From assembly GCA_009839725.1 (NCBI GenBank), contig VXPF01000070.1:1-39770 (forward strand): a stretch of 39,770 nt of DNA. Reading direction: 5' to 3'. The notes beneath the pieces are model-generated. The model did not search any database, was not told the DNA's origin, and saw only the letters and a list, made by a program, of their open reading frames with translations. Made by a program: the position numbers and the translations under genes. Shown here one piece after another: positions 1 through 39,770 of the stretch (position 1 is the first letter of the stretch; the number at the start of each line of letters is the position of its first letter). The DNA is from Dehalococcoidia bacterium (GTDB lineage: Bacteria > Chloroflexota > Dehalococcoidia > Tepidiformales > Tepidiformaceae).

Positions 1-247
1 CCGCGAACCCCTCCACCCGCGACCCCGCCTCCACCACCTCGCCCGCGTACTCCAGTCCGGGAATCTCGAACTCCGGCTTCACGCCCGGCTGCGGGTAGCC
101 CCCCATCCGCTGGAGCACGTCCGCGCGATTGAGCGCGCAGGCCCGCACCGCCACCAGCAGGTCGTCGGGCCCCGCCAGCGGGTCGGGCACGTCGCGGTAG
201 ACGAGCGAGCCCCCGCCGTCGGTCTTCTCGATGACGACCGCCTTCAT
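1..247 (-). CDS. Zinc-type alcohol dehydrogenase / NADPH:quinone oxidoreductase, N-terminal part (cut by window edge)
   Basis: The first 82 codons of a medium-chain dehydrogenase/reductase start at the ATG at 245-247 and run off the left edge. The translation begins MKAVVIEKTDGGGSLVYRDV and carries the block ALNRADVLQRMGGYPQPG at about residues 38-55. That block is typical of the quinone oxidoreductase (PIG3/QOR-like) branch, which reduces quinones or enones with NADPH. The nucleotide-binding half lies outside the window. The start is 10 nt after the fabI stop on the same strand, so the two are probably co-transcribed. Family assignment is good; the substrate is unknown. Confidence 0.85.
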   Translation of the reverse strand, partial: MKAVVIEKTDGGGSLVYRDVPDPLAGPDDLLVAVRACALNRADVLQRMGGYPQPGVKPEFEIPGLEYAGEVVEAGSRVEGFA

Positions 248-257
248 GCCCGGCCCG

Positions 258-1058
258 TTAGCCCTCGTCCTCGTCGGGCGGCATCGCCATGCCGAGCGTG
301 TTGAACCCGCCGTCGACGTACAGCACCTGGCCGCTGATGTTCGCCCCCGCGTCGCTCGCCAGGAACGCCGCCGCCGCCCCCACGTCCTCGATCGAGATGT
401 GCCGGCGCAGCGGCGTCACCTGCGGGAACACCTTGTACAGGTTGCGGAACTCCCCCACGCCCGCCGCCGAGAGCGTGCGCACCGGCCCCGCGCTGATGGC
501 GTTCACGCGGATGCCCTGCGGCCCCACGTCCGAGGCCAGGTAGCGCACCGCCGACTCCAGCGCGGCCTTCGCCACGCCCATCACGTTGTAGCTCGGCATC
601 ATCTTCTGCGAGCCGTGGTACGAGAGCGTGACCACGCTCCCGCCCTCCGGCATCAGCGGCCGCGCGGCGCGCGTCAGCGCCACGAGCGAGTACACGGAAA
701 GCTCCTGTGCGAGCAGGAACCCGTCCCGGCTCGTCTCCACGAACGGTCGCGAGAGATCCTCCCGCTTCGCCCCCACGATGCCGTGCGCGACCGCGTCGAT
801 CGTGCCGTAGCGATCGGCCAGCTTCGCGAAGAGCGCCTCGATGTTCTCGTCGCTCGTCGCGTCGCAGTACTCCACGAAGTCGCAGCCGATGCTCTCCGCC
901 AGCGGACGCACGCGCTTCTCCATCATCGGTCCGTAGGAGAGGGCCACCCGCGCGCCCGCCTCGTGCATCGCCTTCGCGATGCCCCACGAGATCGAGCGGT
1001 CGTTCGAGACGCCCGAAACGAGGGCGGTCTTGCCTTCCATGCTTGAGATGCCTGACAT
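258..1058 (-). CDS. fabI: Enoyl-[acyl-carrier-protein] reductase (NADH), FabI
   Basis: This enzyme catalyses the last reduction of the fatty-acid elongation cycle, trans-2-enoyl-ACP to acyl-ACP. It is a 266-residue SDR with the divergent FabI features: EGKTALVSGVSNDRSISWGI at the N-terminal nucleotide site, Tyr147 and Tyr157-x6-Lys164 as the FabI-type catalytic set (SYHGS, then PSYNVMGVAK), and the following NAISAGPVRTLSA block. I chose the ATG at 1058 because a TAGGCT -10-like box ends 8 nt upstream. A TTG at 1067 and an ATG at 1040 are alternatives. It is followed 10 nt later by the quinone oxidoreductase gene. Confidence 0.93.
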   Translation of the reverse strand: MSGISSMEGKTALVSGVSNDRSISWGIAKAMHEAGARVALSYGPMMEKRVRPLAESIGCDFVEYCDATSDENIEALFAKLADRYGTIDAVAHGIVGAKREDLSRPFVETSRDGFLLAQELSVYSLVALTRAARPLMPEGGSVVTLSYHGSQKMMPSYNVMGVAKAALESAVRYLASDVGPQGIRVNAISAGPVRTLSAAGVGEFRNLYKVFPQVTPLRRHISIEDVGAAAAFLASDAGANISGQVLYVDGGFNTLGMAMPPDEDEG

Positions 1059-1066
1059 GGCCAGCA

Positions 1067-1072
1067 AGCCTA
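1067..1072 (-). promoter_or_regulatory. Leaderless-type -10 box of fabI
   Basis: TAGGCT on the minus strand lies 8 nt before the chosen fabI ATG (1058). It fits the TAnnnT-N6-8-start pattern seen at many genes here. No convincing -35 or Shine-Dalgarno is visible. Confidence 0.4.
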
Positions 1073-1125
1073 CGGCCTCGCCCGAACCGGCGGCAAACCG
1101 TTTCGCCCCTGAGCGAACCGCGCCG

Positions 1126-1131
1126 TACGAT
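1126..1131 (+). promoter_or_regulatory. Leaderless-type -10 box of lgt
   Basis: TACGAT ends 8 nt before the lgt ATG (1140). No Shine-Dalgarno is present, so the transcript probably begins at or next to the start codon. Confidence 0.45.
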
Positions 1132-1139
1132 ACCCGCCG

Positions 1140-2030
1140 ATGGACCTCTCGGCCGTAGCCCTCCTTCTCTCAATCACGATCGACATCGACCCCGACATCG
1201 GCACGATCTTCGGGCTCACGATCACGTGGCACGGCCTCTTCACCGCCATCGGCATCATCTGCGGCGTCACCCTCTCCGTGTACCTCGCCCGCGTCGACGG
1301 CGTCCCCTCCGACGTCGGCCAGGAGATCGCCCTCGTCTCCGTCGTCTCCGCTATCGTCGGCGCGCGTCTCTTCTTCGTCTTCGAGCACTGGGATCGCTTC
1401 GAGAACGACCTCGCCGCCATCGTCACCGATATCACCGAGGGCGGCATCACCCTCTACGGAGGCCTCATCGGGGGCGTGCTGGGGGGCGTCATCTACGGCG
1501 CCTTCCACCGCTGGCCCATCGGCATCTGCCTCGATGCCGCCGCCCCCGGCATGATCCTCGGGCAGGGTCTCGGCCGCATCGGCGACCTCATCAACGGCGA
1601 GCACCTCGCCACCGCCAGCGACCTCCCCTGGGCCTTCGTCTACGTGCACCCGAACACGCTCGCCGAGCTGGGCCAGTCCGTGCACCCAGCGGCCGGCGGC
1701 TACGAGCTCGTCGGCGACTTCGTCATCCTCGCCGTCCTGCTCTTCGTGGCGCGGCGCTTCATCAAGATCCCCGGCTGGACCTTCTGCCTCTACATGATCC
1801 TGTATTCGGTCATGCGCTTCGGCCTCTCCGAGTTCCGTATCGACGAGCAGACCATCGACGGTATCCCCGTCCCCCAGATTGTCGCGGCCGTGATTATCGG
1901 TCTCGCCTTCATCCTCGCGGGGGTGATCCGCCGCTTCCCGGGCCAGATCACCGAGGCCTGGGAGGATCGCGTCCTCGGCCCGCCGCCCGAACAAGCCACC
2001 GAGGATGACTCCGCACCCTCGCCGGCATGA
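1140..2030 (+). CDS. lgt: Prolipoprotein diacylglyceryl transferase, Lgt
   Basis: Lgt transfers diacylglycerol from phosphatidylglycerol to the lipobox cysteine of prolipoproteins in the cytoplasmic membrane. The 296-residue protein has about seven hydrophobic segments, the WHGL motif near residue 30, the GGITLYGGLIGG block at 101-112 and the Lgt signature as GRIGDLINGE at 145-154 (the usual motif has GNF/GNW). The C-terminal 35 residues are charged and probably cytoplasmic. The stop overlaps the start of the glutaredoxin-like gene as ATGA (2027-2030), implying translational coupling. The family is clear; only the exact start is slightly open. Confidence 0.93.
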   Translation: MDLSAVALLLSITIDIDPDIGTIFGLTITWHGLFTAIGIICGVTLSVYLARVDGVPSDVGQEIALVSVVSAIVGARLFFVFEHWDRFENDLAAIVTDITEGGITLYGGLIGGVLGGVIYGAFHRWPIGICLDAAAPGMILGQGLGRIGDLINGEHLATASDLPWAFVYVHPNTLAELGQSVHPAAGGYELVGDFVILAVLLFVARRFIKIPGWTFCLYMILYSVMRFGLSEFRIDEQTIDGIPVPQIVAAVIIGLAFILAGVIRRFPGQITEAWEDRVLGPPPEQATEDDSAPSPA

Positions 2031-2281
2031 CTCCGGCCCCACCCGTCACCCTCTACACCCGCGCCGACTGCCCCCTCTGCGACGAGGCCCGCGCTCTCCT
2101 CGACGCGCTGGCCGCGACCCTCGGCTTCACGATCGAGGCCGTCGACATCGACGCCGACCCGGAGCTCCGCTCTCGCTACAACTACGCCGTCCCCGTGATC
2201 GCGGTCGGGAGCGAGGAGGTCGCCCGCGCTCCCATCCGTCCCGCTGCGCTGGAGGGGAGCCTGCGCGAGCGCTACCGGTAG
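2027..2281 (+). CDS. Glutaredoxin-like (DUF836-type) thiol-redox protein
   Basis: An 84-residue thioredoxin-fold miniprotein with VTLYTRADCPLCDEARALL at residues 7-25, containing a CPLC redox pair. A beta strand (FTIEAVDID) and the cis-proline strand VPVIAV follow. This is the pattern of the DUF836/glutaredoxin-like family, thought to reduce or carry disulfides in the cytoplasm. The partner is unknown. The start overlaps the lgt stop by four bases. The 3' end overlaps the convergent nadD end by 10 bases. Fold confidence is high; the physiological role is not evident. Confidence 0.85.
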   Translation: MTPAPPVTLYTRADCPLCDEARALLDALAATLGFTIEAVDIDADPELRSRYNYAVPVIAVGSEEVARAPIRPAALEGSLRERYR

Positions 2282-2859
2282 AGCCCGTGAAGCTCGATGT
2301 ACTCCTCCACGGTCGCCGGGACGAGGTAGCGGATCGACATTCCCTCGCGCACCCGCTCGCGCACCAGCGTTGAGCTGACCGGCAGGGGCGGCATCTCCAC
2401 CACGCTCGGCGGCGCGTCGAGCCCCAGCTGGGCCGCCAGCCACGCCTGCTCGCCCGCGTCCGCTCCCTTGGGCGCGACCGCCAGCCGCGCCAGCGCCGTG
2501 ATCACGTCCGGCTCGCGCCATGCCGGCATGTCCGCCAGCGCGTCGCTCCCGAGGATCAGCACCACGTCGTCCATCCCCTGCGCGTGCAGCTCCCGCAGCG
2601 TGTCGACCGTGTACGTGGGCCCGATGCGCTCCACCTCGCGCTCGTCCAGGTGGAAGCCGGGGTTGTCCGCAATGGCGAGGTGCGTCATCGCCAGCCGGTG
2701 CGAGGCGGAGGTCACGCCGCTCCCGGCCTTGCGCCACGGATCGCCCGCGGGCATGAAGTACACGCGCTCCAGCCCGAGCTGCACGCGCGCGCACTCCCCC
2801 AGCACCAGGTGCCCCAGGTGAGGCGGGTCGAACGTGCCTCCCAGCACCCCGATCGACAT
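2272..2859 (-). CDS. nadD: Nicotinate-nucleotide adenylyltransferase, NadD
   Basis: NadD adenylates nicotinate mononucleotide to deamido-NAD in NAD biosynthesis. The 195-residue protein opens with GVLGGTFDPPHLGHLVLGE, holding the nucleotidyltransferase (T/H)xGH signature. It also has the SASHRLAMTHLAI and GPTYTVDTLREL blocks and the C-terminal VSSTLVRERVREG motif that closes over ATP. Length and motif order are typical. It is divergent from hrcA, and the CIRCE palindrome lies 26-52 nt upstream of its start, so heat-shock control of nadD is possible. A TAGACT box ends 6 nt before the ATG. Confidence 0.93.
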   Translation of the reverse strand: MSIGVLGGTFDPPHLGHLVLGECARVQLGLERVYFMPAGDPWRKAGSGVTSASHRLAMTHLAIADNPGFHLDEREVERIGPTYTVDTLRELHAQGMDDVVLILGSDALADMPAWREPDVITALARLAVAPKGADAGEQAWLAAQLGLDAPPSVVEMPPLPVSSTLVRERVREGMSIRYLVPATVEEYIELHGLYR

Positions 2860-2865
2860 GCGTCG

Positions 2866-2871
2866 AGTCTA
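2866..2871 (-). promoter_or_regulatory. Leaderless-type -10 box of nadD
   Basis: TAGACT on the minus strand ends 6 nt before the nadD ATG (2859). No Shine-Dalgarno is visible. Confidence 0.4.
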
Positions 2872-2884
2872 TCCGATCGAGTCA

Positions 2885-2911
2885 TTAGCACTCTTGCCCC
2901 GAGAGTGCTAA
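2885..2911. promoter_or_regulatory. CIRCE operator (HrcA binding site)
   Basis: A perfect match to the CIRCE consensus: TTAGCACTC (2885-2893), a 9-nt spacer, and GAGTGCTAA (2903-2911). HrcA binds this palindrome and represses heat-shock operons. A -10 candidate, TAACAT (2909-2914), overlaps the right arm, and TTAGCA (2885-2890), 18 nt upstream, could be the -35, so bound HrcA would block the hrcA promoter directly. The hrcA ATG follows at 2933. The site also lies close to the divergent nadD start. Confidence 0.97.
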
Positions 2912-2932
2912 CATAGGTCGGCAGGGTTCACA

Positions 2933-3988
2933 ATGCCATTGTCAGAGCGAAGGGCCAGGATCCTCGCCTTCATCGTCGAGGACTACGTCGAGAGCGCGCA
3001 GCCGGTCGGCTCCGCGTCCCTCGTCGCGCGCCACGATCTCGACCTCTCCAGCGCCACCGTTCGCAGCGAGATGGCCGCCCTTGAGGGCGAGGGGCTGATC
3101 ACCCATCCCCACACCTCCGCCGGGCGCGTGCCCAGCAACCTCGGCTACCGAACCTACGTCGGCTCCCTCATGGGCGAGCGCCGTCTCTCCAGCGAGGAGG
3201 AGCTGACGATTCTGCACCAGTTCCACCAGAGCGCCGTCGACCTCGAGCGATGGCTCGCCCTCTCCGCGAGCGTCCTCGCCAACTCGCTCCACACCGCCGC
3301 CATCGCGACCCCGCCCCACATGGTCGAGGTTCGCCTCAAGCAGCTCCAGCTCGTCGAGCTCACCGACGAGAGCGCCCTCCTCGTCGTCGTCATGAACGAT
3401 GCCGCCGTGCTCCAGCACACCCTCCAGTTCTCCGAGGCCACGACGCAGGACCAGCTCACCCGCCTCGCCGGACGCCTCAACCAGCAGCTGGCGGGCAAGA
3501 CCGCCACCGAGATCGAGGGGCGCACGCCCCCCACCGCCGCCATCGAGCAGCAGGTGGTGGAGCAGGTCGTGGTCCTCCTCCGCAGCGAGGAGGACGCCGC
3601 CAGCGAGACGCCCGTCATCGAGGGCGTCCGCGAGTTGCTCCGCCAGCCCGAATACGAGGGCGACAGCGACCGCCTGCTCGATACCCTCGAGGCGGTGGAG
3701 ACCTCCCGCCTGCAGCGCGCCATTCCCGCGCGCGCCCTGGGAAGCAACGACGTCGCCATCGTGATCGGCGACGAGAATCCCGCCGAGCCCTACCACGACA
3801 TGAGCTTCGTGCTTTCCCGCTACGGCCCCACGGGCGGCGCCGGGGGCCTCATCGGCCTCCTCGGCCCCACCCGCCTCGACTATCCCGACGCCGTTGCCCA
3901 CGTCCGTTATGTGAGCGACGTCCTGACCGAGCTCATGCGTCGCTTCTACGGCGACGCGGCCGTCGACGCCCCCGGGGAGGACCAATGA
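2933..3988 (+). CDS. hrcA: Heat-inducible transcription repressor HrcA
   Basis: HrcA represses chaperone operons by binding CIRCE. The 351-residue protein has an N-terminal winged-helix domain (residues 1-75; RRARILAFIVEDYVES, SASLVARHDLDLSSATVRSE and HPHTSAGRVPSNLGYRTYV are characteristic). A central dimerisation/GAF-like domain follows, then a C-terminal segment ending in the conserved GGLIGLLGPTRLDYPDAVAHVRYVS. It is the first gene of the operon and probably autoregulated through the perfect CIRCE 21 nt upstream. Its TGA overlaps the grpE start (ATGA at 3985-3988). Confidence 0.97.
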   Translation: MPLSERRARILAFIVEDYVESAQPVGSASLVARHDLDLSSATVRSEMAALEGEGLITHPHTSAGRVPSNLGYRTYVGSLMGERRLSSEEELTILHQFHQSAVDLERWLALSASVLANSLHTAAIATPPHMVEVRLKQLQLVELTDESALLVVVMNDAAVLQHTLQFSEATTQDQLTRLAGRLNQQLAGKTATEIEGRTPPTAAIEQQVVEQVVVLLRSEEDAASETPVIEGVRELLRQPEYEGDSDRLLDTLEAVETSRLQRAIPARALGSNDVAIVIGDENPAEPYHDMSFVLSRYGPTGGAGGLIGLLGPTRLDYPDAVAHVRYVSDVLTELMRRFYGDAAVDAPGEDQ

Positions 3989-4608
3989 GCGACAGCGACG
4001 CTCCCCGCTTCGTTGACCGGCGCGCCGCCGCGCGCATGGACGACGACAACGGGGCTCCCGCGCCCGAGGCTGAAGAGGTTGCGCCCGAAGAGGCGCCGGC
4101 GGACGACCTCCAGGAGCAGCTCGAAGCCGCGCAGGCTGCCGCCAAGCGCTTCGAGGCGAACTGGAAGCGCGCCGCCGCCGACCTCGCCAACTACAAACGC
4201 CGCGTCGAGCAGGAGCGCTCCGAGCAGGCTCGCCTTGCGAGCGCTGCGACGGTCATCAACCTGCTCCCTATTCGCGACGACTTCGGGCGCGCCGTCGAAA
4301 CGCTCGACAGCACACTCGCCGGGCTCAACTGGGTACAGGGCGTGCTCGCCATCGAGCGCAAGCTCGACGGCCTTCTGGAGAGCATGGGCGTCTCCGAGGT
4401 ACCCGCCGAGGGCGAGGCCTTCGACCCCACCCGGCACGAGGCCGTGGGCCGCTCCCCCGGCCCCGAGAACGTCTGCCTGCACGTCGTCCAGAAGGGCTAC
4501 GCCCTCAAGGACGCCGTCATCCGCCCCGCCATGGTGATCGTGGGCGAGGGCGGCGATCCCGGGCCGGCCGGCGACACCGAAACCGAAAGCGACAACGAGG
4601 GCGCCTGA
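3985..4608 (+). CDS. grpE: Nucleotide exchange factor GrpE
   Basis: GrpE releases ADP from DnaK. I start it at the ATG overlapping the hrcA stop, where GGGGAGG gives a strong ribosome site. The 207-residue product has an acidic, disordered first 40 residues, a long coiled-coil helix (about 42-85, with [19 protein letters not shown]) and the C-terminal beta wing ending [17 protein letters not shown]...[20 protein letters not shown], all canonical. It sits between hrcA and dnaK, 41 nt before dnaK. Confidence 0.96.
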
Positions 4609-4649
4609 CCGCCCCGCCACACCACCGACCACCTCCAGGAGGAACGAAC

Positions 4650-6578
<1,929 letters not shown>

Positions 6579-6586
6579 CGGGAGCC

Positions 6587-6592
6587 TATCCT
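6587..6592 (+). promoter_or_regulatory. Possible leaderless-type -10 box of class II aldolase gene
   Basis: TATCCT ends 6 nt before the ATG at 6599, matching the pattern at other genes. The gene could equally be read from the dnaK transcript, so this is tentative. Confidence 0.3.
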
Positions 6593-6598
6593 CCTCGC

Positions 6599-7153
6599 AT
6601 GGCCATTCCCGAGGCGACAATGCGCGAGCTGGCAGGGGTCGGGCGCGACCTCTACCAGCTCGGCATGGTCAGCAGCCGTGGCGGCAACCTCAGCGTCCGC
6701 GACGGCCACGCCCTGTGGATCACCGGCACCGGCACCGCCCTCGGCCACCTGAAGCCCCTCGATATCAGCCGCGTCTTCCCCGACGGCCGCCACGAGGCCC
6801 CTCCCCCCTCAAGCGACACCATCCTCCACTGGACCATCTACGCCACCACCCAGGCGGCCGCCATCGCCCACGCCCATCCCCACCACGCCATCGCCCTCTC
6901 CTACGACCGCGACGTCTTCAAGCCAGAGGACCTGGAGGGGCAGATGCACATCCCCTCCGTCCCCGTCATCGGCCAGGGCCCCACGCAGGAGGAGAAGATC
7001 GCGACCGCCCTGCGCGAGTCGCGCGTCGCGCTCCTCCAGGGCCACGGCGCCTACGCGCGCGGCGCCTCCCTCTGGGATGCCCTCCACTGGCTCACCGCCC
7101 TCGAGGAGAGCGCCCACATCGCCTGGCTGCGCCGCGCCACCGACCGCTCCTAG
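6599..7153 (+). CDS. Class II aldolase/adducin family protein
   Basis: A 184-residue zinc-dependent aldolase-fold protein, of the family that includes L-fuculose-1-phosphate aldolase and related epimerases. Seen directly: SRGGNLSVRDG (phosphate-binding GN motif, about residue 24), WITGTGTALG, the zinc ligands in IAHAHPHHAIAL (about 92-99) and the third histidine in LLQGHGAYARG (about 144). The position usually held by the catalytic Glu appears as Asp (SSDTILHW), so the reaction may differ or be lost. It follows dnaK closely. Its TAG stop shares CTAG 7150-7153 with the convergent ferredoxin gene. The substrate is unknown. Confidence 0.88.
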   Translation: MAIPEATMRELAGVGRDLYQLGMVSSRGGNLSVRDGHALWITGTGTALGHLKPLDISRVFPDGRHEAPPPSSDTILHWTIYATTQAAAIAHAHPHHAIALSYDRDVFKPEDLEGQMHIPSVPVIGQGPTQEEKIATALRESRVALLQGHGAYARGASLWDALHWLTALEESAHIAWLRRATDRS

Positions 7154-7377
7154 CCCGCCGCGTACAGCTTTGTGACCGTTACCGCCTCCACCGGGCACCG
7201 CACCACGCACAGGTCGCACAGGATGCACTCGTCCACGTTCTCATCGATGACCCGCGCCACCCGCTCGCCAGCTGCCCGTTCGAGGATGTCGACGGGGCAG
7301 CTCTGGACGCACTCGCGACACTCCGGCTGCGAGGCGCAGGCTGCTTCCTCGATGGCCACCTCGATGAACAACCCCAC
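7150..7377 (-). CDS. Small ferredoxin with two [4Fe-4S] motifs
   Basis: A 75-residue iron-sulfur protein, cytoplasmic, presumably an electron carrier. Cysteines 14, 20, 23 and 27 (C-x5-C-x2-C-x3-CP) and 51, 54, 57 and 61 (canonical C-x2-C-x2-C-x3-CP) could bind two [4Fe-4S] clusters. The first motif has a lengthened leading spacer. The start is GTG at 7377, preceded at 6 nt by TAGGCT on the same strand. It is a single-gene unit facing the aldolase gene, with shared CTAG stops, so its electron partner cannot be inferred from context. Confidence 0.85.
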   Translation of the reverse strand: MGLFIEVAIEEAACASQPECRECVQSCPVDILERAAGERVARVIDENVDECILCDLCVVRCPVEAVTVTKLYAAG

Positions 7378-7383
7378 GGGCTG

Positions 7384-7389
7384 AGCCTA
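7384..7389 (-). promoter_or_regulatory. Leaderless-type -10 box of the ferredoxin gene
   Basis: TAGGCT on the minus strand ends 6 nt before the GTG start at 7377. No Shine-Dalgarno is visible. Confidence 0.4.
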
Positions 7390-7399
7390 CCCCATCTGC

Positions 7400-7405
7400 T
7401 ACGAT
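7400..7405 (+). promoter_or_regulatory. Leaderless-type -10 box of the amidohydrolase gene
   Basis: TACGAT ends 8 nt before the GTG start at 7414. No Shine-Dalgarno is visible. It lies back-to-back with the minus-strand box of the ferredoxin gene, giving a compact divergent promoter. Confidence 0.45.
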
Positions 7406-7413
7406 CGCTCTCT

Positions 7414-8244
7414 GTGACAATCGACGCCCATACACACCTCTTCCCGCCCTCCCAGGCACGGGACCGCGAGGCCATCGCAAGCCGCGACTCGGGCTTCGCC
7501 GAGATCTACGGCGACCCCAAGGCGACCATCGCCGATGCGCCCGCCCTCCTCGCCGCCCTGCGCGAGGACGGTATCGAGGCGGCGATCGCAACCGGCTTCG
7601 CCTTCGCCGGCGAGCGCGAGGTCGCGGAGCAGAACGAATACCTCCTCGCGGTTGCGGCCGAGACGCCACGCGCGATCGTGCCCTTCTCGACCGTGAACCC
7701 GGCGCTCGCGGGCTGGGAGCGGGAGGCGGAACGCGCGCTTGCACAGGGCGCCCGGGGCTTCGGGGAACTGCGTCCGGGAACGCAGGGCTGGGACCCCCTC
7801 GGGGAGGCGGGGCGGCGCCTCGCCGCGCTCGCGGAAGAAGCCGGGGCCGCCCTCATCTGGCACTCGAGCGAGCCGGTCGGGCACCGCTATCCCGGCAAGG
7901 AAGGCGGCCTCTCCTCCGCCGAGCTGATCGAGGTGGCGACTGCCGCCCCCCGCGTCACGATGGTGGGGGCGCACCTGGGAGCGGGGGCGTCGTTCTACCT
8001 GTCCATGCCCGAGGTTCGGGCAGCCGTGCCCAACCTGCTGTTCGATACGGCAGCGGCGAGCCTCCTTTACGATTCCGGCACAATTGCTCGTCTCGTGGCA
8101 ACGGCCGGCGCGGAGCGGGTGCTCTTCGCTTCGGACTTCCCCCTGCGAAGGCCTGGCCCCGAGTTGAAGAGGACACTTGAAGGACTCGACGCCGCCACCG
8201 GCGAGGCCATCGCCGGCGCGAATGCCCGCAGACTGCTGTGCTGA
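7414..8244 (+). CDS. Amidohydrolase family (TIM-barrel, COG2159-like) hydrolase
   Basis: A 276-residue metal-dependent hydrolase or decarboxylase. The GTG start at 7414 puts the metal motif VTIDAHTHLFP at the very N-terminus, as is usual for this family. Later ligand positions are visible as LIWHSSEP (about residue 148), MVGAHLGAG (about 188) and the active-site Asp in LFASDFPLRRP (about 233). The family (amidohydrolase_2, COG2159) acts on C-C or amide bonds of small carboxylates; the substrate here is unknown. The upstream in-frame extension lacks homology features and I exclude it. thpR starts 1 nt after the stop. Confidence 0.88.
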   Translation: MTIDAHTHLFPPSQARDREAIASRDSGFAEIYGDPKATIADAPALLAALREDGIEAAIATGFAFAGEREVAEQNEYLLAVAAETPRAIVPFSTVNPALAGWEREAERALAQGARGFGELRPGTQGWDPLGEAGRRLAALAEEAGAALIWHSSEPVGHRYPGKEGGLSSAELIEVATAAPRVTMVGAHLGAGASFYLSMPEVRAAVPNLLFDTAAASLLYDSGTIARLVATAGAERVLFASDFPLRRPGPELKRTLEGLDAATGEAIAGANARRLLC

Positions 8245-8245
8245 C

Positions 8246-8854
8246 ATGACCCAGCCAACCGAGAAAGCCCACCGCCTGTTCGTCGCCTGCGAGCTCCCCG
8301 AGGATGTCCGCCACACCGTCGGCGGCCTTGTCGACGACCTGCGCGAGCAGAGCGCCGGCGCCGTGCGCTGGGTCAACCCCTCCAGCCTGCACGTCACCCT
8401 CAAGTTCCTCGGGGAAGTGCCCGAACGCCAGATCCCCGCCGTCAAGGTCGCGCTCCAGGAAGCCGTCGTGCGGCACTCGGCCTTCTTCCTGGAGCTCGCC
8501 AGCATCGGCACCTTCGGCGGTCGCGAGGGCCTTCGCGTGATGTGGGCCGCCGTCGCCGGAGACGTCCTCCGCCTCGAGGCCCTCGCCCGCGACGTGAACC
8601 GGGCCCTCTCCGTCGTCGGGTTCGAGCCCGAGACGCGGCCCTTCCGCCCCCACCTCACCCTCGGCCGCGTTCGCAACGAGGTGGGGACGCGCCAGCGCGC
8701 GGAGCTCGAGGTGGCCGTCGGCAAGATCGAGATCCCCGAGTGCGAGTGGCGCACCACCGAGATATCCCTCGTCCGCAGCCGCCTCCACCCCGACGGCGCC
8801 CGCCACGACACCATCGCCACCTTCCCCCTCCGCGCGCCGCCGCCCCAGGGCTGA
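8246..8854 (+). CDS. thpR: RNA 2',3'-cyclic phosphodiesterase (2'-5' RNA ligase family), ThpR
   Basis: A 202-residue 2H-phosphoesterase, the family that opens 2',3'-cyclic phosphates on RNA ends. The two catalytic HxTx motifs are HVTLKFLGEV (about residue 49) and HLTLGRVR (about residue 133). RLFVACELPEDV at the N-terminus and a beta strand near ISLVRSRL complete the usual pattern. I chose the ATG one base after the amidohydrolase stop; an upstream in-frame ATG would overlap that gene by 68 nt. It is presumably co-transcribed with the amidohydrolase, without obvious functional link. Confidence 0.92.
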   Translation: MTQPTEKAHRLFVACELPEDVRHTVGGLVDDLREQSAGAVRWVNPSSLHVTLKFLGEVPERQIPAVKVALQEAVVRHSAFFLELASIGTFGGREGLRVMWAAVAGDVLRLEALARDVNRALSVVGFEPETRPFRPHLTLGRVRNEVGTRQRAELEVAVGKIEIPECEWRTTEISLVRSRLHPDGARHDTIATFPLRAPPPQG

Positions 8855-8873
8855 GCGCTCGCCGGAACCCCCT

Positions 8874-8888
8874 TCGCCCTTCGGGCGA
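8874..8888 (+). terminator. Small stem-loop between thpR and the cyclase gene
   Basis: TCGCCC (8874-8879), loop TTC, GGGCGA (8883-8888) form a 6-bp hairpin just after thpR. There is no U-tract, so a terminator role is weakly supported. Confidence 0.3.
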
Positions 8889-8924
8889 CATGCGTAGGAT
8901 TCCCGCGAGGAAAGGAAGGGACCG

Positions 8925-9851
8925 ATGCCTGCCGACGCGCACCCCGAGCCCACCGAGGAGGAGGTCCGCTCCTACTTCGAGACCTGCAGCAACTGGGGCC
9001 GCTGGGGACCCGACGACAGCGCCGGGACCGTCAACCTCATCACCCCCGCGAAGCGCCGCGAGGCCGCCTCCCTCGTGCAGAGCGGCCGCTCCGTCTCATG
9101 CTCCTATCCCCTCAACACCCAGGGCGCTCCCGGCAACTGGAGGCCCGCGCAGCACTTCATGACCATCGGCCCCGCCGTCTCCGCCGACTACATCGGCCTC
9201 GTCTTCCACGGCTACGCCACCACCCACGTCGATGCCCTCTGCCACATCTTCTGGGAAGGGAAGATGTGGAACGGCAAGAACGCCGTTGAGGAAGTCACCT
9301 CGGCGGGCGCCCGTAGCGGCGCTGTGGCCGCCTGGAAGGACGGCATCATCACCCGCGGCGTTCTCCTCGATATCCCCCGATTGCGCGGTACTGACTTCGT
9401 GACCCCCGATCGCCCCACCCGCGGCTGGGAGCTCGAGGCCGCCGCCGAGGCCGAGGGCCTCGAGCTGCGCCCCGGGGACGCCGTGCTCGTGCGCGGCGCC
9501 CGCCCCGCCTTCCTCGCCGCAAACCCCGACATGGTTCCCGGCGTCCCCCCCACCCCCGGCCTCCACGTCGACTGCGTCCCGGTCCTCAAGCAGGCCGATG
9601 CCGCCATCCTCGGCTGGGACATGCTCGATGCCCGCCCCCACTCCTACCCCGACTTCGAGGACGCCCCCGGTGGCCCCGTGCACGTCTTCACCATCGTCTT
9701 CATGGGCCTCCCCCTCCTCGACAACGCCTTCCTCGACCCGCTGGCCGAGGCCTGCGCCGAGGAGGGCCGCTGGGAGTTCCTCCTCTCCATCGCCCCCCTC
9801 CACGTGCGCGGCGGCACGGGCTCGCCCGTCAACCCCATCGCCGTGTTCTGA
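8925..9851 (+). CDS. Cyclase family (kynurenine formamidase-like) metal-dependent hydrolase
   Basis: A 308-residue member of the cyclase/KynB-like family (PF04199 type), metal-dependent hydrolases of amide or lactone bonds. The metal-binding block HGYATTHVDALCHIFW lies at about residues 95-110 (family motif HxxTHxDxPxH, here with A and C substitutions). GVLLDIPRLRG, LRPGDAVLVRGA and GLHVDCVPVLKQADAAILG are the other conserved strands. An AAGGAAGGGACCG ribosome site precedes the ATG, and TAGGAT (8895-8900) is a plausible -10. A PIG-L deacetylase follows 49 nt later. The substrate is unknown. Confidence 0.87.
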   Translation: MPADAHPEPTEEEVRSYFETCSNWGRWGPDDSAGTVNLITPAKRREAASLVQSGRSVSCSYPLNTQGAPGNWRPAQHFMTIGPAVSADYIGLVFHGYATTHVDALCHIFWEGKMWNGKNAVEEVTSAGARSGAVAAWKDGIITRGVLLDIPRLRGTDFVTPDRPTRGWELEAAAEAEGLELRPGDAVLVRGARPAFLAANPDMVPGVPPTPGLHVDCVPVLKQADAAILGWDMLDARPHSYPDFEDAPGGPVHVFTIVFMGLPLLDNAFLDPLAEACAEEGRWEFLLSIAPLHVRGGTGSPVNPIAVF

Positions 9852-9900
9852 GGATCAGCCACCCTTTCAACAACCACCGCCAACGGAGGACCGCACCCCC

Positions 9901-10674
9901 ATGACCGAAGGAAACACCGAGGACTTCCAGCCCGACCGCGCCATGGTCGTCGTCGCCCACCCCGATGACGCCGAGTTCATGGTCGCCGGCACCGTCGCCA
10001 AGTGGGCCGGCCGCGGCGCCGAGGTCACCTACGTCGTCATCACCAACGGCAACAAGGGCAGCGAGGACCCCGAGATGACTTCCACCCGCCTCGCCGAGAT
10101 TCGCGAGGCCGAGCAGCGCGCCGCCGGACGCATCCTCGGCGTCAAGAACTTCGAGTTCCTCGGCTACGAGGACGGCTACCTCGAGCACACCCTCGACCTG
10201 CGCCGCGACCTCACCCGCGTCATCCGCAAGTACCGCCCCGACGTCGTCGTCACCTTCGACCCCACCGCGCGGTTCATGTTCGACGCCTACGCGAACCACC
10301 CCGACCACCGCGCCGCCGGCGACGCCACCGTCGACGCCATCTTCCCCAGCGCTCGCGACCGCCTCACCTTCCCCGAGCTGCTGGTCGACGGCCTCGAGCC
10401 GCACAAGGTGAAGCAGCTCTGGATGGGCTCGGGCGCCGGCGCCAACGCCAACGTCTGGGTCGATATCACCGAGACGATCGAGCTGAAGAAGAAGGCGCTC
10501 GCCGCTCACCCCAGCCAGCTCAGCGAAGAGGTCGCCGAGTTCGCGAGCGAGATGGCTCGCAACACCGCTGGGGAGCAGGACTTCGAGTACGGCGAGGCCT
10601 TCCGCCGCATCATCTTCGACCAGCCCCGCGAGGTGCGCCTCACGAACCGGCAACAGGAGTCGGGCCGGGGCTAG
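9901..10674 (+). CDS. PIG-L/LmbE family deacetylase
   Basis: A 257-residue zinc-dependent N-acetylglucosamine-type deacetylase family protein (relatives: MshB, Bca, BshB). The zinc site reads VVVAHPDDAEF at about residues 15-25, with the downstream AYANHPDHRAAG (about residue 128) giving the third histidine. GGAGG sits about 12 nt before the ATG. The precise substrate (mycothiol or bacillithiol precursor, sugar, or xenobiotic) cannot be told from this sequence. The TAG stop shares CTAG 10671-10674 with the convergent VOC gene. Confidence 0.92.
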   Translation: MTEGNTEDFQPDRAMVVVAHPDDAEFMVAGTVAKWAGRGAEVTYVVITNGNKGSEDPEMTSTRLAEIREAEQRAAGRILGVKNFEFLGYEDGYLEHTLDLRRDLTRVIRKYRPDVVVTFDPTARFMFDAYANHPDHRAAGDATVDAIFPSARDRLTFPELLVDGLEPHKVKQLWMGSGAGANANVWVDITETIELKKKALAAHPSQLSEEVAEFASEMARNTAGEQDFEYGEAFRRIIFDQPREVRLTNRQQESGRG

Positions 10675-11078
10675 GGCGCGCGCGTCTCCGCGAAGGCGAG
10701 GATATTCCCGTCCGGGTCGCGGAAGAACGCCATCCACTCCTCCGAGCCGACCGGGCCGAAGTTCCCCACGTCATCGCGAGCGATCATCGTCGGCTCCTGC
10801 TCGACCTCCACGCCCGCCTCACGCAGCGCAGCCACGGCCGCGTCGAGGTCATCCACGTGGAAGTAGAGCGGCGAACCCTCGTGCTCGATCGCGCCCGGGA
10901 TAGCGTCCAGCATCAGCCGCACGCCCCCGATGTCGAAGAACGCCAGCCCCGGCGGGTCGAACGTCGCGACGTAGCGCGCTCCAAGCACGTCCCGGTAGAA
11001 CGCCACCGAACGCTCCAGGTCCTTGCTCGGCTGCGCGACCTGCTGGAAGGCGTTGACGGCCAGGGCCTCGTTGCTCAC
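10671..11078 (-). CDS. VOC superfamily (glyoxalase/bleomycin-resistance-like) protein
   Basis: A 135-residue single VOC domain with two beta-alpha-beta-beta-beta modules: DLERSVAFYRDVLGARYVATF...GVRLML and LYFHVDDLDAAVAALREAGVEVEQEP...MAFFRDPDGNILAFAE. Metal-ligand candidates are Gln13, His74 and Glu131. The family includes lyases, dioxygenases and binding proteins; the reaction is not predictable here. Its ATG overlaps the SDR stop by four bases (ATGA 11075-11078), so it is the second gene of a coupled SDR-VOC unit. Confidence 0.88.
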   Translation of the reverse strand: MSNEALAVNAFQQVAQPSKDLERSVAFYRDVLGARYVATFDPPGLAFFDIGGVRLMLDAIPGAIEHEGSPLYFHVDDLDAAVAALREAGVEVEQEPTMIARDDVGNFGPVGSEEWMAFFRDPDGNILAFAETRAP

Positions 11079-11887
11079 GACTCCTGCGTCGCCGCCCGGC
11101 GAGTTTCCGGCAGGCGAAGCAGGTGGTTCCCGCCGTCGACTGGAATCACCTGCCCGGTGATATCGCCGAACAGGTCACTGGCGACGACCAGCGTCACGTC
11201 GGCGCAGTCGTCTACCGTCGTGATGCGCCCCAGCGGCGTCTGCTCGATAAAGCCGGCCGCCGTGGGGTTGTCGTCCGGGATCTCGACGCGCGCTTCGTCG
11301 ATGGGCGTGCCCCCGCCGTAGTTGTTCATCGCCGTCGGCACGAACGTGGGCGCCACGGCGTTCACCCGAACCTGGTCGGGGCCGAACTCGCGTGCCGCGA
11401 TCTTCGTCGCGAAGTTGATTGCCGCCTTGGCCGCCGAGTACGGCGTCAGCCGCGTCGGGATCGAGATGGCTGTCGTTGACGTAATGTTGATGAGGGAGCC
11501 GCCCCCGCTCGCCGCAATGGCGTTGCCGAAGTGCTTCATGAAGTAGATGAAGCCGAAGTACTGGATGTCGGCCACCGCGTGCAGGTCCTCGGGCGTGATG
11601 TCCTTGATCAGCGCCCCGCGCACGACCCCTGCCGAGTTCACCGCCACGTCGACCCGTCCCCACTTCTCCATGGCCGTATCCGCGAGCGCCTTCAGGTCGT
11701 CGTAGTCCCGGCCGTCGCAGCGCACCGGCGTGGCCCCGATCTGCCCCGCCAGCTTCTCCAGGTTCTCCTGCCGGCGGGCGGCCACGATCACATCCGCCCC
11801 GTGTTCCGCGAAACGCTCGCTGATGGCCCAGCCGATCCCGCTCGAGGCGCCGAGTACGACCGCCTTCTTCCCTTCCAGCAGCTTCAT
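11075..11887 (-). CDS. Short-chain dehydrogenase/reductase (SDR)
   Basis: A 270-residue classical SDR. It shows the Rossmann motif ASSGIGWAI (TGxxxGxG type, about residue 14), NSAGVVRG, and the catalytic Ser-Tyr-Lys (STTAISIPTRLTPYSAAKAA). The C-terminus GQVIPVDGGNHLLRLPETRR is typical of the oligomer interface. I start at the ATG at 11887, preceded by GGGAGAATGACTGG; an upstream ATG at 11917 has no ribosome site. It is an NAD(P)-dependent oxidoreductase of unknown substrate, coupled to the VOC gene downstream. Confidence 0.9.
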   Translation of the reverse strand: MKLLEGKKAVVLGASSGIGWAISERFAEHGADVIVAARRQENLEKLAGQIGATPVRCDGRDYDDLKALADTAMEKWGRVDVAVNSAGVVRGALIKDITPEDLHAVADIQYFGFIYFMKHFGNAIAASGGGSLINITSTTAISIPTRLTPYSAAKAAINFATKIAAREFGPDQVRVNAVAPTFVPTAMNNYGGGTPIDEARVEIPDDNPTAAGFIEQTPLGRITTVDDCADVTLVVASDLFGDITGQVIPVDGGNHLLRLPETRRAATQES

Positions 11888-11924
11888 CCAGTCATTCTCC
11901 CGACACTCCCCCGTCATGGGGGGC

Positions 11925-11930
11925 TATACT
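11925..11930 (+). promoter_or_regulatory. -10-like box upstream of the candidate selenoprotein gene
   Basis: TATACT lies in the divergent 123-nt spacer, 80 nt before the ATG at 12011. Read on the plus strand it is the best -10 match there. It would give a leader of about 70 nt, in contrast to the leaderless pattern elsewhere. No clear -35. Confidence 0.3.
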
Positions 11931-12010
11931 CTCCGGCAGGATACGCGAAGGCGCCGAACCGGTCGGCGGGAGCGTGTGCTCCAGACCAGGTCGGCGCGAA
12001 GGAGAAGGCT

Positions 12011-12616
12011 ATGCCGAGAGTCAAGGAAGTCGGCGGAATGGAGGGGTTTGGCGGCGTCTACGGCCACCGTCCCGACCTCTTCAAGGGGTTCATGTTCAAC
12101 TACGGCGTGCTGTGGTCCCACAGCACACTCGATCCGCTCCTCAAGGAGCTGATCCGCCTCTACTCGTCCAACACCAACGGTTGCCGTTACTGAATCCCCG
12201 CACGTACTGCTGCGGCGCAGCAGGAAGGCATGACTGAGGAGATGATCCAGCAGGCGCTGGACTTCCGGAACTCCGACCTCCCCGAGCGAACCAAGGTCGC
12301 CCTTGAGCTGGCCGAGGACTTCATCCTCAACCACGCCAACAACGTCGATGACGCGTTCATGGACCGCCTCAAGGAGCACTTCACCGAGGACCAGATCGTC
12401 GAGCTGACCATCGGCATCGGCATCTGGGACTCCGTCCACAAGTTCAACAACGTCTTCGACGTGCCTCCCCCCGTGGAGGACGGCCTCTTCGTCCTCGAGC
12501 GTCTGGCCGACGCCCCCGAGGACATGCAGCACCTCATCACGCACCTCGACGGTGAAGGCAATCCCATGGATCGCTGGGAGCCGGGCGAGGCGGAAGCCGC
12601 GGGAGGCGCCTCCTAG
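12011..12616 (+). CDS. Candidate selenoprotein: carboxymuconolactone decarboxylase (CMD/AhpD-like) with in-frame UGA at residue 61
   Basis: AAGGAG six nt before the ATG starts a reading frame that runs 201 codons if the UGA at 12191-12193 is decoded. The N-terminal part ends NTNGCRY, and the frame continues past UGA as IPARTAAAQQEGMTEEMIQQ, the normal continuation of the CMD fold (redox CxxC helix, then G-x-T-E-E-x-I). The UGA replaces the second cysteine of the CxxC pair, giving Cys58-Arg-Tyr-Sec61. A perfect SECIS-like hairpin begins 13 nt after the UGA (12207-12223). AhpD-like selenoproteins with CxxU-type motifs are known in bacteria; I infer a peroxide- or thiol-redox role. The alternatives are a nonsense mutation or a TGC-to-TGA read error. 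The selenocysteine genes are not in the window. Confidence 0.75.
12207..12223 (+). promoter_or_regulatory. SECIS-like hairpin downstream of in-frame UGA
   Basis: CTGCTGC (12207-12213), loop GGC, GCAGCAG (12217-12223): a perfect 7-bp GC-rich stem with a guanine-first apical loop. The loop starts 20 nt after the UGA, close to the 18-nt spacing in the E. coli fdhF SECIS. Bacterial SelB recognises such a hairpin immediately 3' of the UGA, with G in the apical loop. No comparable hairpin is required by the protein sequence, though its GC-rich Ala/Gln codons could produce one by chance. Confidence 0.65.
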
Positions 12617-12622
12617 GCGCCT
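12604..12622 (+). terminator. Hairpin over the stop codon of the CMD gene
   Basis: AGGCGCC (12604-12610), loop TCCTA, GGCGCCT (12616-12622): a perfect 7-bp stem enclosing the TAG stop. There is no U-tract, so termination is a guess. Confidence 0.35.
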
Positions 12623-12641
12623 GCCCACCGTTCGACCATGC

Positions 12642-12673
12642 CGAGGCGCACGGCCCTACCGCCGTGCGCCTCG
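12642..12673. terminator. 13-bp perfect hairpin between convergent genes
   Basis: CGAGGCGCACGGC (12642-12654), loop CCTACC, GCCGTGCGCCTCG (12661-12673). It lies between the CMD gene (+) and the minus-strand two-component operon, so it could terminate both. The stop codon of the 37-residue minus-strand peptide gene falls in its loop. No strong T-run on either side. Confidence 0.6.
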
Positions 12674-12769
12674 CTTGCGTTTCGCCCGGGTGTCGCGGCG
12701 CTTCTGCCAGGCGGCGTAGACGATGCCGACCAGCAGCCCAGCACCGAACATGATGAAGACGTACTCCAC
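12656..12769 (-). CDS. Small single-pass membrane peptide (37 residues)
   Basis: A short reading frame starts at GTG 12769, ten nt after the sensor kinase stop, and ends at TAG 12656. The peptide opens VEYVFIMFGAGLLVGIVYAA, a clear transmembrane stretch, and ends in a strongly basic tail (WQKRRDTRAKRKRGARR), as expected for an N-out/C-in anchor. Position at the end of the two-component operon suggests a regulator or accessory of the kinase, but that is inference. I do not recognise a family. A chance frame is possible. Confidence 0.5.
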   Translation of the reverse strand: MEYVFIMFGAGLLVGIVYAAWQKRRDTRAKRKRGARR

Positions 12770-12778
12770 GGCCTGGCC

Positions 12779-14158
12779 CTAACCCTGGCCCGGTACATGA
12801 GGCTCGCGCCCCACGAACCGCTTCGGCAGCCGCACCGTCATCGCCGCGCCCCGCCCCGCCTCGTTACGCGCCGCCACCGTGCCCCCGTGCGCCTGCACCA
12901 GGTGCTTCACAATCGCGAGCCCCAGACCGGCCCCGTCGTCCGCCCGCGAGTGCTCCGCCTTGTAGAAGCGCTCGAACACGCGGTCCAGGTCCTGCGTCGC
13001 GATCCCCGGCCCGTCGTCGCAGACCTCCACCGCCACCAGCGCGTCCTCGTCCTGAACGCTCACCGTGATGGCGCTCCCCTCCGGGCTGAACTTGAGTGCG
13101 TTGTCGAGCAGGTTCGTCACGATCCGGACCGTCGCCGTGCGGTCCGCCATGACCGGCGGCGTCTCCCCCTCCGGCCCCTCGATACGCACGTCGCAGGCTT
13201 CGAGCTTTGATCCGAGTGCCGCCTGCGCCTCCGCCACGGCGGACGCCAGGTCAACTTCCTCCGGTTCCAGGTGGATCGCCCCCGACTCAATCCGCGACAG
13301 GTCGAGCAGCTCGTTCGTGAGGAGCGCCATGCGCTCCACCTGGCTTCGGATGCGCCCCAGGAACGCCGCCTGCTCCCCGCCCTCGAGGTCGCCCAGCTCG
13401 AGCGTCTCCACGAGCGCCCCGATCGACGCGATCGGCGTCCGCAGCTCGTGCGAGACGTTGCTGATGAAGTCCCGTCTCACGTCGTCCACCCGCTGCACCG
13501 CCGAGAGGTCGACCAGGATCAGCAGCGCCGCCCAGCTTCCCCCCTCCGCCACCGGAACCGCCAGCGCCCGCAGGGGGGTCCGGTCCCGCCCGAATGGGAT
13601 GACCTTCGGCTCGGGCGTCCCCCGCCCCGCCATCGCTTCGCGCACGAGCGCGTCCAGCTCGTAGTCCCGCGCGCTCTCGATGAGCGTGCGGCCCACCACC
13701 TCACCTTCCTCCATACCCAGCAGCGCCAGCGCCGCCGGGTTGGCGTACTGCACGTCCGTCTCCGCGTCCACCGCCATGATGGCGTCCGCCGCCGCCGCCA
13801 GCGCCGCCTCCAGCCGTGCGTGCTCGGCGGTGATCGCCCGGGACGACGCCTCGATCTCCGTCGCCATCACGTTGAACTCGTGCGTGAGCTGGGCGGTCGG
13901 GCCCGTCGTGCGAACGGCCCGCGCCGAGAGGCTGCTCCCCCGCAGCGCCCGCGCCGCCTCCGCCGTCTCCCGCACGGAGAGCTCCACGGGCCGCAGCAGC
14001 AGGAACACGCTCGCGAACGCCCCCGCGCCCATCACCAGCGCCGTGATCGCGATCCAGAGGGCGTCGCCCACCGTCACCGCCACGATCGCCGCGGCCGCCG
14101 CCGCCACGAAACCGGCGATCCCGCTCGCGAGGGCTGCCCGTCCCGCGAGGCCGCTCAT
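12779..14158 (-). CDS. Sensor histidine kinase, PhoR-like (HAMP-PAS-HisKA-HATPase)
   Basis: A 459-residue membrane kinase. Two hydrophobic helices at about 7-30 and 33-55 with almost no periplasmic loop are followed by a HAMP-like linker (LRPVELSVRETAEAARAL...FNVMATEIEA). A PAS domain (about 110-215; AIMAVDAETDVQYANPAALALLGM) precedes HisKA with the phospho-acceptor His237 in SNVSHELRTPIASIG. The HATPase has N box TNLLDNALKFSP, G1 DDGPGI and G2 GAGLGLAIVKHL. Architecture and partner suggest the PhoR group, but no phosphate genes are adjacent. The start lies 9 nt after the regulator stop. Confidence 0.93.
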   Translation of the reverse strand: MSGLAGRAALASGIAGFVAAAAAAIVAVTVGDALWIAITALVMGAGAFASVFLLLRPVELSVRETAEAARALRGSSLSARAVRTTGPTAQLTHEFNVMATEIEASSRAITAEHARLEAALAAAADAIMAVDAETDVQYANPAALALLGMEEGEVVGRTLIESARDYELDALVREAMAGRGTPEPKVIPFGRDRTPLRALAVPVAEGGSWAALLILVDLSAVQRVDDVRRDFISNVSHELRTPIASIGALVETLELGDLEGGEQAAFLGRIRSQVERMALLTNELLDLSRIESGAIHLEPEEVDLASAVAEAQAALGSKLEACDVRIEGPEGETPPVMADRTATVRIVTNLLDNALKFSPEGSAITVSVQDEDALVAVEVCDDGPGIATQDLDRVFERFYKAEHSRADDGAGLGLAIVKHLVQAHGGTVAARNEAGRGAAMTVRLPKRFVGREPHVPGQG

Positions 14159-14167
14159 GGCTCCACT

Positions 14168-14899
14168 CTATCCTTCGAAGAGATACCCGCTGCCGCGAAC
14201 CGTGCGGATGCGCCGGGGATTGCCGGCGTCCCGCTCAATCTTCTGGCGAAGCCAGCGCATGTGAACGTCCACCGTCCGCGCGTCACCATTGAAGTCGTGC
14301 TCCCAGACCGACTCGAGGATGTGCTCCCGCGAGAGCACCTGGCCCGGATGTCGCAACAAGAATAGCAAGAGCTCGAACTCGCGCGGCTTCAATCGCAGCA
14401 ATTCTCCGCCCCGCCGAACCTCCCGGCGCACCCGGTTCACCTCGAGATCCCCCGAGCGAACCACGTCGTCCTCCGCGGGCGCTTCCTGGCGCATCGGCGC
14501 ACGCCGCAGCAGCGCGCGCACGCGCGCGAGCAGCTCCCGCATCCCGAACGGCTTCGACAGGTAGTCGTCGGCGCCCGTGTCCAGCCCCGCCACGCGGTCG
14601 CTTTCCCCGCCAAGCGCCGTGACCATGATGATCGGCACCCGCGTGTCGCGGCGCAGCGCCCGGCAGATGCCCATGCCGTCCACGCCCGGGAGCATCAGGT
14701 CGAGCACGATCACGTCCGGCTCGTGCTCCCGCGCCATCCGCAGGCCGTCGTCGCCACGCGCCGCCGTCAGCACCTCGTAGCCCTCGCGACGGAGGTGGTG
14801 CGCCATCGTCAGGAGCAGCGCTTCCTCGTCCTCCACGACCAGCACGGTAGCCGTCGTGGCCGGGGCTGCCGTCATCTCGGTTTCAGACTCTTCCGTCAT
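14168..14899 (-). CDS. OmpR/PhoB-family response regulator
   Basis: A 243-residue DNA-binding regulator. The receiver domain (about 18-133) has the acidic pair VVEDEE, phospho-acceptor Asp67 in VIVLDLMLPGVDG, the switch Thr in IIMVTALGG, and Lys in DDYLSKPFG. The winged-helix domain (about 148-243) has LRLKPREFELLLFLLRHPGQVLSRE and the recognition helix DARTVDVHMRWLRQKIE, ending GSGYLFEG. It is phosphorylated by the kinase encoded 9 nt downstream. The start is either ATG 14899 or ATG 14875; neither has a strong ribosome site. The large minus-strand extension upstream of it is antisense to the RCC1 gene and not real. Confidence 0.93.
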   Translation of the reverse strand: MTEESETEMTAAPATTATVLVVEDEEALLLTMAHHLRREGYEVLTAARGDDGLRMAREHEPDVIVLDLMLPGVDGMGICRALRRDTRVPIIMVTALGGESDRVAGLDTGADDYLSKPFGMRELLARVRALLRRAPMRQEAPAEDDVVRSGDLEVNRVRREVRRGGELLRLKPREFELLLFLLRHPGQVLSREHILESVWEHDFNGDARTVDVHMRWLRQKIERDAGNPRRIRTVRGSGYLFEG

Positions 14900-15004
14900 G
14901 GTGTGCAGATCGTGGAGGGCGGGCTTCGTCGATCGTCGCACACGCGGCTGAGTCGTGCTGGCGAAGGAGGAGGGGTGAGGGTAAATCGCTGCCGGCGGTG
15001 GTAG

Positions 15005-15028
15005 GTTCTCCCGGCCCCGGGCGAGAAC
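15005..15028. promoter_or_regulatory. Inverted repeat in the divergent regulator/RCC1 spacer
   Basis: GTTCTC (15005-15010) and GAGAAC (15023-15028) flank a 12-nt GC-rich centre. It sits 22 nt before the RCC1 gene start and 106 nt from the response regulator start. It could be an operator; no protein is known for it. Confidence 0.25.
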
Positions 15029-15049
15029 GCCTGGCCGAGGAGTCCTGCG

Positions 15050-18000
15050 GTGAGTAGATCGTTCCTCCTCGTGCTCGCGTTGGCTTGTACGTTCGTTGCC
15101 GGCGGAACCTCGCCCGGCAGCGCCCGCACGACCGAGACCGTCCAGGTTGAGGTCCGCGTCTGGCAGAGCATCTCCAATCCCGCCAATCTTGCCCTCAGCG
15201 TCAAACCCGAGGGAGGCCGCTGGTCCTCCTCCAGGCTCAACATGCTTGGGCCCAGCAGGGGGTGGCGCTACAGCGACACACCGGTCGGCGAGATCGAGAT
15301 CAGGATCTTTCAGCGCACATCCAACCAGCTGGACCTGTTCATCAGCGCCCGCCCGCTTGGCGGCCGCTACGCCGACTTCGGCGCGCGGCGCCTGGATATG
15401 GCGGGAACGACCCGCTCTGGCTTGCGTTTCGGCGACACCACCCTCGCCGTACCCGTCCCCAGGACAAGCCCTGAGGTCGTGGCCGTCAGCGCTGGCGTTG
15501 ACTTCACCTGCGCCCTCCTGGATTCCGGCGAGATCACGTGTTGGGGAGACAACCTCTACGGCCAGATCGAGTCGCCCCCCGGCCGCTACATCGCCGTGAC
15601 CGCCGGCGCCGACCACGCGTGCGCGATCAGCGAGTCGGGCCAGCTCGCGTGCTGGGGTCGCGACGACTTCTGGGGCGGCGAAGGCGTCCGCCTGGGCCTG
15701 ACTGACCCGCCCTCGGGCACCTACCGCGCCGTCAGCGCCGCGTGGGAGCACACGTGTGCCCTGCGGGAGTCGGGAGAGGCCGTCTGTTGGGGCGATCCCC
15801 GGTTCACCGACGCCCCCTCGGGGACGTTCGTATCCGTCCACGCGGGCAACGATCACAGCTGCGCCGTGCGGGAGTCCGGCGAGGTCGTCTGCTGGCCCCA
15901 CTCGCACAGCGACGCCGCCGAAGTCCCCGAAGGGGCTCTCACAGGCGTCAGCGCTGGTGGGCAGCACATTTGCGCGCTGCGGGAGTCGGGCGAGGTGGTC
16001 TGTTGGGGCGGGTACCTGCGGCTTCAGATCGAGAGACCCCTGGAGCCCCAGCGATCCCTGAGCGTCGGAAACGGCTTTGCCTGCGCCCTCGACGAGGCGG
16101 GTGAGCTGACCTGTTGGGCGAGTATCGCCCATGCTCCCCCTGGGCGCTTCCGCGCTGTGAGCGCCGGCAACCACCACGCCTGTGCCATCCCCGAGTCAGG
16201 CGGTGTCGTCTGCTGGGAGGAGACGTATGGATTCGGCGCCACCAGGGCTCCCGTCGGGCGCTTCCGCTCCGTCGATGCCGGCAGCGTTCACACCTGTGGC
16301 GTGAGCGAGGCCGGCGAAGTCGTGTGCTGGGGCACCGATCACTACGGCCAGCTGGATGCCCCGCCGGGCTCTTTCCGCGCGGTCAGCGCTGGACAGAACC
16401 ACACCTGCGCCCTCCGCGAGTCCGGCGAGGTCGACTGTTGGGGCACGAACCGCGAGGGGTCGACCAGCGTTCCCGGCGGGCGGTATCGCTCCGTCGAAGT
16501 TGGCTCTGGCCATACCTGCGCGGTGGATGACTCGGGTCGGTTGGTCTGCTGGGGATGGAACTACAACGGTGAGTCCAGCCCGCCCCCCGGCAACTTCCGG
16601 TCAGTGAGCGTCGGCCTCTACCACAGCTGTGCGATCGATGAGTCTGGACAGCTCCGCTGCTGGGGCTGGAACTCCGAGGGCCAGACCGACGCTCCTGCGG
16701 GAACCTACCGCTCCTTGAGCCTGGCCTGGCTCCATAGCTGCGCTGTCCGCGTCTCGGGGGAAATCGACTGCTGGGGCCTGAATGGCTACGGCGAAACCGA
16801 TGCCCCGGACGGCCGCTTTCGCATGGTCAGCGCCGGGACGAACCACAACTGCGCCGTGCGCGAGTCGGGCGAGATCGCCTGCTGGGGAAGCAACAGCAGG
16901 GGCCAGACCGATGCGCCGCCGGGTCGCTTCCGTTCGGTGAACGCCGGCAATCTCTATTCCTGTGGGGTCCGGGAAGCGGGCGACGTGGTCTGCTGGGGCC
17001 ACGGCCCGCACCAGGCCGTTCGCGTGCCGCCCTCGCTCCTGCCCGACGCAGCGGGCCAGGAGCCCGCGACCACGCAGGCGTCCCCCGGAGCCATCGAGGA
17101 GCACGAGGTGCTCGTCAGCGCGGGCGAGGAGCACACCTGCGTCTGGCGCTATCCCGGCCGTGTCACCTGCTGGGGCGAAAACGGCTGGCGCCAGCTCAAC
17201 GTGCCCCACGGCTGGTACCGCTCCCTCAGCGCGGGAGCGCTCAACACTTGCGCCGTCCGCCAGGGTGGCCGGGTCGTCTGCTGGGGCCCCAATACGGCAG
17301 GCATCATCTTTCCCCCCGCGTACGACGATCACCGCACCGTGAGCGTTGGAGGCGACCGCCACACGCCCTTCGCATGCGCCCTTCGCGAGAGCGGCTGGCC
17401 CTCCTGCTGGGGCAACAACGACCACGGCCAGGTGGATGCGCCGGCCGACTTCTTCCGGTCCGTCACGACCGGTGGGGCGCACGCCTGCGCCATCCTTCGC
17501 AGTGGCCAGGTCAGCTGCTGGGGAGCCAACGGTTTCGGCCAGTCCGACGCCCCCGCCGGAGCCTTCCGGTCCGTGGTCGCCGGATGGCGCCACACCTGCG
17601 CCCTTGCCGAGTCGGGCGAAGTGTCCTGTTGGGGCGACGACGCGAAGGGCAAGCTGGACGCGCCCCGGGGCGCCTTCCGCTCCCTCAGCGCCGGATGGTG
17701 GCACGCCTGCGGAGTGCGCGATTCCGGCGCCGTCGAGTGCTGGGGCGCGAACGACAGCGGTCAGGCGGACGTCTCGGGGGGCCGTTTCCTCTCGGTGAGC
17801 GCGGGGCCCTTCCACACCTGCGCCGTGCGGCCCTCCGGCGCCGTCGAGTGCTGGGGCTTCGACTCGAACCGCCTGGCCGCGGCGCCCTCGGGCCTCTACC
17901 AGGCCGTGGGCGTCGCGCCTCGCCACAGCTGCGCCCTGCGGCAGTCCGGCGAGATCGACTGCTGGGGCAACAACGACTACGGCCGTACCGACCCGGCCCC

Positions 18001-18733
18001 GGGCGCCTTCCGCTCGCTCTCCGTGGGTGGCCGCCACGCCTGCGCCCTGCGGGACTCCGGGGAGGTCGAGTGCTGGGGCGCCAACGATCACGGCCAGTCC
18101 GACCCGCCCTCTGGCCCCTTCACCGCCGTCGCCGCGGGAGGAGAGGAGCATGGAACTGGAGGGCACACCTGCGCCCTCCGCGAGTCCGGCGAGATCGTCT
18201 GTTGGGGCGGCTTCCCGCCGTTCAACGGCTGGGCCGGCCAGACCGACGCGCCCGCCGGCGCCTTCCGCGCCCTGAGCGCGGGCGGCTACCACACCTGCGC
18301 GCTCCGCGAGTCGGGTGAGGCGGTCTGCTGGGGAGACGCCGGGAACAATGACCTGGGCCAGACCGATGCGCCGGCCGGCTCCTTCCGGGCGCTCAGCGCG
18401 GGCGCCTACCACACCTGCGCCCTCCGCCAGTCTGGCGAGGCGGTCTGCTGGGGGAACGAGTTCGACCACGGGGTCACGCCGCCCGCCGGCCTCTTCACCG
18501 CCCTCAGCAGCGGGAAGTTCCACACCTGTGGACTGCGCGAGTCGGGCGAGGCGGACTGCTGGGGCCAGAACGACTCCGGCCAGCTCGATGCGCCGCCAGG
18601 GCCCTACCGCTCCATCGGCGCCGGGGAGCACCACACCTGCGCCGTCAGGCAGTCGGGCGAGCTCGCCTGCTGGGGCGCGACCCACCCGGCCGTGTCCGTT
18701 CCCGCCGGCTTTGCATCCGTGGCCGGGGAGTGA
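15050..18733 (+). CDS. Giant secreted protein with 28 RCC1-like repeats
   Basis: A 1227-residue protein starting at GTG (GAGGAG 7 nt upstream). A signal peptide (SRSFLLVLALACTFVAGG, likely cleavage after PGSA, about residue 25) directs export. Residues 28-140 hold two copies of an unrecognised beta module (V-x-VRVWQ...GGRW, I-x-IRIFQ...GGRY). Then 28 RCC1-like repeats follow, each about 36-40 residues, of the form HTCALRESGEVxCWGxNxxGQxDAPxGxFRSVSAG, with two cysteines per repeat. Fourteen repeats lie before a Pro/Ala linker at about 663-685 and fourteen after. RCC1 repeats fold as seven-bladed propellers, so 28 suggests four. Function is unknown; binding or adhesion is plausible. No sorting signal is visible. 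Confidence 0.9.
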   Translation: MSRSFLLVLALACTFVAGGTSPGSARTTETVQVEVRVWQSISNPANLALSVKPEGGRWSSSRLNMLGPSRGWRYSDTPVGEIEIRIFQRTSNQLDLFISARPLGGRYADFGARRLDMAGTTRSGLRFGDTTLAVPVPRTSPEVVAVSAGVDFTCALLDSGEITCWGDNLYGQIESPPGRYIAVTAGADHACAISESGQLACWGRDDFWGGEGVRLGLTDPPSGTYRAVSAAWEHTCALRESGEAVCWGDPRFTDAPSGTFVSVHAGNDHSCAVRESGEVVCWPHSHSDAAEVPEGALTGVSAGGQHICALRESGEVVCWGGYLRLQIERPLEPQRSLSVGNGFACALDEAGELTCWASIAHAPPGRFRAVSAGNHHACAIPESGGVVCWEETYGFGATRAPVGRFRSVDAGSVHTCGVSEAGEVVCWGTDHYGQLDAPPGSFRAVSAGQNHTCALRESGEVDCWGTNREGSTSVPGGRYRSVEVGSGHTCAVDDSGRLVCWGWNYNGESSPPPGNFRSVSVGLYHSCAIDESGQLRCWGWNSEGQTDAPAGTYRSLSLAWLHSCAVRVSGEIDCWGLNGYGETDAPDGRFRMVSAGTNHNCAVRESGEIACWGSNSRGQTDAPPGRFRSVNAGNLYSCGVREAGDVVCWGHGPHQAVRVPPSLLPDAAGQEPATTQASPGAIEEHEVLVSAGEEHTCVWRYPGRVTCWGENGWRQLNVPHGWYRSLSAGALNTCAVRQGGRVVCWGPNTAGIIFPPAYDDHRTVSVGGDRHTPFACALRESGWPSCWGNNDHGQVDAPADFFRSVTTGGAHACAILRSGQVSCWGANGFGQSDAPAGAFRSVVAGWRHTCALAESGEVSCWGDDAKGKLDAPRGAFRSLSAGWWHACGVRDSGAVECWGANDSGQADVSGGRFLSVSAGPFHTCAVRPSGAVECWGFDSNRLAAAPSGLYQAVGVAPRHSCALRQSGEIDCWGNNDYGRTDPAPGAFRSLSVGGRHACALRDSGEVECWGANDHGQSDPPSGPFTAVAAGGEEHGTGGHTCALRESGEIVCWGGFPPFNGWAGQTDAPAGAFRALSAGGYHTCALRESGEAVCWGDAGNNDLGQTDAPAGSFRALSAGAYHTCALRQSGEAVCWGNEFDHGVTPPAGLFTALSSGKFHTCGLRESGEADCWGQNDSGQLDAPPGPYRSIGAGEHHTCAVRQSGELACWGATHPAVSVPAGFASVAGE
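15476..18730 (+). repeat. Tandem coding repeats of the RCC1-like protein (28 units of about 110-120 bp)
   Basis: Degenerate tandem repeats with recurring words such as TGCGCC...GAGTCGGGCGAG...GTCTGCTGGGG. The later units (about 17,900-18,700) are more alike than the early ones, consistent with recent internal duplication. The array is interrupted once, at about 17,040-17,105, by a non-repeat linker. Confidence 0.9.
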
Positions 18734-18743
18734 CCGCCCCGGC
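18722..18743 (+). terminator. Hairpin across the RCC1 gene stop codon
   Basis: GCCGGGG (18722-18728), loop AGTGACCG, CCCCGGC (18737-18743): a 7-bp GC stem followed by TTGAG. The TGA stop lies in the loop. A plausible but U-poor terminator facing the convergent phosphotransferase gene. Confidence 0.35.
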
Positions 18744-18762
18744 TTGAGACACTCGCGCTCGG

Positions 18763-19629
18763 CTAGCGAGGCTCCCCCGCCCGCCGCTGCGCCACCCGTA
18801 CCAGCTCCTCGACTCCCGCCACCGGGTCGGGAATTCCGGCATCGGGTGGGCTGATCGCCCGCACGATGGCCAGGTGCTCGATCGCCCGTACCACCACCCA
18901 TCGCCACATCAGCTCCGTGTCGAATCGGGCCACGCTCCGATACGCCCGCAGGTAGGTCCCCGTCGCGATCGGCCGGAAGAACCGCGTGATCACCTTCAAG
19001 GCCGGACTCGGGTCCAGCGGTTCTCCCAGCCATAGCAGCGCCGTCGAGCGCGCCACGTCCGACTCGATCGGCCCCGCTGCGCAGAACCCCCAGTCGATGA
19101 CCACGCGCCGCCCGCCGGGCTCCAGCAGGATGTTGCCCGGGTGGAAGTCGCTGTGGCAGAAGCGGTCGCCCCCCTGCAGCTCCGACAGCGTCTCCTCGGC
19201 GATGGCCGTCAGGTGCGGTGGGACCTCCACGTTCGCGATCCACTCGCGCACCCGCTCGTGTGCTGTCGCCAGCCCGTCCGGGGCAGGGAGCGCGTTCAGG
19301 CGCGCGTGGATGCGCCCCGTCGACCACGCCTCCCGCGGCATCAGCCACGGCTTCCGCCCCACGAGGTCCAGCAGATTCTCCCCGTCGATGCGCTCCATGA
19401 TGGAGCCTTCTCGTCCCGCCAGGCTCATCGCCTCGCCGATGCGCGGCGCCGGAATGCCCCCTGCCAGCGCCGCCGGAATCGCGATCCGCTCCGGCTCGAT
19501 GCTCCGCTCGTGCCCCTCGCGGAAGAGCCGCAGCGCCTGCCCGTCCTCCCACGCGAAGATCTCCGCCTCGTACCCCTCCCCCAGCTTCTCGAGGCTCGCC
19601 AAGTCCACGTTGGGGCCGCCCCCAGTCAC
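18763..19629 (-). CDS. Aminoglycoside phosphotransferase-family kinase (APH/choline kinase fold)
   Basis: A 288-residue small-molecule kinase of the APH family. The N lobe begins LGEGYEAEIFAWEDGQALRL. The catalytic loop FCHSDFHPGNILL has the HxDxxxxN pattern, and VVIDWGFCAAG is the metal-binding IDW motif. I take the GTG at 19629, which overlaps the stop of the upstream gene as GTGA (19626-19629) and is therefore translationally coupled to the tRNA nucleotidyltransferase-family gene. The family phosphorylates aminoglycosides, sugars, choline and others; context does not favour drug resistance. The much longer upstream frame is antisense-like and overlaps a real gene. Confidence 0.85.
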   Translation of the reverse strand: MTGGGPNVDLASLEKLGEGYEAEIFAWEDGQALRLFREGHERSIEPERIAIPAALAGGIPAPRIGEAMSLAGREGSIMERIDGENLLDLVGRKPWLMPREAWSTGRIHARLNALPAPDGLATAHERVREWIANVEVPPHLTAIAEETLSELQGGDRFCHSDFHPGNILLEPGGRRVVIDWGFCAAGPIESDVARSTALLWLGEPLDPSPALKVITRFFRPIATGTYLRAYRSVARFDTELMWRWVVVRAIEHLAIVRAISPPDAGIPDPVAGVEELVRVAQRRAGEPR

Positions 19630-21026
19630 GGCCGCTCGTCGCTCTCGGCCAGCAACGCCGTCGTGCCCCCCATGCGCCGCGCGATGCGCGCTGCCTCCTC
19701 CTTGTCCCCCGGCGCCAGCTCCCCGTCGAGCACGAGCGTGCTCAGTCGCTCCTTGATCCGCGCGATCCATGGACCTGGCTCGCGGTCGAGCAGGGCCATG
19801 AGCTCGCGGCCGTCCAGTGGGCTCTCCGCCCGCAGCATGGCAGCTTCCTCCGCCTCCACCCGCTCGCAGGCCGCCTCCAGGCGGTCGTGGTACTCGTCGT
19901 CGTTGTAGGCGTGGCTGGCGTTGTCGGCCCGCTTCAGCGCGAGCAGATCGCGCCAGTGACCGTCCAGCCGCCGCATGAAGCGCCGCACCAGACGCCCGTC
20001 GTCGGGGTCGGGACGGTCCATGTGGCGTCGCACGAGCAGGGCCAGCAGGGCGCCCTCGCGCTTGCCCAGCCGCAACCGCTCCGTCAGCCCCTCGGCCATC
20101 TCCGCCCCCACGATCTCGTGCCGGTAGAAGCCCCATTCGCCGTTCTGCTTCACGTGCCGAACCGCAGGCTTCCCCAGGTCGTGCAGCAGCGCCGCCCAGC
20201 GCCGCAGCGTGAGACTCTCCTCGTCCGTCGCGATCGCCTCCACCGTCGCCGTCGTGTGTCCCCACACGTCGAACTGGTGGAAACGGTTCTGCTCGCAGCC
20301 CGGCATCGTCGCCAGCTCCGGGAGCACGTGGCGAAGGGCCCCGATCTCGTGCAGGGCGTCCAGCCCCGCCTTCGGGTGCTTCCCCCCCAGCAGCCGCTCG
20401 ATCTCCGCTGTCACCCGCTCCTGCGAGAGCGTACCCAGCAGCTCAACCGACTCTCCCATCGCCGCCAGCGTCTCCTCCTCGATCGAGAACCCGAGCTGGC
20501 TCACGAAGCGCACCCCCCGGAGGATGCGCAGCGGGTCCTCGGCGAAGCGCGTGCGGGGATCGCCGGGCGCCCGCAGCAGCTTCTGCTCGATGTCCTCCTG
20601 CCCCCCGAACGGGTCGCGAAGCTCCCCCGTGCTCGTATTCCTCGCGATTGCGTTCACCGTGAAGTCGCGCCTGGCGAGGTCTTCGTCGATCGAGCTCCCC
20701 AAGGTCACGTCCGGCCAGCGGCTCCCCGCCGTGTAGCTGTCCCCCCGGAACGTCGTTATCTCCGCCCACCCCTCATCCAGCAACACGCCTGTCGTCCCGA
20801 AGCGCTGCCCGATCGTCGTGACCGTTGTCCCCAGCTTCTTGCCGATGCGTTCGCTCTCGTCCGGCAGCGCGCTTGTTGCGAAGTCCACATCCTCCGGAAC
20901 CTCTGCGTTCTGTGGAACCTCCCGGCGGACGCCCCGCAGCTCGTCGCGCACCAGCCCGCCGGCCAGCCACAGCTCGTGTCCGGCCTCCGCGAACGCGGCG
21001 ATCAACGCCTTACGACTCGGAGCCAT
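19626..21026 (-). CDS. CCA tRNA nucleotidyltransferase / poly(A) polymerase family protein with HD domain
   Basis: A 466-residue class II nucleotidyltransferase. Seen: WLAGGLVRDELRG (motif A start), PEDVDFATSALPDE carrying the catalytic DxD, LARRDFTVNAIA and DPFGG (motif B region), and RFAEDPLRILRGVRFVSQLGF (motif D type). A C-terminal HD hydrolase domain has HTTATVEAIA and LLHDLGKPAVR at about residues 255-290. The family adds CCA to tRNA 3' ends or adds A-tails; which one cannot be settled by eye. A TACAAT box ends 6 nt before the ATG. Its stop is coupled to the APH-family gene. Confidence 0.92.
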   Translation of the reverse strand: MAPSRKALIAAFAEAGHELWLAGGLVRDELRGVRREVPQNAEVPEDVDFATSALPDESERIGKKLGTTVTTIGQRFGTTGVLLDEGWAEITTFRGDSYTAGSRWPDVTLGSSIDEDLARRDFTVNAIARNTSTGELRDPFGGQEDIEQKLLRAPGDPRTRFAEDPLRILRGVRFVSQLGFSIEEETLAAMGESVELLGTLSQERVTAEIERLLGGKHPKAGLDALHEIGALRHVLPELATMPGCEQNRFHQFDVWGHTTATVEAIATDEESLTLRRWAALLHDLGKPAVRHVKQNGEWGFYRHEIVGAEMAEGLTERLRLGKREGALLALLVRRHMDRPDPDDGRLVRRFMRRLDGHWRDLLALKRADNASHAYNDDEYHDRLEAACERVEAEEAAMLRAESPLDGRELMALLDREPGPWIARIKERLSTLVLDGELAPGDKEEAARIARRMGGTTALLAESDERP

Positions 21027-21032
21027 ATACCG

Positions 21033-21038
21033 ATTGTA
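21033..21038 (-). promoter_or_regulatory. Leaderless-type -10 box of the tRNA nucleotidyltransferase-family gene
   Basis: TACAAT on the minus strand ends 6 nt before the ATG at 21026. It is an excellent -10 with no Shine-Dalgarno between it and the start. Confidence 0.5.
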
Positions 21039-21131
21039 TCTCCGCTGTGCTAATCAGCCGCTCGCAGGCGACGCCTTCCTCAGCCGCGCACGCCCGTGGC
21101 GCTCTTCTCCGCGAGCCTGCCAGCGCTCCAC

Positions 21132-21626
21132 TCAGGGGCGCGCCTGCGCCCCGCTCTCCTCCACCCGAAGGGTGTAGTACATCCCGCCCTCGTAGTGCCC
21201 GGCGATGTCGCAGTACAGCACGTAGCGCCCCGGGGGCAGGCTGAAGGTCCGCCCCTCCGACCCGCCTGGCAGGACCGTCTCCACCGTCCCCACCAGCTCC
21301 CCCGCCGCCTCAAGGTCGACGCGTCCCTTCGAGACGGGCAGCTCCGTCCCGTCCAGGTCCGTCCGCACCACGACGAAGCTGTGCCGCACCCCGTCCGCGT
21401 TCGACAGCTCGAAGCGCAGGTCGCCGCTCGGCACGGCCGGAAGCTCCCCGCCCTCCGCCGACCCCAGCCGCCACGCCCCCACCACCTGCACGTTCCCCTC
21501 CGAGTCGATGACGCGCAGGTCGCCGTGGGAATGCGAGTGCGCGTGCCACCCCACGATCGCCACCGCCGCCCCGATGGCCAGCACCAGCCCCACGAACACC
21601 GCCTGTCGCCGCGTCACCCACCACAT
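21132..21626 (-). CDS. Membrane-anchored cupredoxin-like copper protein
   Basis: A 164-residue protein starting MWWVTRRQAVFVGLVLAIGA, an N-terminal membrane anchor (about residues 9-29) followed by a His-rich stretch (WHAHSHSHG). The extracytoplasmic beta domain has type-1 copper ligands in the right order: His in GVRHSFVVV, then Cys-x4-His-x4-Met in YCDIAGHYEGGM near the C-terminus. This matches plastocyanin/sulfocyanin-like electron carriers or copper-binding domains. The start is supported by TACCAT 6 nt upstream; the longer in-frame extension crosses the divergent promoter. The electron partner is unknown. Confidence 0.85.
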   Translation of the reverse strand: MWWVTRRQAVFVGLVLAIGAAVAIVGWHAHSHSHGDLRVIDSEGNVQVVGAWRLGSAEGGELPAVPSGDLRFELSNADGVRHSFVVVRTDLDGTELPVSKGRVDLEAAGELVGTVETVLPGGSEGRTFSLPPGRYVLYCDIAGHYEGGMYYTLRVEESGAQARP

Positions 21627-21632
21627 GCGTCC

Positions 21633-21638
21633 ATGGTA
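21633..21638 (-). promoter_or_regulatory. Leaderless-type -10 box of the cupredoxin gene
   Basis: TACCAT on the minus strand ends 6 nt before the ATG at 21626. No Shine-Dalgarno. Confidence 0.35.
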
Positions 21639-21672
21639 GCGCGCTGGCGGCGTGGTAGGTTGGGTGGTCCTT

Positions 21673-21909
21673 ATGAGGTTGACTGTTCGCCTGTCTGCCA
21701 AGGAGGCCACGTTCCTCAATCGGTACGTAGCCGTCCACCCCGAGTCGTCGCGGTCCGGTGTCGTCCGCAAGGCGTTGGCGCGCTTTCGGGAAGAGGAACT
21801 CAAACGCGCCTATGCCCAGTTGTGGGCCGAGTGGGACGAGGAGGAGGACGCAGTCTGGGACGTCACGTTGGCTGATGGGTTGGAGGACGAACCCGACAGT
21901 GTCCGGTAG
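21673..21909 (+). CDS. Ribbon-helix-helix (CopG/ParD-like) antitoxin-type protein
   Basis: A 78-residue protein. MRLTVRLSAKEATFLNRYVA resembles the DNA-binding strand plus first helix of ribbon-helix-helix repressors, followed by SSRSGVVRKALARFREEELK (second helix) and an acidic tail (WAEWDEEEDAVWD) of the kind that neutralises a toxin. In type II systems the toxin gene overlaps the antitoxin end. Here an overlapping GTG frame (21899-21937) gives only 12 codons before a stop, so this looks like an orphan. It could instead be a stand-alone regulator. Confidence 0.65.
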   Translation: MRLTVRLSAKEATFLNRYVAVHPESSRSGVVRKALARFREEELKRAYAQLWAEWDEEEDAVWDVTLADGLEDEPDSVR

Positions 21910-21939
21910 CGCCATCCGCCTCCACCTCGACCTCTAGCG

Positions 21940-21945
21940 TATCGT
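21940..21945 (+). promoter_or_regulatory. Leaderless-type -10 box before a short leader frame
   Basis: TATCGT ends 7 nt before the ATG at 21953, which opens a 19-codon frame running into the LLM gene start. Confidence 0.3.
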
Positions 21946-21952
21946 TCCCGCC

Positions 21953-22012
21953 ATGGCACGAATGGAGCGAGCGCGAAGCAGTAGAGCGACCGAGCGGAGC
22001 GAGCTGACATGA
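21953..22012 (+). CDS. Possible 19-residue leader peptide coupled to the LLM gene
   Basis: ATG 21953 opens a frame encoding MARMERARSSRATERSELT. Its TGA overlaps the LLM ATG as ATGA (22009-22012). The -10-like TATCGT ends 7 nt upstream. A leaderless mini-frame that couples ribosomes to the next gene is the reading I favour. The Arg/Ser/Glu-rich peptide may just reflect the GAGCGAGC-type repeats there. Confidence 0.35.
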   Translation: MARMERARSSRATERSELT

Positions 22013-22971
22013 AGTTTGGCGTGGTCCTCCCCATGATCGGCTCCCTCGCGAGCACCGACGCGATCGATGCCGTCTGCGACAAGGCCGAGGAGGTCGGCCT
22101 CGACTCCATCTGGGTCATCGACCACATCCTCCTCCCCTACAGCATCGGCGCGAAGTACCCCTACAACCTCACCGGCGAGTGGGCCGCCGGCCAGGGCCCC
22201 TGGTGGGACGCCTTCTCGATCATGACCTACGCCGCCGCCCGCACCTCCACCGTCCAGCTCGGCAGCTGCGTCATCATCCTCCCCTACCGCCACCCCGTTC
22301 ACACCGCCAAGATCGTCGCCACCATCGACCAGCTCTCCCGCGGCCGCGTCCAGTTCGGCATCGGCGTCGGCTGGATGAAGGACGAGTTCGAGAATCTCCA
22401 GCTCGACTCCTTCCACCACCGCGGCGCCCTCGTCAACGAGCAGATTGAGGTCTTCAAGGAAGTCTGGGCGAACGACCCCGCCTCCTTCGACGGCGACTAC
22501 TACCGCTTCAACGAGGTCAGCGTCACCCCGAAGCCGTATCAGGACCCCCACCCGCCCATCCTCGTCGGCGGCAACACCGACGCCGCCCTCGAACGCACCG
22601 CCGCCCTCTGCGACGGCTGGCTCGGCATTAGCCTGCGCCCCCACCAGCTCGCCGAGCACCGCGCCCGCCTCCTGCAGCGCTGCGAGGCCCACGACCGCGA
22701 CGGCGGGGACATGCCCATCGCCATGCTCCACGGCATCAACCTCACCGACGACCCCGACCATCGCGCCACCCTGGCCGACCACGAGCGCGCCCAGAGCGTC
22801 ACCGGCACGGTCGAGCAGGTCGTCGAGGAGCTGCGCGAGTTCGAGGAAGCGGGCCTGACGCACATCATCGCCTCCGCCCGCCGCTTCGGCCGCCCCGGGG
22901 GCGGCCTCCAGGCCGTCCTCGACGGCCTCGACACCCTCGCGCACGACATCATCCCCGCCCTCCGCGCCTAA
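22009..22971 (+). CDS. LLM-class flavin/F420-dependent oxidoreductase
   Basis: A 320-residue luciferase-like TIM-barrel oxidoreductase. The N-terminal strand MKFGVVLPMIG, the EEVGLDSIWVIDHILLP block and the RTSTVQLGSCVIILPYRHPVHTAK and QLSRGRVQFGIGVGWMKDEFE segments are characteristic of the F420-dependent branch. VTPKPYQDPHPPILVGGN marks the cofactor phosphate region. Members oxidise or reduce small organic substrates using F420 or FMN; the cofactor and substrate are not decidable here. GGAG about 10 nt upstream is a weak ribosome site, and a short coupled leader frame precedes it. Confidence 0.9.
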   Translation: MKFGVVLPMIGSLASTDAIDAVCDKAEEVGLDSIWVIDHILLPYSIGAKYPYNLTGEWAAGQGPWWDAFSIMTYAAARTSTVQLGSCVIILPYRHPVHTAKIVATIDQLSRGRVQFGIGVGWMKDEFENLQLDSFHHRGALVNEQIEVFKEVWANDPASFDGDYYRFNEVSVTPKPYQDPHPPILVGGNTDAALERTAALCDGWLGISLRPHQLAEHRARLLQRCEAHDRDGGDMPIAMLHGINLTDDPDHRATLADHERAQSVTGTVEQVVEELREFEEAGLTHIIASARRFGRPGGGLQAVLDGLDTLAHDIIPALRA

Positions 22972-22994
22972 CGGTCCGGCAGGGCGTCGCCTTC

Positions 22995-23477
22995 GTGACG
23001 CGCATCCTCGGCTTCCTGCTTCCGGCGCGGCTCTACCACTGGCTGGTCGTACGGCTCGCGGGTCTCCCCCTGGTTCCAGCCCGGAAGCTGCACCGCTCCG
23101 TCGTGTTCCGGCACCCCCTCCATCTCCGCGACGGCCACTATCTCCTGGTCCCCACCGAGTTCGCCCCCGATGTCCTCACCCTCCCCGAGTCCACCGCTCT
23201 CTGCCTGCAGGAGGACGTCATGGAGTGGGTGGAAGTGAGCGGCTGGGACTACGTCCTCATCGTCGCGAATTTCGGCGCATTCCAGGAGACCCCCTTCCTC
23301 CACGTCCACCTCATCAGGATTGGCGAGCCCCTGGCGGAGTTCTGGGACGTCCAACCGAACTGGCTCGCAGTCGAGCTGGAAGACGACCAGCAGCCGTTCC
23401 GGGCTGGCCGAAGGGTAGTCCGCTACAACGCGCTCGAGAACACCGCCGAAGTCCACACGGACATCTACCTGAACTGA
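22995..23477 (+). CDS. Protein of unknown function
   Basis: A 160-residue frame starting at GTG 22995, 23 nt after the LLM gene and therefore likely in the same transcript. I do not recognise a family. The N-terminus is hydrophobic and basic (ILGFLLPARLYHWLVVRLAGLP), possibly membrane-associated. The rest is rich in beta-type segments (HYLLVPTEFAPDVL, WDYVLIVANFGAF, LHVHLIRIGEPLAEFWDV). Codon use resembles its neighbours and no other long frame competes, so I think it is real. The start could be further downstream. Confidence 0.65.
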   Translation: MTRILGFLLPARLYHWLVVRLAGLPLVPARKLHRSVVFRHPLHLRDGHYLLVPTEFAPDVLTLPESTALCLQEDVMEWVEVSGWDYVLIVANFGAFQETPFLHVHLIRIGEPLAEFWDVQPNWLAVELEDDQQPFRAGRRVVRYNALENTAEVHTDIYLN

Positions 23478-23494
23478 CTCCGGCCCGACCCGGA

Positions 23495-24412
23495 CTAAGC
23501 GAGCGGAGCGAGCGCCCCCAGGTGCTCGTCGAAGTCGAAGACCGGGTGCAGCAGCATGTGCTCTGCCCCGATGTCGATGACCTCCTCGATCCGCTCGCGG
23601 ATGTACGACTCGGGACCCCACACCGCCACCGCGTTCGCGAGGTCCGCGCTCCCGTAGACGTGCGCGAACCACTCCCGCAGCCGCCCCTCTGCCCGATCCC
23701 GATCGTCGTCGATGGCGAGGTACAGCCGCTTCGAGATCGTGAACGTCGCCGGGTCGCGGTTCTGCTCCTCAAGCGCCTGCCGCAGGATCGCGACGTGCTC
23801 GCGGAACTCGTCGATGCTCGACGACCCCGGCCCCATCCACGCATCCCCCATCCGCACCGCCCGCCGCAGTGCCGGCTCGACACGTCCCCCGAACCACACC
23901 GGCGGCCCCGGCCGCTGTACGGGTTTCGGCTCCATGCGGATGTCCTTCAGCTGGAAGAACTCGCCGTCGTACGACGCCTTCCGCTCCGACCAGAGCGCGC
24001 GCATCACCGCCAGCGACTCCGTCAGGCGCTTCACCCGCCGCCCCGCCGGGATGCCGAAGGCCGCGTCGTGGGGCGCGTTCTCGTTCCCGATGCCGAACCC
24101 CGCGTCCACCCGCCCTCCGCTGAGCACATCGAGCGTCGCCAGCTCCTTCGCGAGCTGCACCGGGTTGTGCTGCGGCAGCACGAACACCGCCGTCCCCAGC
24201 CGCACCCGCGACGTGATCGCCGCCACGTACGAGAGCAGGCTCACCGGCTCCAGGTTGCGGCTCCCGCCCAGCACCTGGTCGAGCGTCCACAGGCTCTGGA
24301 ACCCCATCTCTTCCGCCCGCCGCGCTACCCGCCCGATCGGCTCCAGATCGACCGGTTCGTTCAGGGAAACCTGTGGGAGGGCAAATCCAAAGGGAGTCTT
24401 CTCGGACGGCAT
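23495..24412 (-). CDS. LLM-class flavin/F420-dependent oxidoreductase
   Basis: A 305-residue luciferase-like oxidoreductase on the opposite strand. The start ATG 24412 has GGAAGGAG six nt upstream. Diagnostic blocks are FGFALPQVSL, EEMGFQSLWTLDQVLGG, SRVRLGTAVFVLPQHNPVQLAKEL, LSGGRVDAGFGIGNE and KPVQRPGPPVWFGG. It is divergent from the first DinB gene and convergent with the unknown gene at 22995. It is a paralogue, not a duplicate, of the gene at 22009. Cofactor (F420 or FMN) and substrate are unknown. Confidence 0.9.
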   Translation of the reverse strand: MPSEKTPFGFALPQVSLNEPVDLEPIGRVARRAEEMGFQSLWTLDQVLGGSRNLEPVSLLSYVAAITSRVRLGTAVFVLPQHNPVQLAKELATLDVLSGGRVDAGFGIGNENAPHDAAFGIPAGRRVKRLTESLAVMRALWSERKASYDGEFFQLKDIRMEPKPVQRPGPPVWFGGRVEPALRRAVRMGDAWMGPGSSSIDEFREHVAILRQALEEQNRDPATFTISKRLYLAIDDDRDRAEGRLREWFAHVYGSADLANAVAVWGPESYIRERIEEVIDIGAEHMLLHPVFDFDEHLGALAPLA

Positions 24413-24505
24413 TCGACGCTCCTTCCGCAACCGGGCAGTGCCGGCGCAGGATACCGGCCCTCGGTCGCTCCGGCACGGCTTACGCAGCCTTCCCTGGCGA
24501 ACGGG

Positions 24506-24511
24506 TAATAT
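24506..24511 (+). promoter_or_regulatory. Leaderless-type -10 box of the first DinB gene
   Basis: TAATAT ends 7 nt before the GTG start at 24519. It is a strong -10 in very GC-rich surroundings, with no Shine-Dalgarno. Confidence 0.5.
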
Positions 24512-24518
24512 TCCGCCC

Positions 24519-25022
24519 GTGGTAACGCCAAGCGGTCTTCGCGAGCTGTACGACCACCACGCCTGGTCGATGGGCGCACTCCTGGCGCACGCCTCCGAGG
24601 TCTCGCAGGAGCAGGCCGAGGCGATGCCCTGGAAGGGCGTCGCCAGCCTCGAGGACACGCTCACCCACATCATCACCGCGGAGCGTTACTGGCTCGCCAA
24701 CTGGCGGGGGGAGGAACGCCCGCACTTCGACTGGCCGGAGAGCATCGCAGAGGTTGCCGCCCACTGGATGGCCCTCCAGGCCGAGACCCGGGAGTTCCTC
24801 GCCAGCCTTGAGGACGACAACCTGGGCCGCATGCTCGAGCTGCGCCAGCCCATCGGAGGCGGACGCGAGACGCTGGCGGCGGGCATCATGCACGTGCTTC
24901 TGCACGCCGCCCAGCACCGCGCCGAGGCGGCCGTCCTTTTATCGGACTTCGGCCGTTCCCCCGGTGAGCTCGACTACATCGACTTCCTCGAACACCGCGA
25001 GGCCATGCTCTCCCGCGCCTGA
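24519..25022 (+). CDS. DinB/YfiT-like four-helix metalloprotein (copy 1)
   Basis: A 167-residue DinB-superfamily protein with metal-binding histidines in LRELYDHHAWSMGALL (about residue 14) and in IMHVLLHAAQHRAEAAVLL (about residues 132-136). The family includes thiol-dependent S-transferases (for bacillithiol or mycothiol) and DNA-damage-induced proteins of unknown role. The start is GTG 24519, 7 nt after a TAATAT box. It is followed 50 nt later by a paralogue with the same LRELYDHHAW opening and LDYIDFLEHRE-type end, a tandem duplication that has diverged. Confidence 0.87.
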   Translation: MVTPSGLRELYDHHAWSMGALLAHASEVSQEQAEAMPWKGVASLEDTLTHIITAERYWLANWRGEERPHFDWPESIAEVAAHWMALQAETREFLASLEDDNLGRMLELRQPIGGGRETLAAGIMHVLLHAAQHRAEAAVLLSDFGRSPGELDYIDFLEHREAMLSRA

Positions 25023-25059
25023 CGCCGTCGCCGCTCATCCCCTCCCCGCCGCGCGCTTC

Positions 25060-25065
25060 TACAAT
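25060..25065 (+). promoter_or_regulatory. Leaderless-type -10 box of the second DinB gene
   Basis: TACAAT ends 7 nt before the ATG at 25073. An overlapping ATG at 25064 would lie inside the box, so 25073 is preferred. Confidence 0.5.
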
Positions 25066-25072
25066 GCCGGAC

Positions 25073-25579
25073 ATGAACCTAACCGGCCTCCGCGAGCTCT
25101 ACGACCATCACGCCTGGGCGATGGACCGCCTCCTCGCCCGTGCCCGGGAGGTCTCGCCCGGGGATGCTGCCGAGGCCGCACGCCCCGACGGCCTCAGCCT
25201 GCGCGACACCCTTGCCCACATCGTATCCGCCGAGGGCAACTGGCTCAGGCGCTTCCAGGTGCGCGAACGGTACGGCAGCTTCCGCCCCGACAGCGTTGCC
25301 GGCGTGGCCACGGGCTGGATAGGGCTTCAGGCCGATTTTCGGGTCTTCCTCGCGGGCCTGGAAGCCGCCGACCTCGACCGCCCCATCGTGCGAGACCCTC
25401 ACCCGCGTGATCGCGGGACGCTGCGAGCGGGCATCACCCACGTCATCATGCACGGCGCCCAGCACACCGCCGAGGCCGCCGAGCTCCTCACCCGGCTCGG
25501 TCACTCCCCCGGCCAGCTCGACTACATGGAGTTCCTCGACCTCCGCGAGCGCGACCTCCCCTTCTACCGCCCATCCTGA
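25073..25579 (+). CDS. DinB/YfiT-like four-helix metalloprotein (copy 2)
   Basis: A 168-residue paralogue of the preceding gene: LRELYDHHAWAMDRLLARA at residues 5-23, LRDTLAHIVSAEGNWLRRF, then the metal histidines in THVIMHGAQHTAEAAELL and the shared C-terminal GQLDYMEFLDLRERDLPFYRP. The family is described as metal-binding thiol transferases or DinB-like proteins; the substrate is unknown. I use ATG 25073, nine nt inside an alternative ATG, because TACAAT lies exactly 7 nt before it. Its own promoter means the two copies may be regulated separately. Confidence 0.88.
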   Translation: MNLTGLRELYDHHAWAMDRLLARAREVSPGDAAEAARPDGLSLRDTLAHIVSAEGNWLRRFQVRERYGSFRPDSVAGVATGWIGLQADFRVFLAGLEAADLDRPIVRDPHPRDRGTLRAGITHVIMHGAQHTAEAAELLTRLGHSPGQLDYMEFLDLRERDLPFYRPS

Positions 25580-25614
25580 GGCTCCCCTCGGCCCGCCCGC
25601 GGGGCGCTCTCCTC

Positions 25615-25620
25615 TACAAT
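25615..25620 (+). promoter_or_regulatory. Leaderless-type -10 box of the SnoaL-like gene
   Basis: TACAAT ends 7 nt before the ATG at 25628, the same geometry as the gene just upstream. Confidence 0.5.
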
Positions 25621-25627
25621 CCCGCGC

Positions 25628-26191
25628 ATGGACGTGAACGAGACCTCCGACTACGTCGAGCTGATGCAGCTCCCCATCCGCTACGGCCACGCCCTCGACA
25701 TGCTGGGCCGCGCCCGCAACCGTGGCGACGACGCGCTCTACGAGCGCGGCCAGTCGATCCTGCGCACGGCCTTTGCCCAGGACTTCATCTTCGAGGATCT
25801 CAGCGCCGATCCCGTCAACGTCCACGGCGCCGACGGCTGGGCCGAGTTCTGCGCCCGCGCCCTCGGCTCCTTCGGTGGCACCCAGCACTTCATCGCGCCC
25901 CCGCTCGTGCTCATCGACGAACCTCCCGTCGAGCAGAACGGCGTCCGTCTCGGCGGCAAGGCGCGGCTGCGCAGCTACCTGCAGGCCACCCACACCCTCC
26001 CCCGCGAGGGCGAGGAAGTGCCTCCCGACACCACCGACAAGGTGCCCACCCTCTCCGCGGGCACGAACACGGTCATCTACGGCACCTACGAGGACGAGTG
26101 CGTGCGCGAAGCGGTCGGCTGGCGCATCCGCCGCCGCTCGCTTCGCTACACCCACATCGAGGGCTACCCCTTCGACGTCTCCGGCCGCTAG
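25628..26191 (+). CDS. SnoaL-like / NTF2-fold protein
   Basis: A 187-residue protein with the cone-shaped NTF2/SnoaL-like fold pattern. An N-terminal helix (LPIRYGHALDMLGRARNRGD) and FAQDFIFEDLS are followed by GADGWAEFCARAL and HFIAPPLVLID, then a C-terminal strand with GWRIRRRSLRYTHIEGYPFDV. Such proteins are small-molecule isomerases, dehydratases or binding scaffolds. Nothing in the sequence identifies a substrate. The stop shares CTAG 26188-26191 with the convergent coxM-like gene, so it ends exactly where the molybdenum-enzyme operon ends. Confidence 0.75.
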   Translation: MDVNETSDYVELMQLPIRYGHALDMLGRARNRGDDALYERGQSILRTAFAQDFIFEDLSADPVNVHGADGWAEFCARALGSFGGTQHFIAPPLVLIDEPPVEQNGVRLGGKARLRSYLQATHTLPREGEEVPPDTTDKVPTLSAGTNTVIYGTYEDECVREAVGWRIRRRSLRYTHIEGYPFDVSGR

Positions 26192-27039
26192 CCCCTCCCG
26201 GCCGCCGCTTCGATCGCGCGTCGCGTGAACACCGCGGTCATCGCCCGGCGGTACTCCTCGCTGCCGTGCAGGTCCTCGTTCACGAAGTCCAGCGCCTCGC
26301 CTGCGCCCGCGGCGGCCGAGGCCGCCCCGTCGGGCAGCGAAGCCCCCGCCAGCGCGCCCTCGACGCCCGAGAGGCGCTGCGCGTGGCTCGACGCGCCCGT
26401 CACGGCGACGCGCGCCGATGAGCACGTGCCCCCGTCCAGCGACAGCGCCGCCGCCACGCCTACCAGCGCGAACTTCGAGGCGCGCTGCTCCAGCTTGGCG
26501 TAGGCCGCGCTGCGGCACGCCTGGAAGCACACGCCCGTCACGATCTCGTCCTCGCCCAGGTCCACCGTGAGGATGTCCTGGAAGAAGTCCTCGGCCTGCA
26601 CCTTGCGCTCGCCGTTCGGCCCCAGGAGCGCGATCGTCGCGTCCAGCGCGACCATCACCGCCGGCAGGTCCGCGCCCGGGTCGGCGTGGGCGAGGCTGCC
26701 CCCGATCGTGCCCCGGTTGCGCACCTGCGCATCGCCGATGTTGGCAGCCGTCTCGGCCACGATCGGCGCCTGCGCGCGCAGCAGGTCGGAGGCCGCGATC
26801 TCGGCGTGCGTCATGGCCGCCCCGATCGCGATCTCGCCGTCGGTTTCCTGGATGCCCCGCAGCTCGTCGAGGCCGCCGATGTCGATCAGCAGGCCCGGCT
26901 CCGCCAGGCGCTGCTTCATCATCGGGATCAGGCTGTGGCCGCCCGCGAGGAGCTTCGCCTCGGGACCGCCCTCCTGCAGGAGCGTCAGCGCCTCCGCGAC
27001 GCTTCCCGCTTTTCGGTATTCGAACGCGGTGGGAATCAC
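26188..27039 (-). CDS. Xanthine/CO dehydrogenase family FAD-binding medium subunit (CoxM-like)
   Basis: The FAD-binding subunit of a molybdenum hydroxylase, 283 residues. It shows FAD motifs KLLAGGHSLIPMMKQRL (about residue 30) and TIGGSLAHADPGADLPA (about residue 100), and C-terminal ALDFVNEDLHGSEEYRR. GTG 27039 overlaps the coxL stop as GTGA and follows a GGAGG, so it is translationally coupled. It passes electrons from the [2Fe-2S] subunit to its acceptor. It is the last gene of the operon that starts at 31363. Confidence 0.92.
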   Translation of the reverse strand: MIPTAFEYRKAGSVAEALTLLQEGGPEAKLLAGGHSLIPMMKQRLAEPGLLIDIGGLDELRGIQETDGEIAIGAAMTHAEIAASDLLRAQAPIVAETAANIGDAQVRNRGTIGGSLAHADPGADLPAVMVALDATIALLGPNGERKVQAEDFFQDILTVDLGEDEIVTGVCFQACRSAAYAKLEQRASKFALVGVAAALSLDGGTCSSARVAVTGASSHAQRLSGVEGALAGASLPDGAASAAAGAGEALDFVNEDLHGSEEYRRAMTAVFTRRAIEAAAGRG

Positions 27040-29426
27040 GACTGGCCTCCGTTCTCCTGGATCAGGCGCCACAACCGCTCGGGACGCAGTGGCATCTCGA
27101 TATGCGTCACGCCGAACGGCGCGAGCGCGTCCACCGCCGCGTTCACCACGCAGGGGGTGGAGCCGATGGTGCCCGCTTCTCCCACGCCCTTCGCCCCCAG
27201 CGGGTTCACCGGCGTGGGCGTGACCGTGTTGTCGAGCTCGAAGGCCGGCAGGTCCGCCGCCCGTGGCATCACGTAGTCCATGAAGCTCGCGGTCACCGGC
27301 TGGCCGTCCTCGTCGTAGACGACCTCCTCGAACATCGCCTGGCCGATGCCCTGGGCGAGTCCGCCGTGCACCTGCCCATCGACGATGAGGGGGTTGATGA
27401 CGTTGCCGCAGTCGTCGACTGCGACCATCTTCAGCAGCCGGGGCTCCCCCGTCTCGCGGTCGATCTCGACCATTGAGATGTGGCAGCCGAACGGGTAGGT
27501 GTTGTTCTCCGGCTCGAAGAACGACTCCTCCGACACGCCCGGCTCCATTCCCGGAGGAAGGGGCACCGGCACGTAGGCGAAGTCGGCCACCTCCGCGAAG
27601 GTCTTGCTCACCTCCGGCGCGCCTTCAACCTGGATGCGACCGTCCTCGAAGACAAGGTCCTCGGGGCTCACCTCCTGGTCGGTCATCAGCGCCGCCGCGA
27701 ACTGCTTCATCTTGTCGCCGGCCTTGCCCGCGGCTGAGATCAGCGCGGCTCCCCCGACCGCCTGCGAGCGGCTGCCGAAGGTGCCGATGCCCTGCTTCAC
27801 CACGCTCGTGTCGCCGTGGAGGATCGTGATGTCCTCCAGCGGGATCGAGAAGTGGTCCGCCAGCATCTGCGCGAAGGTCGTCTCGTTGCCCTGGCCGTGC
27901 GGCGAGGCGCCGGTCGTCGCCGTCACCTTGCCTCCGCGCTCCACGGTCACGCCCGAGTGCTCCCAGCCGCCCGTGGGGACGACCGCGGAGGGACCCAGCC
28001 CGCAGACCTCGACGTAGAACGACAGGCCTACGCCCACGATGCGGCCCTCGGCCCGGGCCGCGTCGCGCTCGGCGAGCATCCCCTGCCAGTCCGCCACCTC
28101 GAGCGCCTTGTCGAGGCACGGCTCGTAGTTGCCCGAGTCGTACACGAGCCCGCTCTGCGTCGCGAAGGGGAACTCGTCCGCCGGGACGAAGTTCTTGCGC
28201 CTGATCTCGGCCGGATCCATGTCCAGCTCGCGCGCGAGCATGTCGACCGCGCGCTCCAGGAAGTAGAGACCCTCGGGCCGGCCCGCCCCGCGGTAGGCGT
28301 CTGTCGGCGTCTTGTTCGTGAACACCTCCGTCAGCTCGTGTCGGACCACGGGCAGCCGGTAGACGCCGTTCATCATCAGGCCCGTCAACGTCGGGATCAT
28401 CGCGGTCAGCAGCACCTCGTAGGCGCCGATGTCGGCGATGATCCGTGCCTTCAGGCCGGTGATCGTGCCGTCGCTCTTGGCGGCGAGGTCGATGTAGCCG
28501 AGCAGGTCACGCCCGTGGGTGGTCGTCAGGAACGCTTCCGTGCGGTCCTCGATCCACTTCACGGGGGCGCCCGCCAGCCGTGAGAGCGCGGCGGCCACGT
28601 ACTCCTCGCCGTAGATGTTGATCTTGCAGCCGAAGCCGCCCCCGACCTCGGGCGCGACGGCCCGGACCTGGTGCTCGCCGAGGCCCATCATCGCCGCCAC
28701 CAGCGTCCGCAGGATGTGCGGATTCTGGGTCGCGCTCCAGACCGTCAGGTACTCGCGGCCCGTCTCGTACTGCGCGACCACGCCCCGCGGCTCCATTGCG
28801 TTCGGCGCGAGCCGCTGGTTCAGCATCCGCTGCGTGACCAAGACGTCCGCTTCCTCGAAGGCCGCGTCCACGGCGCTGTCGTCCTCGGGCTGGGCCGTCT
28901 CGGGGTTGACCCCCGTGCCGCCCCAGTAGCTCTCGACCGCGATGTTGCGCTCGAAGCCCTCGTGCAGCGTGGCCGAGCCCGGCTCCATCGCCACCTCCGG
29001 GTCCACGACGGCGGGAAGCTCTTCGTACTCGACCTCGATCGCGTCCGCCGCGTCCCGCGCGAGGTAGCGGTCCTCGGCCACGACCACCGCCACCGGCTCG
29101 CCCACGTAGCGCACCTTGTCGGTCGCGACGGAGAAGTGGTCCGGCGCCGGGAAGGGCGTGCCGATCGGCATCGGGCCGAGATGCTCGGCCAGCTCCGCGC
29201 CCGTAATCACGAGCTCGACGCCTTCCATCTCCGCGGCCGCACTCGTATCGATGCTCTTGATGACGCCGTGGGCGATGTCGCTCCGCTTGAAGGCGAGGTG
29301 CAGCATGCCCGGCAGCTTGATGTCGTCGACGTAGGTCGCCTGGCCCTGGATGAGCCGCGGATCCTCGCGCCGCTTCACGCGCTCGCCGATGAGTTTGGGG
29401 AGAGCGGGGCCGTCTGCGATGGTCAT
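27036..29426 (-). CDS. Molybdopterin-binding large subunit of a xanthine/CO dehydrogenase-family hydroxylase (CoxL-like, form II type)
   Basis: A 796-residue catalytic subunit that hydroxylates a carbon substrate at a molybdenum centre. Seen: [52 protein letters not shown] at about residue 376, the GQGNETTF glutamine loop, and the active-site Glu in [14 protein letters not shown] near the C-terminus. The AYRGAGR motif in place of AYRCSFR marks the form II or aldehyde/xanthine-type branch, so CO oxidation should not be assumed. ATG 29426 overlaps the small-subunit stop as ATGA. Confidence 0.94.
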
Positions 29427-29902
29427 GACTGCGCCATCCTTTCCGCCGCGTGCTGAATCGCGTTCACGATGTGCTGGTAGCCCGTGCAGCGGCAGAGGTT
29501 GCCCGAGATGCCCTCGCGGATCTCCGCCTCGCTCGGAGCCGGGTTGTTCTCCAGCAGGTTCACCGCCGACATGATCATCCCCGGCGTGCAGTAGCCGCAC
29601 TGCAGCCCGTGCTCCTCCCAGAACCCGTCCTGCAGCGGATGCAGCTCGCCGCCGTCGGCCAGACCCTCGATGGTCTGGACCTCCGCGCCGTCCGCCTGCA
29701 CGGCGAACACCGTGCACGACTTCGCGCTGTGCCCGTCGATCAGGACCGTGCAGGCGCCGCACTGGCTCGTGTCGCAGCCCACGTGGGTGCCCGTCAGGTT
29801 CAGGCTCTCGCGCAGGAAGTGCACGAGCAGCAGCCGCGCCTCGACCATCGCCGAGCGTTTGCGGCCGTTCACGTTGATGGTGATCGGTACCGGTTCAGAC
29901 AT
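29423..29902 (-). CDS. [2Fe-2S] small subunit of a xanthine/CO dehydrogenase-family hydroxylase (CoxS-like)
   Basis: A 159-residue iron-sulfur subunit with two [2Fe-2S] centres. The plant-type cluster is [21 protein letters not shown] (first 17 residues given within the motif [10 protein letters not shown], about residue 43). The second is [11 protein letters not shown]...CRCTGYQHI, about residues 101-142. It relays electrons from molybdenum to FAD. AAGGAGG five nt before the ATG is a strong ribosome site. The small-large-medium order is that of many aerobic molybdenum hydroxylase operons. Confidence 0.94.
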
Positions 29903-29942
29903 CGCGACCTCCTTGTCGCCCTCGTAGTAGGTGGCGCCGCCG

Positions 29943-30389
29943 TCAGGCGGCTCGGTCGTCTACCTGTTGCTCGATTGACTTGAAGAACTGCCCGATGAGG
30001 AGCCGCGCCACGCCGCCCAGGAGCCTCCCCCCGAGCCGCGCGATCGTGCCCCGCGCCTTCACGTCGGCGCGGTAGTGCATGGTCGTGCCGCCCCCGGATT
30101 CCGAGAGATCAACCACCGCATCCGCCCGTATGCCGCCCGGCTTGCCCGACCCCTCGATTCGCAGCCGGTACGACTCCGGCGGGCTCTGCTCCAGCACCTC
30201 GACGCGCCCCGTGTAGGTGCCCCGCACCGACGCGATGCCGACGCGCATCGTCGACTCGTACCTGTCCGGCGCGACCTCCTCGAAGCGTTCCACCCCCGGC
30301 AGCGCGCTCGCGAGCACGTCCGGGTCGAGCAGCAGCTCGTAGAGCAGCTCCCGCCCCCCGTTGAACTCCTGCTCGCCCTTGATCTCCAC
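29943..30389 (-). CDS. CoxG-like SRPBCC protein (membrane-associated assembly factor type)
   Basis: A 148-residue SRPBCC/START-like protein: [38 protein letters not shown], the beta strands [18 protein letters not shown] and [20 protein letters not shown], and a C-terminal helix [15 protein letters not shown]. CoxG proteins help mature or anchor the molybdenum hydroxylase. I use GTG 30389 preceded by GGGAG; the longer upstream frame overlaps the LLM gene. It lies between the LLM gene (23 nt) and coxS (40 nt), all on one strand. Confidence 0.87.
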
Positions 30390-30412
30390 GCTTACGCTCC
30401 CTCTCGCGGGGT

Positions 30413-31363
30413 CTAGATGCCGTTCGTGTTCACGTCCTTCAGGAAGTCGTAGGTGCGCTGGGGGGCGTCCGGGTCCTCGGGAACCGGCAGGATCGCGCCG
30501 TTGTAGTCGGTCACCCCGATCGATTCGAGCCGCTTGAGCTGCGCCCGCACGCTCGCCTCGTCTCCAACGATCGCCATCTCCGCGACGCCGCTCACGCCTT
30601 CCGCCGCGATCACCTTCCGGTACGAGTAGATCTTCCCGTAGACCTCCCACACCTTCCCGCACGACTCGCGCGCGGACTCTTCGTTGTTCGTCACCGAGAT
30701 GGGGATGCCCGCGATGATGCGCGGCGCGGGACGCCCGACGGAGTCCGCCGCCTTCGTGATCGTCGGCACCGCCGTCTGCTCGATGTAGTTCGGCCCGCAC
30801 CAGAACATGCTCGTCCCGTCCGCGAGCTCGCCCGTCACCTTGAGCATTCCCGGGCCCAGCGCCGCGATCACCACCTTGGGGCGCCCCCCGCCCGGCACGT
30901 CGAGCTGCGTGAACGGAGCGTTGTTCATGTGAACCCGGTACTCCTGCCCGCTGTGGTTCACGAGGTCGCCGTCCAGCAGCGCGTTGAGCACCTCCAGGTA
31001 CTCCCGCAGGTGCCGCACCGGCGTGGCCCAGGTCAGCCCCTGCCAGTCCTCGACGATGAACTTGTGGCTCAGGCCGAGCCCCAGGATGAAGCGGCCGCCG
31101 CAGACCATGTTCGTCGTGAGCGCCTGCTGCGCCATCACCATCGGGTGGCGCGGGTACGTCGGCACGACCGCCGTCCCCAGCTCGATGCTGCTCGTCTCCT
31201 GTCCCGCCAGCGCGCAGATGGTCATGGCGTCATGGTTCAGGTGGTTGCCGATCCAGGCCGACTGGAAGCCGTCCGCTTCGATCTGCTTGTAGGGCTCGAC
31301 GATGTCGCTGACGGAGTCGCCTCGCCCCCCGCCCGGTGGCCTCGAAATGATGCGCATGCCCAT
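30413..31363 (-). CDS. LLM-class F420-dependent oxidoreductase heading the CoxGSLM operon
   Basis: A 316-residue luciferase-like oxidoreductase. Blocks include EADGFQSAWIGNH, SSIELGTAVVPTYPRHPMVMAQQAL, CGGRFILGLGLSHKFIVEDW and RPKVVIAALGPGMLKVTGELADGTSMFW, typical of F420-dependent members. AGGAGG seven nt before ATG 31363 supports the start. It is the first gene of a minus-strand operon continuing into coxG, S, L and M, which suggests that the F420/flavin enzyme and the molybdenum hydroxylase act on the same pathway. The substrate is unknown. Confidence 0.9.
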   Translation of the reverse strand: MGMRIISRPPGGGRGDSVSDIVEPYKQIEADGFQSAWIGNHLNHDAMTICALAGQETSSIELGTAVVPTYPRHPMVMAQQALTTNMVCGGRFILGLGLSHKFIVEDWQGLTWATPVRHLREYLEVLNALLDGDLVNHSGQEYRVHMNNAPFTQLDVPGGGRPKVVIAALGPGMLKVTGELADGTSMFWCGPNYIEQTAVPTITKAADSVGRPAPRIIAGIPISVTNNEESARESCGKVWEVYGKIYSYRKVIAAEGVSGVAEMAIVGDEASVRAQLKRLESIGVTDYNGAILPVPEDPDAPQRTYDFLKDVNTNGI

Positions 31364-31472
31364 CGGCGCTCCTCCTGCCGCCCCTTGTCCGGGGCCGCCG
31401 CGATGATACGCCCGTCGGCTGGCCCTTGTGCGAAGAGGCGCCTCGCACGACGGGCTGCCTTTCCCCAGCCGC

Positions 31473-31478
31473 TACACT
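31473..31478 (+). promoter_or_regulatory. Leaderless-type -10 box of the esterase gene
   Basis: TACACT ends 7 nt before the ATG at 31486. No Shine-Dalgarno. The divergent LLM operon starts 123 nt away. Confidence 0.45.
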
Positions 31479-31485
31479 CCCCGCC

Positions 31486-32607
31486 ATGAGCGAACCCGCT
31501 GCCGGCGATGCCGACGCCTTCCGCGCCGCCGCCCGTGCCCTCGCCGCCGAGACCGCCGAGGCCATCGAGTCCCTCGGCGGCGCCTTCCGCCGCCTCGACC
31601 GCGGCTCCATGTGGGAGCTCCAGTCCGGCCTGCGCCCCCTCCGCGACCGCCTTGAGGAGGCCCTCGCCGCGCTTCGCGAGGCGCCCCTCCCCGACCGCTT
31701 CCTCCCCCTCCGCGACCAGCTCGCCGGCGGCGCCGAGGCCGCCTTTGAGGCCCTCGACGGCTTCACGCGCCCGGTCCCCCGCGAGCAGCGTTCTGGGAAC
31801 GCCCTCGCCAGCATGCGCGGCCTCGCCCGCGCCCAGGAGCTCCTCTACCCCCTGCGTTCCCTCGACCCGTCCCTCGGCCGTCTCTACGCCGCGCCCGCCG
31901 TCCGGAACGATCTCGCCGCCCTCGCTGCCCACAGCTCGGACCCGGGAACGGGCATCCAACGCAGCGGGCCCGACGACGACCCCGACGCCCGCGGCGAGTT
32001 CCACCTCTACGTGCCCGAGTCCCTCGATGGCTCCGCGCCCCGGCCCCTCGTCGTCGCCTTACACGGGGGCATGGGGAACGGTCGCGACTTCCTCTGGACG
32101 TGGCTCCGCGAGGCCCGTAGCCGCCGCTTCCTTCTTCTCGCCCCCACCTCCGTCGGCCCCACCTGGGCCCTCATGGGCCCCGACGCCGACCGCCAGCGCC
32201 TCCTCAGCTCGGTCGAGTTCGTGCGTGAGCGCTTCAACGTCGATGGCGACCGCATGCTCCTGACCGGCCTCTCCGACGGCGCCACCTACGGCCTCTCGAC
32301 CTACCTTGCCGGCGACACGCCCTTCACGGCTATGGCCGCCGTGGCCGGTGTCCTCCACCCGAAGAACGTTCAGGACGGCGCCATCGTCGGGGCCGAAGGG
32401 AAGCGCGTCTCCATCACCCACGGGACGAAGGACTGGATGTTCCCGGTACAGCTTGCCCAGGCCGCCCAGCAGGCCCTCCGCGGCGCCGGCGCCGACGTCC
32501 GCTACCACGAGATCGCGGACCTCGCCCACGCCTACCCGCGCGAGGAGAACCCCGCCATCCTCGAGTGGTTCGACCCCACCCTCGCCCTCCCCGAGAGGGC
32601 GGGCTAG
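31486..32607 (+). CDS. Alpha/beta hydrolase, dienelactone-hydrolase/PHB-depolymerase-like esterase
   Basis: A 373-residue protein. The first 150 residues form an unrecognised alpha-helical region rich in Arg/Ala/Leu. The hydrolase domain follows: RPLVVALHGGMGNGRDF (oxyanion HGG, about residue 187), nucleophile Ser263 in TGLSDGATYG, the Asp in ITHGTKDWMFPV and the His in IADLAHAYPREE, giving a complete triad. It presumably hydrolyses an ester or polyester in the cytoplasm, as no signal peptide is visible. The stop shares CTAG 32604-32607 with the convergent FmdB gene. Confidence 0.85.
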   Translation: MSEPAAGDADAFRAAARALAAETAEAIESLGGAFRRLDRGSMWELQSGLRPLRDRLEEALAALREAPLPDRFLPLRDQLAGGAEAAFEALDGFTRPVPREQRSGNALASMRGLARAQELLYPLRSLDPSLGRLYAAPAVRNDLAALAAHSSDPGTGIQRSGPDDDPDARGEFHLYVPESLDGSAPRPLVVALHGGMGNGRDFLWTWLREARSRRFLLLAPTSVGPTWALMGPDADRQRLLSSVEFVRERFNVDGDRMLLTGLSDGATYGLSTYLAGDTPFTAMAAVAGVLHPKNVQDGAIVGAEGKRVSITHGTKDWMFPVQLAQAAQQALRGAGADVRYHEIADLAHAYPREENPAILEWFDPTLALPERAG

Positions 32608-32903
32608 ACCTCGCCCGGCGGCAGGTCTTTCGACGCTTCCTCGTACTGGCGCGCGAACTTCCCGACGTCCGCCTCCGGACCCATGGCTGCATCCACCTCC
32701 GCCCCGTACGTCGCCTCCGCCTCCGCCACCTTGGTCGCAAAGCTGAGGTGGTGCGCGAACCCGCTCATCACCCGGGTCATCCCGCACTCCCCATCCTCGG
32801 GGACCTCCGGGCAGGGCGGTGGCTCGACGTCGCTGGTCATGCGCTGCCGGAACACCTCGTCGCGTGCCCCGCAGCGTTCGCAGGCGAATTCGTAGAGCGG
32901 CAT
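32604..32903 (-). CDS. FmdB-family zinc-ribbon protein
   Basis: A 99-residue FmdB-type putative regulator. The N-terminus MPLYEFACERCGARDEVFRQ has the CxxC of the ribbon, and a second Cys pair is in PPPCPEVPEDGEC, longer than the usual CPxC spacing. The C-terminal half is charged and helical. The FmdB family is named for a regulator of methanogen formamidase genes; a role here is unknown. It begins 2 nt after the trxB stop, so it is probably in the trxA-trxB-fmdB unit. Confidence 0.88.
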   Translation of the reverse strand: MPLYEFACERCGARDEVFRQRMTSDVEPPPCPEVPEDGECGMTRVMSGFAHHLSFATKVAEAEATYGAEVDAAMGPEADVGKFARQYEEASKDLPPGEV

Positions 32904-32905
32904 CC

Positions 32906-33865
32906 CTACGCCCCCTCGCCCTCACCGATGCCGTGCTCGGCGAGGTACGCCTCCGCCGCCAGCGCCGCCGTCGCGCCGTCGCCGCACGCGCTCACCAGCT
33001 GCCGCGCAGCCTCCACCCGCAGGTCGCCCGCTACGAGCAGGCCGGGCACGCTCGTGCGCATCCGCAGGTCCACGTGCGCGTGGCCGCCCTCGTCCAGCTC
33101 CACCAGCCCCTTCAGCAGGTGGCTGTTCGGCGTCTGCCCGATGAAGATGAAGACCGCCCCGACCGGCAGCGTGCAGGTCTCGCCCGTCTGCACGTCGCGC
33201 AGCTCCGCCGTCTCCACCGTGTCTTCGCCCGTGATCTCCTCGACCACGCAATTGCGGACGATGGTGATCTTCGGGTTGGCGAACACCCGCTCCTGCAGGA
33301 GCGCGCTCGCCCGGAAGGTGTCGCGCCGGTGCACCAGCCAGACCTTGCTCGCATAGCGCGTCGTGAAGAGCGCCTCGTCGAAGGCGGCGTCGCCCCCGCC
33401 CACCACGACCACCTCCTCGTCCTGGAAGAAGGCCGCGTCGCAGGTGGCGCAGTAGCTCACGCCCCGGCCGATGAACTCGCTCTCCCCCGGCACGCCGAGC
33501 TTGTTGTAGTCCGCGCCCGCCGTCGCGATCACGGCGTGCGCCTCACAGGCGCCCTCGTTCGACTCAATGAGGAAGGGCTTGCCCGGCCGGGGCGTGATCG
33601 TCCGCACGTCTTCGTAGCGCAGCTCAGCGCCGAAGCGCTCCACCTGCTCCACCAGCTTCATCGCGAAGTCCGCCCCGTTGATCCCCTGGGGGAAACCGGG
33701 GTAGTTCTCGACCAGCTCCGTCGTCGCGATCTGGCCGCCCGTCATCAGCCGCTCGAACACGACCGTCCGGCGGCGGGCGCGCGCACCGTAGAGCGCCGCC
33801 GTCATCCCGGCGCCTCCAGCGCCGATGATGGCGATGTCGTAGATATCGGGCCTCTCCGCGCTCAT
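32906..33865 (-). CDS. trxB: Thioredoxin reductase, TrxB-like
   Basis: A 319-residue FAD/NADPH-dependent reductase. FAD motif IIGAGGAGMTAALYGARA (about residue 14), redox pair CATC (Cys139, Cys142) in GRGVSYCATCDAAFF, NADPH motif VVVVGGGDAAFDEALF and C-terminal FAD motif SVPGLLVAGDLRVEAARQLVSACGDGATAA. Members reduce thioredoxin; here trxA lies 43 nt upstream on the same strand, which supports the call. I start at ATG 33865 (MSAERPDIYDIAIIGAG); the longer frame is not needed. Confidence 0.94.
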   Translation of the reverse strand: MSAERPDIYDIAIIGAGGAGMTAALYGARARRRTVVFERLMTGGQIATTELVENYPGFPQGINGADFAMKLVEQVERFGAELRYEDVRTITPRPGKPFLIESNEGACEAHAVIATAGADYNKLGVPGESEFIGRGVSYCATCDAAFFQDEEVVVVGGGDAAFDEALFTTRYASKVWLVHRRDTFRASALLQERVFANPKITIVRNCVVEEITGEDTVETAELRDVQTGETCTLPVGAVFIFIGQTPNSHLLKGLVELDEGGHAHVDLRMRTSVPGLLVAGDLRVEAARQLVSACGDGATAALAAEAYLAEHGIGEGEGA

Positions 33866-33908
33866 GCCGCCGTTCCCGGGGCCATCCTGCGCTCTGCCGC
33901 CGCCCTCG

Positions 33909-34235
33909 CTAGGCGATCGCCTCCTCAAGGCGCTTCTTCAGGTCGCTCTTCGGGCGAAAGCCCACGATCGTGCCCTTCAGCTCGCCGCTCTTGAAGATCA
34001 GGAGCGAGGGGATGCTGCGGATGCCGTACTGCGAGGGGACCGCGGGGTTCTCGTCCGTGTTCATCTTGTAGAAGCTCACGCGCCCGGCGTATTCCTCGCC
34101 AAGCTCCTCCACGATCGGCGCCACCATGCGGCAGGGGCCGCACCAGGGCGCCCAGAAGTCCACCAGCACCGGCAGATCGCTCTTCATCACGTCCGCATCG
34201 AACGTCGCGTCCGTCACCTCGGGGGTTGCTGCCAT
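33909..34235 (-). CDS. trxA: Thioredoxin, TrxA
   Basis: A 108-residue thioredoxin with WAPWCGPC (Cys32, Cys35), MNTDENPAVPSQYGIRSIPSLLIF (cis-proline) and a C-terminal KSDLKKRLEEAIA helix: the classical TrxA length and layout. It reduces disulfides of ribonucleotide reductase, PAPS reductase and peroxidases with electrons from the TrxB encoded downstream. ATG 34235 follows GAGGAG ten nt upstream; a longer in-frame extension is unlikely. Confidence 0.96.
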   Translation of the reverse strand: MAATPEVTDATFDADVMKSDLPVLVDFWAPWCGPCRMVAPIVEELGEEYAGRVSFYKMNTDENPAVPSQYGIRSIPSLLIFKSGELKGTIVGFRPKSDLKKRLEEAIA

Positions 34236-34385
34236 CGTTGTTCTGCTCCTCTGCCGGCGAGCCGGCTCATTGCTGCCAAGGCTCGCTCTTCCGGTCCTTC
34301 CGGACGGGCGCTCGACCAGTCCCAAAGGCCGCCTTCAAGCGTACCACCCGCGACGCACCTGAGCGCGAGGAGGCTCTCTCCCAAA

Positions 34386-34414
34386 TTGCCGCCTTCTGGG
34401 GCGCTTGCTACCAT
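34386..34414 (+). promoter_or_regulatory. Candidate sigma-70-type promoter of the HNH gene
   Basis: TTGCCG (34386-34391), 17-nt spacer, TACCAT (34409-34414). The ATG follows 19 nt later at 34434. It is one of the few promoters here with an arguable -35. Confidence 0.45.
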
Positions 34415-34433
34415 CCCGCCCGAGGTCGCCCCC

Positions 34434-34961
34434 ATGAGTGGCTCGCTCGCGCTTGTTCTCAACCAGAACTACGAGCCCCTGAACGTGTGCAACGTGCGGC
34501 GCGCCCTTGTCCTCGTGCTCCGCGGGAAGGCCGAGATCATTGAAACGGCCAAGGGCGTCATCCACAGCGCGAACCACCGCTTCGCCCTCCCCTCCGTCAT
34601 TCGCATGGTGTACTACGTCCGCCGCCCGCGCCCCAGGCTGCGCCTCTCCCGCCGCGAGGTCTTCGCCCGCGACGGCTGGACTTGCTGCTATTGCGGACGC
34701 CGTGCCAAGGACCTCACGCTCGACCACGTTGTCCCCCGCTACCGCGGCGGGGCCCACAGCTGGGACAACCTCGTGAGCGCCTGCAAGCCGTGCAACCACC
34801 GCAAGGCGGGCCGCACCCCCAAGGAAGCGCGCATGCGCCTGCGCATCGCCCCCGCCGAGCCCCGCGTCCCCATCTACCACGGCTACCTCCAGTACCTGCG
34901 CCGCTACCAGGACTGGGGCAAGTTCATCCCCGGCGCGGAGACCGCGAAGGCCGCCGTCTAG
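34434..34961 (+). CDS. HNH endonuclease-family protein
   Basis: A 175-residue HNH protein. The N-terminal half is the conserved extension LVLNQNYEPLNVCNVRRALVLVLRGKAE common to this HNH group, then RREVFARDGWTCCYCGRRA with the first zinc CxxC, LDHVVPRYRGGAHSWDNLVSAC with the HNH core (DH...N), and CNHRKAGRTP with the second zinc pair. A metal-dependent DNA nuclease or repair function is expected; no phage or intron context is present, so it looks like a housekeeping family member. The next gene starts immediately after its stop. Confidence 0.9.
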   Translation: MSGSLALVLNQNYEPLNVCNVRRALVLVLRGKAEIIETAKGVIHSANHRFALPSVIRMVYYVRRPRPRLRLSRREVFARDGWTCCYCGRRAKDLTLDHVVPRYRGGAHSWDNLVSACKPCNHRKAGRTPKEARMRLRIAPAEPRVPIYHGYLQYLRRYQDWGKFIPGAETAKAAV

Positions 34962-35423
34962 ATGGCCGAACTCTCCCCGGAAGAGATCCTCAAGGAAGCG
35001 CTGCGCGTAGCCGACTCCCAGTTCGGCGGCACCCTCGCCACCATCCACGCCGACGACGGTACCCCCTACCCCGCCTTCGTCCTCTTCCACCTCACCGACG
35101 AGGGCGAGGTCATCTACGGTAGCGTCACCGAGTCGCAGCACACGCGCGACACCGAGGCCATCCCCGAGGTCGCCTTCCTCATCGACAACCGAGACGTGCT
35201 CGGCTACGACTGGCCTGCCTTCGACCGCGTAACCATCGAGGGTATGGCCGAGCGTATCGATCCCGACGACCCGCGCTACGAAGGCTACTTCAGCGCCCTC
35301 GTCGCGAAGAACTGGCTCTCCAACTACTTCACCAAGATCGGCAACCTCTACTGCATCGCCCCGCGACGCATCACCGTCGTCCTCGGCATCGGCCCCGAGC
35401 GCTACACCATCGACTTCGACTAG
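34962..35423 (+). CDS. Pyridoxamine 5'-phosphate oxidase-family (FMN-binding split-barrel) protein
   Basis: A 153-residue split-barrel protein, close to the HugZ-like/general stress group: EALRVADSQFGGTLATIHADDGTPYPAFVLFHLTD at the N-terminus, SVTESQHTRDTEAIPEVAFLIDN, then the strand RVTIEGMAERI. Members bind FMN, F420 or heme and act as oxidoreductases or heme-utilisation proteins; the ligand here cannot be read off. Its ATG directly follows the HNH stop (34959-34961), so they are co-translated. The TAG stop shares CTAG 35420-35423 with the convergent BKACE gene. Confidence 0.85.
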   Translation: MAELSPEEILKEALRVADSQFGGTLATIHADDGTPYPAFVLFHLTDEGEVIYGSVTESQHTRDTEAIPEVAFLIDNRDVLGYDWPAFDRVTIEGMAERIDPDDPRYEGYFSALVAKNWLSNYFTKIGNLYCIAPRRITVVLGIGPERYTIDFD

Positions 35424-36319
35424 CGGCTCGGGATCTCCAGGATCGCTGCGGCCTCATCCGGCGTCGCGGGACGCTTCCCTATCCGCTCGATGACCTCCAG
35501 CAGCCCCTGCATCAGATCCAGGTTCGAAGGCTCGCCCGGACCGGCGTAGTCCTCCAGCCCGATGCGCACATGCCCACCTCGCGAGATCGCGAGCTCGGCC
35601 ATGCCGCACTCGACCACGTCCCCGGCCCGCACTGCCACCGACCACGGCAGCCCCGTTCCCGAGAGCATGTCGAGGTACGCCTCGAGTCCCGCGGGCGTGG
35701 GGGGCAGGCCCGAGAGCGTCCGCTCGCTCCCGAAGTAGAACTTGACCAGTGAGCCCGGCGGGAGCGTCCCCGCCTCGTGCTCCGCCAGCGCCACCCGCAG
35801 GAAGCCCGGCTCGAAGATGGAGATGGACGGCCCCAGGTTGTACCGGTGGCACGTATCGAACATCTTCCGGGCGTCCCGGAACGTGTTCAGGTAGGTCGCT
35901 TCGATGTCCGCCGCACGCCCGTCCGGGCCCCGTCCCCCGACATTCACCGAGCCGGGGTCGACCAGCCCGATGCGCAGCACGCCCGCCTCCGCCAGCGCCG
36001 GGATGTGGCTGTAGCGGCGCTCGAACGTCGTGTGCGGGCCCCCGCTCGGCATCGTTGGATACAGCAACGCATCCGGGCGCTCTGCGAGTATCACGTTCCA
36101 GGCCTCGAGGTAGGGCGCGGGGTCGTGCTCGGGGGCATCTCCCACGACCGGCTCGTCGTTGTGGTTGTGGACGATGGCCGCCCCCACCTCCAGGCAGCGC
36201 AGCCCGTCCTCGGCGATCTCCGCTGGCGTCCGCGGCACGGTCGCGTTTCGCGACTTCGGCGTCCCCCCGTTGATGGCCGCCTCGATGATGACCGTGTCGG
36301 CGAGTTCTGGGCTCGTCAC
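35420..36319 (-). CDS. BKACE (3-keto-5-aminohexanoate cleavage enzyme) family protein
   Basis: A 299-residue TIM-barrel Claisen-type enzyme (DUF849/BKACE). Zinc ligands His51 and His53 lie in AAIVHNHNDEPV, and the Glu expected to complete the site is in VECGMAELA. Other blocks are LLYPTMPSGGPHTTFERR, VGLVDPGSVNVGG-like (LVDPGSVN) and SIFEPGFLRVAL. Such enzymes cleave beta-keto acids with acetyl-CoA, as in lysine fermentation. The substrate of this one is unassigned. GTG 36319 overlaps the nitroreductase stop as GTGA, so the two are coupled. Confidence 0.87.
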   Translation of the reverse strand: MTSPELADTVIIEAAINGGTPKSRNATVPRTPAEIAEDGLRCLEVGAAIVHNHNDEPVVGDAPEHDPAPYLEAWNVILAERPDALLYPTMPSGGPHTTFERRYSHIPALAEAGVLRIGLVDPGSVNVGGRGPDGRAADIEATYLNTFRDARKMFDTCHRYNLGPSISIFEPGFLRVALAEHEAGTLPPGSLVKFYFGSERTLSGLPPTPAGLEAYLDMLSGTGLPWSVAVRAGDVVECGMAELAISRGGHVRIGLEDYAGPGEPSNLDLMQGLLEVIERIGKRPATPDEAAAILEIPSR

Positions 36320-37002
36320 GCTTCGCTCCCCAGCCATCGTTCCTGCCAGCCGGTATCCGGCTGCTCCTCCGCGAAGGGCCACCTCTCGCCGAAGCGCTCC
36401 CGGTAGACCACCGCCTTCACGGGCTTGCGATTCACCGGCCCGTGCCGGTCCGTTGGGTAGCCGATGGGGAGCAGGCAGTAGAGCTGGTTGTTGTCAGGGA
36501 TGTCGAGCAGCTCAAGCAGCTCGGCGCCCCCCCGCATGGGCAGGTTGAAGACCGAGCAGCCGAGCCCTAGCCCGCGCGCCGACAGCATCAGGTTCTGGAC
36601 TGCGGGGAAGGTGCTCCCTCCCGGGGTCGAGTGCCGCCCCTTCAGCCCCAGCACCGCGATGACCGCCGGCGCCTCGTCCAGGTGTGCGACCAGGTGCTCG
36701 ACGCTCCGCAGCGTCAGTCGCTGCGTTCGTGGCAGATCATCGATCTTCTCCGGGTGCTCCGCGAAGTCCGGCTGGTAGCGCCGCCACCCCACCTCAGCCC
36801 AGCCCTGCAGCTTCTGCTTCACCTCCGGGTCCGTGATGACGATGAAGCGCCAGTCCTGCGCGTTCTGACCCGAGGGCGCCCTGATGGCGGCGTCGAAGAG
36901 CTGGAACAGCACTTCGTCCGGGATCGGGTCGGGGCGGAAACGCCGCAGCGCCCGCATGGAGTAGATGGTTTCGAAGAGACCGGGATCGCCTTCTGCCGGC
37001 AT
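36316..37002 (-). CDS. Nitroreductase-family FMN oxidoreductase
   Basis: A 228-residue nitroreductase-fold protein. The FMN-binding block MRALRRFRPDPIPDEVL, AIRAPSGQNAQDWRFIVITDPE and the C-terminal LPIGYPTDRHGPVNRKPVKAVVY are canonical. GGGAGG precedes ATG 37002. It is an NAD(P)H- or F420-dependent reductase of nitro groups, flavins or enones. It is co-translated with the BKACE gene, so they may act on a common substrate. Confidence 0.9.
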   Translation of the reverse strand: MPAEGDPGLFETIYSMRALRRFRPDPIPDEVLFQLFDAAIRAPSGQNAQDWRFIVITDPEVKQKLQGWAEVGWRRYQPDFAEHPEKIDDLPRTQRLTLRSVEHLVAHLDEAPAVIAVLGLKGRHSTPGGSTFPAVQNLMLSARGLGLGCSVFNLPMRGGAELLELLDIPDNNQLYCLLPIGYPTDRHGPVNRKPVKAVVYRERFGERWPFAEEQPDTGWQERWLGSEA

Positions 37003-37072
37003 GAGCGCCTCCCGCGCGGGATTCTACCCACCCCTCCCGTGCGCTCCCGCCCCTGGTCTCCTCGCCGTCCCG

Positions 37073-37078
37073 TACCAT
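37073..37078 (+). promoter_or_regulatory. -10-like box of the FIST gene
   Basis: TACCAT lies 19 nt before ATG 37098, with a Shine-Dalgarno between, so it is a leadered promoter in contrast to the leaderless boxes. No clear -35. Confidence 0.35.
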
Positions 37079-37097
37079 GCCCGCGAAGGAGCGCCCC

Positions 37098-38258
37098 ATG
37101 GACGCCGGAGCGAGCACTGCCGCCGATTGGCGCGTGGCCGTCGACCAGGCTGTCCACGGCGTCCGTACGGACGCCGACCTCGTGCTCCTCTTCGTCAGCT
37201 ACCAGCACTCCGAGCGCTACCCCGAGATCGTGGGCGCCGTTCACGAGCGCCTCTCCCCCCGCGTCCTCCTCGGCTGCTCCGGGCAGGCCGTCATCACCAC
37301 CGGCCGCGAGATCGAGGGGCGCCCCGGCATCACCGTCATGTCGCTCTCACTGCCCGGGGCCGACCTCACCCTCCACCAGGTCACCCAGTCCGACCTCGAC
37401 GCCGAGGCCCCCCTCGCCGACCGCCTCCTGCCGCCCGATGACGTGAACGCCTGGGTGCTCCTCTCCGACCCCTTCACCATCGACTCGGAGAAGCTCGTCG
37501 CCGCGCTCGGCGAGGCCTATCCGGGCACGCCCATCCTCGGGGGAATGGCCTCCGCCTTCCCCGGCGGCCGCAGCGCCTACCTCTTCGAAGGGGCCAACCT
37601 CGCCCCCGGCGGCGCCCTCCTCCTCGCCGTCGGCGGCGCCTGGACCATCCATCCCGTCGTCTCGCAGGGCGCCGCCCCCATCGGCGAGTCCTGGACGATC
37701 ACCGAAGCCGAGCGCAACGTCGTGCTGGCCATCGGCGGCCGGCCCGCCCTCGATGTGCTCATGGAGACCCTTCGCGACCTGCCTCCCGACGTGCAGCAGC
37801 GCGCCGGGCGCAACCTCCTCACGGGGCTCGCCATGGACGAGTACGCCGACGATCTCGGCCGTGGCGACTTCCTCATCCGCAACCTGCTCGGCGTCGACCG
37901 CGAGCGCGGCGCCATCGCCATCAACGACCACGTTCGCGTCGGGCAGACGCTCCAGTTCCAGCTCCGCGACGCCGAGGCCGCCACGGACGAGCTCAACACG
38001 CTCCTCGACAAGGCCCGCGAGGCCATGGCCGGGGAGGCTGCCGGCGGCCTCCTCTGCGCCTGCAACGGACGCGGCCAGGGCATGTTCGGCGCGCCCGACC
38101 ACGATGCCGCCGCCGTCGCCGACCGCCTCGGCCCGCTCCCCATCGCCGGTCTCTTCTGCAACGGCGAGATCGGCCCCGTGGGCGGCACGCCCTTCGTCCA
38201 CGGCTTCACCGCCAGCCTCGCCCTCTTCGTCCCGGTAGACGAACCCGGCACGGGCTAG
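37098..38258 (+). CDS. FIST-domain sensory protein (FIST_N and FIST_C)
   Basis: A 386-residue FIST protein, predicted to sense small ligands such as amino acids and often fused to signalling domains; here it stands alone. The N domain (about 25-215) has ADLVLLFVSYQH, LLGCSGQAVITTGREIEG, PILGGMASAFPGG and GGALLLAVGGAW. The C domain (about 215-375) has the signature GGLLCACNGRGQGMFG...IAGLFCNGEIGPVGG...VHGFTASLALF. ATG 37098 has AAGGAG seven nt before it; an upstream ATG at 37077 sits inside the TACCAT box and is less likely. Confidence 0.9.
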   Translation: MDAGASTAADWRVAVDQAVHGVRTDADLVLLFVSYQHSERYPEIVGAVHERLSPRVLLGCSGQAVITTGREIEGRPGITVMSLSLPGADLTLHQVTQSDLDAEAPLADRLLPPDDVNAWVLLSDPFTIDSEKLVAALGEAYPGTPILGGMASAFPGGRSAYLFEGANLAPGGALLLAVGGAWTIHPVVSQGAAPIGESWTITEAERNVVLAIGGRPALDVLMETLRDLPPDVQQRAGRNLLTGLAMDEYADDLGRGDFLIRNLLGVDRERGAIAINDHVRVGQTLQFQLRDAEAATDELNTLLDKAREAMAGEAAGGLLCACNGRGQGMFGAPDHDAAAVADRLGPLPIAGLFCNGEIGPVGGTPFVHGFTASLALFVPVDEPGTG

Positions 38259-38319
38259 CCGTCGCGATCCCCCTTCCCGACGGCGCATACTGGAGGCACG
38301 CCCACGCGAGGTGCGCGCC

Positions 38320-39708
38320 ATGACCACCACCCCGACCCAGGACACCCTCGTCCGCGCCGGCTCCCTTGAGGAGATCGCGCGCGACGGCATGAAGGTAGTC
38401 GCCGCCGAGGGACGCACCATCCTCGTCGTGCACGATGAGGGTCGCCTCTACGCCCTCGACAACCGCTGCCCCCACATGGGCTTCCCCCTCAGCCGCGGCG
38501 CCGTCCGCGACGGCATCCTCACCTGCCACTGGCACCATGCGAAGTTCGACCTCTCTGGGGGTTGCACCCTTGACCCCTTCGCCGACGACGTGCCTGCCTT
38601 CCACGTCGAGACGCGCGACGGCGACGTGTTCGTCGACCCCCAACCGATCGAGTCCGACCGCCGCGCCCACTGGGAAGCCAAGCTGCGCGAGGGGCTGGAG
38701 GGGCGGCTCTCGCTTGTCCTTGCGAAGAGCGTCATCGGCCTGAACGAGCTAGAGGCGACCACCGACGTCCTCCGCGAGGCCGCTCTCTTCGGCGTGCGCA
38801 ACCGCGCCCCGGGCTGGAGCAGCGGCCTCTCGATCCTGACTGCGATGGCCAACGTGTTGCCCGTCCTGCACGAGGACGACCGCCCCCTCGCCGTCTTCCA
38901 CGGCGTCGTCCACGTTGGACGCTCGACCGCGAACCAGCCCCCCAACTTCGACCTCGCCCCGCTTGAGACCGAGATGCGCGACCCCGACCGCTACATCGAC
39001 TGGTTCCGCCGCTTTGTCGAGACGCGCTCAACCCAGGCCGCCGAGCGCACGCTCCGTTCCGCCATCCACCTCGACCTGCCCCGCACCGCCATCGCCGAGA
39101 TGCTGTTCGCCGCCTGCACCGACCACCTCTTCCTCGACACCGGCCACACCCTCGACTTCGCCAACAAGGCCTTCGAGTTGCTCGACCACATCGGCTGGGA
39201 GCACGCCGAGGAGGTCCTCCCCTCGGTCGTCCCCAGCCTCACCGGCGCCCGCCGTATGGAGGAGAGCTCCAGCTGGCGCCACCCGGTCGACCTCGCCTCC
39301 CTCCTCGCTGGCGTCCACGCCCAGCTCGACGACGCTATTGCTGCCGGGAGCGGCCGCCTGGACAACGACTGGCGTGGCCACCGCGACGTCGCCGACCAGA
39401 TACTGGACGGCGAGCCCGCCGAAACCCTCGATCGCATGCTCTCTCTCGTTCGCGAGGGCGTCCCCCTCGAAGAGCTGTCCGCGGCGGTTGCCTATGCCGC
39501 AGCCCGCCGCGCCGTGCATTTCCACGTCTCCAACGAGTTCGGTGACTGGGACACCGTGCATCACTCGTTCACGTACGCGAACGCGGTCGACCAGGCGATG
39601 CGGCGCGCCCCCTCCAACCTGCTCGCCCGTGGCATCTTCGACGGGGCTATGTCGGTCTACCTCGAGCGCTTCCTCAACGTGCCCCGGCAGCCCCATCCCG
39701 CCCCCTAG
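38320..39708 (+). CDS. Rieske [2Fe-2S] protein fused to a large unrecognised helical domain
   Basis: A 462-residue protein. Residues about 8-110 form a Rieske domain: DNRCPHMGFPLSRG and ILTCHWHHAKFDLSGG give the Cys-x-His...Cys-x2-His ligands. The remaining about 350 residues are mostly alpha-helical with conserved-looking blocks TDHLFLDTGHTLDFANKAFELLDHIGWEHAEEVLP and RRAVHFHVSNEFGDWDTVHHSFTYANAVDQAM; I do not recognise the family. Multiple His/Asp/Glu suggest a second metal site, so this may be a self-contained oxygenase or redox enzyme. I chose ATG 38320, with GAGG eight nt upstream, over the GTG at 38311. Confidence 0.8.
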   Translation: MTTTPTQDTLVRAGSLEEIARDGMKVVAAEGRTILVVHDEGRLYALDNRCPHMGFPLSRGAVRDGILTCHWHHAKFDLSGGCTLDPFADDVPAFHVETRDGDVFVDPQPIESDRRAHWEAKLREGLEGRLSLVLAKSVIGLNELEATTDVLREAALFGVRNRAPGWSSGLSILTAMANVLPVLHEDDRPLAVFHGVVHVGRSTANQPPNFDLAPLETEMRDPDRYIDWFRRFVETRSTQAAERTLRSAIHLDLPRTAIAEMLFAACTDHLFLDTGHTLDFANKAFELLDHIGWEHAEEVLPSVVPSLTGARRMEESSSWRHPVDLASLLAGVHAQLDDAIAAGSGRLDNDWRGHRDVADQILDGEPAETLDRMLSLVREGVPLEELSAAVAYAAARRAVHFHVSNEFGDWDTVHHSFTYANAVDQAMRRAPSNLLARGIFDGAMSVYLERFLNVPRQPHPAP

Positions 39709-39770
39709 CAAAAACAGTGCCGCTGCCCGCCCGGCCGTAGCTGAACGCCCACATCTGCGTGAGCCCGTGC
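39674..39770 (-). CDS. Possible C-terminal end of a gene cut by the right edge
   Basis: A minus-strand frame enters from the right edge and ends at TGA (39674-39676), reading HGLTQMWAFSYGRAGSGTVFA before a low-complexity end. The mixed residues before position 20 look protein-like, but only 31 codons are visible and the end would overlap the Rieske gene by about 35 bases. I cannot name a family. Confidence 0.25.
   Translation of the reverse strand, partial: HGLTQMWAFSYGRAGSGTVFARGRDGAAGAR

Follow-up and report, generated by a model that had tools for sequence, protein, structure and literature searches.

AhpD-like selenoproteins in which the CxxC redox motif is replaced by CxxU have been described since 2005. 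In the accessible parts of the published reports, 27 such sequences of COG2128 are given for the Sargasso Sea in 2005 (PMC1088965), and the GOS analysis of 2008 distinguishes "AhpD-like 1" (COG2128, 299) from "AhpD-like 2" (pfam02627, 70) (PMC2398784). Likewise, a 2005 table of predicted recoding includes a CMD match for Geobacter sulfurreducens (PMC1242214), and a 2026 review lists both AhpD-like and CMD-like CxxU selenoproteins (PMC13188914), again as far as the accessible portions of these sources go. The kind of selenoprotein considered here is thus already known, as the first-pass annotation of this DNA had stated. At the level of listings and abstracts, literature on selenoproteins in Chloroflexi metagenomes contained nothing on the present protein, and no paper was found on the groundwater YciW selenoprotein.

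The stretch of DNA analysed (39,770 nucleotides; hereafter the window) is contig 159 of genome G000, a 2.83 Mb draft in 160 contigs that is 92.5% complete. It holds a CMD/AhpD-like frame with an internal TGA, and we place at roughly 96% the probability that this is a functional selenocysteine gene, in which UGA61 would be decoded by SelB and tRNA-Sec(UCA) under the direction of a hairpin 13 nt downstream to yield an oxidoreductase of the CMD/AhpD fold whose redox pair is Cys58-Arg-Tyr-Sec61. Support computed here comes from conservation of the TGA, covariation in the SECIS element, the Sec machinery, the family and the fold. What looked like a broken gene is likely to be a functional selenoenzyme.

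Gene structure and protein family

The sole in-frame TGA of the 201-codon frame is residue 61, three residues after Cys58 (NGCRY-TGA), and is followed by IPARTAAAQQEGMTEEMIQQ (Table 1). The frame, its single TGA, the position of the cysteine, the AAGGAG start and the perfect 7-bp hairpin with a GGC loop had all been proposed from the first reading of the DNA, and each is present in the sequence. The accompanying claim that conventional gene calling would split the gene also holds for the plain ORF list, in which one frame ends at 12193 and another starts at 12230.

Table 1. Positions of the selenoprotein gene and its features in the window
Feature	Positions	Strand	Remarks
CMD/AhpD-like selenoprotein gene, 201 residues	12011-12616	+	TGA read as Sec; end stop TAG 12614-12616
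Shine-Dalgarno-like AAGGAG	11999-12004	+	6 nt ahead of ATG at 12011; read in the sequence
Redox motif C58-R-Y-U61	12182-12193	+	Cys codon TGC 12182-12184; Sec codon TGA 12191-12193
Arg65 codon CGT	12203-12205	+	Occupies the place of the AhpD histidine
SECIS hairpin CTGCTGC-GGC-GCAGCAG	12207-12223	+	7-bp stem; loop 12214-12216; 13 nt after TGA

Profile searches place the product in the CMD/AhpD family. PF02627 (CMD) scores 45.5 bits (cut-off 23) over residues 23-89, a match that extends through the TGA. Taken separately, residues 1-60 reach 19.7 bits, and the 128-aa ORF from 12230 (residue 74) has no match to CMD with E-values allowed up to 1. The AhpD core model TIGR00778 is also above its cut-off (38.5 versus 27.8 bits). 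The best NCBIfam match is NF053654, GroundWater_YciW (65.1 bits over residues 16-152; cut-off of 310 not reached), and TIGR01926, a peroxidase-related enzyme model, gives 40.3 bits over residues 17-138 (cut-off of 81.8 not reached). Because none of the NCBIfam selenoprotein models matching this protein, or either of two gammaproteobacterial homologues scanned (L055 and L063), reached its cut-off, the subfamily is probably often mis-annotated.

A structure was predicted from a 29-row alignment with Cys substituted for Sec. The predicted model is mainly helical (pLDDT 86.9, pTM 0.82) and matches the AhpD-like structures 2gmy, 2ijc, 2o4d, 7xw1, and 2prr, with predicted-model TM-scores by target length of 0.76-0.87 to chains of the first four. 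Both the PDB sequence search and the structure comparison also recovered the Bmp8 debrominase as a relative. Together, Pfam, NCBIfam, the PDB sequence search, and the predicted structure support the family first proposed, and point to a protein of the CMD/AhpD superfamily with a predicted AhpD-like helical fold. CxxC followed by His is the motif that defines classical AhpD, in which this histidine has a role, and it is also seen in PA0269. The window protein departs from it in having CxxU followed by Arg65, a residue that is nearly invariant (at least 90%) in the 29-row alignment.

Conservation of the TGA codon and of the downstream hairpin

Homologues were collected by a search of 60 genomes, G000 included, and by a separate contig scan that gave 30 named loci (9 from Dehalococcoidia, Chloroflexi, or Tepidiformaceae MAGs and 21 from Gammaproteobacteria). 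Each genome was counted once, with L047-L054 and L062 taken as G001-G008 and G016 on the basis of identity or coordinates, and two partial gammaproteobacterial loci that stop short of the codon (L075 and L076) were left out of the count. TGA occupies the aligned codon in 31/31 genomes found to have a homologue at least 54% identical that covers the site, namely 12 from the window's family within Chloroflexota and 19 from Gammaproteobacteria, all with Cys at position 58. Judging by record names, many of these bacteria are probably marine. All nine genomes of the genus (G000-G008) carry the gene with one TGA, and no Cys form was found among homologues at 54% identity or above. The next relative, L013, is 45% identical and has TGC. 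Among the 15 homologue rows without TGA, seven have TGC (L013, L019-L022, L024, and L026) and eight a Glu or Asp codon. Of the two outcomes anticipated at residue 61, in-frame UGA or Cys, the alignment gave TGA in close relatives and Cys in several distant ones; TGC or TGT in close relatives had been named as evidence against selenocysteine, and TGA was found there in every genome. Among 393 genomes of the class searched, 21 matched with an E-value no higher than 1e-14.

Over codons 62-175, downstream of the TGA, the nine genus members differ 1117 times at third positions versus 279 and 237 times at the other two, and their 36 pairs show 855 synonymous versus 484 nonsynonymous codon differences, in an ungapped comparison whose register may be lost over the final codons of L008 and L009.

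Published limits for the bacterial SECIS element, as given in the accessible part of a recent review, are a loop of 3-9 nt, a stem of 4-16 bp, a UGA-to-loop distance of 16-37 nt, G in the first two loop positions, and a minimum free energy (MFE) of -7.5 kcal/mol or lower (PMC13188914). The hairpin fits all of these, with a 3-nt loop, a 7-bp stem, GG, a UGA-to-loop distance of 20 nt, and -14.2 kcal/mol (the MFE of a 50-nt stretch), which bears out the earlier expectation of a bacterial SECIS within 12191-12240. Rfam gave no SECIS family match in the whole window at the gathering threshold, and only two weak matches to 12100-12330 at E up to 10, each to an unrelated family and on the opposite strand. 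Of the 758 TGAs on the two strands of the window, 15 (2%, that at 12191 included) precede a perfect 7-bp hairpin with bacterial SECIS geometry. The folding energy is ordinary (z = -0.05) and was rejected as evidence. At the level of sequence comparison, it is conservation and covariation, not energy, that carry the case for this putative element.

These were assessed in an alignment (A1) of 30 of the 52 distinct TGA-bearing sequences, those above 34.3% identity. A1 leaves out L014, L083, L084, and L095 by name, a choice made after the hairpins had been seen; its rows below 54% identity are L093, L078, L082, and L089, and the 26 rows at or above 54% are independent of that choice. The stem is intact in all 30 sequences (210/210 cells paired), each with a GGC loop, and compensatory double changes occur in four of the seven pairs (16 cells), while two pairs never vary. 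Hence the hairpin, whose lack of conservation would have spoken against the first-pass reading, is conserved with compensatory changes. None of 500 shuffles reached the paired percentage, the number of double changes, or the covariation score of A1, and a further one of the five measures, the number of additional pair types, was reached by 127/500; slid control versions of the stem pair at 13-70%. Outside A1, L014 keeps 7/7 pairs. Among all loci at 54% identity or above, in which some genomes are duplicated, 7/7 pairs are kept in 40/40, and six further loci keep all seven pairs in five cases and two pairs in L102. In contrast, the 15 non-TGA homologue rows keep only 0-4 of the seven.

The commonest double change, from G-C to U-A or U-G, occurs in 11 sequences, all at least 54% identical. 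The two bases involved are the first ones of codons 67 and 71, and the change converts A67/Q71 to S67/K71 or S67/E71; this coupling at a stem pair argues that the RNA stem constrains the protein at these residues. Such a constraint would make the gene a clear case of RNA structure within a coding region shaping amino-acid evolution. The double changes at alignment columns 20/30 and 23/27 each come from one sequence, L093 and L063, respectively.

Selenocysteine machinery and alternative readings of the codon

A search of G000 for selA, selB, selC, and selD, as the first-pass annotation had suggested, found all four above their cut-offs. The tRNA-Sec scores 71.1 bits (gathering score 47) and has the anticodon tca; SelA scores 514.2 bits (cut-off 267.9), SelB 292.9 bits (cut-off 242.25; a 461-codon frame near the end of a 13324-base contig), and SelD 333.5 bits (cut-off 125), the last with an in-frame TGA of its own. 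SelA is also above its cut-off in all 20 genomes reached via L055-L074 (19 gammaproteobacterial genomes and L062, which is G016). Across the 60 genomes, 48 have a CMD match; 26 of these have a TGA form, and 22 of the 26 have SelA, compared with 11 of the 22 that lack a TGA form (Fisher p = 0.014), where TGA forms are internal stops confirmed at residue 61 in part of them. The four genomes with a TGA form and no SelA match (G022, G026, G030, and G037) are 54-85% complete, and G037 has tRNA-Sec and SelB above cut-off. The association is only moderate, and SelA co-occurrence was rejected as a strong test.

Further TGA-bearing genes were seen in G000. TGA occupies this codon in five of its six CMD matches, and four of its ten AhpC-TSA matches have an in-frame TGA (on contigs C130, C41, and C117, the last in two places); no AhpC-TSA match was obtained among the seven window ORFs scanned. 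Given the in-frame TGAs of AhpC-TSA and SelD, the selenoproteome of G000 is probably sizeable, and the TGA-bearing CMD and AhpC-TSA genes point to a selenium-rich redox metabolism. In the window itself, 287 TGAs are flanked on either side by 20 or more open codons; for 36 of them a similar spanning stretch exists in one or both of two relatives, and 16 of these have TGA in at least one relative. Only the TGA at 12191 was judged convincing among these 16, the others resembling gene ends or antisense frames.

The CMD paralogues differ in what follows their TGA. Some carry other perfect hairpins, for example CCTGGGC-GTT-GCCCGGG and CTTCCCCT-GTC-AGGGGAAG. Among the paralogues in G000, L080 and L081 have different hairpins with GTT or GTC loops, and L078, the copy on contig C61 (38% identical protein), has the same CTGCTGC-GGC-GCAGCAG stem. 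L078 and L081 fold their hairpins with ordinary z values, and L079 folds no stable hairpin (z = +1.61). A tandem CMD pair is present at L079 1884-2854 (G000:C26:26404-27368) and also at L083, L086, L090, L095, L096, and L014, with the aligned stretches about 90-140 bp apart; 13 of the 60 genomes have such neighbouring genes among their listed matches. By the codons at the residue-61 place in seven genomes, the upstream member has Glu or Asp (CxxE/CxxD) and the downstream member TGA (CxxU). No uninterrupted stem longer than 4 bp was found in the downstream gene of L079, L083, L086, L090, L094, and L095. The two products could together form a heteromeric enzyme in which one subunit carries selenium.

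Three other explanations of the internal TGA were weighed against selenocysteine. An assembly or sequencing error that turned TGC or TGT into TGA, or a gene decaying after a recent nonsense mutation, might be entertained for a draft in 160 contigs. However, the TGA recurs in 31/31 genomes found, in two phyla and down to 55% protein identity, and the nine genus members differ over codons 62-175 chiefly at third positions, which makes error or decay exceedingly improbable. Alternatively, the TGA may be a true stop, with the C-terminal part re-initiated as a separate product at the ATG at 12230, where the 128-aa ORF indeed begins. This is very unlikely given that the CMD match spans the TGA whereas neither residues 1-60 nor the 128-aa ORF matches above the cut-off, that residues 62-73, ahead of the ATG, are conserved in relatives, and that the covarying hairpin would be left without a purpose.

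That TGA is instead read as Trp or another ordinary residue, in an alternative code, is scarcely credible. No support for such a code was found, and TGA is also an ordinary stop here, ending four of the eight window ORFs checked; TAG ends the other four, the selenoprotein gene included. (At E 0.001, Pfam gave no match to one of the TGA-ended four, the candidate 983-codon ORF at 16601-19552 on the minus strand, which lies near a response regulator gene.) Furthermore, the distant homologues L013, L019-L022, L024, and L026 have TGC (Cys) rather than a Trp codon at the site, and a tRNA-Sec with anticodon tca is present.

Proposed function, origin, and relation to known systems

With the TGA read as selenocysteine, selenium would be inserted at residue 61, as we infer from the sequence comparisons above. 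By homology with AhpD, Sec61 holds the second CxxC position and may act as a selenolate that attacks peroxide or an oxidised partner; Cys58 would then resolve it by forming a selenenylsulfide, which a thiol system would reduce in turn. The second CxxC cysteine of Mycobacterium tuberculosis AhpD is Cys133, and the histidine that follows it is His137. With Sec61 at the place of Cys133, a selenolate nucleophile with Cys58 resolving would be expected. According to one report, it is Cys133 of M. tuberculosis AhpD, and not Cys130, that bonds AhpC and is the better exposed of the two; for AhpD of B. thailandensis, greater importance is reported for the first cysteine (PMC6626918). This contrast speaks against a simple rule of cysteine order, and the catalytic order of Sec61 and Cys58, the substrate, and the biochemical function are proposed here by analogy. 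The AhpC-TSA proteins of G000 are possible partners.

The genus loci L001-L009 all retain an SDR gene upstream and a histidine kinase gene downstream, and in L011/L062 the gene adjoins a kinase of 42% identity. Across six loci (L011, L055, L057, L060, L063, and L074), the ten flanking genes were of ten kinds; no operon partner emerged from the flanking genes examined, and the neighbourhood was rejected as a guide to function.

In a 35-protein tree, sampled from one peptide-pattern scan and with L047-L054 standing for the genus, the 19 sequences from Gammaproteobacteria fall together on one side of a branch (support 100/98) next to the genus clade. The genus clade itself has support of 92/81, short of the program's star, and the other Chloroflexota sequences lie outside it, in a tree whose midpoint root serves for drawing only and whose outer rows drew a long-branch warning from the program. 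With moderate support, this topology suggests that the subfamily was likely passed once between phyla, from Chloroflexota to Gammaproteobacteria. A fuller scenario is offered tentatively, at somewhat less than even odds: an obligate-Sec CxxUxxxR AhpD subfamily may have arisen in Chloroflexota of the class Dehalococcoidia and moved once, together with its SECIS element, to Gammaproteobacteria, with the SECIS coupling residues 67 and 71.

Of the described selenoproteins, the AhpD-like proteins of the Sargasso Sea and GOS sets are of the same AhpD/CMD family and, in the accessible descriptions, share CxxU and a bacterial SECIS right after the UGA; the comparison with the window protein, whose genome is grouped with Chloroflexota, is by description only. 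NF053654 (YciW-related (seleno)protein) is the best NCBIfam match, yet its score lies far below the cut-off. TIGR01926, which the accessible part of the 2026 review pairs with an AhpD-like CxxU selenoprotein (PMC13188914), has the same CxxU and likewise falls short. M. tuberculosis AhpD (1gu9, 1knc) belongs to the same superfamily, and U61 lies at its second CxxC cysteine; the window protein differs in having Sec for Cys and Arg for His, and the structural match is weak (E 0.3-0.8). The closest solved structures by both sequence and fold are the AhpD-like proteins PA0269 and Atu0492 (2ijc, 7xw1, and 2gmy), at 22-25% identity, of which PA0269, unlike the window protein, has CxxC followed by His.
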